Shown: piece by piece, positions 1-44,815 of the stretch
Layout: every line of letters starts with the position of its first letter
Numbering within the stretch: the stretch's first letter is position 1
Source: a virus
Virus record (IMG/VR): IMGVR_UViG_3300013772_000021
Span: 1 to 44,815 of that record
Direction: 5' to 3' (one strand)
Length of the DNA: 44,815 bases
Position numbers and translations under genes: made by a program
The notes under the pieces: generated by a model
The model's input: only the letters and a program-made list of their open reading frames with translations
What the model was told of the DNA's origin: nothing
The model's database searches: none

Positions 1-1
1 G

Positions 2-7
2 TATAAT
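2..7 (+). promoter_or_regulatory. Possible -10 element at the left window edge
   Basis: TATAAT followed by GGTT. The same TATANTGG pattern is present at the promoters at 26686, 37689 (- strand) and 43661 (- strand). Any -35 box would lie outside the window. It would give a leader of about 115 nt before the first gene at 129 and could start the packaging/structural transcript. Confidence 0.4.
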
Positions 8-128
8 GGTTACAAGGGCACAACAAGATAAGTTTTTGCCACAAAGATTTTAAGCCTCACCCTCTGCGTCGCGGACGTTATCGAAGATTTCAAGGGGGTG
101 GGGCTAGCTGGGGTTAGAGGTAAATGAA

Positions 129-515
129 GTGATTCTAAAATTAGTTCGCCCAACAGTTCCATACAAAGACATTGCAGAAAAAGTAGAACGCTATTTTGGT
201 CAACCTGCGAAGACCAGCGTTAACTTCTCTAGCAGAGGACTGTTGGATTACGACTACATCCATAAGCTCTCTCCTGAAGATCATAGTTGGTTAAATAAAT
301 TCACTAAAGAATATTACCTCAACATGTTCTTCAAACGTCCCCTACATCGAACTAAAAAGCTGCGCCTCACTGTATACGACTCCGCCAATGCTAGACGACG
401 GACTATAGAAGCAAGTGATTGTATCAGAATTACAGAAGTTGATTTTGGTACGCCTTCACCAGAAGACGCACTCATTGAGGCCTTAGATCTTATCTACGGA
501 GAATCAAACAAATGA
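129..515 (+). CDS. Hypothetical protein, paralogue of the protein at 879-1214
   Basis: 128 residues, no recognised function. GTG start is chosen because an AGAGG Shine-Dalgarno lies 8 nt upstream, while the ATG five bases earlier runs into a stop after two codons. Residues from about 38 onward (DYDYIHKLSPEDHSWLNKF, KEYY, PLH, NARRR, then SPEDALIE) match the protein at 879-1214 over almost its whole length, with the same order and spacing. The protein is rich in charged and aromatic residues, without membrane segment or signal peptide. It lies just upstream of an HNH gene whose ATG overlaps its stop (ATGA-type overlap), so the two are translationally coupled. Being at the head of the packaging module it may be an early or packaging-associated small protein, but nothing in the sequence proves a role. 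Confidence 0.8.
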   Translation: MILKLVRPTVPYKDIAEKVERYFGQPAKTSVNFSSRGLLDYDYIHKLSPEDHSWLNKFTKEYYLNMFFKRPLHRTKKLRLTVYDSANARRRTIEASDCIRITEVDFGTPSPEDALIEALDLIYGESNK

Positions 516-928
516 AGTGGCGTTTTCCTAGACTTGCTTACACAAAACAAGAAGCCGGAGACCTATCCCTTCTTGCCGTCTACCAAACCTATGAACGCAA
601 TGCGCGCAGTAAGCACCTTCCCTTCTCCTTAAGCCAAAAAGAATTCAGTGAATTAATTCTTCAGGACTGCTTCTACTGCGGGCGAAAACCTTCCGCTGCT
701 TTTCTACCCGGACAGAAGAGAAATGGGATCGACCGAGTAGACAACTGCAAGGGTTACACAAAGCTAAATATTGTTACCGCCTGTAAACCTTGCAACTTTG
801 CTAAGAGCTTTTTCTCCTATGAACGCCTTGAAAAACTGGCCAACATTTTTTCTAAAGTGAAGGAATTCTACGAAGCCAATGCCAAAGTTAAACATCAATT
901 GGGAAAACCCGGACAAGACAACGATTAG
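512..928 (+). CDS. HNH endonuclease (free-standing, homing type)
   Basis: 138 residues. The HNH/zinc core is clear: C53-x2-C56, then GIDRVDN (72-78), GYTKLNIV, and C91-x2-C94-N95. This arrangement (CFYC, DR.DN.KGYT, C..CN) belongs to HNH nucleases of phage homing endonucleases, which nick or cut DNA and spread into allelic sites. The same core, with an unrelated N-terminus, is found in the protein at 6877-7398. The gene overlaps the stop of the gene before it and its 3' end overlaps the start of the next gene by 50 bp; those two flanking genes are paralogues of each other, so the HNH sits inside a duplicated pair. Target site is unknown. Confidence 0.85.
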   Translation: MKWRFPRLAYTKQEAGDLSLLAVYQTYERNARSKHLPFSLSQKEFSELILQDCFYCGRKPSAAFLPGQKRNGIDRVDNCKGYTKLNIVTACKPCNFAKSFFSYERLEKLANIFSKVKEFYEANAKVKHQLGKPGQDND

Positions 929-1214
929 TACTCGTGAAGCAGCCGCCCCTTACGTCGACTGCGATTACTTCTCCAAACTCTCTTCAGAAGAGAAGGCTTG
1001 GTTGCGTAAATTCACCAAGGAGTATTATCACGACCGCATAGCCAAAAAGCCCCTCCATAAAAGGAAGAAACAACGACGTGAGTTATACGCAGCCAACAAT
1101 GCAAGGCGCAGAGGCATTCCAGAATCCCAGCTAGCATACTTCATTAAAGATTCTATATCTTCTCCAGAAGACGCCCTGATCGAGATGATCGACCTCAAAA
1201 AGACTAGGGCTTAA
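879..1214 (+). CDS. Hypothetical protein, paralogue of the protein at 129-515
   Basis: 111 residues. From about residue 26 it aligns with the protein at 129-515: DYFSKLSSEEKAWLRKF, KEYYHD, KPLHKRKKQ, NNARRRG, SSPEDALIE. Its first ~17 codons overlap the 3' end of the HNH gene in another frame and have no counterpart in the paralogue, so the present N-terminus seems to be a by-product of the insertion, or the true start may be further inside. Function unknown; no signal peptide or membrane helix. Confidence 0.7.
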   Translation: MPKLNINWENPDKTTISTREAAAPYVDCDYFSKLSSEEKAWLRKFTKEYYHDRIAKKPLHKRKKQRRELYAANNARRRGIPESQLAYFIKDSISSPEDALIEMIDLKKTRA

Positions 1215-1226
1215 TTTTTACCCTAG
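1204..1226 (+). terminator. Short inverted repeat after the 879-1214 gene
   Basis: CTAGGG (1204-1209) pairs with CCCTAG (1221-1226) around an 11-nt T-rich loop, overlapping the stop codon. The T-run is in the loop, not after the stem, so termination would be weak. AATTTT(T)ACCCTAG recurs at 8409-8421, after the scaffold gene. The rest of the gap to 1378 shows only the Shine-Dalgarno at 1366-1371. Confidence 0.3.
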
Positions 1227-1378
1227 CTACAGGCAGAAGAAGAGTTCAAGTCAAGGCCCTTCACCCATAAACCAGGCTTTACGACACTCCTCTCTAAAAA
1301 TGTCCTTCTTACCCATCCTGGATAGAATGATGCTGATAAAAACCAAACTACCAACCTTGATGTTTGAGGTGCTTACAT

Positions 1379-1609
1379 ATGACTCCTGGTCGCGATATTG
1401 AAAAAGAAATCTCTGATCTAGAAAACTCCAAACGCGTTTGCGAGCGTATCACCGCCGCCCTCCGCGAGTGCAACTACGCAGGCGCTCACCTTGAGGTTGG
1501 TCTGGAGAACATAAGCTTCCTTACCTACGTCTCACGCCAAATCGACTCTTCGATTGATGCGCTTGAGCAAGAAGCTAAAGTTGTGCCCGAAGCACCGAAA
1601 GCGGAGTAA
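1379..1609 (+). CDS. Hypothetical small coiled-coil-like protein
   Basis: 76 residues beginning MTPGRDIEKEIS. ATG at 1379 is preferred because GAGGTG (1366-1371) lies 7 nt upstream; a longer version from TTG at 1364 would place the Shine-Dalgarno inside the gene. The protein is Glu/Ala/Leu rich and mostly helical, with predicted heptad-like spacing near both ends and an acidic Ala/Pro tail. It is followed after 3 nt by the next gene and lies in the packaging module before the terminase genes. Function not recognised. Confidence 0.7.
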   Translation: MTPGRDIEKEISDLENSKRVCERITAALRECNYAGAHLEVGLENISFLTYVSRQIDSSIDALEQEAKVVPEAPKAE

Positions 1610-1612
1610 CCA

Positions 1613-1930
1613 ATGCTCACCCGCATGCTGACTTTTCTGCGTGTGTTGGATGAGCAGCGTAACTTATCCCTCTCCAACGTTCTCCTTTGTGCAACTCTTC
1701 AACGGTTCCTCTCAGAACCTACAAAGTTGAATTGCGCTGCGTTGGGTGTTGCGTCCGTAACCTACACGGCCAAAAAAGTTATCTCCTACCACCAGTCTAA
1801 GGTTGCACGCCCGCCTGAGAACTTCGCTGACATGATTACATCGATGCGGGCGGAGTTGGATGAGGCGAAGAATAAAATATCCTCCTTATCCATGGCCGCC
1901 AGCATGAAGCCGTTTCAGAGAAGTCGATGA
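1613..1930 (+). CDS. Hypothetical protein upstream of terminase
   Basis: 105 residues, mostly helical, with a Leu-rich N-terminal half (LSLSNVLLCATLQRFL) and a C-terminal helical segment with charged residues (MRAELDEAKNKISSL). No recognised motif. A second ATG four codons in could also start it. Its stop overlaps the ATG of the next gene (ATGA at 1927-1930), the usual sign of coupled translation within the packaging operon. Confidence 0.65.
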   Translation: MLTRMLTFLRVLDEQRNLSLSNVLLCATLQRFLSEPTKLNCAALGVASVTYTAKKVISYHQSKVARPPENFADMITSMRAELDEAKNKISSLSMAASMKPFQRSR

Positions 1931-2367
1931 CCACCCCGATTGCTCTAAAACCGACTGAACTTGCGCTGGAGGCGAGAAGGAAAAAGAAGGATGGTACGCG
2001 ATTCACTCTCGCCCTGCGCGCCAGCCTCAAGACCCTTAAGTTCAACCCTGTCAAAAATCTCATCAACTCTGTCTACCCCCAACTCGACCCCAAAGATCAG
2101 ATGCGCGTAAACCTGGAGATGATCAAACTCCTCTACCCCAGCTATGACAAAGCCTTTGAGATGAGCCGGACGCGCAAGTCCGACAAGCAGCAACGTAACC
2201 TACAAGTGAATATCCAGAACAACGTTACGTCCCCTGAAGCCTCTGTTGTTACCAATAACACCACGAATCCTCCGCCCACATCTACACCCAAAATCACGCT
2301 CGAAGATCTCCGCCGATTAGCTGCTACTAATAATGACTACCCCGACAACAACAACGACACAGAGTAA
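1927..2367 (+). CDS. terS: Putative terminase small subunit
   Basis: 146 residues. The N-terminal half is basic (EARRKKKDGTRF) followed by a helical stretch (LINSVYPQLDPKDQMRVNLEMIKLLYP); the C-terminal third is low-complexity Asn/Thr/Pro and ends in a short helix and an Asp/Asn tail. Position directly before the large terminase, size, and the basic plus helical composition fit a small terminase, which recognises phage DNA and regulates the motor. The assignment rests mainly on position; no diagnostic motif is visible. The last 35 bp overlap the large terminase gene in another frame. Confidence 0.55.
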   Translation: MTTPIALKPTELALEARRKKKDGTRFTLALRASLKTLKFNPVKNLINSVYPQLDPKDQMRVNLEMIKLLYPSYDKAFEMSRTRKSDKQQRNLQVNIQNNVTSPEASVVTNNTTNPPPTSTPKITLEDLRRLAATNNDYPDNNNDTE

Positions 2368-3778
2368 TCTAACTCCACAACAAGCCAGGGACCTTTTCTG
2401 GGAAGCTGGAGATCTGTCTTATAAGCTGCATGCGGCGCAGTTAAGGATCAGTAAACGGTTTCGCGCAACCACTGAACGTAAATTTGTAATCAATTGCAGC
2501 CGCAGGTTGGGTAAAAGTTACTTCCTCTGCGTCCTCGCCATCGAGACAGCCCTTAGAACCGACAACTCCCAGATTAAGTATGCAGCGCCTACGATGCGTT
2601 CGGTTAAGAAGATCATCACACCTCTATTCCGTAAGATCCTCTCCGACTGCCCAGAAGCATTCCGCCCCCTATGGCACGCGCAGGAGAGCTGCTTTAAGTT
2701 TCCCAATGGATCTGAGATCGCCGTTGCAGGAATTGACGCCGGAAACGCCGAATCGCTTCGAGGAGCTGAAAGTCACCTCAGTATCATCGACGAAGCAGGC
2801 TTCGCCTCCGACTTAAGGTATGTAGTCGCAGACGTTCTTCTGCCAATGAGCCTGACGAATAATGGGCGCGTCGTCATAGCCTCTACCCCAGCCAAAACTC
2901 CACGCCATCCATTCGAAGACTATGCAAAGGAAGCAGAGTTCCTAGGCTCCTACATCAAACTAACCATTCATGATAATCCGATGATTTCGGATAAGCGAAT
3001 TCAGGAATTTATCCGTGAGAGTGGTGGAGAAGACTCAACGACTTGGAAGCGTGAATACCTAGCTCAATTCATCATTGACGCTGACAGCATTGTTATCCCC
3101 GAGTTCACCGATGCCGTTGCATTGGAGCTGGTTATTGAAGTTGATCGCCCCTCACACTTTGACTGCTACGTTTCCTTAGACCCAGGTTACCGCGATCTAA
3201 CGGCGGCTTTATTTGGCTGGTGGGACTTTGTCGGCGCACGACTAGTTATTGAAGATGAGTTCATCGCCGGTAAAGACGGCGTCAAAGTTCGTACAGACAT
3301 TATCGCTGATGGAATTAAGGCGAAGGAGAAGGAACTCTGGGGCACTAAAAAACCTTATTTCCGCGTCAGCGATATTGAACTCATTCTCATCCAGGATCTT
3401 GCCGACCTCCACGGCCTCCAGTTTCACCCGACGAGTAAAGATACCAAGATTGCCCAAATCAACGAACTGCGGGTGATGATTCAACAGCGCAAGATCGTCA
3501 TTCATCCGCGTTGCGTGACGTTGATTTCGCACATGAAGAACGCTGTTTGGGACACAAGCAAGGAGTTCTCAACTTTTGCTCGTATCGCAGGATTCGGCCA
3601 CTTCGACGGAATTGACGCATTATCTTACATGCTTAGGAATGTGCGCAAGAGCCACAATCCCTTCCCCCAAGGAGTCGCCTATGACTCCAATAAATTTTAC
3701 AAACCCGACTTCGATTTTAAAGACAACTCACCAACTGCCAAAACGCTCAAAAGAATCTTCCCCCGCCCAAAATTCTAA
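2333..3778 (+). CDS. terL: Terminase large subunit
   Basis: 481 residues, normal length for the family. It is the ATPase/nuclease motor that packages DNA through the portal. Visible motifs: Walker A CSRRLGKS (residues 55-62), Walker B LSIIDEAG (149-156, with D153 and E154), the coupling motif AST (about 183-185), and an RNase H-like nuclease domain with D283 in SLDPGYRD and a late acidic site in [11 protein letters not shown]. It starts inside the end of the putative small terminase gene and its TAA overlaps the ATG of the following HNH gene (TAATG). Confidence 0.95.
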
Positions 3779-4296
3779 TGAAACTTTGTACAAAATGTCT
3801 CCACACCCTCCCTCTATCCAACTTTTATAAACGAAGCGACTACGTCAACGAGTACCGCAGTAGCTGCAAGCCCTGCCTCAACATAAAGAACGCTGAATGG
3901 CGCAACAACAACAAAGGAAGAATGCGCCAGCTAAGCCAACGCTGGGAACAGGAGAATCGTGATCGACGAAATGCTCAGTGCAGAGGTTGGAAGGCAAAAA
4001 ATAAAGATAAGGCCAATGCGGACGCCCGACGTCGCAGTAAATTCCGTAGACCTATAAGCGCATTCTACGCCGCCTTCCGCCGCGCATACAAAAAGTGTGC
4101 AACTCCCTTTTGGCTCTCCTCAGCACAGAAGAACGAGATCAAACAAATTTATCTAACCTGTCCCATCGGCTTTCACGTCGACCACATCGTTCCCCTTCGC
4201 GGACGAGACGTCTCTGGACTCCATGTCCCGTGGAATCTTCAGCACCTCTCGGCACACGACAACATGGTCAAGAATAACAAACTTCTCGCCGCCTAA
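3778..4296 (+). CDS. HNH endonuclease with N-terminal zinc finger
   Basis: 172 residues. The N-terminus has a CxxC zinc-binding pattern ([10 protein letters not shown], then SSCKPC), followed by a long basic helical linker full of Arg/Lys/Asn. The C-terminus carries the HNH core: [10 protein letters not shown] near residues 133-142, then [15 protein letters not shown], the family pattern DHI-P and N at the end of the beta-beta-alpha-metal fold. It sits between large terminase and portal, a common insertion point for homing nucleases; HNH proteins next to terminase can also assist packaging, so a packaging role is an alternative. ATG overlaps the terminase stop. Confidence 0.85.
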
Positions 4297-4305
4297 AGGA
4301 AAATT

Positions 4306-6435
4306 ATGAGCGATAAAAATCAGTACTGGGCCTCATTACCACCCGACGAGTTAGCGGGCGAGATAATGGCGCGAGTCGGCAAATATTATCAGTTTTTAGA
4401 GACCTCCGGCCTCCTCCGTAAATTCCGCAAATGCTACTCCCTCTACTATGGCAATAGCGCCAGCGGTTATTTCAACTCCTCCAGCGATGTAGGACAGGGC
4501 GGCGAGCAGGGTGAGCTTTCGCTCGTAAAGGTTAACCACCTTCGCAACCTTGCACAGCACCTTCTAGTCATGACGACGGCGCAACGCCCAGCTCTGGAAT
4601 GTAGGGCGGCTAATACGGACATGAAGTCTAAAGCGCAGACTATTTTGTCTAACGGAATTCTGGATTACTACCTCCGCGAAAAACGCCTTGAACGTTTCCT
4701 CAAGACTGCCTGTGAACACTCTTTGATCTTCGGCGAAGGTTATGTCGACTGCGAATGGGACGCTAACTTGGGCGAGCAGTATGGCGTTGATCCAGGCGGT
4801 AAAGTTATCCATGAAGGCGACATTAAATACTGGAACCCGATGGGGCCTTTGGATGTTGCACGCGATATCTATCTCCACGATGGAACTACTGCGGACTGGC
4901 GAACGGTCACGGTAAAGGTTAATCGGTTCGACCTCGCAGCAAAGTTTCCCGAAAAGGCTGATGAGATTTTAGGGATTGGACAGAGTATTTGGGACCAACG
5001 CTATGGCGTCTCAGAGATGCCTACTGATGTTGGAGAAACTGCCCTAGTACCACTGCGTAAATTCTATCACCGCCCTACGGATTCTATGCCGGGTGGGCGA
5101 CTGATGTTGTTGCTGGATTCCAAAACCTGGCTCTTTGACGGGCCAATGCCGTACACCAATCTACCGGGCGGAATGCCAATCTATCGCATCACACCATCAG
5201 AGTTCTATGGAACCGCTTTTGGTTACTCGCCCGTGTGGGACGTTGTTGGGCTTAGCGAAGTGCATGACGCCCTTTACTCGACCATCGTTACGAACCAAGT
5301 CACCTTTGGAACTCAAAACATCATCGTCCCCAAGGGACATGACATTGGCTACCAGCAATTGACTGGTGGATTAAATCTCATTGAGTACGATCCAAAACTT
5401 GGTAAGCCCGAAGCGCTACAGCTTACGAAGACCGCGCCTGAAATCTTCAACTTCATCGAGAAGCTGGAGAAGACGGAATCGCTGCTCCTCGGCCTTAACG
5501 ACGTAGTAAGAGGCGATCCCCAAGCCAGCTTAAAGTCAGGGGCTGCGCTAGCCCTCGTTGCCTCCCAAGCTATTCAGTTCAACAGCGGTCTCCAAGCCTC
5601 CTACATCTCACTCCTTGAAGACGTAGGCACGGCGACGATTCGCATGTTGCAAACGTTCGCCAACACCAAGAGAGTTGCTTCAATAGCTGGTAAGTCGAAG
5701 CGCTTCATGTTGAAGGAGTTTAGCTCCGAGGACATCGAGCAGATCAACCGCGTTGTTGTCGACGTTACGAACCCACTTTCCAAAACGGTTTCGGGCCGCT
5801 TGGAGATGGCAAAGGATCTACTTCAGATCCCAGGCCTCATCAAACACGCAGACCAATACTTCCAGATCATCGAAACCGGCACCTACGAACCAATGTTGCA
5901 AGGCCCTGAAGCCGAACTCCTCACAATCGATAGTGAGAATGAAATGATGCAGGATGGGCAGAAGCCTGTCGTTGTACTCACGGATGATCACGCTCTACAC
6001 GTTCGTGAACACAAGTCAGTTCTAGCGATGCCGGATTCACGACTTGATCCCAAAGTGGTCACAGCCGTTCTGGATCATATTCAAGATCACATCAACACGA
6101 TGCAGAATGCGGACCCTAGAACACTAATGCTGACAGGACAGCAACCGCTCCCTCCTCCACCTCCTCCGCCAATGCCTCCACCGCCTGAACCGGGACCTAA
6201 TGGATCTCCTCCTCCGGGGCCTGGACCGCAAGGACCCAGTGGACCTCAACAACATCCACCAATGCCCCCTCCAATGCCGCATTCCCCACCAGGGCCACAA
6301 GGTAATCCTGCTGGAGTTGTGAACCCAACAGATCCTATTTCCCAGCAAGCGCAAGGTGTGAAGCTTCCACACATGCCGACGAACCCCTTATCAAAAAAAC
6401 CGTTTAACAACCAGAACGGGGGGATACCCAGTTGA
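4306..6435 (+). CDS. Portal protein (P22-like family)
   Basis: 709 residues; forms the dodecameric DNA channel at one capsid vertex. Length, position after terminase and the sequence style (N-terminal LVKVNHLRNLAQHLLVMTTAQRP, central LIFGEGYVDCEWD, then a helical segment with GLNDVVRGDPQASLKSGAALAL) match podovirus portals of the P22 type. The last ~100 residues are extraordinarily Pro/Gly rich (runs of P alternating with M, E, G), probably a flexible extension. A good Shine-Dalgarno (AAAGGAAA) precedes ATG. Its stop overlaps the TTG start of the endolysin gene. Confidence 0.92.
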   Translation: MSDKNQYWASLPPDELAGEIMARVGKYYQFLETSGLLRKFRKCYSLYYGNSASGYFNSSSDVGQGGEQGELSLVKVNHLRNLAQHLLVMTTAQRPALECRAANTDMKSKAQTILSNGILDYYLREKRLERFLKTACEHSLIFGEGYVDCEWDANLGEQYGVDPGGKVIHEGDIKYWNPMGPLDVARDIYLHDGTTADWRTVTVKVNRFDLAAKFPEKADEILGIGQSIWDQRYGVSEMPTDVGETALVPLRKFYHRPTDSMPGGRLMLLLDSKTWLFDGPMPYTNLPGGMPIYRITPSEFYGTAFGYSPVWDVVGLSEVHDALYSTIVTNQVTFGTQNIIVPKGHDIGYQQLTGGLNLIEYDPKLGKPEALQLTKTAPEIFNFIEKLEKTESLLLGLNDVVRGDPQASLKSGAALALVASQAIQFNSGLQASYISLLEDVGTATIRMLQTFANTKRVASIAGKSKRFMLKEFSSEDIEQINRVVVDVTNPLSKTVSGRLEMAKDLLQIPGLIKHADQYFQIIETGTYEPMLQGPEAELLTIDSENEMMQDGQKPVVVLTDDHALHVREHKSVLAMPDSRLDPKVVTAVLDHIQDHINTMQNADPRTLMLTGQQPLPPPPPPPMPPPPEPGPNGSPPPGPGPQGPSGPQQHPPMPPPMPHSPPGPQGNPAGVVNPTDPISQQAQGVKLPHMPTNPLSKKPFNNQNGGIPS

Positions 6436-6887
6436 GCAACAAGCACGTAAATAATGGTTCCTGCGATAAATGCGAAGAGATCTTCGACGTGTACCTAGGC
6501 TTCTACCAGCCACTCAAGGATTGGTTCCTGAAGACCCAGGCGAAAGTTAAGGACTGCCACATTAGCCAAGCTGGTCGGGGGAAAGCGGATCAAGAAGCCG
6601 ACTTCACCGCCGGAAAAAGTAAAGCCCACTATGGGCAGTCATCGCACAACTACAACGCCGCCGTCGATATCTTCCAATTAACCGCTGACGGTAAAGCAGC
6701 GTGGCCGGAACTTTGGTTCAGAGACAAAATTGGCACCGCCGTCTACTCCAACAACTGCGATCCAGAGAAGAAAATTAATATTAATTGGTATGGAAAGAGC
6801 GGAGCCAAGTTTCGCGAACTTCCTCATTGTGAAGTAGACAACTGGACTTTTCTTGTTCGTTCGGAGGAGTTGAAACTTGTCGAATAG
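6432..6887 (+). CDS. Endolysin, M15-family peptidase
   Basis: 151 residues. The zinc peptidase pattern of the M15 (VanY / L-alanyl-D-glutamate peptidase) family is visible: S71-H72 in SSHNYNAAVDIF with D79, and the late FRELPHCE (127-134) with H132. These are the expected zinc ligands H, D and H and the catalytic acidic residue, so an active peptidoglycan peptide cleaving enzyme is expected. TTG start overlaps the portal stop (TTGA) and has a G-rich Shine-Dalgarno. No signal peptide, so export would need a holin; holin candidates lie about 20 kb away at 26931-27358. Finding the endolysin between portal and scaffold is unusual. Confidence 0.85.
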   Translation: MSNKHVNNGSCDKCEEIFDVYLGFYQPLKDWFLKTQAKVKDCHISQAGRGKADQEADFTAGKSKAHYGQSSHNYNAAVDIFQLTADGKAAWPELWFRDKIGTAVYSNNCDPEKKININWYGKSGAKFRELPHCEVDNWTFLVRSEELKLVE

Positions 6888-7398
6888 CAAAACTGCGCTT
6901 GCTTGTACTGATTGTGGAGGACGGTTAGGTCGCCCTGGACTCCGCTGCTCACCGTGCGGAAGTAAGCATTGGTATGCGACTAACAAAGATTTGAACTGCG
7001 CTAAAACTGCTCTGTGGAGAAAGAATAATCCAGAAAAAGATAAATCGAGCCAAAAACGTAAAAGACGGTCGGTAAACTATCGGTTCAGCTATTCGGCACA
7101 AGCGGCAGAGAGAAGGAAACTCGATTGGAATATATCCAAAGAGGACTACGTTTGGTTAGCATCCCTACCCTGCTTTTATTGTGCCGTCGATTTTTCGCCC
7201 ACCACGAGTGGAGTTGGCTTAGACCGTCTAGACAACTCTAAGGGCTACACACTCTCAAATGTGGTCGCGTGCTGTGGTGCATGCAACTTCATTCGAGGAA
7301 ACAACCTGACCGTTGAAGAGATGCAGGTCGTTTCTGAGACCCTTAAACATTTTCGAGCCTTAAAAAAAAGCTTCCTGATCAATCCAGTCATTTTTTGA
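6877..7398 (+). CDS. HNH endonuclease with zinc ribbon
   Basis: 173 residues. N-terminal four-cysteine zinc ribbon (C10, C13, C24, C27), basic linker, then an HNH core: C99-x2-C102, GLDRLDN (114-120), GYTLSNVV, C133-x2-C136-N137. The core matches the HNH at 512-928, so the two are paralogous mobile nucleases with different DNA-binding N-termini. TTG start with GGAGG 8-10 nt upstream; it overlaps the end of the endolysin gene by 11 bp. Lies between endolysin and scaffold, again a gene junction in the late operon. Confidence 0.85.
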   Translation: MSNSKTALACTDCGGRLGRPGLRCSPCGSKHWYATNKDLNCAKTALWRKNNPEKDKSSQKRKRRSVNYRFSYSAQAAERRKLDWNISKEDYVWLASLPCFYCAVDFSPTTSGVGLDRLDNSKGYTLSNVVACCGACNFIRGNNLTVEEMQVVSETLKHFRALKKSFLINPVIF

Positions 7399-7456
7399 CA
7401 GTTTCTCCCCAGTTTTTACCTCCTCACAACACCCTCCTCGAAGGAATAATAATAAT

Positions 7457-8401
7457 ATGTCCGATACCGCCGCCATATCATCCTCTGCCCCAGTCAGCGC
7501 CGATAATACCTCGTCTTCAGACGAATCAACAACCGGTGCGCAACAAGCCGCCGCAAGTCCTGTTGTAAAAGCTGCAACCCCTCCGCCCCCCGCGCCGAAA
7601 AAGTACAAGTTGAAGGTTGATGGACGAGAGGAGGAGCTGGATGAGGAATCCGTGATCAAGCTCGCTCAAATGGGGCGCGCGAGCAGCAAACGTTTCCAAG
7701 AAGCTGCCCAGTCCCGCAAGCAGAGCGAAGACTTTATCAAGATGCTGAAGGAGGACCCGGCGTCCGTACTGACCAATCCCGCCATCGGCATAGATCTCCG
7801 CAAGTTCGCCGAAGACTACCTGATGAAGCAGTATGAGCAGGAGAAGATGACTCCTGAGCAGCGTCAGATGAAAGATTATGAAGCAAGGCTCAAACAATTC
7901 GAGCAGGAAAAGAAGGATGGCGAGACGAAACGCCAGACTGAGGAGATGCAGAAACTTGAGGATCATTACTCGCAAGACTTCGATAAGAAAATCACTGACG
8001 CCCTCTCATCGGGCGGGCTACCTAAGAGCCCAAAGACCGTTAAGCGTATGGCGGACTACATGTCCCTCGCAATCACCAACGGCATCGATGTTGAGCCAAA
8101 GAATGTCGTCGAGTTGGTACGGGCAGACTACATCTCTGAGATTAACGATCTCTTCTCGCAGAGTGAAGGGGATTCGTTACTGAAGATCCTTGGAGACGGC
8201 GTTGCGAACAAAATCCGCAAAGCCGACCTTGCACGCCTCCGTGCCCCACTATCCCCATCCCAGCAAATCTCAGAGGAAATTAGTTCAGGTGAAGCTCCTG
8301 CACCGCAAAGATCTGCGCCAGCGAAACCGAAAGAAGAAGCTAAGAAATACAGAAACATTCACGAGTGGCGTGCAGCGCTGGATAAGAAGATCAGCGGGTA
8401 G
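7457..8401 (+). CDS. Scaffolding protein
   Basis: 314 residues, acidic and Gln/Lys/Glu rich. Disordered Ser/Ala/Thr-rich N-terminus followed by a PPPPAP linker, then long predicted coiled coil (QYEQEKMTPEQRQMKDYEARLKQ and following) and a short basic C-terminus (IHEWRAALDKKISG). This composition and the position just before the major capsid gene are those of phage scaffolding proteins, which nucleate procapsid assembly and leave before or during packaging. The basic C-terminal helix is the usual capsid-binding part. Confidence 0.85.
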   Translation: MSDTAAISSSAPVSADNTSSSDESTTGAQQAAASPVVKAATPPPPAPKKYKLKVDGREEELDEESVIKLAQMGRASSKRFQEAAQSRKQSEDFIKMLKEDPASVLTNPAIGIDLRKFAEDYLMKQYEQEKMTPEQRQMKDYEARLKQFEQEKKDGETKRQTEEMQKLEDHYSQDFDKKITDALSSGGLPKSPKTVKRMADYMSLAITNGIDVEPKNVVELVRADYISEINDLFSQSEGDSLLKILGDGVANKIRKADLARLRAPLSPSQQISEEISSGEAPAPQRSAPAKPKEEAKKYRNIHEWRAALDKKISG

Positions 8402-8503
8402 ATAACGAATTTTACCCTAGTCTCAATCGTTAAATGAACGTGCCCTTCTCCGACGATAGACGGAAGGTTAACTCACTCCTACCCCGAAATCGTTGTGCAA
8501 AAG

Positions 8504-8517
8504 AAGTAAGCTTACTT
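8504..8517. repeat. 14-bp perfect palindrome in the scaffold-capsid gap
   Basis: AAGTAAG / CTTACTT, with no loop. The surrounding 217-bp gap (8402-8618) has no open frame of note. It holds the repeated AATTTTACCCTAG (8409-8421) and an AAC-rich stretch before the capsid Shine-Dalgarno (TTGGAG). The palindrome could be a protein or RNA-processing site; no function is shown. Confidence 0.3.
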
Positions 8518-8618
8518 GTCGTGACCGGACGGTTCCCGCCTAGCGCAGCTACCCACCCCCAAACTGACAACACATACACCTCACAAAACCTCTTTCTCCT
8601 CTTGGAGTGATTTAAAAA

Positions 8619-9851
8619 ATGGCTACAGTTAATACGATTTCCACGCTTGATGGTTTATTCAAGCAAGTATACGGCGATGGTCCCGTTGACCTCCTCCCTG
8701 ACTTCGCGCTCCTCTCGCGCAAAGTTAAGTTCTCTGAAAAAGAGAAAATCGGTAACAGCTACATTATCCCTGTGAAGCTTGCTTACGAAGGCGGGTTCTC
8801 ATATGGCGCGTCCGGTGACGGCGCGTTTACGTTGAATGCTTCGGTTGCTGGAAGAATCGGTCAAGCGAAAGTGGACGCAGCTCAAATCGTCCTTCGCTCG
8901 CAGATCGACTACGAATCGGCGTTCAAGGCAGCAGGCGGCGGAAAGCAAGCGTTTAAGGACGTTACGCAAGCCACTGTTGAAAACATGATGGAATCGTTCG
9001 CCAAGCGCCAAGAGTTGGCGATGTTGTATGGCGGAACGGGCCTTGGAGTGATTCTTACGAGTGCGGTTTCTGGTAACGCAACCGTAACCGTTACTGCAGC
9101 GTCGTGGGCGCCAGGAATCTGGGTTGGAATGGCCAACCATACTTTCGATGCCTACAACGGATCTACTAAAATAAACACCAATGCCCCCCTTGTTCTCGTC
9201 AGCATCTCGTTGGCGAACCGTCAAGTTGTGCTCTCTGGTAACTCGACCGATCTTTCCAATCTCGCAGCCACGCACACCATTTACTTCCAAGGTGCGTATG
9301 GCAAAGAGATGTCCGGTGTCGATACGATCACCACGAACGTGGGAACACTGTTCGGATTGAGTGCGGCCACGTATGAGTTGTGGGCCTCCACTAACTACAA
9401 CAGCGCAGGCGCGATCAGCATGGAAAAACTCCTGTTGGCGGCGGCTGGTGCGGTTCCGCTCGGTCTCAAAGAGAAAACGACGACTTACTTGGCTGCCAAG
9501 CGTTGGGCGAACTTGAACAACGACGTTGCGGCTTTGCGCAAGTCGGATGAGAGCTATAAAGCGGCTGGGTTCGAGAACGGCGTAGAAGGTATTACGTATC
9601 ACGGCGTAAGCGGTGACATGGATATCGTCTGCCATCCTTTCGTTAAGGAAGGTGAAGCGTTCGTACTTCCTGATAATCGTCTCAAGCGCGTTGGCGCGAC
9701 GGATATCACCTTTAAGCGTCCTGGAAATCCGAACAACATCTTCCGCGAAATTGACGCGCAAGCTGGTTTCGAACTCCGGGCCTACACGGATCAGCAGATC
9801 TTCTGCGAAGCTCCGGCGTATGCGATAAAGGTCGTCGGAATAACTGATTAA
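8619..9851 (+). CDS. Major capsid protein
   Basis: 410 residues. Position after scaffold, strong Shine-Dalgarno (TTGGAGTG), long 5' untranslated gap and a hairpin terminator after the gene all fit the abundant capsid protein. N-terminus MATVNTISTLDGLFKQVYG and the following LLSRKVKFSEKEKIGNSYI resemble the N-arm/E-loop part of HK97-fold capsids of P22-type podoviruses. Residues ~150-225 form a Gly/Thr/Val-rich beta segment that looks like an inserted surface domain of the kind seen in this capsid class. The C-terminal part (FKRPGNPNNIFREIDAQAGFELRAY) is typical of the A-domain end. Confidence 0.88.
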   Translation: MATVNTISTLDGLFKQVYGDGPVDLLPDFALLSRKVKFSEKEKIGNSYIIPVKLAYEGGFSYGASGDGAFTLNASVAGRIGQAKVDAAQIVLRSQIDYESAFKAAGGGKQAFKDVTQATVENMMESFAKRQELAMLYGGTGLGVILTSAVSGNATVTVTAASWAPGIWVGMANHTFDAYNGSTKINTNAPLVLVSISLANRQVVLSGNSTDLSNLAATHTIYFQGAYGKEMSGVDTITTNVGTLFGLSAATYELWASTNYNSAGAISMEKLLLAAAGAVPLGLKEKTTTYLAAKRWANLNNDVAALRKSDESYKAAGFENGVEGITYHGVSGDMDIVCHPFVKEGEAFVLPDNRLKRVGATDITFKRPGNPNNIFREIDAQAGFELRAYTDQQIFCEAPAYAIKVVGITD

Positions 9852-9890
9852 TTTCAACCGCTTAGGTTGGTTAGGTAAAAGTTAGATGAG

Positions 9891-9926
9891 GGGCAGATAG
9901 GGAATACATAAACTCTCTGTCTGCCC
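9891..9926 (+). terminator. Hairpin terminator after the capsid gene
   Basis: Left arm 9891-9903 (GGGCAGATAGGGA) pairs with right arm 9914-9926 (TCTCTGTCTGCCC), 11 of 13 positions Watson-Crick with two G-T type mismatches, 10-nt A-rich loop, followed by TTTCTC. Likely a partial terminator or RNA-stabilising 3' hairpin that raises capsid mRNA relative to downstream genes. Confidence 0.65.
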
Positions 9927-9950
9927 TTTCTCATATAAAGGATTTCTAGA

Positions 9951-10520
9951 ATGCCTCAAATCAAAACTCTTCTCACCATTACTGATGCCGGTAAAGCTGG
10001 TGCGGGAACAACTTCGGCGGTGGATATTGCTGCTGTGTATCTAAAGATTGGTTCCCCTAAAGACCAAAGCATAAGACTCCAGCGTTACGTCAGCGATCTC
10101 GTTGCTCGGGGCCGTGATGGTTCCATCGCAATGCAGATTCAGAATGGCGATGCGGTTGCTGCGGCTGGAACTCTCACGTTGGCTCTTGTTGTTGCTACCG
10201 ACACTTGCATTATCAACGGCGTAACCTTTACTTGTGTTGTAAGTGGCGCAGCCGGAAACCAATTTAACGTTGGTGGCACGGATACGATTTCCGCGACTAA
10301 CTTGAGAGCTGCAATCAACGCTTCAGTTACTGCTGGTGTTGCTGGTTTAGTTACTGCGACATCCGCAACCACGGTTGTCACTGTGACGGCATCGACCACA
10401 GGAACTGCTGGTAATGGGTACACGCTAACGGGTAACGCCCACATTACCGCATCGGGCGCCCGGCTTACTGCTGGTGCGGCGGACACGGCAACCTCCAACA
10501 CGTTCAGCTACGGGATCTAA
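9951..10520 (+). CDS. Putative capsid decoration / virion structural protein
   Basis: 189 residues. The second half is beta-rich Ala/Thr/Val/Gly repeat (INGVTFTCVVSGAAGNQF, NLRAAINASVTAG, TGTAGNGYTLTG), a style found in phage virion surface proteins and decoration domains. It lies directly after the capsid gene with an AAGGA Shine-Dalgarno, and a strong hairpin follows. No enzymatic motif. Capsid decoration is inferred from position and composition; a tail component is possible. Confidence 0.6.
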   Translation: MPQIKTLLTITDAGKAGAGTTSAVDIAAVYLKIGSPKDQSIRLQRYVSDLVARGRDGSIAMQIQNGDAVAAAGTLTLALVVATDTCIINGVTFTCVVSGAAGNQFNVGGTDTISATNLRAAINASVTAGVAGLVTATSATTVVTVTASTTGTAGNGYTLTGNAHITASGARLTAGAADTATSNTFSYGI

Positions 10521-10552
10521 CCGTCACTCCGTTCCTTCGCTCTTTTGGTTTT

Positions 10553-10605
10553 GGATCATCCAGCTCCTACTCCTAGACGACAGCAGCATGAACATCGGAT
10601 GATCC
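10553..10605 (+). repeat. Inverted repeat with 9-bp perfect arms
   Basis: GGATCATCC (10553-10561) and GGATGATCC (10597-10605), separated by 35 nt, immediately upstream of the strong hairpin at 10611-10650. It may form an alternative long-range stem in the mRNA. Confidence 0.5.
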
Positions 10606-10610
10606 CTAAT

Positions 10611-10650
10611 GGGGGTAGGATCTTTATTGTTATAAAGGTCCCACCCTCCC
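10611..10650 (+). terminator. Strong hairpin upstream of the tail fibre gene
   Basis: Left arm 10611-10627 and right arm 10632-10648 pair with about 14 Watson-Crick pairs, two G-T wobbles and one A-C mismatch around a TGTT loop. It is followed by a C/T-rich stretch (TCTTTCTTCTCTC) rather than a pure T tract. It probably attenuates transcription from capsid/decoration into the 5.5-kb fibre gene or protects the upstream mRNA end. Confidence 0.7.
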
Positions 10651-10683
10651 CTCTTTCTTCTCTCTCCTTAAAGGTAAAAACCC

Positions 10684-13600
10684 TTGGCAGTTTCACTCAC
10701 AGTTAACGGAACAATATACGCGTACCCGCAAACAGGTGATCCCGCTCCTTGGGGAGATGCTGCGTACCAGTGGGCGCAAGCAGTCACTGCTGGAATGCTT
10801 CAAAAGGCTGGTGGGAACTTCACTCTTACCGCCGACGCCAACTTCGGCCCCAACTTCGGTCTCCAATCTCAATATTACAAGTCCCGCACCGCAAACGTTT
10901 CCGCTACTGGAATAGTCCGCCTCGCTAACGTCGACACCATCAGCTGGAGAAACATTGCAAACGCAGCCGACGTTGCTCTTAACGCCAGTGCCGCGACTGA
11001 CGGAGTCCTGCAATATGGCGCCGTTGATCTCGTTGGTACAACGCTTACGCAAACGCTGACGAATAAAACAATCAGTGGTTCATCCAACACGCTGACGAAC
11101 GTTGGAGACGCAGCGCTTTCTACCAGCTATGTCAAAGCGGACGGTTCCCGCCCATTAACCGCTAACTGGGCCATAGGCGGATTTAATTTAGTGATGGGTG
11201 GTGGCGCAGTTACTGGATTCGGCACTCTAGTCAGCAACACAGCAAATTCCGCCAATACCGGAGCACTTAGATTAGGAAATTTAGATAAGGTTTCATGGCG
11301 CAACGCTGGAAATACGGCGAACGTCGATTTGTTTGTTGATGCAAGCAACGTTCTCAATGTCGTGAATAACACCGCAGCCCAATGGGGAAAAGTCTACATA
11401 CAAGGCGAGCCGACTAATACAACGCCCGCATTGATGATGCGCAATGTGACGAGTGGCATTGCAGTTGGCCACAACACGAATAGTGGCAACTCAATTAACT
11501 CGACTTTCTCGACAATGCTTGATGGGTATCAAGTTAATAACACCGTATGGCAATGGTCTCCGACGCCGAACAATCCACCCGCTTCTGCTCTTGGCACCGT
11601 CACTATTTATCAAAGCAACTACGAAGCATCCCGCACTCTATATGCCACTACCTATACGAATTGGATAGTTACAACCTCCAGCTCAACTGTTTTTACGCTC
11701 GCACCGGGCGTCGGCGCATCCCCCGCAAGTATCGCGAACAACGGAACCTACACGGCAACGATACCAGCGATAGGAAACCAAGATCCTATTTTCGTAGGTT
11801 TCACACACGGCCCGGCGGCAACTCAAGAACCTTATCCTGGTAACGTACAAGTTGTTTCAATCACCTGGGCGGCGGGAACGCTTACGGTTACGACACAGCC
11901 CCAGCCAATTCTGTACTACAATGTTGGCAGCGAGCGGCAATCAGTCGGGCAACTTAGTATTACTGGCAATACCATTTTGATGAACGGAGTCGATACTGGC
12001 TCTGGGCGCATTCCGATGCGCAACATCATCACAGGCGGGACACCAGCGGACTGTTTAGTTATAGGTGCAGGCCCCTTCGCTGGTTCCGCTGCTCCGAGTT
12101 TTCCGTTCGGTGCTGCAAACGGAATGAGCGGGTCGAGCATCTACACGTATGGCACCGACTTTCCAGATCCACTGGCGATAACTGCAAAAGCGGCATGCAT
12201 TGATTTTTATAATGATGGTCAACTAAATGGTTCCATCATTGGTATTGGTGGAGGACCTACTAGCGCTTCTTTGCGGGGACAATGGAATATTGGTCCTGTT
12301 GGTGGGGTAATGACCCACAACGTAAACGGGGCTTTAAACGTAACCGGAGCTTTAAATTCTGGTGCGATAAGCATAGGCTCTACAACGCCAAGCATCGCCC
12401 TACGCTCGACGACGACTCTCGCTGGCACTGGGCAGTCGTACGTTATTTTCGGCGATACGGGACAAGACAAAGCATATCTTGGCTACGACGGTCGCCACGA
12501 TAATAAAATGCGGCTCTCGTTCTACGGCTCGACGGGCACAACTGTAGGCAACAAAGCGTTGCTCATGAGTCACGGAAACACCGGGGACTCTTGGGTCTTA
12601 GATACTGACTCAATTACCTCGACGGGCGATATCACTGCCGGTTCCGCTGTCATTATCAATGTGCCTGCTGCTGTCACAGCAAAAATACTACCGGGCTCAG
12701 TTCTTTATAGCGGCACTCAACTAGCTGACAAGATCTCGGTCGTAAACTCAGCGACAGTCTTCACCGTCGTAACTGGCGGCGCATATCCCACGGGCGGAGG
12801 TACAATTGCGGATCAAGACACTGGAACGTTGCTCACGTACACCGCGTATAACGCCGGTACGAAACAGTTCACGGTTGCTAGCACGGCCGGGCTTTTAGCA
12901 AACGACACTACCTACTGCTCGGTTGGTATCCCTCTTTACGCAACAGTTAGCAGCGTAGGCGCGACGACCTTAACCATGGATCGCAACGCTGTTTCAACGG
13001 TTACGGGACTGACATTTTATTCTGGTAACCCCAGTTTCGGCAATTTGACTATGGCAACTGCCGGTACAAGAGCCGGCGTCGATAATGGAGTGCTAAATCT
13101 CTACGGCGCAAACCCACTTTCAAATCCACAGGCGGGTATCTTATACCTCCACAATAATGACCCCTACCATACCCCCGGTCGCACCTGTGGTATTACGTTT
13201 TTCGGTGATGGTCCGCTCAATACTCGCGGAGTAGGTCCGGCTGGTTGCCCGATTGGAACGGTCAATTTCTACGTTGAGAACGACAATCCCGGCCCTGTTG
13301 GTTCCGGCAACATGGCGATCAATGTTTGCGATGGTACGACTTATCGCAATGCAATGTCATCGGATCACACGGGCAACGTAACCCTCGGTTCTAATGCATC
13401 TACGTCGCAAGCGATAAACGGTATCTTGACCGTTAAATACAACGGGACCCAAACACTGAAGTCAGATAACTTTGGTGATCTCCACGTTGGAAGTGCTGGT
13501 AGTGCGATTCGCAGCTATGGTTCGGCGTTGTTCCTAAACTATTCCTCTACTCCCGCCACTACTTCATTTATTACAACTAATAGCTTAACCGGAGCAGTCG

Positions 13601-16224
13601 CTATCGGCGGCGGTAATTCCACACCAGACATTAATAGTGCGGGCGTTTATTTCTACGCGAGCACTCATGCCACAAAAGCGAATAAAATCGAGTTTTATAA
13701 TAACGCTGTTATCTCAGCGACGGCTACGGCAGCGGGCGCGTGGAATATCCCAACGCTTACTTCGACGACGCTTACTGTTACCAATCTCCAGACTAGCGGG
13801 CTCACAACTTTAGGCGGTACCCTTGCGGTAAGTGGTTATGGGATTACCGGAGTTAATAACCTTCAAAGTTCGTCAGCTAACATTTCGGGAACCGGGATGT
13901 TCCGGCTCGCCAATACTGATATCATTGGTTTCCGCAATTTCGGCAACGCAGGTGATAATTTACTCGGGACTAGCGTTGCGGACAGGCTGACATACAACAC
14001 CGCGGTCATCCCGACAATATCAAGCGCTGACACGCTGACTAATAAAACAATCAGCGGGGCAACGAATACGTTGTCTAGTATTGCTTACGCGTCACTTTCG
14101 CTTACGGGAAGTATTGTCAACGCTGACTTGGCTGGTGCCGTATCCATCGCTAAAGGTGGAACGGGGCAAACCACCGCTCCTCTGGGCTTTGCGGCTCTGT
14201 CCCCGCAGACCACGAAGGGTGATTTGATTGTTTATGGCTCTTCACCCGCCCGCCTCAGCATTGGCGCGGACGGACAAGTGCCGGTCGCGGATAGTGCGCA
14301 GCCTAATGGCCTTGCGTGGAAGACCCTTCAGCAGGGTTCTAAAAATTATATTACCTATAACAATTTTGAGAATAACTCGACGATTGGTTGGGCGCTCGGC
14401 CACATCAGCGGTGCGCTAACAAATAGTTTACCCGTAACGGGTACCAACATTCCCACGTTCGGCAGTGGCTCTACGTCTCTTGCTATTTCTACAATTTCAG
14501 CCGGTCAGTTGGCTGGTACCTATTCGCTCTCTTATGCAGCATCTGCGGCTACGACTGTCGGCGATATGCTGGCTAGTTCGGCGTACACTATCGACGCTGA
14601 AGATCAGGCCAAAGTATTATCCTGGAAATTCTATTATAAGCTTTCATCAGGCGCCGCCAACTTTCCCGGCACGTCCTCCAACTCTTTCGCTGTAGCAATC
14701 TGGGACGCAACAAATTCAACGTGGCTCGGCACCGCTGGCCAGTTTTCAATGGTGCAGTCTAGCGGCGTTGGGATTTGCCAAGGCACTTTTCAAACGGCGT
14801 CGAACACCGCCTCACTTCAACTCGTCGTCTACAACTGCACGGTAACAACCGGGGCAGCGACTCTATATCTCGATGACTTCTATCTAGGCCCGCAAAGCCT
14901 GGCGTTCGGTCCGGCGATGTCGGATTGGACAGCGTACACGCCAACCGGAGGATGGACTACTAACACCACATATAGCGGTTATTATCGCCGCGTTGGCGAT
15001 TCAATGGAAATAACCGCGAAGGCCCTGCTTACAGGTGCGCCCAACGCTGCATCACTCACAATAAATATTCCGTCTGGTTTCACAATTGATACGACCAAGC
15101 TATTTACGTCGGGCAGCGCCTCGGGCGTTATTCTTGCAAGGGCGTCAGGGTCTCATAGTGGCTCTGGCTATATTTTTAGTGCTCAATATAGCTCGACCTC
15201 ATCTGTGCTTATCACCTATCAAAGCTCTGTGGGCGCGAACGGTGCTGCTGTAGATGCGACAAATCCTCTCACATGGGCCAGCACCGATGAAGTCGAAGTA
15301 GTTTTCGTAGTCCCCATCACCGGATGGTCGTCGAACACCGCAATGAGTGCGGATACGGATACCCGAGTCTGCGCGTTTGCAGCTTCAACACCAACCGCTA
15401 CGGTCACCGGAGTTGCAAGCGACGTCTCCTGGACGTCCATTACAGATACGCATGCGGGTTTTAACGGGACCACCACCTACACGACTCCGGTCACGGGATG
15501 GTATGACGTTGAGGCAAGTCTTCGCAGCGACGCAACATATGCGGCGGGCAATGACGCTGAGCTCTATATCAACGCTTCCGGTTCGACTTTATTAGAGCAG
15601 TTAGATAGAGCAAGCGGTGCTCAAACAAGCATGCAGCTTAGGGTGCGGACTACCAGATACTTCGTTGCGGGAACACCCATAAAAATTCAGATAAGCAATT
15701 CCGGCACGAGCCCTTCCATTATTTCAGGGACCACGTGGGCATCCTTCACTATTTTCCGTCTCTCAGGGCCAGCGGTGGCTGCCGCGACTGAGAGTGTGAA
15801 TATGCGCTATACGACCAGTGCCGGCAGCACGTTAACAAAAAGCGCTACTAACATTGTTACTTTCGCAACAAAAGACTACGACTCGCATTCGGCATGGAAC
15901 GGAACCGACACCTACACATGCCCGGTAAGCGGTGTTTATCGCGTCTCAACATCTCTACTTATAGCCTCGGGCCTAACTTGGGCGGCGGGTGATTACGTCG
16001 AATTAGATGTTCTTAAAAATGGCTCGGCAATCAACTCAACGGTAAATCCACAGCAAGCTTCCCACACTACCTTTGCAACTGGGCTGATTTCTTGTTCTGT
16101 AAAGTGTGTCGCTGGTGACGCGCTCAAAATTCAATGCTTTCCCCAAAAAGCCTCTACCGGAAACGTCGTGCTCAATAATTCCGGATCCAATAACTGGCTA
16201 TGCATCGAAAGGGAGGGAAACTAA
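10684..16224 (+). CDS. Tail fibre / host-recognition protein with C-terminal C1q-like domains
   Basis: 1846 residues, the largest gene. TTG start, with AAAGG 8 nt upstream and no ATG between the hairpin and this codon. N-terminal part (residues 1-140) and residues ~1070-1200 show paired phage fibre repeats: RLANVDTISWRN / RLANTDIIGFRN and LTNKTISGSSNTL / LTNKTISGATNTL, then the classic IAKGGTGQTTA and GDLIVYGS motifs. The centre is beta-rich and variable. The end holds two consecutive domains of about 140 residues (roughly 1560-1703 and 1704-1846), each with the C1q/TNF-like pattern: F-ST-, W, FNGTTTYTTPVTGWYDV or WNGTDTYTCPVSGVYRV, then AGD-ELY or AGDYVEL, and a final beta strand. C1q-like trimeric heads bind receptors, so this is the likely adsorption tip. 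It lies before the adaptor, an unusual order since fibres mostly close the tail module. Confidence 0.9.
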   Translation: MAVSLTVNGTIYAYPQTGDPAPWGDAAYQWAQAVTAGMLQKAGGNFTLTADANFGPNFGLQSQYYKSRTANVSATGIVRLANVDTISWRNIANAADVALNASAATDGVLQYGAVDLVGTTLTQTLTNKTISGSSNTLTNVGDAALSTSYVKADGSRPLTANWAIGGFNLVMGGGAVTGFGTLVSNTANSANTGALRLGNLDKVSWRNAGNTANVDLFVDASNVLNVVNNTAAQWGKVYIQGEPTNTTPALMMRNVTSGIAVGHNTNSGNSINSTFSTMLDGYQVNNTVWQWSPTPNNPPASALGTVTIYQSNYEASRTLYATTYTNWIVTTSSSTVFTLAPGVGASPASIANNGTYTATIPAIGNQDPIFVGFTHGPAATQEPYPGNVQVVSITWAAGTLTVTTQPQPILYYNVGSERQSVGQLSITGNTILMNGVDTGSGRIPMRNIITGGTPADCLVIGAGPFAGSAAPSFPFGAANGMSGSSIYTYGTDFPDPLAITAKAACIDFYNDGQLNGSIIGIGGGPTSASLRGQWNIGPVGGVMTHNVNGALNVTGALNSGAISIGSTTPSIALRSTTTLAGTGQSYVIFGDTGQDKAYLGYDGRHDNKMRLSFYGSTGTTVGNKALLMSHGNTGDSWVLDTDSITSTGDITAGSAVIINVPAAVTAKILPGSVLYSGTQLADKISVVNSATVFTVVTGGAYPTGGGTIADQDTGTLLTYTAYNAGTKQFTVASTAGLLANDTTYCSVGIPLYATVSSVGATTLTMDRNAVSTVTGLTFYSGNPSFGNLTMATAGTRAGVDNGVLNLYGANPLSNPQAGILYLHNNDPYHTPGRTCGITFFGDGPLNTRGVGPAGCPIGTVNFYVENDNPGPVGSGNMAINVCDGTTYRNAMSSDHTGNVTLGSNASTSQAINGILTVKYNGTQTLKSDNFGDLHVGSAGSAIRSYGSALFLNYSSTPATTSFITTNSLTGAVAIGGGNSTPDINSAGVYFYASTHATKANKIEFYNNAVISATATAAGAWNIPTLTSTTLTVTNLQTSGLTTLGGTLAVSGYGITGVNNLQSSSANISGTGMFRLANTDIIGFRNFGNAGDNLLGTSVADRLTYNTAVIPTISSADTLTNKTISGATNTLSSIAYASLSLTGSIVNADLAGAVSIAKGGTGQTTAPLGFAALSPQTTKGDLIVYGSSPARLSIGADGQVPVADSAQPNGLAWKTLQQGSKNYITYNNFENNSTIGWALGHISGALTNSLPVTGTNIPTFGSGSTSLAISTISAGQLAGTYSLSYAASAATTVGDMLASSAYTIDAEDQAKVLSWKFYYKLSSGAANFPGTSSNSFAVAIWDATNSTWLGTAGQFSMVQSSGVGICQGTFQTASNTASLQLVVYNCTVTTGAATLYLDDFYLGPQSLAFGPAMSDWTAYTPTGGWTTNTTYSGYYRRVGDSMEITAKALLTGAPNAASLTINIPSGFTIDTTKLFTSGSASGVILARASGSHSGSGYIFSAQYSSTSSVLITYQSSVGANGAAVDATNPLTWASTDEVEVVFVVPITGWSSNTAMSADTDTRVCAFAASTPTATVTGVASDVSWTSITDTHAGFNGTTTYTTPVTGWYDVEASLRSDATYAAGNDAELYINASGSTLLEQLDRASGAQTSMQLRVRTTRYFVAGTPIKIQISNSGTSPSIISGTTWASFTIFRLSGPAVAAATESVNMRYTTSAGSTLTKSATNIVTFATKDYDSHSAWNGTDTYTCPVSGVYRVSTSLLIASGLTWAAGDYVELDVLKNGSAINSTVNPQQASHTTFATGLISCSVKCVAGDALKIQCFPQKASTGNVVLNNSGSNNWLCIEREGN

Positions 16225-16292
16225 ATGAGAAGCCCCTACCCAGCCCGAATAAGCTAATTAACCACACCCTTTTTAACGGAGAACCCTAACAA

Positions 16293-16649
16293 ATGAGCCT
16301 CAATCCCCACCAGCACGCTAAGCTGGCCGTCCTTAGATCTGTTTCCTCTGCAATGGACAAAATGATGACTGGTAAAATGCACAAGCCTAAAGAACTCGAA
16401 GTTGATGTAGCTTCTGGCGGAGAAGTATCTCCTTCACACCCGGAGCCACACTCGTCTGCTCTCGATATGACTGGTGAAGACATGGAGCCGAAGATGGAAA
16501 ATTCTTTGGACCCTCTGCACACGCCGAAGCCACCGCACGAGCACGATCTTCATGCGAAGTCTGATCCGAGCATGAGCCATGATCACGGCGCTCCAGGCGA
16601 TGAAGAAGACCTTGAGAAGCTCCGCGACCTGTATAGCAAAATCAAATAG
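16293..16649 (+). CDS. Hypothetical His/Pro/acidic-rich small protein
   Basis: 118 residues. N-terminal helix (HQHAKLAVLRSVSSAMDKMM) followed by a disordered, His-, Pro- and acid-rich middle (HPEPHSSALDMTGEDMEPK, HTPKPPHEHDLHAK) and a C-terminal helix (DEEDLEKLRDLYSKIK). It could bind metal through its many histidines. It sits between fibre and adaptor in the late operon. No recognised family; possibly a minor virion protein or assembly helper. Confidence 0.65.
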   Translation: MSLNPHQHAKLAVLRSVSSAMDKMMTGKMHKPKELEVDVASGGEVSPSHPEPHSSALDMTGEDMEPKMENSLDPLHTPKPPHEHDLHAKSDPSMSHDHGAPGDEEDLEKLRDLYSKIK

Positions 16650-16730
16650 TCGCCTCGCTGTCGGTCACTCCGCTCCCTCCAAACTAAAGCGTAGAGATCC
16701 CCTTCCCACCCTAAGAGTGTCCCTGCAAAT

Positions 16731-17642
16731 ATGGACTACACCACTACAGCCTTGCTCTCTTCTATCAAGAATAGAGTTTTCATACCCACGTCCCAACTCA
16801 CGCTCCAGGACACAGACCTTCTTTCTCTGGCTGGTGAAGAGTTGCGGCTGGGCGTTGTGCCGCTGATGTTGAAGATGCGCAGTAACTACTTTGCGACGCA
16901 TCTAGATACTCTGCTGACCAGTAACAATGACACCTACTCAATCCCCTACCGTGCAGTAGGCGGTAAGCTGCAAGGATTGAACCTTGTCGATGCGCAGGGG
17001 AATGTTTTCGACTTCCCGGAAATCGATAAGTCTGAACGTCCCTTCTACAATGGTTCCGCCACAAACTCCGGCTTCGTCCATTACTTCGAAGGCAACAACG
17101 TAATTGTTGTTCCTTCTCCGTCAGCGTCAACGATTGCTTACATCCGCTTCAACTACTATTTCAGAACTGGCGATCTGGTAGCGACGTCGGCGGCGGCGCA
17201 GATTACCGCAATTGCCGGAAACGTCGTAACCGTATCCGCAGCCCCATCTGCATTCACCACCGCTCTACAATACGATGTCATTAACGGTTCTCCTGGCTTT
17301 GAGCCTCGTGGGTATGATCTCGCCGTAACAACTATTGCTGGCGCGAATATTACCTTCACTGCTCTTCCAGCTAAAGCTGCCATTGGTGACTGGATTGCAC
17401 AAGCAGGGCAATCACCTATTGCGCAAATCCCATATGAGCTTCACCCACTGCTTGCTCAACGAACGGGCATCCGCGTTCTCGCAGCACTCGGGGATGCCCA
17501 GTCCCTGCAGATGGAGCAGGCAAAGTTGAAGGAGATGGAAGAGGCGGCGACGCACATCCTCGCCCCCCGCTCCGAGATGAATCCTAAGAAACTAAACAAC
17601 CGCTTCAGCACTCTACGCACCTCATCCTCATCGAAATTCTAA
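16731..17642 (+). CDS. Putative head-to-tail adaptor / tail accessory protein
   Basis: 303 residues. Helical ends (DTDLLSLAGEELRLGVVPLM near the N-terminus; MEQAKLKEMEEAATHIL near the C-terminus) flank a beta-rich centre (residues ~125-245). Helical bundle plus beta insert, position between portal/capsid and the gp10-like hub, and lack of enzymatic motif fit an adaptor that binds under the portal (the role of gp4 in P22-like phages). Stop and next ATG are contiguous (TAAATG), so it is coupled with the hub gene. Start ATG chosen as the first in frame; no strong Shine-Dalgarno is seen upstream. Confidence 0.6.
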   Translation: MDYTTTALLSSIKNRVFIPTSQLTLQDTDLLSLAGEELRLGVVPLMLKMRSNYFATHLDTLLTSNNDTYSIPYRAVGGKLQGLNLVDAQGNVFDFPEIDKSERPFYNGSATNSGFVHYFEGNNVIVVPSPSASTIAYIRFNYYFRTGDLVATSAAAQITAIAGNVVTVSAAPSAFTTALQYDVINGSPGFEPRGYDLAVTTIAGANITFTALPAKAAIGDWIAQAGQSPIAQIPYELHPLLAQRTGIRVLAALGDAQSLQMEQAKLKEMEEAATHILAPRSEMNPKKLNNRFSTLRTSSSSKF

Positions 17643-20540
17643 ATGGCTAATTCTCCAAGCACCAAAATAAAGGGCCTATATTCATACCCTAATCCCCTCG
17701 GTGAAGTACCGAAGGGTGCGCTCGCCATTGCCGACAACATCGTTATTGATGCAGATGGCTCGGCGCAATCTCGTCGAGGCTTTGATGTTCTAGCAGAATC
17801 CATAGGTACTGTTTCCAGCCGAATCAATAAGCTCTTTAGTTACCAGAACCAAGTTCTTGCCCACTACGATGTTAACTCCCTCGCATATAGGAATGTTGGA
17901 ACAGGCTGGTCCCCATACTCCGGTACCTATACGCCCATTAATGCAGCGTCGACTAAGGTTCGTAGCGCTGAAAGTAACAGCAACTTCTACTTCACCACCA
18001 ATAACGGAATCTATCGGCTGGATGCATACACAGGTACTCCAGTTCTGTCTGGCGGGCTTAAGGCCTTGGACGTTAAAGGCACTCTGGTCAATTCAGGTTC
18101 GGGGTATTTGACCAACAATAGTGTTTTGACGACGACAGGTAACACCCACACCACTACCACAATCGATGGGATGACAACGACTGCGGGTGTGTTGGTCGGT
18201 ATGTATGTTAGTGGGACCGGCATTCCAACCGGCACCACGGTTACCTCGATAGTTGCCAACACCTCAGTTGTTTTAAGCCAAGCCGCAACCACGACAGCAT
18301 CAGCAGTTAGTATTCAATTCTATAGTGGCTCACAAACCGCCTACAGAATTCTTTGGGGTTTTAGAGATGCTAACAAAAACTTAATCCTAGGCACGCCCTC
18401 TCAGCGAACGGTTGTCACGAATGTCACGGCGACGGCGTCGGATGTGAATTTGCAGATTACGGTTCCCGCTGGTGCCACAGTCAATCACCTTTACCAAGTC
18501 TACCGAGCACCCTCTACCGTCAACTCCACAGTTGAACCTTCAGATGAAATGCAGCTGGTGTATGAAGGGAATCCTACAGCGGGACAAATCACCGCACTTT
18601 CCATCACACAACCTGATGCTACCTCAGACTCGTTGAAGGGCGCCTACATCTATACGGCATCAAGCCAAGATGGAATTCTTCAGAGTAACGAAGTTCCTCC
18701 ACTCTCAAACGACATTGCGTTTTACCGCAACGTAATGCTGTATGCGAACGTCACCTCTCGTCAGCGACTTAAGCTTACATTGTTGGCAGCGGGTGGAACT
18801 TCGGGCGTGCAGAATGGTGACACTATTACCATTGCTGGTACTACGTACACGGCTAATGGCGTGCAGACTACAGGCACTCTTGCAGGATCTACAACCGTTA
18901 CTGTCACCTCCGCCACGGGAATTTCCATTGGGCAAACTGTCGTCGGTACTGGCATTCAGGTTGGTACAACTGTTACAAATGTCGTTGGCACAGCTGTTAC
19001 GCTAAGTCTTGCCGCTACGGCAAGTGGCGCTGGTATCACACTCTCCTTCTATAAAGAAGGCGCGAACATATTCGCCGTTATCCTAGGCGGTACACCATCG
19101 CAGAATATCCGCGATACGACCAACTCCCTCGTTCGCACCATCAACCAGTCTACCTTAAACACCTCCGTCTACGCTTTCTACACCTCCGCCTACACTGACC
19201 TTCCCGGCAAGATGAACATTGAAGGGCAGACATTAGGTACAGCAGCTTTCTCTGTAACAGCAAGCGCTCACGGAACGGCGTTCACTCCGCAACTCCCAAC
19301 GTCAGGGGTAACAGTTCTGTCGACGGCGGATGTTTATAAGAACGCCATCATGGTCTCTAAGACCGGACAGCCCGAAGCCGTCCCCCTAACCAGCATTTTC
19401 TACGTCGGTAGCGCGGCTTATGGGATAGATCGCATCATCCCCTTACGTGATTCCGTATTCATCTTTAAACAAGACGGAATCTTTAAACTGGTTGGGCAAA
19501 CAAGTTCCAACTTCTACGTCGACGCCTTCGACAACACCACCAAGTTGATTGCACCCGAAACTGCCGTTAACTTAAACAACACCATCTACTGTCTGAGTGA
19601 TCAAGGAGTGGTTAGTGTTTCTGACACCGGCATTAGCGTCGTGTCCCGCCCGATTGAAGGGGATCTCCTAACCCTCCTCGGACTCAACCTAACCAGCGTT
19701 CAGAACCTCTCCTTCGGCATCAGCTACCAGAGTGATCGAAAATACATTCTGGGTATTATTAGCAATGCTATTGATGCAAACCCAACTCAACTCTACGTCT
19801 ACAACCTGTTCACCAATGCCTGGACGAGATGGACGTTGGCTAAGGCGCACGGGATAGTAAACCCGGCGGATAATAAACTCTATCTAGCCGATGCCACTAC
19901 CAACTCTGTCAACTCTGAGCGCAAATCTTATAGTTATTTGGATTACGTTGAGGAGACGTATGCAACCTCGGTTACTTCATCTACTGGACTGTCAGTAGTT
20001 CTTGCAGACCTTACCAATTTAGCAATTGGGGATCTCCTCTATCAAAGCTACTCAGTTAAATCAGTAGTTACTGCGATCAATGTCCCAACCAACACAGTAA
20101 CCGTTCAAGATTCCGTTTCGTGGTCAGGGGCAGCGGTAACTGTATACAAAGCCATCAACTGCATCATCAAACTTCAAGTGCAGACGGGAGATTCTCCAGA
20201 GGTCTTAAAACAGTTTTCAGAGCTGGAAATGTTTTTTCGTAAAGCAAGATTCAACCAAGCAACGCTTACGTTTACATCAGACCTAAGTGGATTTACTGAC
20301 TCGCTAACCTTGACTGGCATTAATAACGGAAGCTTTGGACTCTTTACGTTTGGCGGAGGAACAACGGTGCCTTTTGGTGGTTTGCTGCAACCAGCTCCTA
20401 TCCGCACCTACATCCCGCGCGCTAAACAACGCTGCTCACAATTAAACATCACATTCACTCATCGCGTAGCGTACGGAGATTTTATCCTCGATGGCATCAA
20501 CCTTAAAGAGAGAGCGATCTCAGATAATGTGACAAGGTAG
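17643..20540 (+). CDS. Tail hub / DNA stabilisation protein, gp10-like
   Basis: 965 residues. N-terminal GLYSYPNPLGEVPKGAL, NIVIDADGSAQSRRGFDVL is the opening seen in podovirus hub proteins of the P22 gp10 type. Later IPLRDSVFIFKQDGIFKLVG, LIAPETAVNLNNTIYCLSDQGV and LYVYNLFTNAWTRW are beta-propeller style repeats. Gly/Thr-rich inserts (near residues 176-206 and 424-450) carry a GTGI..GTTVT pattern repeated within the protein. It would plug the channel and anchor the tail. It ends at UAG (20538-20540); the frame stays open beyond that stop into the 140-residue sequence at 20550-20972, so a readthrough product of about 1109 residues is possible. Confidence 0.85.
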   Translation: MANSPSTKIKGLYSYPNPLGEVPKGALAIADNIVIDADGSAQSRRGFDVLAESIGTVSSRINKLFSYQNQVLAHYDVNSLAYRNVGTGWSPYSGTYTPINAASTKVRSAESNSNFYFTTNNGIYRLDAYTGTPVLSGGLKALDVKGTLVNSGSGYLTNNSVLTTTGNTHTTTTIDGMTTTAGVLVGMYVSGTGIPTGTTVTSIVANTSVVLSQAATTTASAVSIQFYSGSQTAYRILWGFRDANKNLILGTPSQRTVVTNVTATASDVNLQITVPAGATVNHLYQVYRAPSTVNSTVEPSDEMQLVYEGNPTAGQITALSITQPDATSDSLKGAYIYTASSQDGILQSNEVPPLSNDIAFYRNVMLYANVTSRQRLKLTLLAAGGTSGVQNGDTITIAGTTYTANGVQTTGTLAGSTTVTVTSATGISIGQTVVGTGIQVGTTVTNVVGTAVTLSLAATASGAGITLSFYKEGANIFAVILGGTPSQNIRDTTNSLVRTINQSTLNTSVYAFYTSAYTDLPGKMNIEGQTLGTAAFSVTASAHGTAFTPQLPTSGVTVLSTADVYKNAIMVSKTGQPEAVPLTSIFYVGSAAYGIDRIIPLRDSVFIFKQDGIFKLVGQTSSNFYVDAFDNTTKLIAPETAVNLNNTIYCLSDQGVVSVSDTGISVVSRPIEGDLLTLLGLNLTSVQNLSFGISYQSDRKYILGIISNAIDANPTQLYVYNLFTNAWTRWTLAKAHGIVNPADNKLYLADATTNSVNSERKSYSYLDYVEETYATSVTSSTGLSVVLADLTNLAIGDLLYQSYSVKSVVTAINVPTNTVTVQDSVSWSGAAVTVYKAINCIIKLQVQTGDSPEVLKQFSELEMFFRKARFNQATLTFTSDLSGFTDSLTLTGINNGSFGLFTFGGGTTVPFGGLLQPAPIRTYIPRAKQRCSQLNITFTHRVAYGDFILDGINLKERAISDNVTR

Positions 20541-20549
20541 GGTAGTTAT

Positions 20550-20972
20550 ATTTTTTTACCGCCAGTACGTAGATTACTTACCGACGACTTCCCCAAAGAA
20601 CAACAAGGCTGGGTAGGTAAATTACTCTCTCCACTAAATCAAGTTTTCCAATCGCTCTCCGTTGGACTTCAACACGGCCTTACATTCCAAGACAACATTG
20701 CGGCGCAGATCTATAGCATCGCATTTAACAACAACATTAACGAACTCTCCTCCGCCCACCCCATACTCATCAAAAGCACGCTCACCACTAACCCTTTCGG
20801 CGTATGGGTCATCAATGCTGTCGATACCAGCACCCAAACGCAACCCCAAGCACTTGTGGGGGCTGTTTTCGTTACCTGGATCTTTAACGCCGCAACCAAT
20901 CAAGTAAACATATCTGCCATTTCAGGGCTGGTGTCCGGCCAACAGTACAAAATTACCCTAATCATTATATAA
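20550..20972 (+). CDS. Phage structural-type protein with ATT as the only plausible start
   Basis: 140 residues, mean composition of a genuine protein: LPPVRRLLTDDFPKEQQGW, then LLSPLNQVFQSLSVGLQHGL, TFQDNIAAQIYSIAF, PFGVWVINAV, NISAISGLVSGQQYKI. The layout (KLLSPLN, GLTFQDN, PFGVWV, I.I..I.GL..G..YKI) resembles a small protein often found after tail hub genes in podoviruses (recalled, not searched). No ATG, GTG or TTG exists in this frame before the conserved part. ATT at 20550 has AGGG 7 nt upstream. It is also in frame with the tail hub, only three codons after that gene's UAG, so stop readthrough is the alternative. A sequencing error turning ATG into ATT would explain it too. Confidence 0.7.
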   Translation: MFLPPVRRLLTDDFPKEQQGWVGKLLSPLNQVFQSLSVGLQHGLTFQDNIAAQIYSIAFNNNINELSSAHPILIKSTLTTNPFGVWVINAVDTSTQTQPQALVGAVFVTWIFNAATNQVNISAISGLVSGQQYKITLIII

Positions 20973-21013
20973 ATTGAGACTCGTTCTCACCTTTAGACCT
21001 CCTATATATATAT

Positions 21014-22552
21014 ATGCCCTACCTATTCAACGACCCCTCCGAAGAAGACCAAAAGAATATGCAAGCTGGTGCAGGTTCTGCGGGTCCCGGTCAGCAAGCG
21101 CCACAACTCTCCAAAGAGTCCGGTAGTTCCTTTGGCGGCTCTGGCGCGTCCGCAATTCAAGGGGGATCTAAAGCCGATGCAACACCCTCTTCGTCCGGCT
21201 CCTTCGTCAACTTACAGAAGTACCTCGATGCCAACGCTGATCAATCTCCCGCCAATCAAATTGCTGGGAGGATTGGTAATGAGGCGGGTAAAGCTAGTGG
21301 GGATCTTAACTCTGCAACGAACAGCTTCACCACCAAAGCCGAGGGCGCAACCACTCATTACAATAAAGACCTGGTTGATAACTCTCTTAAAGATCCGACG
21401 GCAGCGGCTAATGATCCTAATCAACTTGGCGCATTCCAAAAGCAACTGAACGCTTCCTATGGCTCCGGCCCCAAGTCTCTCAATGATGTTTCTGGCTATG
21501 ATCCCAATGAAGGCGCCAATGCTCAGTCTCTCGTCGATCAGACGAAAAGTGAAAATGGTCAGTTCGGTTTATTGCAGAGATATTTCGGGGGGCCTAATCA
21601 ATACTCCAGAGGCGAGCAGGGTCTAGATCAATACTTGTTGCAGGCGGCTCCAGGAAGCCCACAAGCATTAAAGAGCGTTCAAGATAAGTACGGAAATATT
21701 GCCCAGCAGTATGGGAACGCTCAAGCGGCAGCCCAAGATCTATATGGGAAAGATAGTGCTGAGACAAAACAAGCGCATGATTATGCGCAGGCTCAATATG
21801 GTGGAGCTAACACCAACCTTCAGAATGATGTCACAACTGCACTTGGGAATGCAAAAACCCAGCAGACAACTAAGTATAACGATCTTAATAGTGCGTTAAC
21901 CGGGCGGACTATGAGTCAAAGCCAGTTAGAAAAGCTGGGGCTCAATGATAGCCAATACCAACATGATGGCGCGCTTAGACTCTATGGATTACATCCTGAA
22001 AACTATCTGGGTAAAGCAGTAGACCCAACTTTAGGCTCTGTTGCCACAAAGGATCAAGCGGCGAGGTCGGCGGCCTTGGCTAAACTTGGAGGTACAACTA
22101 ATACCTTTCTGCCTGATGGTTCTTTGGCCGGTACTTATACGAGCGACCCAACGTTTAATCGGAGTCAGTTTGGTCAAGATCTTATAGGCAAAGAACAGGC
22201 ATACCAAAACGATCTTAAGAACACAGATAACCTTGTCACTGATCCTTTTTCTGGAGGTACGGCAGACCCAGAAATACACACAGAACCTGGGGCTAAGATG
22301 ACACTCCCTGAAGCAATAGCCCGCTTACTTCCGGCCTCTGAGGCTTACGCCAGGAATCCAGAGGGCAGTAAGTATTATGTCAAGGATGGAAGTAAGGAGC
22401 TGTCTCAGCAATATTCTCACTTACAGGAATTGCTGAAGGCTCGGCAGATTAAAGACGGGTATAGTGACACCCTTTCCTCTAACGGCGTTGCTCCTACTGT
22501 TCCGCCCCCAACCGATCGATTCGCTCCCCGCCCACGACGCGGCGGCGCCTAA
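21014..22552 (+). CDS. Putative ejection (internal virion) protein 1
   Basis: 512 residues, rich in Gln, Gly, Ala, Ser and Asn, with no long hydrophobic stretch. The N-terminus is low-complexity (GAGSAGPGQQAP, SSFGGSGAS), the middle helical and Gln/Asn-rich with many Tyr, the C-terminus Pro/Arg rich (PPPTDRFAPRPRRGGA). Composition and place after the tail hub match internal proteins ejected with DNA. The ATG follows a TATATATATA tract; instead of a Shine-Dalgarno the sequence just upstream is CCTCCT, which resembles the anti-Shine-Dalgarno, so translation start is non-standard. Confidence 0.6.
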   Translation: MPYLFNDPSEEDQKNMQAGAGSAGPGQQAPQLSKESGSSFGGSGASAIQGGSKADATPSSSGSFVNLQKYLDANADQSPANQIAGRIGNEAGKASGDLNSATNSFTTKAEGATTHYNKDLVDNSLKDPTAAANDPNQLGAFQKQLNASYGSGPKSLNDVSGYDPNEGANAQSLVDQTKSENGQFGLLQRYFGGPNQYSRGEQGLDQYLLQAAPGSPQALKSVQDKYGNIAQQYGNAQAAAQDLYGKDSAETKQAHDYAQAQYGGANTNLQNDVTTALGNAKTQQTTKYNDLNSALTGRTMSQSQLEKLGLNDSQYQHDGALRLYGLHPENYLGKAVDPTLGSVATKDQAARSAALAKLGGTTNTFLPDGSLAGTYTSDPTFNRSQFGQDLIGKEQAYQNDLKNTDNLVTDPFSGGTADPEIHTEPGAKMTLPEAIARLLPASEAYARNPEGSKYYVKDGSKELSQQYSHLQELLKARQIKDGYSDTLSSNGVAPTVPPPTDRFAPRPRRGGA

Positions 22553-22604
22553 TATTTCCCTCTAGAATTTAACCTCCCCTCTTTCCTCAAAGGCACACCT
22601 CAAT

Positions 22605-23684
22605 ATGGCATTTGGTTATGACGATTTAATTGGCGGCGCAGCATCTATTGGCGGTGGAATACTTGGTAATATTGCCTCTGAGCCAGATAGGCAGAGGGCA
22701 ATACAGGCGCAGCAGAGCGCTTTAAGAGGTCTTCAAGAACTTCAGACCAACAAGAACAACGTAAACTTTCAGCAGTATAAAAACGCAGGGTCTTTAGATC
22801 CACGACTCCAGAAAACCTTCCAGCAAGGTCAGTCGCAGATGGGCGGGATCAATACTGATCCGCGCTATAAGCAAGCGCAGTTGAGTGCATTGGGTGGGTT
22901 ACAACAGATTGGTCAGAATGGAATGACCATTCAAGATCAGGCGAACCAGAATAAAGTACTGTCGCAACAAAACAGCAACGAGCAGGGAAATCGCCAAGCC
23001 ATTCAGCAATCGATGGCGCAGCGTGGAATGGGGGGTTCCGGTTTCGATCTCGCTTCTCAAATGCTCAATCAGCAACAAAGCGCAAACCGCGCTAATCAAA
23101 CGGGAACGGATATTGCGGCCCAAGCGCAAGCCAGATCTCTGCAAGCGATGCAAGGAGCTGGTCAGTTGGGTTCTCAGATGCAGGGGCAAGATTTTGGTCA
23201 GCAGTCGCAACAGGCGCGGGCGCAGGATGCGATCAATCGTTTCAACACACAGAACCAGCAGCAGGTTGGTGGGCAGAACACGCAGAGGCAAAACGCCGCC
23301 CAGCAATACAATCTAGGCCAAGCACAAACGCTGTCAGATAAAAATACGGCTACAGCGAATAACCAACAGGTACAGAATAACCAGTACAACAACGACTATT
23401 ACAACCAACAATTCCAAAGAGCCCAGGCTGTTGCTGGGCAGCAAAACACTGTGGCGGGCGCATACAACGCAAACGCAAACGCCACTGCCGGAATGTATGG
23501 CGGTATGGGTCAGGGTATTGGAAAAGCGGTTGCGGCGAATAGCGCCGGTAATGCCGCCGATGCTCGTTGGCAAGGGTTAACGTCCGCGCTTCAAGGCGGT
23601 AACACGCCAGCAGCGGGGGGGCTGGCTCAGCAAATTGGTAGCTACAAGATCCCAAAACTCGGGGACGATGAGGAGCCACAATAA
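22605..23684 (+). CDS. Putative ejection (internal virion) protein 2
   Basis: 359 residues, very Gln/Asn/Ala-rich. The N-terminus is a Gly/Ala/Ile stretch (GGAASIGGGILGNIAS) that may be membrane-active, followed by long Gln-rich helix (QSALRGLQELQTNKNNVNFQ). The middle is almost pure Q, N, G, A (QQQVGGQNTQRQNAAQQYN). Such proteins in P22-like phages are small ejection proteins that insert in the host envelope. Good Shine-Dalgarno (AAAGG) upstream. Next gene starts 3 nt after the stop. Confidence 0.6.
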   Translation: MAFGYDDLIGGAASIGGGILGNIASEPDRQRAIQAQQSALRGLQELQTNKNNVNFQQYKNAGSLDPRLQKTFQQGQSQMGGINTDPRYKQAQLSALGGLQQIGQNGMTIQDQANQNKVLSQQNSNEQGNRQAIQQSMAQRGMGGSGFDLASQMLNQQQSANRANQTGTDIAAQAQARSLQAMQGAGQLGSQMQGQDFGQQSQQARAQDAINRFNTQNQQQVGGQNTQRQNAAQQYNLGQAQTLSDKNTATANNQQVQNNQYNNDYYNQQFQRAQAVAGQQNTVAGAYNANANATAGMYGGMGQGIGKAVAANSAGNAADARWQGLTSALQGGNTPAAGGLAQQIGSYKIPKLGDDEEPQ

Positions 23685-23687
23685 TTT

Positions 23688-25112
23688 ATGCCCTCGATGC
23701 AAGATGTTTTAGATTATTTTAGAAATAAACATGATGGTGATCAGTCTAGCGCTGACGATGCCCTACAAAGTGAGACGGAAGCAATAAATGCGCCCCGCAC
23801 CGACTTCCATACACCAGACATGAAGCAGGACGTTGAAGATCGTGTGGCTGCAAGCAATATAGGGCATCAGTATGACGCCCTGTCGACTCCAGTTCCGCAT
23901 GTAGTTCCAGACCCCAGCGCCTCTCCAGCCGATTTCGTCCCTACTCCTCCTCCTGCTGTCACAATGACACCGCCCGCTTCCAAAGCAGGGGGGAGTGGTA
24001 GTACAGACGACGCTGCGAAAGATAATAAAGTCGGCTCCTCCAGTGATCAAATCCGCGCGATGCTTGAAGAGAAGTATGGACTGGGTAAGCTGGGTACTCC
24101 TGCCCTTATGCAAGCGATGCAAGACAGCGCGCAGGGACAATCTTCGGCGATGAAGGCGGAAGCGTTTGCTGACATGGGTGCGGCGCTGACAAGAGGGGCG
24201 ACGAAAGTTGATCCTGCGTTCTACAACAAGTTAGCGGACCAAGCTAAGCAGGGTCCTGCGCAGATTGAAGCTCTTCGTAAGTCCCAGACCGAAAACATGC
24301 AGAACGATGCCACACTAGATAAGATGGCAGATGAAAAAGATGCTACCGATCCTAACTCCAGAACGTCCAGAATCACCCAAGGTCTCTACCAAGGGGAAGC
24401 AGCAAAATATGGACTTAACGTGGGTGATCTCCGTTTGATGGGGGCTGCAGATATTAGGACATTCCTCGATAAGCCTTTTGAAAATGCATCCAAACTGCAG
24501 TCTGTGCTTATTGCAAAGCAAACAGCAATAGAAACAGCCCACATCTACAAAGACATAGGGTTTACGAATCAGGCACAGAGCGCGCTTGATCATGATGATC
24601 AATTTAAGCAGGCAATAAAGAATGAGGTTGGTGGAAGAAACTTAGCGACCCAGTTGGATCTAGCCAGTACCGATCCCGTTGCATACTCGATGTTTCCTCT
24701 TGCGTTTGTTCGAAGCCTTGTTAACCGAGTTAACCCACAAGAACTGAAGGCCGCTACGGGCGGTCAGGATCTTGACTCCTGGTTACAAAGGGCGATTTAC
24801 AAACCAACCTCTGGCACCATCAATCCTAAAGACCTTCAAGGTTTCCGCCAAATAGTTAACGCCGGTCTCCAATCAGCGGGGCAAGAAAAAGCTCTCGCCA
24901 TTCAACGTCATGCTGGTCAGTTTAGTGCGGCTACGGGAATGTCTCGTGATCAAGCATCCTACAAGTTAAGTGGAGATAATAATAATAGTATGCCAGGGGC
25001 TCAGACAATGCCCTTGTCACCAGGTACAGATCAGGCAGCTATCCAATGGGCTCAGCAGAACCCGACCGATCCCCGTGCTGCAAGAATTCTTAGCTTACAT
25101 GGAGCCCAATAA
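23688..25112 (+). CDS. Putative ejection (internal virion) protein 3
   Basis: 474 residues. N-terminal acidic region, then a Pro/Ala/Ser-rich linker (TPPPAVTMTPPASKAGG), then mostly helical Gln/Ala/Lys-rich sequence to the end; no transmembrane helix or enzymatic motif (no transglycosylase EXES-type pattern seen). It belongs to the run of four consecutive internal-protein-like genes. Function assigned from position and composition only. Confidence 0.55.
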   Translation: MPSMQDVLDYFRNKHDGDQSSADDALQSETEAINAPRTDFHTPDMKQDVEDRVAASNIGHQYDALSTPVPHVVPDPSASPADFVPTPPPAVTMTPPASKAGGSGSTDDAAKDNKVGSSSDQIRAMLEEKYGLGKLGTPALMQAMQDSAQGQSSAMKAEAFADMGAALTRGATKVDPAFYNKLADQAKQGPAQIEALRKSQTENMQNDATLDKMADEKDATDPNSRTSRITQGLYQGEAAKYGLNVGDLRLMGAADIRTFLDKPFENASKLQSVLIAKQTAIETAHIYKDIGFTNQAQSALDHDDQFKQAIKNEVGGRNLATQLDLASTDPVAYSMFPLAFVRSLVNRVNPQELKAATGGQDLDSWLQRAIYKPTSGTINPKDLQGFRQIVNAGLQSAGQEKALAIQRHAGQFSAATGMSRDQASYKLSGDNNNSMPGAQTMPLSPGTDQAAIQWAQQNPTDPRAARILSLHGAQ

Positions 25113-25114
25113 CT

Positions 25115-26665
25115 GTGCCATTCGATCCTGATGCATATCTGGCCTCTAAAGGAATTGATAATAATCCCACAAAGCCGAGTAGTAGCGGTTTTGATCCTGA
25201 TGCCTACCTGGCCTCTAAGGGGATTTCATCAGACAATGTAGCCACTCCGCAAGACGCTGGCGTTGGTGACGCCCTTGCACGCGGCGCGGGTCACGTTGCC
25301 TTTGGTGAACAAATTGGTGGGGGACTTGGCGCCCTGCAAGATCAAATAACAGGAGCGAATCCCGACGAGACTTTGCTGAATAGTTATCGAAGACACCGCG
25401 ATGCCCTAAACCAGCATTATAAAGACGCCGTAAAGAATCACCCAATCGCTTCATTGCTTGGTGAACTCGGCGGCGGCACTGCATTGGGGCTGGCGACGGG
25501 TGGACTAGGAGAAGCTGCTGGTCTAGGTTCCGTGGCTTCTCCGATCCTAAGAGGCGCTATACAAGGTGCTGGGGATGCCGGATTGATGGGCGCCAGCACC
25601 AGCGATGCCGATTTGACTAAAGGTCAAGTTGGTCAGTTTGCCGGAGACGTTGGTAAGAGTGCTGTGGGTGGTGCGGTTGTTGGCGGCGTGATGGGTAAAG
25701 TCGGCGACGCGCTTTCATCGGAGAGTCTTAAACACGGCGCGAATGAGTTGGCAGTAAAGAGTCTTAAGGGTTCTGCGGGTCAGTACGCAGATCTTGGCGA
25801 AGAGGGTCAGCAGAAGCTGGGTGATTGGCTGCTTAAGAATAAGGGCGTCAAGTTCGGTGATAAAGCAAAGGACAGTTTAGAGAATATTCAAGCCCTGAAA
25901 GAGTCTGCTGGCTCGGACATGGGTAAGATCATCGACGAGCAAGGAGCGGCGTTCGATCCCAAAGCACTCTCCGAAACTGCCCAACAACAAGTCATGCCGG
26001 GAGTTACTGAAGGCACCCTGTTGAAGCCACAAATTAATGCGGCGCAGTCCGCTATTGACGAGCTGGCGACCAAAGGCTCCCCTCTCGCAGACGGCACCAG
26101 TGGCCCAATCTCCTTTAGCCAACTACAACAGCTTAAGTCTAATTTAGGTAAGGCTGCATACAACCCATTAGGCAGCGTCGAGAAAGAGGGCCTAGTACCA
26201 GTAGAACGTTTCCTCAATGATCAACTCGAAGGAGCCGTTGATGCTAGCGGAGATCAACTACCAGCTTTGCAAGTGGCGAAGGGTGATTATGGGGCTGCGT
26301 CTAAGGCTGAATTATTAGCCGAAAAAGGCGCGTCCCGCGGCTTCGCAAACCAAGGATTTGGATTAGGCGACAAGACGGCAGCTATCGGTGGAATGCAGGC
26401 GATGGGGCCGAAGGGTATGCTGGTTGGCGCCCTCAACAAGTTGACACGAGAACGAGGTCAGTCCGCCGTCGCCGTCACCATGGATAAATTATCTCAGCTC
26501 GCCACTCATGATCCTGGAAGTCTAGGTCACTATGCCGGAGTGATTGCAAATGCGTCAGCACGGGGACCGGCTGCTCTAGCGGTTACCCACTTTCTCCTTA
26601 GCCAAAAGAATCAAGATTACCGAGAGATGACGGATAAGCTATCTGATACTTCTGACCAACATTGA
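25115..26665 (+). CDS. Putative ejection (internal virion) protein 4 with repeated N-terminal motif
   Basis: 516 residues, GTG start right after the stop of the preceding gene. The N-terminus has two copies of a 13-residue motif, FDPDAYLASKGI (residues ~3-14 and ~25-36), a motif style known from phage ejection proteins. Then a Gly/Ala/Leu-rich region (about residues 60-210: GGGTALGLATGGLGEAAGLG, SAVGGAVVGGVMGKVG) that could insert into membranes, and a helical, Gln/Ala-rich C-terminal half. It would be the large membrane-active component of the ejection set. The stop codon lies just after the -35 element of the downstream promoter begins. Confidence 0.6.
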   Translation: MPFDPDAYLASKGIDNNPTKPSSSGFDPDAYLASKGISSDNVATPQDAGVGDALARGAGHVAFGEQIGGGLGALQDQITGANPDETLLNSYRRHRDALNQHYKDAVKNHPIASLLGELGGGTALGLATGGLGEAAGLGSVASPILRGAIQGAGDAGLMGASTSDADLTKGQVGQFAGDVGKSAVGGAVVGGVMGKVGDALSSESLKHGANELAVKSLKGSAGQYADLGEEGQQKLGDWLLKNKGVKFGDKAKDSLENIQALKESAGSDMGKIIDEQGAAFDPKALSETAQQQVMPGVTEGTLLKPQINAAQSAIDELATKGSPLADGTSGPISFSQLQQLKSNLGKAAYNPLGSVEKEGLVPVERFLNDQLEGAVDASGDQLPALQVAKGDYGAASKAELLAEKGASRGFANQGFGLGDKTAAIGGMQAMGPKGMLVGALNKLTRERGQSAVAVTMDKLSQLATHDPGSLGHYAGVIANASARGPAALAVTHFLLSQKNQDYREMTDKLSDTSDQH

Positions 26666-26691
26666 TTTATCCGACCATTATCGGTTATAAT
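26662..26691 (+). promoter_or_regulatory. Sigma-70-like promoter of the lysis cassette
   Basis: TTGATT (26662-26667), 18-bp spacer, TATAAT (26686-26691). Predicted start of transcription is around 26698, which is the A of the ATG of the next gene, so this mRNA would be leaderless. The -35 overlaps the end of the ejection gene. A palindrome overlaps the -10 (next entry). Confidence 0.75.
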
Positions 26692-26693
26692 GG
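26675..26693. promoter_or_regulatory. Palindromic operator candidate overlapping the -10 box
   Basis: CCATTAT (26675-26681), 5-nt spacer, ATAATGG (26687-26693): perfect 7-bp arms. The same CATTAT-N5-ATAATG core is at 31120-31136. Covering the -10 box, a bound dimer would block the promoter. Confidence 0.55.
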
Positions 26694-26697
26694 CATA

Positions 26698-26925
26698 ATG
26701 AAGTTAAAACTTGGAGACATCGTTCACATTGAATTCCTTGATCACTGCCAAACAGACGATCTCCTGGCAACGATGCCGGTTGAAACGTTTGGTCGGGTGG
26801 CGAAAGAGGATTCTCTGCACATCTGGACAGTGGCGTGGGGGGAGAAGGCTGGATTAACGTCCGACGCCGTAACCTTCTGCACCGTTAAGTCCACCATAAC
26901 CCGTCTCCGCAAACTCAAAGGATAA
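26698..26925 (+). CDS. Hypothetical small protein, first gene of the lysis cassette
   Basis: 75 residues beginning MKLKLGDIVHIEF. ATG at 26698 chosen because it sits at the predicted transcription start; the longer frame from TTG at 26662 would begin at the -35 box. Beta-rich sequence with a small-barrel look (GDIVHIEFLDHC, ETFGRVAKEDSLHIWTVAWGE) and a basic C-terminus (TRLRKLKG). No membrane helix or signal peptide. Function not recognised; it may regulate the cassette. No Shine-Dalgarno precedes the start. Confidence 0.6.
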   Translation: MKLKLGDIVHIEFLDHCQTDDLLATMPVETFGRVAKEDSLHIWTVAWGEKAGLTSDAVTFCTVKSTITRLRKLKG

Positions 26926-26930
26926 TAATT

Positions 26931-27122
26931 ATGCTGCAAACCCTCTCGACTATTTACGCGTTCGTTATGGCCAATGGCTACACTGTGGCGGAAGCTTTGC
27001 TCTCGCTCATTGGCGCTATTGGAACCATCACCCATCTACTGCACGCTGATGGGGCCAATGCTTTCTTCAACAAACTGACGGTGCCACTTCAATACGTCGC
27101 CAACAAACTCAAATCTAAGTAA
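26931..27122 (+). CDS. Putative holin-like small membrane protein
   Basis: 63 residues. Two hydrophobic/amphipathic segments (about residues 5-15 and 20-37: TVAEALLSLIGAIGTITHLL), and a Lys-rich C-terminus (VANKLKSK). Size, position at the start of the cassette before a coiled-coil membrane protein, and Lys-rich tail are those of small holins. Shine-Dalgarno AAAGGA upstream. Assigned from topology only. Confidence 0.5.
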   Translation: MLQTLSTIYAFVMANGYTVAEALLSLIGAIGTITHLLHADGANAFFNKLTVPLQYVANKLKSK

Positions 27123-27136
27123 GGAACGCCTGTTTT

Positions 27137-27358
27137 GTGAACTCCGACGACAATAGCAAATTACATTTATTAGACAACCGACTCATCACTGTGGAAACGC
27201 AGTTGCGTGAGAGGAAAGAGATTGCGGAGAGGCAGCACTCCGAAATCATGACTGAACTGAGAGATCTTCGTAAAGACCTCAGTGGCATGAAGACTAAGAA
27301 CGCCACCGTATCCGCCCTCATCTCCGCCATTATCACTCTCATAATGCCCCATCGGTAA
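27137..27358 (+). CDS. Small protein with coiled coil and C-terminal membrane segment
   Basis: 73 residues, GTG start, AAGGA 10-11 nt upstream. Charged helical region (RLITVETQLRERKEIAERQ through LRKDLSGMK) followed by a hydrophobic C-terminal helix (TVSALISAIITLIM). This resembles tail-anchored coiled-coil proteins of phage lysis modules (XhlA/hemolysin-type holin partners). Could be a holin, antiholin or i-spanin-like component. Confidence 0.5.
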   Translation: MNSDDNSKLHLLDNRLITVETQLRERKEIAERQHSEIMTELRDLRKDLSGMKTKNATVSALISAIITLIMPHR

Positions 27359-27361
27359 ATT

Positions 27362-27514
27362 ATGATCGCAATTATCGAAATACTCCTCGGGTTCCTCGCC
27401 CGCCTATTTCCGCCAAAAGTGGAGAAGGTTAAGGAGGATATTATGTCTGATCTCCCCGACATGATTCGTCGACAAGAGAAAAGGAAGCTCGATGAAAAAG
27501 ATCTCGGCATTTAG
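27362..27514 (+). CDS. Short membrane-anchored protein, 50 residues
   Basis: MIAIIEILLGFLARLF at the N-terminus is one membrane helix, followed by a charged helix rich in Lys/Glu/Asp (KVEKVKEDIM, DMIRRQEKRKLDEK). It starts 3 nt after the previous stop and its 3' end overlaps the lipoprotein gene by 23 bp. N-terminal anchor plus charged helix, overlapping a lipoprotein gene, recalls the inner-membrane/outer-membrane spanin pair (Rz/Rz1), although it is shorter than usual i-spanins. Confidence 0.5.
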   Translation: MIAIIEILLGFLARLFPPKVEKVKEDIMSDLPDMIRRQEKRKLDEKDLGI

Positions 27515-27704
27515 TCTTATAGTCCTTCTACTATTATCTGCTTCCTGTGCCCATAACTCCCCCTTACCAGCCGATCTAAAAGCCGAGGATGATCTTCTTC
27601 GGCAACAGAATCAAACCCTCCGTAGAGATCTGAAAGAGGCTGAAGACGATCTCTCAACAGCCATGAAACGAATCCAAGACTGTGAACCGCTTATCAAGAA
27701 TTAA
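27492..27704 (+). CDS. Lipoprotein, candidate outer-membrane spanin (Rz1-like)
   Basis: 70 residues. Signal peptide MKKISAFSLIVLLLLSASC with lipobox L-S-A-S-C; Cys19 would be the lipidated residue. The mature part is short and mostly a coiled-coil helix (DDLLRQQNQTLRRDLKEAEDD, LSTAMKRIQD). Overlap with the upstream membrane-anchored gene and position beside holin-like genes suggest an o-spanin, which fuses outer and inner membrane at lysis in Gram-negative hosts. It lacks the Pro-rich composition of classical Rz1. Confidence 0.6.
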   Translation: MKKISAFSLIVLLLLSASCAHNSPLPADLKAEDDLLRQQNQTLRRDLKEAEDDLSTAMKRIQDCEPLIKN

Positions 27705-28305
27705 GACCCGCTTACAACAGTTTCCAAACAAAGCATTCCTCTCATTGCTCCTAGTAAACTTTATTGTTTGCTTGGCTACTTCAATAAACCCAAACCTCTA
27801 CAGATACCTTTGCTTCCGTCCAGAGTTAATGGGAACGTTGAAGGGACTTGTGGGTATTGTGACTCACATGTTTACTCACGGCGGGTGGGAACACTTTCTG
27901 GGTAACTTCCTCTACGTTGCACCCTTCGCCATCTTTCTAGAGAACAAGATCGGGTCGCGGAAGTTCTTAGCGACGTGGTTAATTACTGGTTTGGGGGGAT
28001 TGGCTTTAATGCTGGTTATGCCCCACTTATTTGGTATGGGCTGGATGCTTGGTGCGAGTGGTTGTTGCTTCGGTGTGATGGCAACAGCGTGTCTGTACTT
28101 TGATGATTCTAAGATCCATCAGTATCTAGGCGTCTGCTACTTACTGCTGCAACTTATTCCGCAGATGATTAGTGGTGTCTATGCGACGGTTGCTCCAGGG
28201 GGCGTTGCCTACTTCGCTCATGCGGGGGCTGCCCTGACGGCTATCTTGCTGGCGCATTACCTAAAGAAAGATGAGACCAAGTTATGTTCCACATCATCGA
28301 AGTAA
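27682..28305 (+). CDS. Rhomboid-family intramembrane serine protease
   Basis: 207 residues with five to six membrane segments. Rhomboid signatures are all present: H62/H66 with N75 in THMFTHGGWEHFLGNFLYV (62-79 region), the catalytic serine motif G124-A-S126-G127, and the catalytic His180 in YFAHAGAALTA with following G182. Rhomboids cleave membrane proteins within or near the bilayer. The GTG start overlaps the lipoprotein gene. A rhomboid in the lysis/membrane cassette is unusual; candidate substrates are neighbouring lysis membrane proteins or host envelope proteins. Length is near the minimal rhomboid core. Confidence 0.88.
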   Translation: MNRLSRIKTRLQQFPNKAFLSLLLVNFIVCLATSINPNLYRYLCFRPELMGTLKGLVGIVTHMFTHGGWEHFLGNFLYVAPFAIFLENKIGSRKFLATWLITGLGGLALMLVMPHLFGMGWMLGASGCCFGVMATACLYFDDSKIHQYLGVCYLLLQLIPQMISGVYATVAPGGVAYFAHAGAALTAILLAHYLKKDETKLCSTSSK

Positions 28306-28433
28306 TGATCATGGCCTATCTCGCTCACGTCTTTATCAAAGAGTGTTTAAGGCAAGTATCGTCTAATCGTCGTAGGTGCCGGGCGGAAATGAAGGCTAGG
28401 CTACGTGTTATTCGGGGATCAAAACTTTATTAA
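28284..28433 (+). CDS. Short open frame after the rhomboid gene, 49 residues
   Basis: Begins MFHIIEVMIMAYLAHVFIKE (hydrophobic N-terminal helix) and continues into an Arg/Lys-rich tail (NRRRCRAEMKARLRVIRG). ATG overlaps the end of the rhomboid gene by 22 bp in another frame; the 3' end overlaps the convergent HNH gene by 26 bp. Membrane anchor plus basic tail is plausible for a small phage membrane protein, but it may be chance. Confidence 0.4.
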   Translation: MFHIIEVMIMAYLAHVFIKECLRQVSSNRRRCRAEMKARLRVIRGSKLY

Positions 28434-28914
28434 GCTTTGCAAAGACACCAAACAGCGCACTAGCCCCTTTGTTGTACGCAAGTGCCGCATCCTCTTCCCG
28501 ATCAAAGCGGCCCAGATGAATACGGCGAGTCTTTCCCTCGACCTTCGGGCCTAAAGCAGCCATCCATTTATTGCGGGACTTATCCCACGATACACCTTTG
28601 TATTTACTACTAGTGGCCTTGGAACACTTGCGCATGTTTGCTTGGTTCTGACGTCGAGTAACTACCCTCAGATTTTGGCGCCTATTATCCAACGTGTCAT
28701 GGTTAATGTGATCAACCACCAATCCCTCTGAAGGTCGCAGTAGGATTCGATGCATATAGATGCGAAGCAACTTTCCCGTTGAGAGGCACCTAATTCTTGC
28801 GCGGGCGTATGTAAGTGGACCAGACTTCGAGGCATGCCACCTCAGTAATTTTAAGGATTCATAATCTTCCTTGTCGACCTTCGCAAACAAACCTGAGGTG
28901 AGTGGAATAAGCAT
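28408..28914 (-). CDS. HNH endonuclease with AP2 DNA-binding domain
   Basis: 168 residues. Start at ATG 28914 (MLIPLTSGLFAKVDKEDY) chosen because this is the usual opening of HNH-AP2 proteins and it follows the upstream stop; a frame extends up to 28983. N-terminal HNH core VVDHINHDTLDNRRQNLRVV, then an AP2-like DNA-binding domain (KYKGVSWDKSRNKWMA, LGRFDREEDAALAYNKGA). This architecture is a frequent phage homing endonuclease. It is the last gene of the leftward replication operon and converges on the lysis cassette. Confidence 0.88.
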   Translation of the reverse strand: MLIPLTSGLFAKVDKEDYESLKLLRWHASKSGPLTYARARIRCLSTGKLLRIYMHRILLRPSEGLVVDHINHDTLDNRRQNLRVVTRRQNQANMRKCSKATSSKYKGVSWDKSRNKWMAALGPKVEGKTRRIHLGRFDREEDAALAYNKGASALFGVFAKLNKVLIPE

Positions 28915-28919
28915 CACGG

Positions 28920-29132
28920 CTATGTCTCGTACTTTGCGCACCACGATGAATGCGCGGGCGAATTTGATTTCTCCGCGCCGCATTCACACTTTGGTCCGAT
29001 GGGGCCAAAGATGTCGTCCCCGGCACCAAGAATATACTCCATCGTAATTAAGGGGACACGCGGCATACCCGTCTCCGGATCTTTATCTGACATCATAGCC
29101 TGAAGAATGGCGAACCTACCCGCGATCGACAT
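28920..29132 (-). CDS. Small protein with Cys/His metal-binding pattern
   Basis: 70 residues. C-terminal CECGAEKSNSPAHSSWC could bind zinc through Cys, Cys, His and Cys. N-terminal part helical (RFAILQAMMSD). Overlaps the upstream gene by 17 bp. No family recognised. Confidence 0.6.
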   Translation of the reverse strand: MSIAGRFAILQAMMSDKDPETGMPRVPLITMEYILGAGDDIFGPIGPKCECGAEKSNSPAHSSWCAKYET

Positions 29133-29634
29133 TAGTCAAAACCTCCCCGCCCGCAGACGCCTCAATTTCCTCCAACGTAGTCACGTCCCACCTACCAGTA
29201 ACTGCGTTTGGCGTTACAAGCCCTAAATCCATCAAGTCATCGATAACACCACCAATGAGCCCTTTATCGATTGCGCGTTGACGTGAGATCTCTTTAAACG
29301 AAGCGGCGGAGTTGAAGCAGAGGTAGGAGTAAACGGCGATTTCGACGGGATTGAGATCCAACGCTAAGATGAGACCCATTACTGGAACCGTTTCGTTGGC
29401 GGCCTCGCTCCCCAATCCATAACGTTTAAGGAAAGTCAGCGTTAAGGATCCAAATTGGAGTGAACGTAAACGACGTGTGAAGAATGCTTTAGGTAGGTGG
29501 ATATACCCTCGCCGCAACTCGCCTACAGTTAGTTCCTTTGGCTTTTCGGCTTCAGGCGTTTGAATTGGCTGGGTACTCACTTCGTTCGTAGTCGCGTCGC
29601 TCTGAGGATTGAGAACGTTATTATTATTTTCCAT
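29116..29634 (-). CDS. Hypothetical protein of the replication operon
   Basis: 172 residues. N-terminal ~35 residues are disordered (Asn/Thr/Gln rich, PIQTPEAEKPKEL); the rest is mostly helical (GLILALDLNPVEIAVYSYL, FKEISRQRAIDKGLIGGVI) with a winged-helix-like closing segment (MDLGLVTPNAVTGRWDVTTL), suggesting a small DNA- or protein-binding fold. Not recognised. It lies between exonuclease and a small zinc-like protein. Confidence 0.65.
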   Translation of the reverse strand: MENNNNVLNPQSDATTNEVSTQPIQTPEAEKPKELTVGELRRGYIHLPKAFFTRRLRSLQFGSLTLTFLKRYGLGSEAANETVPVMGLILALDLNPVEIAVYSYLCFNSAASFKEISRQRAIDKGLIGGVIDDLMDLGLVTPNAVTGRWDVTTLEEIEASAGGEVLTNVDRG

Positions 29635-29639
29635 AACTA

Positions 29640-30380
29640 TTAGTTCCCCTTTCTTTTCTTATCAATCGCCGTCATGAACCAACGACCACAAGAATGACAA
29701 GTCCACTGCTGACGGACAGTTGCCTGTGTGGCGCGGAATCCACGCTTCTCCGTGTCCTCACTCGCACATGTAGGACAAACTCCGTTCTTGTGTGTGTGAT
29801 TGAGCATGCGGGCGATGCTGGGGTGACGCTCGATCCAGGGGAGAAAGCGTTTGTAAACCTTCTCCAAGAGGACAACGTCTTGCTTGTTGTACTTGGTCAT
29901 TAACGCCCAACTCTTCTTGTCACCTTCCATACACCCTAACCACATATCGAAGCCTGTGTGCTTAAGCTTGCTGCCAAGTTTCAAGAACGAGCCAAGGTCA
30001 GCTAACGAGTTGCTGGTAAAATTAAAGTAGGCTTTGGCAACCTTCTTGGTATCAATACTGACGAGGGGCTTCGTCGGCTTGAGTCCGTGAAACAGCATTC
30101 GGGCCTTAGACTTCTTCTGGTCAAAGCTGTCGCCATTATGTGCGATCAAAATGTCCGCTTCATTAAAGAGAGAGTGGAGTTTCTTGACGACGGAGAGATC
30201 GTCCTTCTGCCCTTCCGCAGTGACGCACTTTACGGTTTTATCGCCGACAAACTTGTAGGCGACGGAAAGGAGTTCCCACTCTTTGACGAAGTGGAGGATG
30301 TTTTGCTCCCATTTGCCCCAACAAAAACCTAGATTTGGTCTCGTCTCCACGTCGTAGATAAGGATTTTTGGTTTGTTCAT
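29640..30380 (-). CDS. DEDD-type 3'-5' exonuclease with C-terminal zinc ribbon
   Basis: 246 residues from ATG 30380 (MNKPKILIYDVETR). Ribonuclease H-like exonuclease motifs: D10/E12 in YDVET, D84/D87 in IAHNGDSFDQ, Y164/D168 in YNKQDV (DEDDy type). After it comes a four-cysteine zinc ribbon (C202, C205, C228, C231). It looks like a stand-alone proofreading or repair exonuclease, similar to the exo domain of family B polymerases. The start is chosen because the upstream gene stops two bases before; the longer frame from 30503 overlaps that gene. Confidence 0.8.
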   Translation of the reverse strand: MNKPKILIYDVETRPNLGFCWGKWEQNILHFVKEWELLSVAYKFVGDKTVKCVTAEGQKDDLSVVKKLHSLFNEADILIAHNGDSFDQKKSKARMLFHGLKPTKPLVSIDTKKVAKAYFNFTSNSLADLGSFLKLGSKLKHTGFDMWLGCMEGDKKSWALMTKYNKQDVVLLEKVYKRFLPWIERHPSIARMLNHTHKNGVCPTCASEDTEKRGFRATQATVRQQWTCHSCGRWFMTAIDKKRKGN

Positions 30381-30381
30381 C

Positions 30382-30732
30382 TTAAAGTTTCTCCCAATTG
30401 CGTTCAATATAAGCGGCGAGCTGTTTGAAGGAGCGGCCTCGAGTATCATTGAGTTCAAGGAGATCGAGTGTCTTATTCTTGAATGTAATTTCTCCTTCTG
30501 CATTGTCTATACCTGCCCATTTCATCACTTTAGGGGGCAGCGTGAGTGTGGCGGCCCATGAATTCTTCGTTGCATACTGATCCACGTCCCACTTACCCTG
30601 CTTGGAGATGTCGCAGAGAACTCCTAGACAGCAGAACTCAGTTCGGTCGCCATTTGTAAGCGCGCCCGTCAGTTGCTTATACTTTCCGCTCCGCAGAGCA
30701 GCGATCCACTTAAGGGCAATAGTGCGTTTCAT
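30382..30732 (-). CDS. Conserved phage-type protein with CCLGVL motif
   Basis: 116 residues. Helix at start (KWIAALRSGKYKQLTGAL), then the motif FCCLGVLCDI and LPPKVMKWAG, ending LLELNDTRGRSFKQLAAYIE. This arrangement (W..AL.SG.Y.Q..G.L, CCLGVL, LND, F..IA.YIE) is seen in small proteins of many phages (recalled, unverified); no function known. ATG overlaps the upstream stop (ATGA). Confidence 0.75.
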   Translation of the reverse strand: MKRTIALKWIAALRSGKYKQLTGALTNGDRTEFCCLGVLCDISKQGKWDVDQYATKNSWAATLTLPPKVMKWAGIDNAEGEITFKNKTLDLLELNDTRGRSFKQLAAYIERNWEKL

Positions 30733-31103
30733 TTGTTCACCAACTTTTCTTTCTTAAATTTACGTCTCTCTGCGTTCTCTATTTTGGTTTTCAGCGCATG
30801 CTCGGTCTTACAAAGATGTTTGAGTTCCGATGCGGGACAAAACATCCGTTCGATAACTCCATTCCATGAGTCGAATCCGGCGAGGGGGATGACTGGATTT
30901 TGGTGATCCGTGTGCATTGCCTTGCGCGGGTGAATCTTTCCGCACTCCCCTTCACAGAGATGAAAGTGACCGCCTTTGTGTGTTCTAGCGAGGACAGCAC
31001 GTTTGTCGGACGACCACGACCAGATCCTTCTTAGCGCCCCAAGCAGGTAACCATGAAACCATGGTCGATTTGTCGTACTAGGCTTCCGTCTACGTTTAAT
31101 CAT
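30729..31103 (-). CDS. Putative HNH-like nuclease
   Basis: 124 residues. Basic N-terminus, then CEGECGKIHP, MHTDHQNPVIPL and LKHLCKTEHALKTKIENAERR. The Cys-rich start, central HTDH and the late H..K fit an HNH fold of the type common in phages beside polymerase genes. Lacks the terminal N of the canonical motif, so the call is moderate. Shine-Dalgarno AGGA 6-7 nt upstream. The gene starts just after the palindrome at 31119. Confidence 0.55.
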   Translation of the reverse strand: MIKRRRKPSTTNRPWFHGYLLGALRRIWSWSSDKRAVLARTHKGGHFHLCEGECGKIHPRKAMHTDHQNPVIPLAGFDSWNGVIERMFCPASELKHLCKTEHALKTKIENAERRKFKKEKLVNK

Positions 31104-31118
31104 TTGAATCCTATTGTG

Positions 31119-31137
31119 TCATTATCACCAATAATGG
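31119..31137. promoter_or_regulatory. Palindromic operator candidate between polymerase and downstream genes
   Basis: CATTAT (31120-31125), 5-nt spacer, ATAATG (31131-31136), same core as at 26675-26693. On the - strand TTGACC (31133-31138) lies upstream of a weak -10 (CACAAT), so a secondary promoter for the genes from 31103 leftward may be controlled here. AATAATGGTCA (31130-31140) is identical to 37746-37756. Confidence 0.45.
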
Positions 31138-31151
31138 TCAAGCAGAAGCCA

Positions 31152-33254
31152 CTATTCTACGACGTCTTTTTCGTCGAAAGAGTTTAGAACTTTCATGTCT
31201 GTTTTTAATGGCACCGACAGCGTATACGTCGTCTCCAGCACCTTACGAATCTCTTCAGCCTTGTGGATCTCATCTCTCCCAACTTCAATAATGACTGAGT
31301 CGTGTACGGTGGTCACAATGTGGTATCCCAGCTTGTCGAGTTGGATTAAGGACCTCTTACAGATCGACGCTGCAAGGCACTGGATGGGAAAATTCAGCGC
31401 TTGTTTCTTGGCATGCGCAAAGGTCATTCCCGCCTCATTAAAGATCTCGTCTGAGGTTGGTTGTGGCGCAGGAACATATCTCGCCCCCCTCGGCTGCTTT
31501 GAGTGCCACTTGCCTTGAATTGCCTTAACCAATGGATCAACTAACTCCTTCGGCCCCGTAAACGCGCGCTGAGGTCTGTATTCGATGTAATTCCCATATA
31601 CAATCTCTGGCAGTCTCCGCACCCGGCCAGTCTCACTCACCACGCGCTGATATCGACGAGCAAACACCAGTTGTTCATTAAGGTACTGGTCCAGACGTTT
31701 ATATTTCTGAAAGAACTTCGTGATGATCTCTTTGCACTGGTCTTCCGGTAGATCCAACTTCGCCGACTCAAGAAGCTGGTCATGTAGCCGTCGGGGGCCT
31801 CCACGGAATATAAGCAAGAAGTTAGTCGCCTTGGCCGCTTGTCGCATCCAGTCCGTCACCTTGTCGCGCTCGACATCGAAAACACTCATGGCCGTATTGA
31901 TGTGAGGATCTTCGTTGTCGAGGAACGCGTTCATTAGGTCTTGGTCTTGGCTAAGGTGGGCGGCAACGCGCAATTCAATCTGTGAATAATCGAAGTACAG
32001 AAACATCCGATCATCCGTCGTCGGTCTAAAGAACCGTTTAACGGGGGAGTTCCGGGGAAGGTTTTGGAAATTTGGGTCTTGGCTGGATAAACGCCCTGTA
32101 AGCGGCCGTTGCGGGTAACGTGGGTGGATATAAGGTATTCCGCCCTTATCGACGACGTGGGACATAATCCCAACGTTCGCATCACCTACATACGTGCGGG
32201 AAATCTTATCAACTTTTTTATATTGCTGGAACGAGCGGAGTACGGGGACGAGGGCGTGCTTGGAGGGAAGTAAGGCCATCAAGCGATTAATTTGTGATTC
32301 ATCCGTTCCCCAACGCCCGGACTCAGTTTTCGCGTGAAGGTGCGGGGGCGTCTCAAACTTCACATAAAAGAGTTCTCCCAAGTGCTCAGCGCTACCCCAG
32401 TTGAATGCGGTTTTCTGCTTCTTATCACCGCGCTTAAGATTCTTCTTCGCCTTCTCAGTTACCTTCGTCGCCAGCACTGTCTGGTAGAGGGAATCCTCAA
32501 TGCTTTGGATTTTATCCGCACAAAGGGCCAGCATTTTACCCTTAAGGTCCGCCGCCTGCGTATCCGCATCCTTCCTCATCTCCTCCACCAGCTCTGTACG
32601 CACACGGACACCATTCAATTCAATGTTGAATAGGACCGACTCCAGCGGAAGGGTCTCTTTCAGCAAATAGGTAAGAGGTGATTCTTTGATCCCCCACGTT
32701 TGAGTAACGCGGGTGTGGATGTTCTTAAGCTTTTCCTTACCGACGTGGAAGAGTTTGAACGTATTTTTCACATCTTCCATCGCATACTCAGAAATGAGGT
32801 GGAGGTGAGGGTGAAGAGGATCGTTTAGATCCAGCTTACAGAGGGCGCCGACATGTTTTACTCCCGCTGTCTTGAGGGCTTCATCGAGGCGTTTTTTGTT
32901 CTTTAGGAAACCCAGCCCTAGGTAGCGCTCCGTCAGCTCTTTTAAGCCCAAAGATCCATTTTCATCAATTTGCTGGAACACCAACAACGTATCGAAGATG
33001 GGACCAGCAATCTTTACGCCCTTGCGAGCGAGGAACATTGGATCAAAGCGGCGACCACTGTGGGACACTTTGGTTACTGTGGGATCGGCGAGTTTCTCTC
33101 GCACCGTATAAGGCATTGCCCACCAGGGGCTATAGATCGCTTCATCCTCTTCCTGTAACCAAGCAATGCCATGGATCTCGTCATGGAAGTCGTCAACGCC
33201 CGTAGATTCAATGTCGAAGAAAAAGTATTCGCGCTCTTTATTATTATTACTCAT
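31152..33254 (-). CDS. DNA polymerase, family A (3'-5' exonuclease plus polymerase)
   Basis: 700 residues; replicates the phage genome. N-terminal exonuclease domain: FFFDIESTG (DxE), SHSGRRFDPMFL with its Asp, YAMEDVK (Y..xD). Polymerase: motif A DYSQIELR near residue 420, motif B RQAAKATNFLLIF near 470-485, motif C VHDSVIIEV near 651. Lacks a 5'-3' nuclease domain. Motif B has Phe at the site equivalent to E. coli F762. Two departures: the usual Y-G after N-F-x-x-x is F-R (Y766 and G767 equivalents), and the second acidic residue of motif C is Ser. Good Shine-Dalgarno (GGGGAG). Confidence 0.93.
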   Translation of the reverse strand: MSNNNKEREYFFFDIESTGVDDFHDEIHGIAWLQEEDEAIYSPWWAMPYTVREKLADPTVTKVSHSGRRFDPMFLARKGVKIAGPIFDTLLVFQQIDENGSLGLKELTERYLGLGFLKNKKRLDEALKTAGVKHVGALCKLDLNDPLHPHLHLISEYAMEDVKNTFKLFHVGKEKLKNIHTRVTQTWGIKESPLTYLLKETLPLESVLFNIELNGVRVRTELVEEMRKDADTQAADLKGKMLALCADKIQSIEDSLYQTVLATKVTEKAKKNLKRGDKKQKTAFNWGSAEHLGELFYVKFETPPHLHAKTESGRWGTDESQINRLMALLPSKHALVPVLRSFQQYKKVDKISRTYVGDANVGIMSHVVDKGGIPYIHPRYPQRPLTGRLSSQDPNFQNLPRNSPVKRFFRPTTDDRMFLYFDYSQIELRVAAHLSQDQDLMNAFLDNEDPHINTAMSVFDVERDKVTDWMRQAAKATNFLLIFRGGPRRLHDQLLESAKLDLPEDQCKEIITKFFQKYKRLDQYLNEQLVFARRYQRVVSETGRVRRLPEIVYGNYIEYRPQRAFTGPKELVDPLVKAIQGKWHSKQPRGARYVPAPQPTSDEIFNEAGMTFAHAKKQALNFPIQCLAASICKRSLIQLDKLGYHIVTTVHDSVIIEVGRDEIHKAEEIRKVLETTYTLSVPLKTDMKVLNSFDEKDVVE

Positions 33255-33257
33255 AAT

Positions 33258-33470
33258 CTATTTCTCCCCTCCCTTAACTTCGTAAATCTCGGTAACGCGG
33301 TAGTACTCCTTCTCCCTCGTCTCCTCGAAGCACAGGGTATCCCCCTTCGTCAGAGTAAACGTCCTCTGCACCAGCTTCTCCGTGCAGTCGGGGACGTCGA
33401 TGAAAACAACGACGCGTTTCTTGCCACGTTCGTTCAGGACAAGCTTCATGTCTCTAATAGTGCCAATCAT
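33258..33470 (-). CDS. Hypothetical small beta-rich protein
   Basis: 70 residues: VVVFIDVPDCTEKLVQRTF, LTKGDTLCFEETREKEYYRV. Small-barrel (OB/SH3-like) impression; no recognised motif. Its ATG overlaps the upstream stop (TAATG). Confidence 0.65.
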   Translation of the reverse strand: MIGTIRDMKLVLNERGKKRVVVFIDVPDCTEKLVQRTFTLTKGDTLCFEETREKEYYRVTEIYEVKGGEK

Positions 33471-33697
33471 TATTCTTTATCCTTCTTCCAAGAGACCGTA
33501 ACGATGCACACATGATCCATATTTGCCGCCCCGTATCTAAGGTAGTCAGTTCCCCCATCGACCATTGCTTCGTTCTTACAAGGGCATGTTTTATAATCAT
33601 GTCTTGTCCAGGACACACCAACCCAACCGCACGCTTTGCACATGATTCCGTCTCGCTTAATGAGGAGACTTCTGGAGGACTTTTGTTTCTTTTTCAT
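33470..33697 (-). CDS. Zinc-ribbon small protein
   Basis: 75 residues from ATG 33697 (MKKKQKSSRS). AGGAAC Shine-Dalgarno 9 nt upstream fixes this start; the frame extends to 33796 inside the helicase gene. CKACGWVG and later H, CPC give a zinc-binding core; N-terminus basic. Possible DNA-binding accessory between helicase and polymerase. Confidence 0.7.
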   Translation of the reverse strand: MKKKQKSSRSLLIKRDGIMCKACGWVGVSWTRHDYKTCPCKNEAMVDGGTDYLRYGAANMDHVCIVTVSWKKDKE

Positions 33698-33710
33698 ACT
33701 AAACGTTCCT

Positions 33711-34544
33711 TTAAATTCCGACATCGCCCACCTCTCGAAAGGTGAATGTGAAACTGCGCTGGTTAGTAGGATCTGCGAGGGCTTTCTCCAGCTCAAACTT
33801 CCCGCCCTTTAGTCCATCACGATGCTTGAGAATCTTGAGAAAGGTTTTCTGTGTGTCCTCTATATGTGCAAGCGAGAGAACCGTTTCTGGTTTGAAGTCC
33901 AACGCGTTTGATCCCTTAGCTCCGCCCATTTTCTCTTGGCCATAACTAACGCGATTCATTTCACTCACCATAAAAATGGTTAAATTGCCGTCATACTTCA
34001 CCTTCAATCGATCCATTGAATAAACCCACGTCTCTAAGCTTTTTCGATCATCATCAGCGACGGGGTCGAGGGCCTGCGCACTATCCAACAGCAACAAGAC
34101 CGGCTTTTGATACTTCTCCCAACACTCAGCGATTCTTTGCTCTAAAAGTGGAATGTCAGAAACCGTCTCAGTATAAATATGCAGAGGATAGCCAGCTACC
34201 GACTGAGCAAACGCCCTCTTCTCCTCATGAGATGCAACCATCAGGTCAGACTCTGAGATCTGATTCTTCTGGCAGATTAGACGGCTGCGAAATCTTCCCT
34301 CTCCGTTCTCTTTCTCAATAACGATGCACGGATTTCCCTGGGCGATGTTGTAGTGAACAATTTGGAGAGCGAACGTACTTTTTCCGCTAGAGGTCTCGCC
34401 TTGTATAGAAACGAAGTTCCCGAGGCCAAGCAGATAGCGATCTATCGACGGAATGCCTGTTTGGAGGCCGGTGATTCGTCTATCTACATAACGAAGGAAC
34501 TTGTTCCAGTTTTTATTGATTCTCGCGTCGTCTAGGCTTCGCAT
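33711..34544 (-). CDS. DnaB-C/RecA-like replicative helicase ATPase
   Basis: 277 residues. RITGLQTGIPSIDRYLLGL precedes Walker A GETSSGKST (49-57); E77 in VIEKENGEG; Walker B LLLLD (150-154); VSEMNRVSYG and GSNALDFKPETVL resemble the DnaB SQLNR and sensor segments. It lacks the DnaB N-terminal domain, so it is a minimal helicase/recombinase core. Neighbours are polymerase, SSB-like and exonuclease genes. A RadA/RecA-type role is the alternative. Confidence 0.82.
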   Translation of the reverse strand: MRSLDDARINKNWNKFLRYVDRRITGLQTGIPSIDRYLLGLGNFVSIQGETSSGKSTFALQIVHYNIAQGNPCIVIEKENGEGRFRSRLICQKNQISESDLMVASHEEKRAFAQSVAGYPLHIYTETVSDIPLLEQRIAECWEKYQKPVLLLLDSAQALDPVADDDRKSLETWVYSMDRLKVKYDGNLTIFMVSEMNRVSYGQEKMGGAKGSNALDFKPETVLSLAHIEDTQKTFLKILKHRDGLKGGKFELEKALADPTNQRSFTFTFREVGDVGI

Positions 34545-35037
34545 TGCAACTCCCCATAGGACGGCGGTTTTGTGCTTGCTCCTTCTTAGTTGCCCAACGA
34601 AGATTTCCCGGTTCGTAATTCCCGTCGTTATCGATTCGATCTAAAGAGTGCTCAGGAGACGGAGGGTATCCTATGTAGGAGTAGAAGGCGGCGAAATTAT
34701 CCACCCACTCGGGCGCAAGGGTAATACCGCGCGCGCCATAATACTGATATGCCCAGCTGTTTGTATTGAAGCAGCGATGCTTGATTGCGCACCAGCGATT
34801 ATAAACACTCAGGCCATGTGACCTAAATCTTTCTGCACGCTTTTCATCATTCCAGCAACCGCAACTGAGTGTGTGTCCTTGTTGCAAACTTTTAGCCCTA
34901 ATCGATTTCCGCACTCCACAATCACAGAGGCAGCGATAAATAAGATAGGTTCCACCCTTAGTGGGAACACTTTTAATTTTACGTAGCACCAAAAGACGCC
35001 CAAACCGCATCCCTACAATTGAACAGGGCTTACCCAT
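34513..35037 (-). CDS. HNH endonuclease (DRIDND type)
   Basis: 174 residues from ATG 35037 (MGKPCSIVGMRFGRLLVL); that ATG overlaps the upstream stop (ATGGGTAA). N-terminal beta domain with zinc cysteines (YRCLCDCG, HTLSCGC), middle with WCAIKHRCFN, YYGARGI, and HNH core SLDRIDNDGNYEPGNLRWAT followed by QNRR. This architecture is a frequent phage HNH nuclease. Overlaps the helicase gene by 32 bp. Confidence 0.85.
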   Translation of the reverse strand: MGKPCSIVGMRFGRLLVLRKIKSVPTKGGTYLIYRCLCDCGVRKSIRAKSLQQGHTLSCGCWNDEKRAERFRSHGLSVYNRWCAIKHRCFNTNSWAYQYYGARGITLAPEWVDNFAAFYSYIGYPPSPEHSLDRIDNDGNYEPGNLRWATKKEQAQNRRPMGSCNAKPRRRENQ

Positions 35038-35371
35038 TTTTAAGTCTCTCTCGTGCCGCTTCAATGCGCTCGAAGTCTGGGTTACTGATGGGTTTAGATG
35101 TCGCTTCTTTCTTCAGCCCCGTGATCAAGGCTGGTAGAGATACAGCGAACACACTGATGTTGCGGCCTGCGTTATCGGCAAAGTCGTTTCTATAAGCGCC
35201 AAGGTAGAAGTCGATTAAGCGTTGTAAGGTCTCAGCCCCATAGTTAGCGAGTAGGCGTTTAAAGATTGCGCCGTCTTTTTGCCAAACGATGTTGTAGGGG
35301 GAATCGTATTTCTTCTCCCAGGTGCGTGCAAAATGGAGGAGCAGATCTTTATTAGGATTGTTATTAGTCAC
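35030..35371 (-). CDS. Possible helicase loader / replication accessory protein
   Basis: 113 residues, GTG start overlapping the Dam gene stop. Helical: LLLHFARTWEKKYDSPY, IFKRLLANYGAETLQRLIDFYL, ISVFAVSLPALITGLKKE. Small helical protein in the replication operon before the helicase (with an HNH gene between them); such proteins often load helicase or resemble the C-terminal part of DnaT/DnaD-like proteins. No direct motif proves it. Confidence 0.5.
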   Translation of the reverse strand: MTNNNPNKDLLLHFARTWEKKYDSPYNIVWQKDGAIFKRLLANYGAETLQRLIDFYLGAYRNDFADNAGRNISVFAVSLPALITGLKKEATSKPISNPDFERIEAARERLKNG

Positions 35372-35879
35372 GGGTTTTTAAAACTCCTCTAAAAACGACA
35401 ATCAGGTTTGGAAACCGCGCAGACGACGCCTTGACTGGCCTGGTGTCCTTCCCTAGCAATCCAACGGGCGGAACAAACTTTATGCGGCGAGGCCACGGAA
35501 TCACCGTTACACCAGGCCGGTATTCCAGCTTCTCAAAGTTATAAATAAACTTGTGGTACCAACCAGTGCTGGTATCGCCTGGTAATAGGCAGACGACAAC
35601 GCAACCTTTCACCGCCTCTATTGAGGCTTTCTCCACCCATGGTTTTGGATCTGAGTAAGGTGGATTCATCCAGCACTGTGGTGTACCGACGATCATGTGA
35701 TTCATCGAGTTTGCCCAATCAGTCGTAAGAGCATTCTGTTCTTCAGTGAGCCAAGCCTTCGCCTTGGTATTCTCCGCCGTCGCACACACATCCAAATCAA
35801 ACGGACCAAACTGCTTGCTACACCACTCGAACACTTCCGGAGGCGTGCTCCAATAATCTGAAGGCTTCAGAGATTTCAT
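35364..35879 (-). CDS. Phage-type DNA N6-adenine methyltransferase (Dam family)
   Basis: 171 residues. SDYWSTPPEVFEW near the N-terminus is the signature of small phage Dam-like methyltransferases; FDLDVCATAEN is the SAM-binding part and N72-P-P-Y75 the catalytic motif. The C-terminus has strand-like RIKFVPPVG. Would methylate adenine in phage DNA, protecting it from host restriction. Sits between SSB-like and loader genes. Confidence 0.88.
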   Translation of the reverse strand: MKSLKPSDYWSTPPEVFEWCSKQFGPFDLDVCATAENTKAKAWLTEEQNALTTDWANSMNHMIVGTPQCWMNPPYSDPKPWVEKASIEAVKGCVVVCLLPGDTSTGWYHKFIYNFEKLEYRPGVTVIPWPRRIKFVPPVGLLGKDTRPVKASSARFPNLIVVFRGVLKTRD

Positions 35880-35975
35880 ACAGATCTCCTGTGCTTGTTT
35901 GAGGAGGGGACCGGATAAGAGCGGTAAAGTTACCTCATCGAACCCGATCCCCCGTCGGGGTGTAGGAAGGAAGTT

Positions 35976-36386
35976 TTACAAGTCGCCGAAGTCGTCCGAC
36001 GTCGAAGCCACATTAACTTTGCTCGCCACGATTGGTGCTGCATTCGTTTCCACAACCTTAAGCTGTGGTCCACCATTCGCTTTGTACAACTCGAAGGAGT
36101 GGAAGGGTTTACCGGCAAAATTACCCTTCGTCTTAATCTCCTGCCCGGCGTAAATAATACGCACTCGGGTACCGGGCTGAATATTCTTCAACAGGTAGTT
36201 GAGGTGCCCACAGCCATTAACAGCGACATCGCCGTTATCAGTACTGAAGAAATGGGATAAATTTCCGAAGTCTCCAATCACTTTGCTGTGTTGAAATTCA
36301 CCAGTTACAACTTCCTGGCCGGGTTTAAGGTCCTTAAGCTTTACGAACGTCAGCCCTCCGCCGACGCGTTTAAATTCTTCTGCCAT
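35976..36386 (-). CDS. Putative single-stranded DNA-binding protein
   Basis: 136 residues. Beta-rich OB-like core (FVKLKDLKPGQEVVTGEF, TRVRIIYAGQEIKTK, FHSFELYKA) followed by a flexible Ala/Val/Ser tail ending DDFGDL, the acidic end typical of SSBs. Position between exonuclease, HNH and Dam genes fits replication/recombination. The 96-bp gap downstream holds only a short CCCC/GGGG inverted repeat. Confidence 0.65.
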   Translation of the reverse strand: MAEEFKRVGGGLTFVKLKDLKPGQEVVTGEFQHSKVIGDFGNLSHFFSTDNGDVAVNGCGHLNYLLKNIQPGTRVRIIYAGQEIKTKGNFAGKPFHSFELYKANGGPQLKVVETNAAPIVASKVNVASTSDDFGDL

Positions 36387-36387
36387 T

Positions 36388-36960
36388 TTAGAACTCCTTC
36401 GATTTTGAGGTTAAAGAAACATGTCGCCAGCCTTTTCCGTTAACCAGCAGATGAATCAAGCTGAAGCTGACTTTGTACGTACGGGCCAGGTCTACTTGTT
36501 TGTATTTTCCCGATGCATAGAGTTTGCGGATCATGAAGACTTCTGCCTCTGTGAGTTTGCTCATGCCGTGTCTGCTCCCAGAGGCTGGAATTTTTAAACC
36601 TTTAGCAAAAGCGCGCTTAACATTTTCGCTACGGGTCACAAGCTGGAGATTTTCTAGTCGGTTGTTTTGCTTGTTACCGTCGATATGATCAAGCTCTCGT
36701 CCAGGAGGCACTAGGCCATTGAACTGAGTCCAAACGATTTGGTGAACGCCTAGATCAAGGCGGCGGCCTTCAAGATCTCTGAGGTCAAGATGTGTGTAGC
36801 CCCGAGCGCTAATCGCAGTCTTACGAAGATGAGGAAGAGTTCGTGTGTTACCTCCGGTGTCCACGTTTGACCAGACACCTCCAAGCGCGTCCGCAAAGTA
36901 CCGGCCGGATTCAAGTAAGGACTGAAGCCGAAGTTGATTAGCTAATCTTCGCTGAGGCAT
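36388..36960 (-). CDS. HNH endonuclease with C-terminal helix-turn-helix
   Basis: 190 residues. HNH core ELDHIDGNKQNNRLENLQLV, N-terminal beta part (GYTHLDLRDLEGRRLDLGV, HQIVWTQFNG) and a C-terminal DNA-binding helix-turn-helix (KLTEAEVFMIRKLYASGKYK, QVDLARTYKVS). ATG overlaps the stop of the exonuclease gene (TAATG). Confidence 0.88.
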   Translation of the reverse strand: MPQRRLANQLRLQSLLESGRYFADALGGVWSNVDTGGNTRTLPHLRKTAISARGYTHLDLRDLEGRRLDLGVHQIVWTQFNGLVPPGRELDHIDGNKQNNRLENLQLVTRSENVKRAFAKGLKIPASGSRHGMSKLTEAEVFMIRKLYASGKYKQVDLARTYKVSFSLIHLLVNGKGWRHVSLTSKSKEF

Positions 36961-37679
36961 TACAACGCCCCACCCTTCTTGCTGTACTTCGGCGAGATGA
37001 TTTCTCGCAACACACCCAAAGTTGCCACTGACTTAGCAAGCGACTGCGTCTGTCCCTCGACAAGCTGGATTGCTTTCTTGAGATCATCTTTCGTAACTTT
37101 AGGGGGCGTCTTGGTTTGCACTAGATCCCAAAACGTAATCAACTCACTAAGGAGGTTTGTGATGTATGCTTCGTCGCGAGCGACGGGAACGATCACTCCG
37201 TCAGTTCCATCAAAGCTCACGTAATCCAAAGTCTTCGCCTCTGATGCGAGGAATTGGTGCATCAATTGTGGGAGATACTTATCTGGGACTTTGCCGCTAA
37301 TGGCGGTCGCATGGTCGACTTTACCTGGCGCCTTAATTTCCAGCAGATGCATGTCAGTCTGATCTGCACCGTCAAGACTCGCACGAATAAATTTGTGTAC
37401 CGGGTGCTCAACGTTAATCACTTCCATCTTGCGGCCCGTCTTCTTCTCGTACCAAGCGCGTGCAATCGGCTCTAAGAATTTGCCTCGTTCAACCGCCGCT
37501 TGGGCGAAGGGGTTCATGGGTGGTGGAGTGGCGATGTCACATTTGTAGGTCCAAACCTCGAATCTGCTGGTCCAAGGGGACACGCCTAGGATTGCGGGTG
37601 CATCGCTCGCACCCAGACCCTTATTACGCCACTGAAGCCATGTAGAGCCACTTTGTTTGAAGTCGTTTGAAATAATCAT
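36960..37679 (-). CDS. YqaJ / lambda-exonuclease-like recombination nuclease
   Basis: 239 residues from ATG 37679 (MIISNDFKQSG). WLQWRNKGLGASDAPAILG is the start of YqaJ-family nucleases; RGKFLEPIARAWYEKKTG, FIRASLDGADQ and LLEIKAPG hold the PD-(D/E)xK active site (D and E-x-K). Degrades one strand of duplex DNA in annealing recombination. First gene of the replication operon; the predicted mRNA start (about 37682) is only 3-4 nt before the ATG. Confidence 0.85.
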   Translation of the reverse strand: MIISNDFKQSGSTWLQWRNKGLGASDAPAILGVSPWTSRFEVWTYKCDIATPPPMNPFAQAAVERGKFLEPIARAWYEKKTGRKMEVINVEHPVHKFIRASLDGADQTDMHLLEIKAPGKVDHATAISGKVPDKYLPQLMHQFLASEAKTLDYVSFDGTDGVIVPVARDEAYITNLLSELITFWDLVQTKTPPKVTKDDLKKAIQLVEGQTQSLAKSVATLGVLREIISPKYSKKGGAL

Positions 37680-37688
37680 CGTAAAACC

Positions 37689-37719
37689 AGTATAGCACAA
37701 CACGACCACGTTGCGTCAA
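37689..37719 (-). promoter_or_regulatory. Extended -10 promoter of the replication operon
   Basis: On the - strand TTGACG (37714-37719), 19-bp spacer, TGC-TATACT (37689-37697 for the extended -10). The -10 is followed by GGTT, as in the MTase promoter. Predicted start near 37682, so the exonuclease mRNA is nearly leaderless. Confidence 0.75.
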
Positions 37720-37726
37720 TACACTC

Positions 37727-37739
37727 ATTGTGAGACAAT
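37727..37739. promoter_or_regulatory. Perfect short palindrome in divergent promoter region
   Basis: ATTGT-GAG-ACAAT between the exonuclease promoter (leftward) and the CYTH gene (rightward). Likely operator controlling both directions. Half-site AATAATGGTCA follows at 37746-37756. Confidence 0.5.
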
Positions 37740-37766
37740 ACGACTAATAATGGTCACGGAGAATAA

Positions 37767-38345
37767 ATGCTTAAACTAACCCGCGAAATTGAACGTAAGT
37801 TGGTGGTGAGAACTGGGGCGACGAGGGAGAGTGTTGACTCTGTCATCACGCACGAACTCATGTTCATGGAGAACGAGATCATCCGAGGCCACAGTATTGA
37901 TCTCTATTGGCGCGCTCCTATCGACGGTGGTAGAGCCGACTTTATCCGCCTGCGTGAACTAGAGGATGGTAAATGTGAATTGACGGCGAAGTGCCAGGAT
38001 AAGGGTAGTAACGTCGACCGCATCGAGATCAACGTAAATATCCCCGACCGTCCCCAGCTCGTGAACTATATGAACCTAGTACATGGTGAGCCCACAATAC
38101 GCATCGAGAAGTCCTACACCGTATTCGTCCTCTCGCCGGTCCTCAACGTCTCCACATACAGAGTTAAGGGCGATAAGAGAGTCTTCGTCGAGGTCGAAGG
38201 CCCGAACATTGAGACCGTGGACGCCGTCATCAACCAGCTTTCTAGTCGGCTAACGTTGCTTCAAGAGTGCAGGAGTCTGTTTGAGATCTTCGCCGGTCCT
38301 GCGCGCCTTAATCCAATGGTAATGACGTATGCGAGGTTTGAGTAA
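37767..38345 (+). CDS. CYTH-domain protein (triphosphate tunnel metalloenzyme-like)
   Basis: 192 residues. The ExExK signature is at the N-terminus (E7-I-E9-R-K11); other tunnel residues appear in order: FIRLRE (RxR), ELTAKCQDKG (K), RIEKSYTVFVLSP (K-S), and FVEVEG (ExE). This family includes inorganic triphosphatases, thiamine triphosphatases and class IV adenylate cyclases, acting on triphosphate substrates. Shine-Dalgarno GGAG 6-7 nt upstream of ATG. Opposite direction to the replication operon, sharing its control region, so it probably acts early. Which triphosphate it acts on cannot be read from the sequence. Confidence 0.78.
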   Translation: MLKLTREIERKLVVRTGATRESVDSVITHELMFMENEIIRGHSIDLYWRAPIDGGRADFIRLRELEDGKCELTAKCQDKGSNVDRIEINVNIPDRPQLVNYMNLVHGEPTIRIEKSYTVFVLSPVLNVSTYRVKGDKRVFVEVEGPNIETVDAVINQLSSRLTLLQECRSLFEIFAGPARLNPMVMTYARFE

Positions 38346-38350
38346 TAAAT

Positions 38351-38659
38351 ATGGCCGACAATATTATGTATCCTTGTATTGGATGTACTTCAGTTGCCGG
38401 TCTCCACACTAATCGTCCCCCATGCAGGTTTGCTAAACCTGAACGAAAGCCTGTTGTCGTTGATACCCTAGAGAAACCTCTTCGGTACAATCAGGGTAGG
38501 ATTGAGGTTTGGGATTTTATCCTCGACCAAAAGATGGGGTATCTTGAAGGGTGTGCAATTAAATATCTGTGTCGGTTTCGCTTGAAGGGCGGCGTTGAGG
38601 ATCTTAAGAAAGCCCGAGTTTATCTGGATAAGCTTATTGAGGTTGAAAGCAAAAAATAA
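38351..38659 (+). CDS. DUF3310-type phage protein
   Basis: 102 residues. C-terminal half has the DUF3310 pattern: EKPLRYNQGRIEVWDFILDQ, MGYLEGCAIKYLCRF, KGGVEDLKKARVYL. N-terminal part has a Cys cluster (PCIGC ... RPPC). Function of the family is unknown; it is common in phage replication modules. Starts 5 nt after the CYTH gene, so the two are one transcript ending at the hairpin 38663-38693. Confidence 0.82.
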   Translation: MADNIMYPCIGCTSVAGLHTNRPPCRFAKPERKPVVVDTLEKPLRYNQGRIEVWDFILDQKMGYLEGCAIKYLCRFRLKGGVEDLKKARVYLDKLIEVESKK

Positions 38660-38662
38660 TAA

Positions 38663-38693
38663 CCAGTATGCTAATTGTTAGTTAACATACTGG
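38663..38693. terminator. Bidirectional terminator hairpin
   Basis: CCAGTATG (38663-38670) and CATACTGG (38686-38693) are perfect 8-bp arms, extended inside by CTAA/TTAG. Downstream on the - strand is TTATTATTTTTT; on the + strand AGATTATTTT. It separates the rightward CYTH-DUF3310 transcript from the leftward small-gene operon ending at 38697. Confidence 0.75.
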
Positions 38694-38696
38694 AGA

Positions 38697-38840
38697 TTAT
38701 TTTCTAGACGCTGACATCACTAAGCACCCTGTCAGGATCGATGCAGGTAGTAATGTCCATGGAAACATAAAGTGGGAGAGTATGGAGAATACGCAGGACA
38801 GTATTATAAAGGTCGCCGTCGCCATTAAAAGGTCGTTCAT
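38697..38840 (-). CDS. Small two-helix membrane protein, 47 residues
   Basis: MNDLLMATATFIILSCVFSI then LLPASILTGCLVMS: two hydrophobic helices separated by a Pro/Trp turn, short Arg/Lys end. ATG overlaps the upstream stop (ATGA). Last gene of the operon, directly before the terminator. Topology is holin-like, but its place in an early-type operon suggests another membrane role. Confidence 0.6.
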   Translation of the reverse strand: MNDLLMATATFIILSCVFSILSHFMFPWTLLPASILTGCLVMSASRK

Positions 38841-39043
38841 TTCTTCTTACCTTTCTTCACCAACTTGCGGCACTGCTTTGGGTGTGGAAGGGTTAGATCA
38901 AAGTGGCCAATCCGACCTGCGTTATCCCCTACATACAGAAGCCCATTATTCGCAAAACCCTCTACGGTTGTATCTACTGATATAGGGTTGAAATTATTAT
39001 CCGTCCCATAAACCCGGATGCGATCCCCGACTTTAAACTTCAT
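38837..39043 (-). CDS. Small basic SH3/KOW-like protein
   Basis: 68 residues: FKVGDRIRVYGTDNNFNPI, TTVEGFANNGLLYVG, ending with a Lys-rich tail (KLVKKGKKK). Small barrel composition (GD.I.V). No specific function. Confidence 0.6.
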   Translation of the reverse strand: MKFKVGDRIRVYGTDNNFNPISVDTTVEGFANNGLLYVGDNAGRIGHFDLTLPHPKQCRKLVKKGKKK

Positions 39044-39357
39044 TGCTGTTTTCCTCCATACCCTGGTACGAAAATTAGGGATGATGAGGTTGTGCTGTTC
39101 ATCGTAATCATCTGTTCATTATAAAGTGAACAGGAGCCACTTTTAGTAAGCGCAATGCACTCCAACTCCTGTTTAGCCAATGCTGAGATCCGCGTCGAAT
39201 CGGCTGTTTGGAGCCAGTTTTCGAGCATTGGGCGGAAGTTAGGCCCGCAGAAAGCCATCAGTGTGCGGACAACGCTATAAGCTTCCTGCGTTTCAAATGG
39301 TTCCATCTGCTCTAAGAACAGTTCAATCGATAGTGTTTGATAGCGTTGGCTTAGCAC
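39040..39357 (-). CDS. Hypothetical helical protein
   Basis: 105 residues, GTG start overlapping the stop of the upstream gene. Mostly helical (LSIELFLEQMEPFETQEAY, LMAFCGPNFRPMLENWL, ALAKQELECIAL) and a Thr/Ser-rich C-terminus. Not recognised. Confidence 0.6.
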   Translation of the reverse strand: MLSQRYQTLSIELFLEQMEPFETQEAYSVVRTLMAFCGPNFRPMLENWLQTADSTRISALAKQELECIALTKSGSCSLYNEQMITMNSTTSSSLIFVPGYGGKQQ

Positions 39358-39647
39358 TTGAACGCCCCCTTCGATGAGTTATCCATGCTCATCAAACAGG
39401 CTTCACAATATTTAACGACGTTGCCTGAACCCATCGGATAGGAGGAGCCCCAGCTGCACCTAGGGCAGTGGATAACTTCTTTCTCGTGAACGTCTCTCTC
39501 TTCAGCGTTACGGAAGAATTGCCCACATCCGTCAAGAGCACAGCGGTGACGTCGAAGAATAAACTTTAGTTTCACTATATGTCTAACTGCTGATAAAGGT
39601 TTTACTACTTCAGCAGATTTTTTCTTGATGATAATATTTGTTTTCAT
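39351..39647 (-). CDS. Cys/His zinc-finger protein
   Basis: 98 residues. C2H2-like zinc finger CALDGCGQFF...HEKEVIHC followed by CPRC, and a second C-x-x-C in YCEACL. Basic N-terminus (IKKKSAEVVK, KLKFILRRHR). ATG overlaps the upstream stop. Probably nucleic-acid binding. Confidence 0.65.
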   Translation of the reverse strand: MKTNIIIKKKSAEVVKPLSAVRHIVKLKFILRRHRCALDGCGQFFRNAEERDVHEKEVIHCPRCSWGSSYPMGSGNVVKYCEACLMSMDNSSKGAFKC

Positions 39648-40051
39648 TTAACCAATCTCCAAAAAGCTGCTGCCCCGTCGAAGCGGAGGTAAAAAGCCGG
39701 GCTCTTCTTATCTACATACTTAACGGAAGCACCAGTGCTATCGGTAATAAGAACGCTCAGAATAACTCCATTTAAATGCTGTGCTTCAACGTTGAACGGA
39801 ACGATTCGGTGTATGTTGCACAGATCACTTAGAGGCATCCAAGGATTATTAGGAGGACCAAAGTGATTCCTCACCGCGTCTTGATAACCCTGATCCATTA
39901 TGGGCAATTCGATCTTCACCGTTTTCTCATTATCGTCGTCGGCGTTATATTCAGGACTAAGTGAGCACGATGGATTAATACATTCCATCTTCATCGACGT
40001 GAACGACGTGTTGATGAGCGGAGAGCCACAGATGCAGTTAAAGTTGTTCAT
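39644..40051 (-). CDS. Hypothetical protein with N-terminal zinc finger
   Basis: 135 residues from ATG 40051 (MNNFNCICGSPLI), which has GGGGAAG upstream; the frame is open to 40144. N-terminal CICG and CINPSC form a zinc-binding four-Cys cluster. The rest is beta-rich (LNGVILSVLITDSTG, SPAFYLRFDGAAAFWRL). No family recognised. Confidence 0.65.
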   Translation of the reverse strand: MNNFNCICGSPLINTSFTSMKMECINPSCSLSPEYNADDDNEKTVKIELPIMDQGYQDAVRNHFGPPNNPWMPLSDLCNIHRIVPFNVEAQHLNGVILSVLITDSTGASVKYVDKKSPAFYLRFDGAAAFWRLVK

Positions 40052-40151
40052 TTTTGCTTCCCCTTTCTTCCAGGCTGGATAGGGGGACGAGGCTGATGGG
40101 TGCGCGAGGAGCTTTGCCATACTTGTGCTCATAGAGACGAACAAACTCTGG

Positions 40152-40283
40152 TCAGCTTACATAGACGCGCTGTTGGGTCTGCGACAGACACTTCAGACAC
40201 CCCCACCGTCCATGGAAGCGGTGTTTTATTCCCTCTTTCTCGGGATCATGCTTGAGACAAAATAATTTTGTTTGTTCCATCAT
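40152..40283 (-). CDS. Very short zinc-finger-like protein, 43 residues
   Basis: MMEQTKLFCLKHDPEK, then HRFHGRWGCLKCL: a C-x2-H ... C-x2-C pattern in only 43 residues. GGAG Shine-Dalgarno about 11 nt upstream of ATG 40283. Fills the gap between two other small genes of the same operon, same style as its zinc-binding neighbours. Confidence 0.6.
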   Translation of the reverse strand: MMEQTKLFCLKHDPEKEGIKHRFHGRWGCLKCLSQTQQRVYVS

Positions 40284-40307
40284 AAAACGTACCGCTCCTT
40301 TACCTTC

Positions 40308-40541
40308 TTAAAGACAAACCACAACCAGCCACAGGATTGCATAGACAAGAAACATCTTAACGATTGGATCACTCAGGAAACTAAAGATCCGGGTGAGAAG
40401 GTTGACCACGATCTCCATCATGCCGTGGAAGAATTCTCTAAAGAATCCGTCCAAGATCCTGAAGGCGTCTATTGCATCAACCACTAGATGTTCGAAGAGG
40501 TTCCTTAAACTAATGAGTCCCTTTTTGACCAGGTTAATCAT
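40308..40541 (-). CDS. Small membrane-associated protein
   Basis: 77 residues. N-terminal basic/amphipathic helices (LVKKGLISLRNLFEHLVV, FRILDGFFREFFHGMMEI) and a C-terminal transmembrane helix (IVKMFLVYAILWLVVVCL). No clear Shine-Dalgarno. A + strand frame over the same bases has no such organisation. The gap 40542-40721 shows no convincing gene. Confidence 0.45.
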   Translation of the reverse strand: MINLVKKGLISLRNLFEHLVVDAIDAFRILDGFFREFFHGMMEIVVNLLTRIFSFLSDPIVKMFLVYAILWLVVVCL

Positions 40542-40721
40542 AAGGAACTATCAATGCACATCCCGTTCCATTTAGTCCAGGCTGACCAATGTTGGTTATG
40601 GTGCTGGCAAACGAATGGGAAGGTGACAGGTATGAGGAGGAAAGGGTCGTAAGTATGCGGAAGGAGCTATAGATTTATATTGTGTGGAAGTTTTGGTGAG
40701 TAGAAGATCGTCAGGATAGTA

Positions 40722-41084
40722 TTATCTCCCTCGGACTTTTGAGACCTTAAGGATCTTGGCATTGCGAATAGCTGGAAACGCAATCTCCGTCTTACGCTCA
40801 TTGGGCGGAAGGTTTATGGAGACAGCCTTTTCCCAGCCTTCGTGGAGGGTGATCAGTGGCATCAACTCCTCAATCTCTTCCTTAGCTTTAGAGAAGGCTT
40901 CGAGGCGGCGTAGGATCTTAATCTGGTCAACGCGAGAGACCATAGGGTGGGTCACTACAGGTCTTGTCAGCCCCTTCTCATCTGGAGTCGTTAAGACGGT
41001 TTCCGTCCTGCCATCCTCTGCGATTTCGGTATAGAAGCGTTGTGTTCCGTAAGAGAGTGTTCCGTGTCGTGAGTTCTTAGGCAT
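40722..41084 (-). CDS. Hypothetical protein, first gene of small-gene operon
   Basis: 120 residues. Beta start (RHGTLSYGTQRFYTEIAED, GRTETVLTTPDEKG), then a helical middle (IKILRRLEAFSKAKEEIEEL). Not recognised. Strong Shine-Dalgarno CCTCC complement (GGAGG, 41094-41098) and TATAAT -10 at 41108-41113 upstream on the - strand. Confidence 0.7.
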   Translation of the reverse strand: MPKNSRHGTLSYGTQRFYTEIAEDGRTETVLTTPDEKGLTRPVVTHPMVSRVDQIKILRRLEAFSKAKEEIEELMPLITLHEGWEKAVSINLPPNERKTEIAFPAIRNAKILKVSKVRGR

Positions 41085-41107
41085 GTTCTTAATCCTCCGG
41101 TAATCTT

Positions 41108-41113
41108 ATTATA
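41108..41113 (-). promoter_or_regulatory. -10 element close to the operon start
   Basis: TATAAT on the - strand with no good -35 at normal spacing. Predicted start near 41101; leader about 17 nt with GGAGG. Probably works with, or as alternative to, the promoter at 41207-41234. Confidence 0.45.
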
Positions 41114-41206
41114 AACCAAACTGTCTACGATTAGTAGCAATGCAAACTAACTGCCAAGAGAAACACTAATGATTTCAGTGCCCCACTCGGAGTTTTATGC
41201 TTAACT

Positions 41207-41234
41207 GTTATACAGGATGACTGAGGATAGTCAA
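41207..41234 (-). promoter_or_regulatory. Sigma-70-like promoter for the small-gene operon
   Basis: On the - strand TTGACT (41229-41234), 16-bp spacer, TATAAC (41207-41212). It would give a ~115-nt leader before 41084 and drive genes down to 38697. The rest of 41085-41345 shows no open frame. Confidence 0.65.
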
Positions 41235-41345
41235 GACAGTTGTGGGAGGTTATTAAGATGATGTGGAATTGGTGCGGCGGATACGATTAGGACAATTTTA
41301 GAGCCGCGATACAAATAGCGAGAGGAGCGGTGTCGGCCCTTTCGT

Positions 41346-41747
41346 TCACGCCTTCTCTGGCAGGCCAGCATAAACCATTCGCCGTACGAACAATCTTAGA
41401 TCTGCGAATCTAAAATTTTCAGGATCAATATTTGTTTCGCGATTACTCCGAGGTCTTTGATATTCAATTTCAAAAAACCTGCCCAACAACTCGGTTGCAG
41501 TTTGGAAATCTTCCTTGGCATCAACAACTATTTCGCAACCCAAAAAGTCCTCAAAATAACTTCGCTGATACCGCATGTCCAACTCTAGCTTTTGATAGAA
41601 GCTATCCACCGTCTTGATTCTACTTCTGTAAAACCAATCTCGCTCTCTGACCTCTGGATACAGGAGAGAGTCAACCTCAGCTTTCAGAACGGAGAAATGA
41701 GGGAAAAGCTCGTCGTACAAAGCAGCAACCTGTTTCGGGATCTTCAT
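41346..41747 (-). pseudogene. Truncated RelA/SpoT-domain protein
   Basis: 133 residues. RIKTVDSFYQKLE, YFEDFLGCEIVV, LLGRFFEIEYQRPRS and FRFADLRLFV follow the order of a RelA/SpoT nucleotidyltransferase domain (RxKxxxSxxxK, D..G, then a central strand pair). Members continue after GLPE with an E-x-Q motif (EVQIKT) and HAW; here TGA follows GLPEKA, so the second half of the active site is missing. The Arg expected after D-x-x-G is also changed (GCE). Likely a decayed remnant rather than an active (p)ppGpp synthetase or toxin. ATG overlaps the upstream frameshifted gene (TAATG). Confidence 0.6.
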
Positions 41748-42015
41748 TAAATGCCAAGATATTGCTTAAGATGCAATGCCCGCTTTTCCCGTGGAGTGCG
41801 ATCCGTGGTCGCTCCTTTATTGTGTATCGAATATTGTTTGATGTTTTCGTTCTCAGAACTCTCTCCCTCGACCTCCACTGCATGTGCGAATGCAAGTAAG
41901 GCGGTGGCCATCTTCTCCGGATCAGGTTTCCCGGTTTCCTACCGTAACTGATGATGTGGTAGGTTTTTCCCTTTGATTCAGTTGCTACGTTTAAACTACT
42001 ATTCCGGGAGCTCAT
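41747..42015 (-). pseudogene. Frameshifted small gene between methyltransferase and RelA-like gene
   Basis: Reading from ATG 42015 gives MSSRNSSLNVATES, KGKTYHIISYGRKPG; the same sequence in the next frame gives PDPEKMATALLAFAHAVEVEG, then ENIKQYSIHNKGAT, TPREKRALHLKQYLGI and a stop that overlaps the RelA-like ATG. Both halves read like protein; the join lies near 41925-41945 in a GGAAACCGGGAAACC tract. The total span (269 bp) is one base short of a whole frame, so a 1-base deletion explains the break. Its overlaps on both sides show it was once in a coupled operon. Original function unknown. Confidence 0.55.
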
Positions 42016-43651
42016 AGAGTTTGCCGACAATTTCATTTATTACCTTCAGGTCATTTCCATCGGTCAATTCTAGTTTCTGGTATAGTTTCTTGGTCCGCCC
42101 ATCAGATTCTGGAATGCCGAAAAGGTACATATCGTTCTTGTTAATCTGAGTGTTCGAGCTAACTATCGCCATAAACCGTTCAAACACGTCACTTCTCAAA
42201 ATTCGGAACACACTCGCCAAAGGGGGAGCAGAAAGCGAATGTTCAGGAGTTTGGAAAATAAAATTTAGACCATTTTCCAGGAAATACCCCTCAGGCAGTT
42301 CACTGGATAGATACACCCCAACAAATCGTCTTTTATCGCCTTTGTGACTTCGTCTACGACAGACGATCACTTCTCTGTTCCGATTACAATACGACTCAAT
42401 CGAAGAGACACCAGAAGGAGCGCTTAGATGCTTCTTCCGTCCATCCAAATTCTTCTTTCCGCTGCAAACGGCATAGGATTCACGACCCTTTATCGCCTCT
42501 ACTGTCCGGCGAAAAGAGTAGTTCCCGTCCTCGTTAAAAATGTCATGCCCATAAATGATTCGAAAAGTGCCTGGCTCCGGTTTTGCGCGAAGGAAATCTT
42601 TCGATCTGTGGAGCACCAACTGTCCCGTAGAAAAACCAAAGCCAAGCTGCTGAAAATTCTTGAAGGATGCAACCTTGCTCATCCACTTGAATTCTTGCGT
42701 TGAGGCCGCCAATAGCATGATCAGATCATGTTTAGAAAACAAGCTGGATTGTTTTACGGGGAAGGCCACGTTGTCGTGAAACCTATCTATGTCGAGGCAG
42801 GGTTTACACTGAACGATATGCTCGCTAGTGGGAGTTTGGTTCTGCAAACAAATTACGACGAGCTCTTGTAGAACCTCCCCCCCCTGGAATTCCTGATTTC
42901 GATTCGTGAAGTATGAAATTGTTCGGATTGAAGTAGAGTTCGCTAAAAAGGCTCGAAGTTTGAAATAATACCTACCGCCAGTAAAACTGCGCGGTACCAC
43001 GAATGATAAAAACCCTTCGGGCTTCAAGAATCTTGCGCCTTGGAGCAGGAATGCCCCATATAGATTTGAAACGGAGTATTTGAGCTGAACGGAATCTTTT
43101 ACAGCATCCGGGAGGCGCTTGGCTTCAACCCAGGGTGGATTCCCAACCACATAATCGAATTTCTTTCCAAACCGTTGAAAGGCTTCATTGGTTTCTAAAT
43201 CCAGCGAATCAATCGAAATTATTTTGGGGACGGTAAGTTGACCAGCAAAAGCATTCCTAATGTTGAGATTAGCCGCCGTCACCAAAAGCGGATCGATTTC
43301 TGCTCCGACAATATTGGGAATTACCCGAGAATTGATTTGCTCAAACGCCTCTATCTCACTGAGGTCTCGCGTCAGAAGTTCAAGGACACCTTTAAGCACC
43401 GAGATAAGAAAGTTTCCCGTACCACACGAGGGATCGATGAGAGACGCTCCATTGAGAAGGCGCTCACAATAATCATTTGGAAGGCTCCCAAGAACGACAT
43501 CAATTATTTCATTTTGGGTATGGAATTGACCAAGATTTTGCTGCTTCGTCTTGTTGGATGCTAGGAGAATATCGTAGCAATCGGAGCGCGAGAAAATACT
43601 CTCAAGTTTTGGCTCAAATATAGGGAAGCCAGTTTTATGGTCGGTCTTCAT
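41999..43651 (-). CDS. Eco57I-like DNA adenine-N6 methyltransferase
   Basis: 550 residues. QNLGQFHTQNEIIDVVL opens the family; motif I DPSCGTGNF (73-81), GAEIDPLL (116-123), and the catalytic NPPW (171-174). After it a large target-recognition region (SYFTNRNQEFQGGE ... SNTQINKNDM) typical of type II/IIG-like or gamma-class enzymes. No restriction nuclease domain is seen in the N-terminus or C-terminus, so it is an orphan methyltransferase unless the decayed neighbours were partners. Has its own promoter (43661-43691), with the ATG about 3 nt after the predicted start. Confidence 0.85.
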   Translation of the reverse strand: MKTDHKTGFPIFEPKLESIFSRSDCYDILLASNKTKQQNLGQFHTQNEIIDVVLGSLPNDYCERLLNGASLIDPSCGTGNFLISVLKGVLELLTRDLSEIEAFEQINSRVIPNIVGAEIDPLLVTAANLNIRNAFAGQLTVPKIISIDSLDLETNEAFQRFGKKFDYVVGNPPWVEAKRLPDAVKDSVQLKYSVSNLYGAFLLQGARFLKPEGFLSFVVPRSFTGGRYYFKLRAFLANSTSIRTISYFTNRNQEFQGGEVLQELVVICLQNQTPTSEHIVQCKPCLDIDRFHDNVAFPVKQSSLFSKHDLIMLLAASTQEFKWMSKVASFKNFQQLGFGFSTGQLVLHRSKDFLRAKPEPGTFRIIYGHDIFNEDGNYSFRRTVEAIKGRESYAVCSGKKNLDGRKKHLSAPSGVSSIESYCNRNREVIVCRRRSHKGDKRRFVGVYLSSELPEGYFLENGLNFIFQTPEHSLSAPPLASVFRILRSDVFERFMAIVSSNTQINKNDMYLFGIPESDGRTKKLYQKLELTDGNDLKVINEIVGKLYELPE

Positions 43652-43660
43652 ATATCAACC

Positions 43661-43691
43661 ACTATACCATACTTTGGCTAATATTGGTTAA
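43661..43691 (-). promoter_or_regulatory. Extended -10 promoter of the methyltransferase cassette
   Basis: On the - strand TTAACC (43686-43691), 19-bp spacer, TGG-TATAGT (-10 at 43661-43666). Predicted start near 43654 and ATG at 43651. Same geometry as the exonuclease promoter (19-bp spacer, TGn, -10, then GGTT, ATG 9 nt after -10). Confidence 0.7.
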
Positions 43692-43694
43692 AAT

Positions 43695-43940
43695 CTACTC
43701 AGCACTCAAAAACACCTCTTCATTACTTTGTCTACCCAAACGACACATAGGAAACCCCAACTCGCTTAGATCGATGTCTGGTTCAATACCCATTGCGGCG
43801 GCTGGGATTACGGCGAGTACTTCGTTACGGTTATAGCGGATTAGACCTACTTTGTTGTAGCAATACTGTGGGCGGGGGGTTGTGGAGGCGCAGCCAGAAG
43901 TGACTACAAGAATCGCTATTGTGGCAAGAATGTTTTTCAT
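43695..43940 (-). CDS. Small lipoprotein
   Basis: 81 residues. Signal peptide MKNILATIAILVVTSGC with lipobox V-T-S-G-C (Cys17). Mature part short, with Cys residues (QYCYNKV, FPMCRLG). Overlaps the previous gene (ATGA). Second lipoprotein of the window, but in an early-type operon, so it may act at the cell surface early in infection (for example superinfection exclusion); this is inference. Confidence 0.7.
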   Translation of the reverse strand: MKNILATIAILVVTSGCASTTPRPQYCYNKVGLIRYNRNEVLAVIPAAAMGIEPDIDLSELGFPMCRLGRQSNEEVFLSAE

Positions 43941-44137
43941 TTACTCTTTACCTCGATCAATTCACTATCGATATAATCCCAACGCGCTCCATCCCTAAAG
44001 AAGGCCACAGTATTTACTACTGCTTTTATTGTCCCAAATAAGTTCTCCTCCTTATACCTCACCACCGTACCTTGTTGCTTATAGCGGAAGGAGCCAGGGC
44101 GGCATACTTGTACTTTAGTACCGATTGGATACTTCAT
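43937..44137 (-). CDS. Small SH3/KOW-like protein
   Basis: 66 residues from ATG 44137 (MKYPIGTKVQVCRPGSF). Longer frame from TTG 44182 is less likely as it overlaps the gene before. GTKVQV ... GTVVRYKEENLFG ... WDYIDSELIEVKSK is a small beta-barrel style. No function. Confidence 0.55.
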   Translation of the reverse strand: MKYPIGTKVQVCRPGSFRYKQQGTVVRYKEENLFGTIKAVVNTVAFFRDGARWDYIDSELIEVKSK

Positions 44138-44159
44138 GATAATAGTGCTCGCTGGTAGT

Positions 44160-44312
44160 TTACTTAGTTTCCGCCTTTTCAATACAAGCGATTTCCCATT
44201 CCAGCCTCTCGATGCGGTATTCCAGCTCTACACGGCTGATTAATCCATCGACGTATTCGAGTTTCGCGCTGTATATTAGGGTTTCAAGGGTATCTAGTTT
44301 AGTAGTGTTCAC
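44160..44312 (-). CDS. Short coiled-coil protein, 50 residues
   Basis: GTG start in a GTGA overlap with the upstream stop. MNTTKLDTLETLIYSAKLEY then ISRVELEYRIERLEWEI, heptad-like charged helix. Small unknown protein of the same operon. Confidence 0.6.
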   Translation of the reverse strand: MNTTKLDTLETLIYSAKLEYVDGLISRVELEYRIERLEWEIACIEKAETK

Positions 44313-44815
44313 TTGGATTCTCCTCCTGTGGCTCTGGCAATCGCATATTTGAGATCTGTGATCGCGGCATCACAGCTCGCAACCTCCTCATCGCACTTGA
44401 ACGCCAAACCTTTACCTTGGTCTAAACGATCCCATTTGGCGGCATCGAACGTTGCGGGTGTCAAACCCGTGAAGAATACTTTTTTACCGCCGCAGAACAC
44501 CTCGGCCTTTACTTCGATCACCATACCAACTTCGTAGAAGACACACGCGGTATACGGATACCACGTCTTCTTGCCGACTAGGTTGCAGGCGTATATATCG
44601 ACGACTTGATTGTGGGGAGCGGATAGGCGGATCAACCCTTCACCACTACTGCGATCGAAACTCAATACGATGGCTTTGAAGGTCTTGCCATTGTACGCGG
44701 TGTGAAGCGCCTCCTCTGCTTTGTGTCTATAATAATCATAGTCCTGATATATGTGGATGCGTTCGGTTTTGATCCGTGTCAGCGCAACCGGCGCATACGA
44801 CGTCGCCGTGCCGGA
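44309..44815 (-). CDS. Hypothetical protein, 5' end outside the window
   Basis: The frame is open to the right edge: YAPVALTRIKTERIHIYQDY, YYRHKAEEALHTAYNGKTF, then SFDRSSGEGLIRL, HNQVVDIYACNLVGKKTW, ending with a helical Asp/Ala-rich tail (CDAAITDLKYAIARATGG). A TTG at 44665 could start a shorter 118-residue form, but the codons upstream look equally protein-like, so the start lies beyond the window. The middle resembles a small beta domain (VIEVKAEVFCGGKKVFFTG). Function unknown. Confidence 0.7.
   Translation of the reverse strand, partial: SGTATSYAPVALTRIKTERIHIYQDYDYYRHKAEEALHTAYNGKTFKAIVLSFDRSSGEGLIRLSAPHNQVVDIYACNLVGKKTWYPYTACVFYEVGMVIEVKAEVFCGGKKVFFTGLTPATFDAAKWDRLDQGKGLAFKCDEEVASCDAAITDLKYAIARATGGESK

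Follow-up and report, generated by a model that had tools for sequence, protein, structure and literature searches.

ATT in the start-codon place of a conserved small tail gene of a virus

In the IMG/VR record IMGVR_UViG_3300013772_000021, a large tail gene ends in TAG and the same reading frame then stays open, with none of the usual start codons at its beginning. This locus raises the question of whether the stretch after the TAG is a gene of its own that begins at an unusual codon, an extension reached by readthrough, or an ordinary gene in which one base has been misread. The window analysed here is the entire record, 44,815 bases. We find that the sequence from 20550 onward is very probably an independent virion gene within the tail module, small, conserved and otherwise ordinary, with one extraordinary base: in this window alone the start codon reads ATT, either a weak start of a rare kind or the product of a single-base sequence error. 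A correct base would make the locus an uncommon instance of AUU initiation in a phage structural gene, and a test case for how far a Shine–Dalgarno (SD) sequence and a terminating ribosome compensate when the start codon is weak; an incorrect one would make it an example of readthrough imitated by a single base. Whichever is true, the orphan tail family is useful for annotation, and this small tail gene would be lost or shortened by gene callers limited to ATG, GTG and TTG.

A conserved frame after the hub stop

The small gene follows a putative tail adaptor gene and the large tail gene, which we call the hub (Table 1). Behind the hub TAG at 20538–20540, its frame is open from 20541 to a TAA at 20970–20972, 143 codons, and the earliest in-frame ATG, GTG or TTG is the GTG at 20856. 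A start at this internal codon was rejected, as roughly 70% of the conserved protein would be lost.

Table 1 Features at and around the hub–small gene junction, in window coordinates
Feature	Position	Strand	Description
Putative tail adaptor gene	16731..17642	+	About 303 aa; before the hub; 46% identical to L002; role suggested by position
Large tail 'hub' or nozzle-like gene	17643..20540	+	965 aa; ends in TAG; 57% identical to L002
SD-like AAGGTAGGG	20534..20542	+	Spans the hub stop; duplex energy −7.9 kcal/mol
Tandem GGTAG GGTAG	20536..20545	+	Supplies AGGG; read from the sequence
ATT in start-codon place	20550..20552	+	Aligned with the L002 ATG and the family profile's first residue
Small tail gene	20550..20972	+	140 aa; N-terminal helix and C-terminal β domain; 46 relatives; AlphaFold2 pLDDT 86.9
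Run of seven T	20551..20557	+	Contains base 20552, the doubtful one; the window has five runs this long or longer

Relatives were located by searching with the hub; the small protein alone initially gave none, and a search of GenBank phages with it returned no match. The small-gene frame matches these relatives from first codon to last and is thus not a chance opening. The closest relative, L002, is 54% identical (E about 1e-45), the others are roughly 16–36% identical, and tblastn matched the small gene at 37 loci. Differences from L002 fall on the three codon positions at 0.37, 0.23 and 0.65, much as in the hub (0.37, 0.26 and 0.70), a pattern that indicates purifying selection. Wherever the sequence of a relative extends far enough, the gene lies after the hub; it usually encodes 129–143 aa, and its window copy keeps all conserved residues without a stop. 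These comparisons bear out two claims of an earlier, sequence-only reading of this DNA: that the frame after the hub TAG encodes a real conserved protein, and that no ATG, GTG or TTG stands ahead of its conserved part.

Three relatives (L005, L020 and L022) have another stretch between hub and small gene. In L005, between the hub stop at 10470 and the small gene at 10928, this holds a frame resembling, on visual inspection, an HNH homing gene of the endonuclease VII type; the gap in L020 and L022 is longer too.

ATT where relatives have a canonical start

The ATG of L002 coincides exactly with the ATT of the window: the two proteins would begin MFLPPFKRL and IFLPPVRRL, with FLPP common to both, and the start regions read ...GGATTAATGTTTTTACCTCCG in L002 and ...AGTTATATTTTTTTACCGCCA in the window. 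The sequence-only reading had proposed ATT at 20550 as the start and had suggested looking for ATG at this place in relatives; the alignment upholds the position and reveals a separate, ATG-started gene there. Across 46 distinct relatives the small gene starts with ATG in 40, GTG in 5 and TTG in 1, and with ATT in none. When the three families with well-aligned N termini (adaptor, hub and small gene) are taken together, 144 of 145 starts are canonical, including the adaptor gene, which holds the same place in relatives and has a canonical start in all 51 N-terminally alignable loci; the one exception is the small gene of the window. Apparent missing starts of the genes at 21014 and 22605 and of MCP were left out of this count, as their N-terminal alignments look unreliable. 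Near 1671 in L007, 12198 in L059 and 9647 in L041, no canonical codon lies close to the profile start; these are probably misaligned N termini. Among the window genes conserved in relatives, the small gene alone lacks a canonical start near the beginning of its conserved part.

The ATT is preceded by a good SD-like site. As the sequence-only reading had pointed out, an AGGG (20539–20542) ends 7 nt upstream of it. An AAGG (20534–20537) lies further upstream. The duplex energy of the SD-like site ranks 13th among the 56 window genes, above the median, and is reached at 1.6% of random sites; within the family it is tied for fourth to fifth of 46, the value for L002 being −3.3. The tandem GGTAG may have arisen as a duplication, which could have made the SD.

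Taken as written, and provided that the base is correct and decoded accordingly, the AUU at 20550 would be the start codon of the small gene. On this AUU, 9 nt downstream of the hub UAG, fMet-tRNA would be placed by the ribosome that has just terminated there, through presumed re-initiation, or by a fresh 30S subunit recruited to AAGGUAGGG. The protein would then be made at a reduced rate, which a tail part of presumably low copy number could tolerate. In most relatives the small gene begins within or immediately next to the hub stop (TAATG, ATGA), an arrangement that suits re-initiation and resembles the coupled stop–start gene pairs of E. coli (PMC2268962); the window differs from these in having ATT as its start and 9 nt between stop and start. 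Re-initiation at non-canonical codons has also been described in oocytes (PMC4648390), a setting that led us to put it aside.

We give the actual use of AUU at 20550 as a start codon a probability of about 0.5. The above-median SD-like site and the terminating ribosome 9 nt upstream favour it, and stronger SDs tend to accompany weak start codons (PMC5622118); in Staphylococcus aureus, AUU starts with strong SDs, as in cvfC1, reach about 10% of AUG activity (PMC13009471). Against it, a strong SD would be expected with an ATG start as well, ATT occurs in no relative, and the doubtful base stands beside a T run. A fuller version, in which AUU truly initiates, the duplicated GGTAG built an SD that offsets the lost ancestral stop–start overlap, and a tail-tip protein is kept scarce by its weak start, is doubtful.

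Starts at AUU are already known, if very rare: infC and pcnB of E. coli and cvfC1 of S. aureus begin with this codon, and the window would offer a new case of a known kind. In these genes the AUU is experimentally shown or conserved; the window case is a virion gene just after the stop of another gene. For infC, the AUU start is given through a reference in PMC2268962. All three genes resemble the window case in having AUU in the start place and an SD-like site upstream; in cvfC1, however, the AUU is conserved among staphylococci (PMC13009471), whereas in the window it occurs in one genome and is unproven.

The strongest rival is a consensus error. Here the true codon at 20550 would be ATG, the T at 20552 would be a miscall (G to T) or a minority variant, and the gene would be ordinary, with a good SD and ATG. 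This explanation fits the canonical starts in all 46 relatives, in 144 of the 145 starts of the three families and in the other conserved window genes. Base 20552 adjoins the T run, a setting in which a G could plausibly be miscalled as T, and a switch from ancestral AUG to AUU is extremely rare, with one case among 61,358 starts in a survey of closely related prokaryotes (PMC5622118). It is opposed by the condition of the record, which is not generally poor, since the window's conserved genes run uninterrupted over their full length and show neither frameshift nor break relative to L002. Neither another copy of this virus nor a closer one turned up in IMG/VR when DNA pattern, small gene and capsid served as queries, although near-identical records may escape such a search. 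We put a consensus error a little short of an even chance. Because our rough rates of consensus errors and of true AUU starts are similar, we regard the two as about equally likely, which is a judgement and not a measurement.

A recent start-codon mutation that cripples the small gene in this strain is highly improbable. ATT is a weak start common to no relative, as such a mutation would leave it; yet no relative of sufficient length lacks the gene, and the window copy keeps its conserved residues without a stop. A mutation so recent would not show in the reading frame alone.

The hub–small gene junction and readthrough

The sequence-only reading had also proposed that ribosomes pass the hub UAG to give a hub with a C-terminal extension, a proposal that the junctions of relatives do not sustain. 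In its favour, the hub frame continues without a stop beyond the UAG, in the window genome only. In relatives, small-gene starts lie −5 to +54 nt from the hub stop, with an offset of +2 (TAATG, TAGTG) 18 times and of −1 (ATGA, GTGA and similar) seven times. Where the frame relative to the hub was measured (41 relatives), it is +2 in 28, +1 in five and the hub frame in eight, so that 33 of the 41 lie in another frame than the hub, and readthrough is rejected; the eight in-frame genes, like all 46, have their own ATG, GTG or TTG. No fused homologue was seen. The frame that hub and small gene share is therefore real in the window but results from chance spacing and does not characterize the family.

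The window itself treats UAG as an ordinary stop. TAG ends 11 of its 56 genes, and behind a second TAG, too, a separate gene with an ATG start lies in frame: on the minus strand, 33258–33470 precedes the DNA polymerase at 31152–33254 (701 codons). ARAGORN found no tRNA gene in the window, and local RNA structure at the hub stop (20510–20590) is not notable (z 0.45 and −0.39). Readthrough is excluded for practical purposes, and recoding of TAG falls with it on the missing tRNA gene, the frames of relatives and the 11 genes that TAG ends. Slippage at the T run cannot supply a start, since no usable canonical codon lies just upstream in any frame: the ATG at 20528 meets TGA at once, and the GTG at 20530 meets the hub TAG or a stop.

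Protein, neighbouring genes and genome context

The AlphaFold2 model of the small protein (pTM 0.63) places the N-terminal helix at residues 16–41, followed by the C-terminal β domain. No Pfam or PHROG family covers the protein, and no fold match reaches E ≤ 0.001; several of the weak, non-significant matches are to tail fibres, tailspikes and appendages. In one relative (L048:7958–9139), the product is 394 aa long owing to an added Phage Tail Collar Domain (PF07484, 3.2e-15) behind the conserved part. This single case, together with the position after the hub, suggests that the small protein is probably a tail-tip or fibre-attachment part. The 199-aa protein of another relative (L025:7483–8079) contains an insertion, LLIGQSVAGTGIPTNTKISSI..., which resembles two stretches of the window hub, VLVGMYVSGTGIPTGTTVTSI... 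and ISIGQTVVGTGIQVGTTVTNV..., as though tail proteins exchanged a β domain.

Hubs of relatives match PHROG phrog_3287, 'virion structural protein' (1.4e-15); the window's own hub had no PHROG match, and its structure model is poor (pLDDT 53). Among named relatives, the nearest are a MAG contig from Bdellovibrionales (L070) and a phage of Silvanigrella aquatica (L018), and, judged from these sequence matches, the hosts may be Bdellovibrionota-like bacteria. Proteobacteria phage MWH-Nonnen-W8red 1 (CP017838) of Silvanigrella, an unannotated record, has a related hub, portal and capsid at about 28–32% identity; there the portal comes next after the hub, and no small gene could be found beside the latter.

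Elsewhere in the window, 27682–28305 encodes a membrane protein that by eye is rhomboid-like (HMFTHGGWEHFLGN), whose PHROG matches are all weak and to families of unknown function. Six frames dispersed through the phage genes (512–928, 3778–4296, 6877–7398, 28408–28983, 34513–35064 and 36388–36960) resemble HNH-type homing endonucleases on visual inspection.
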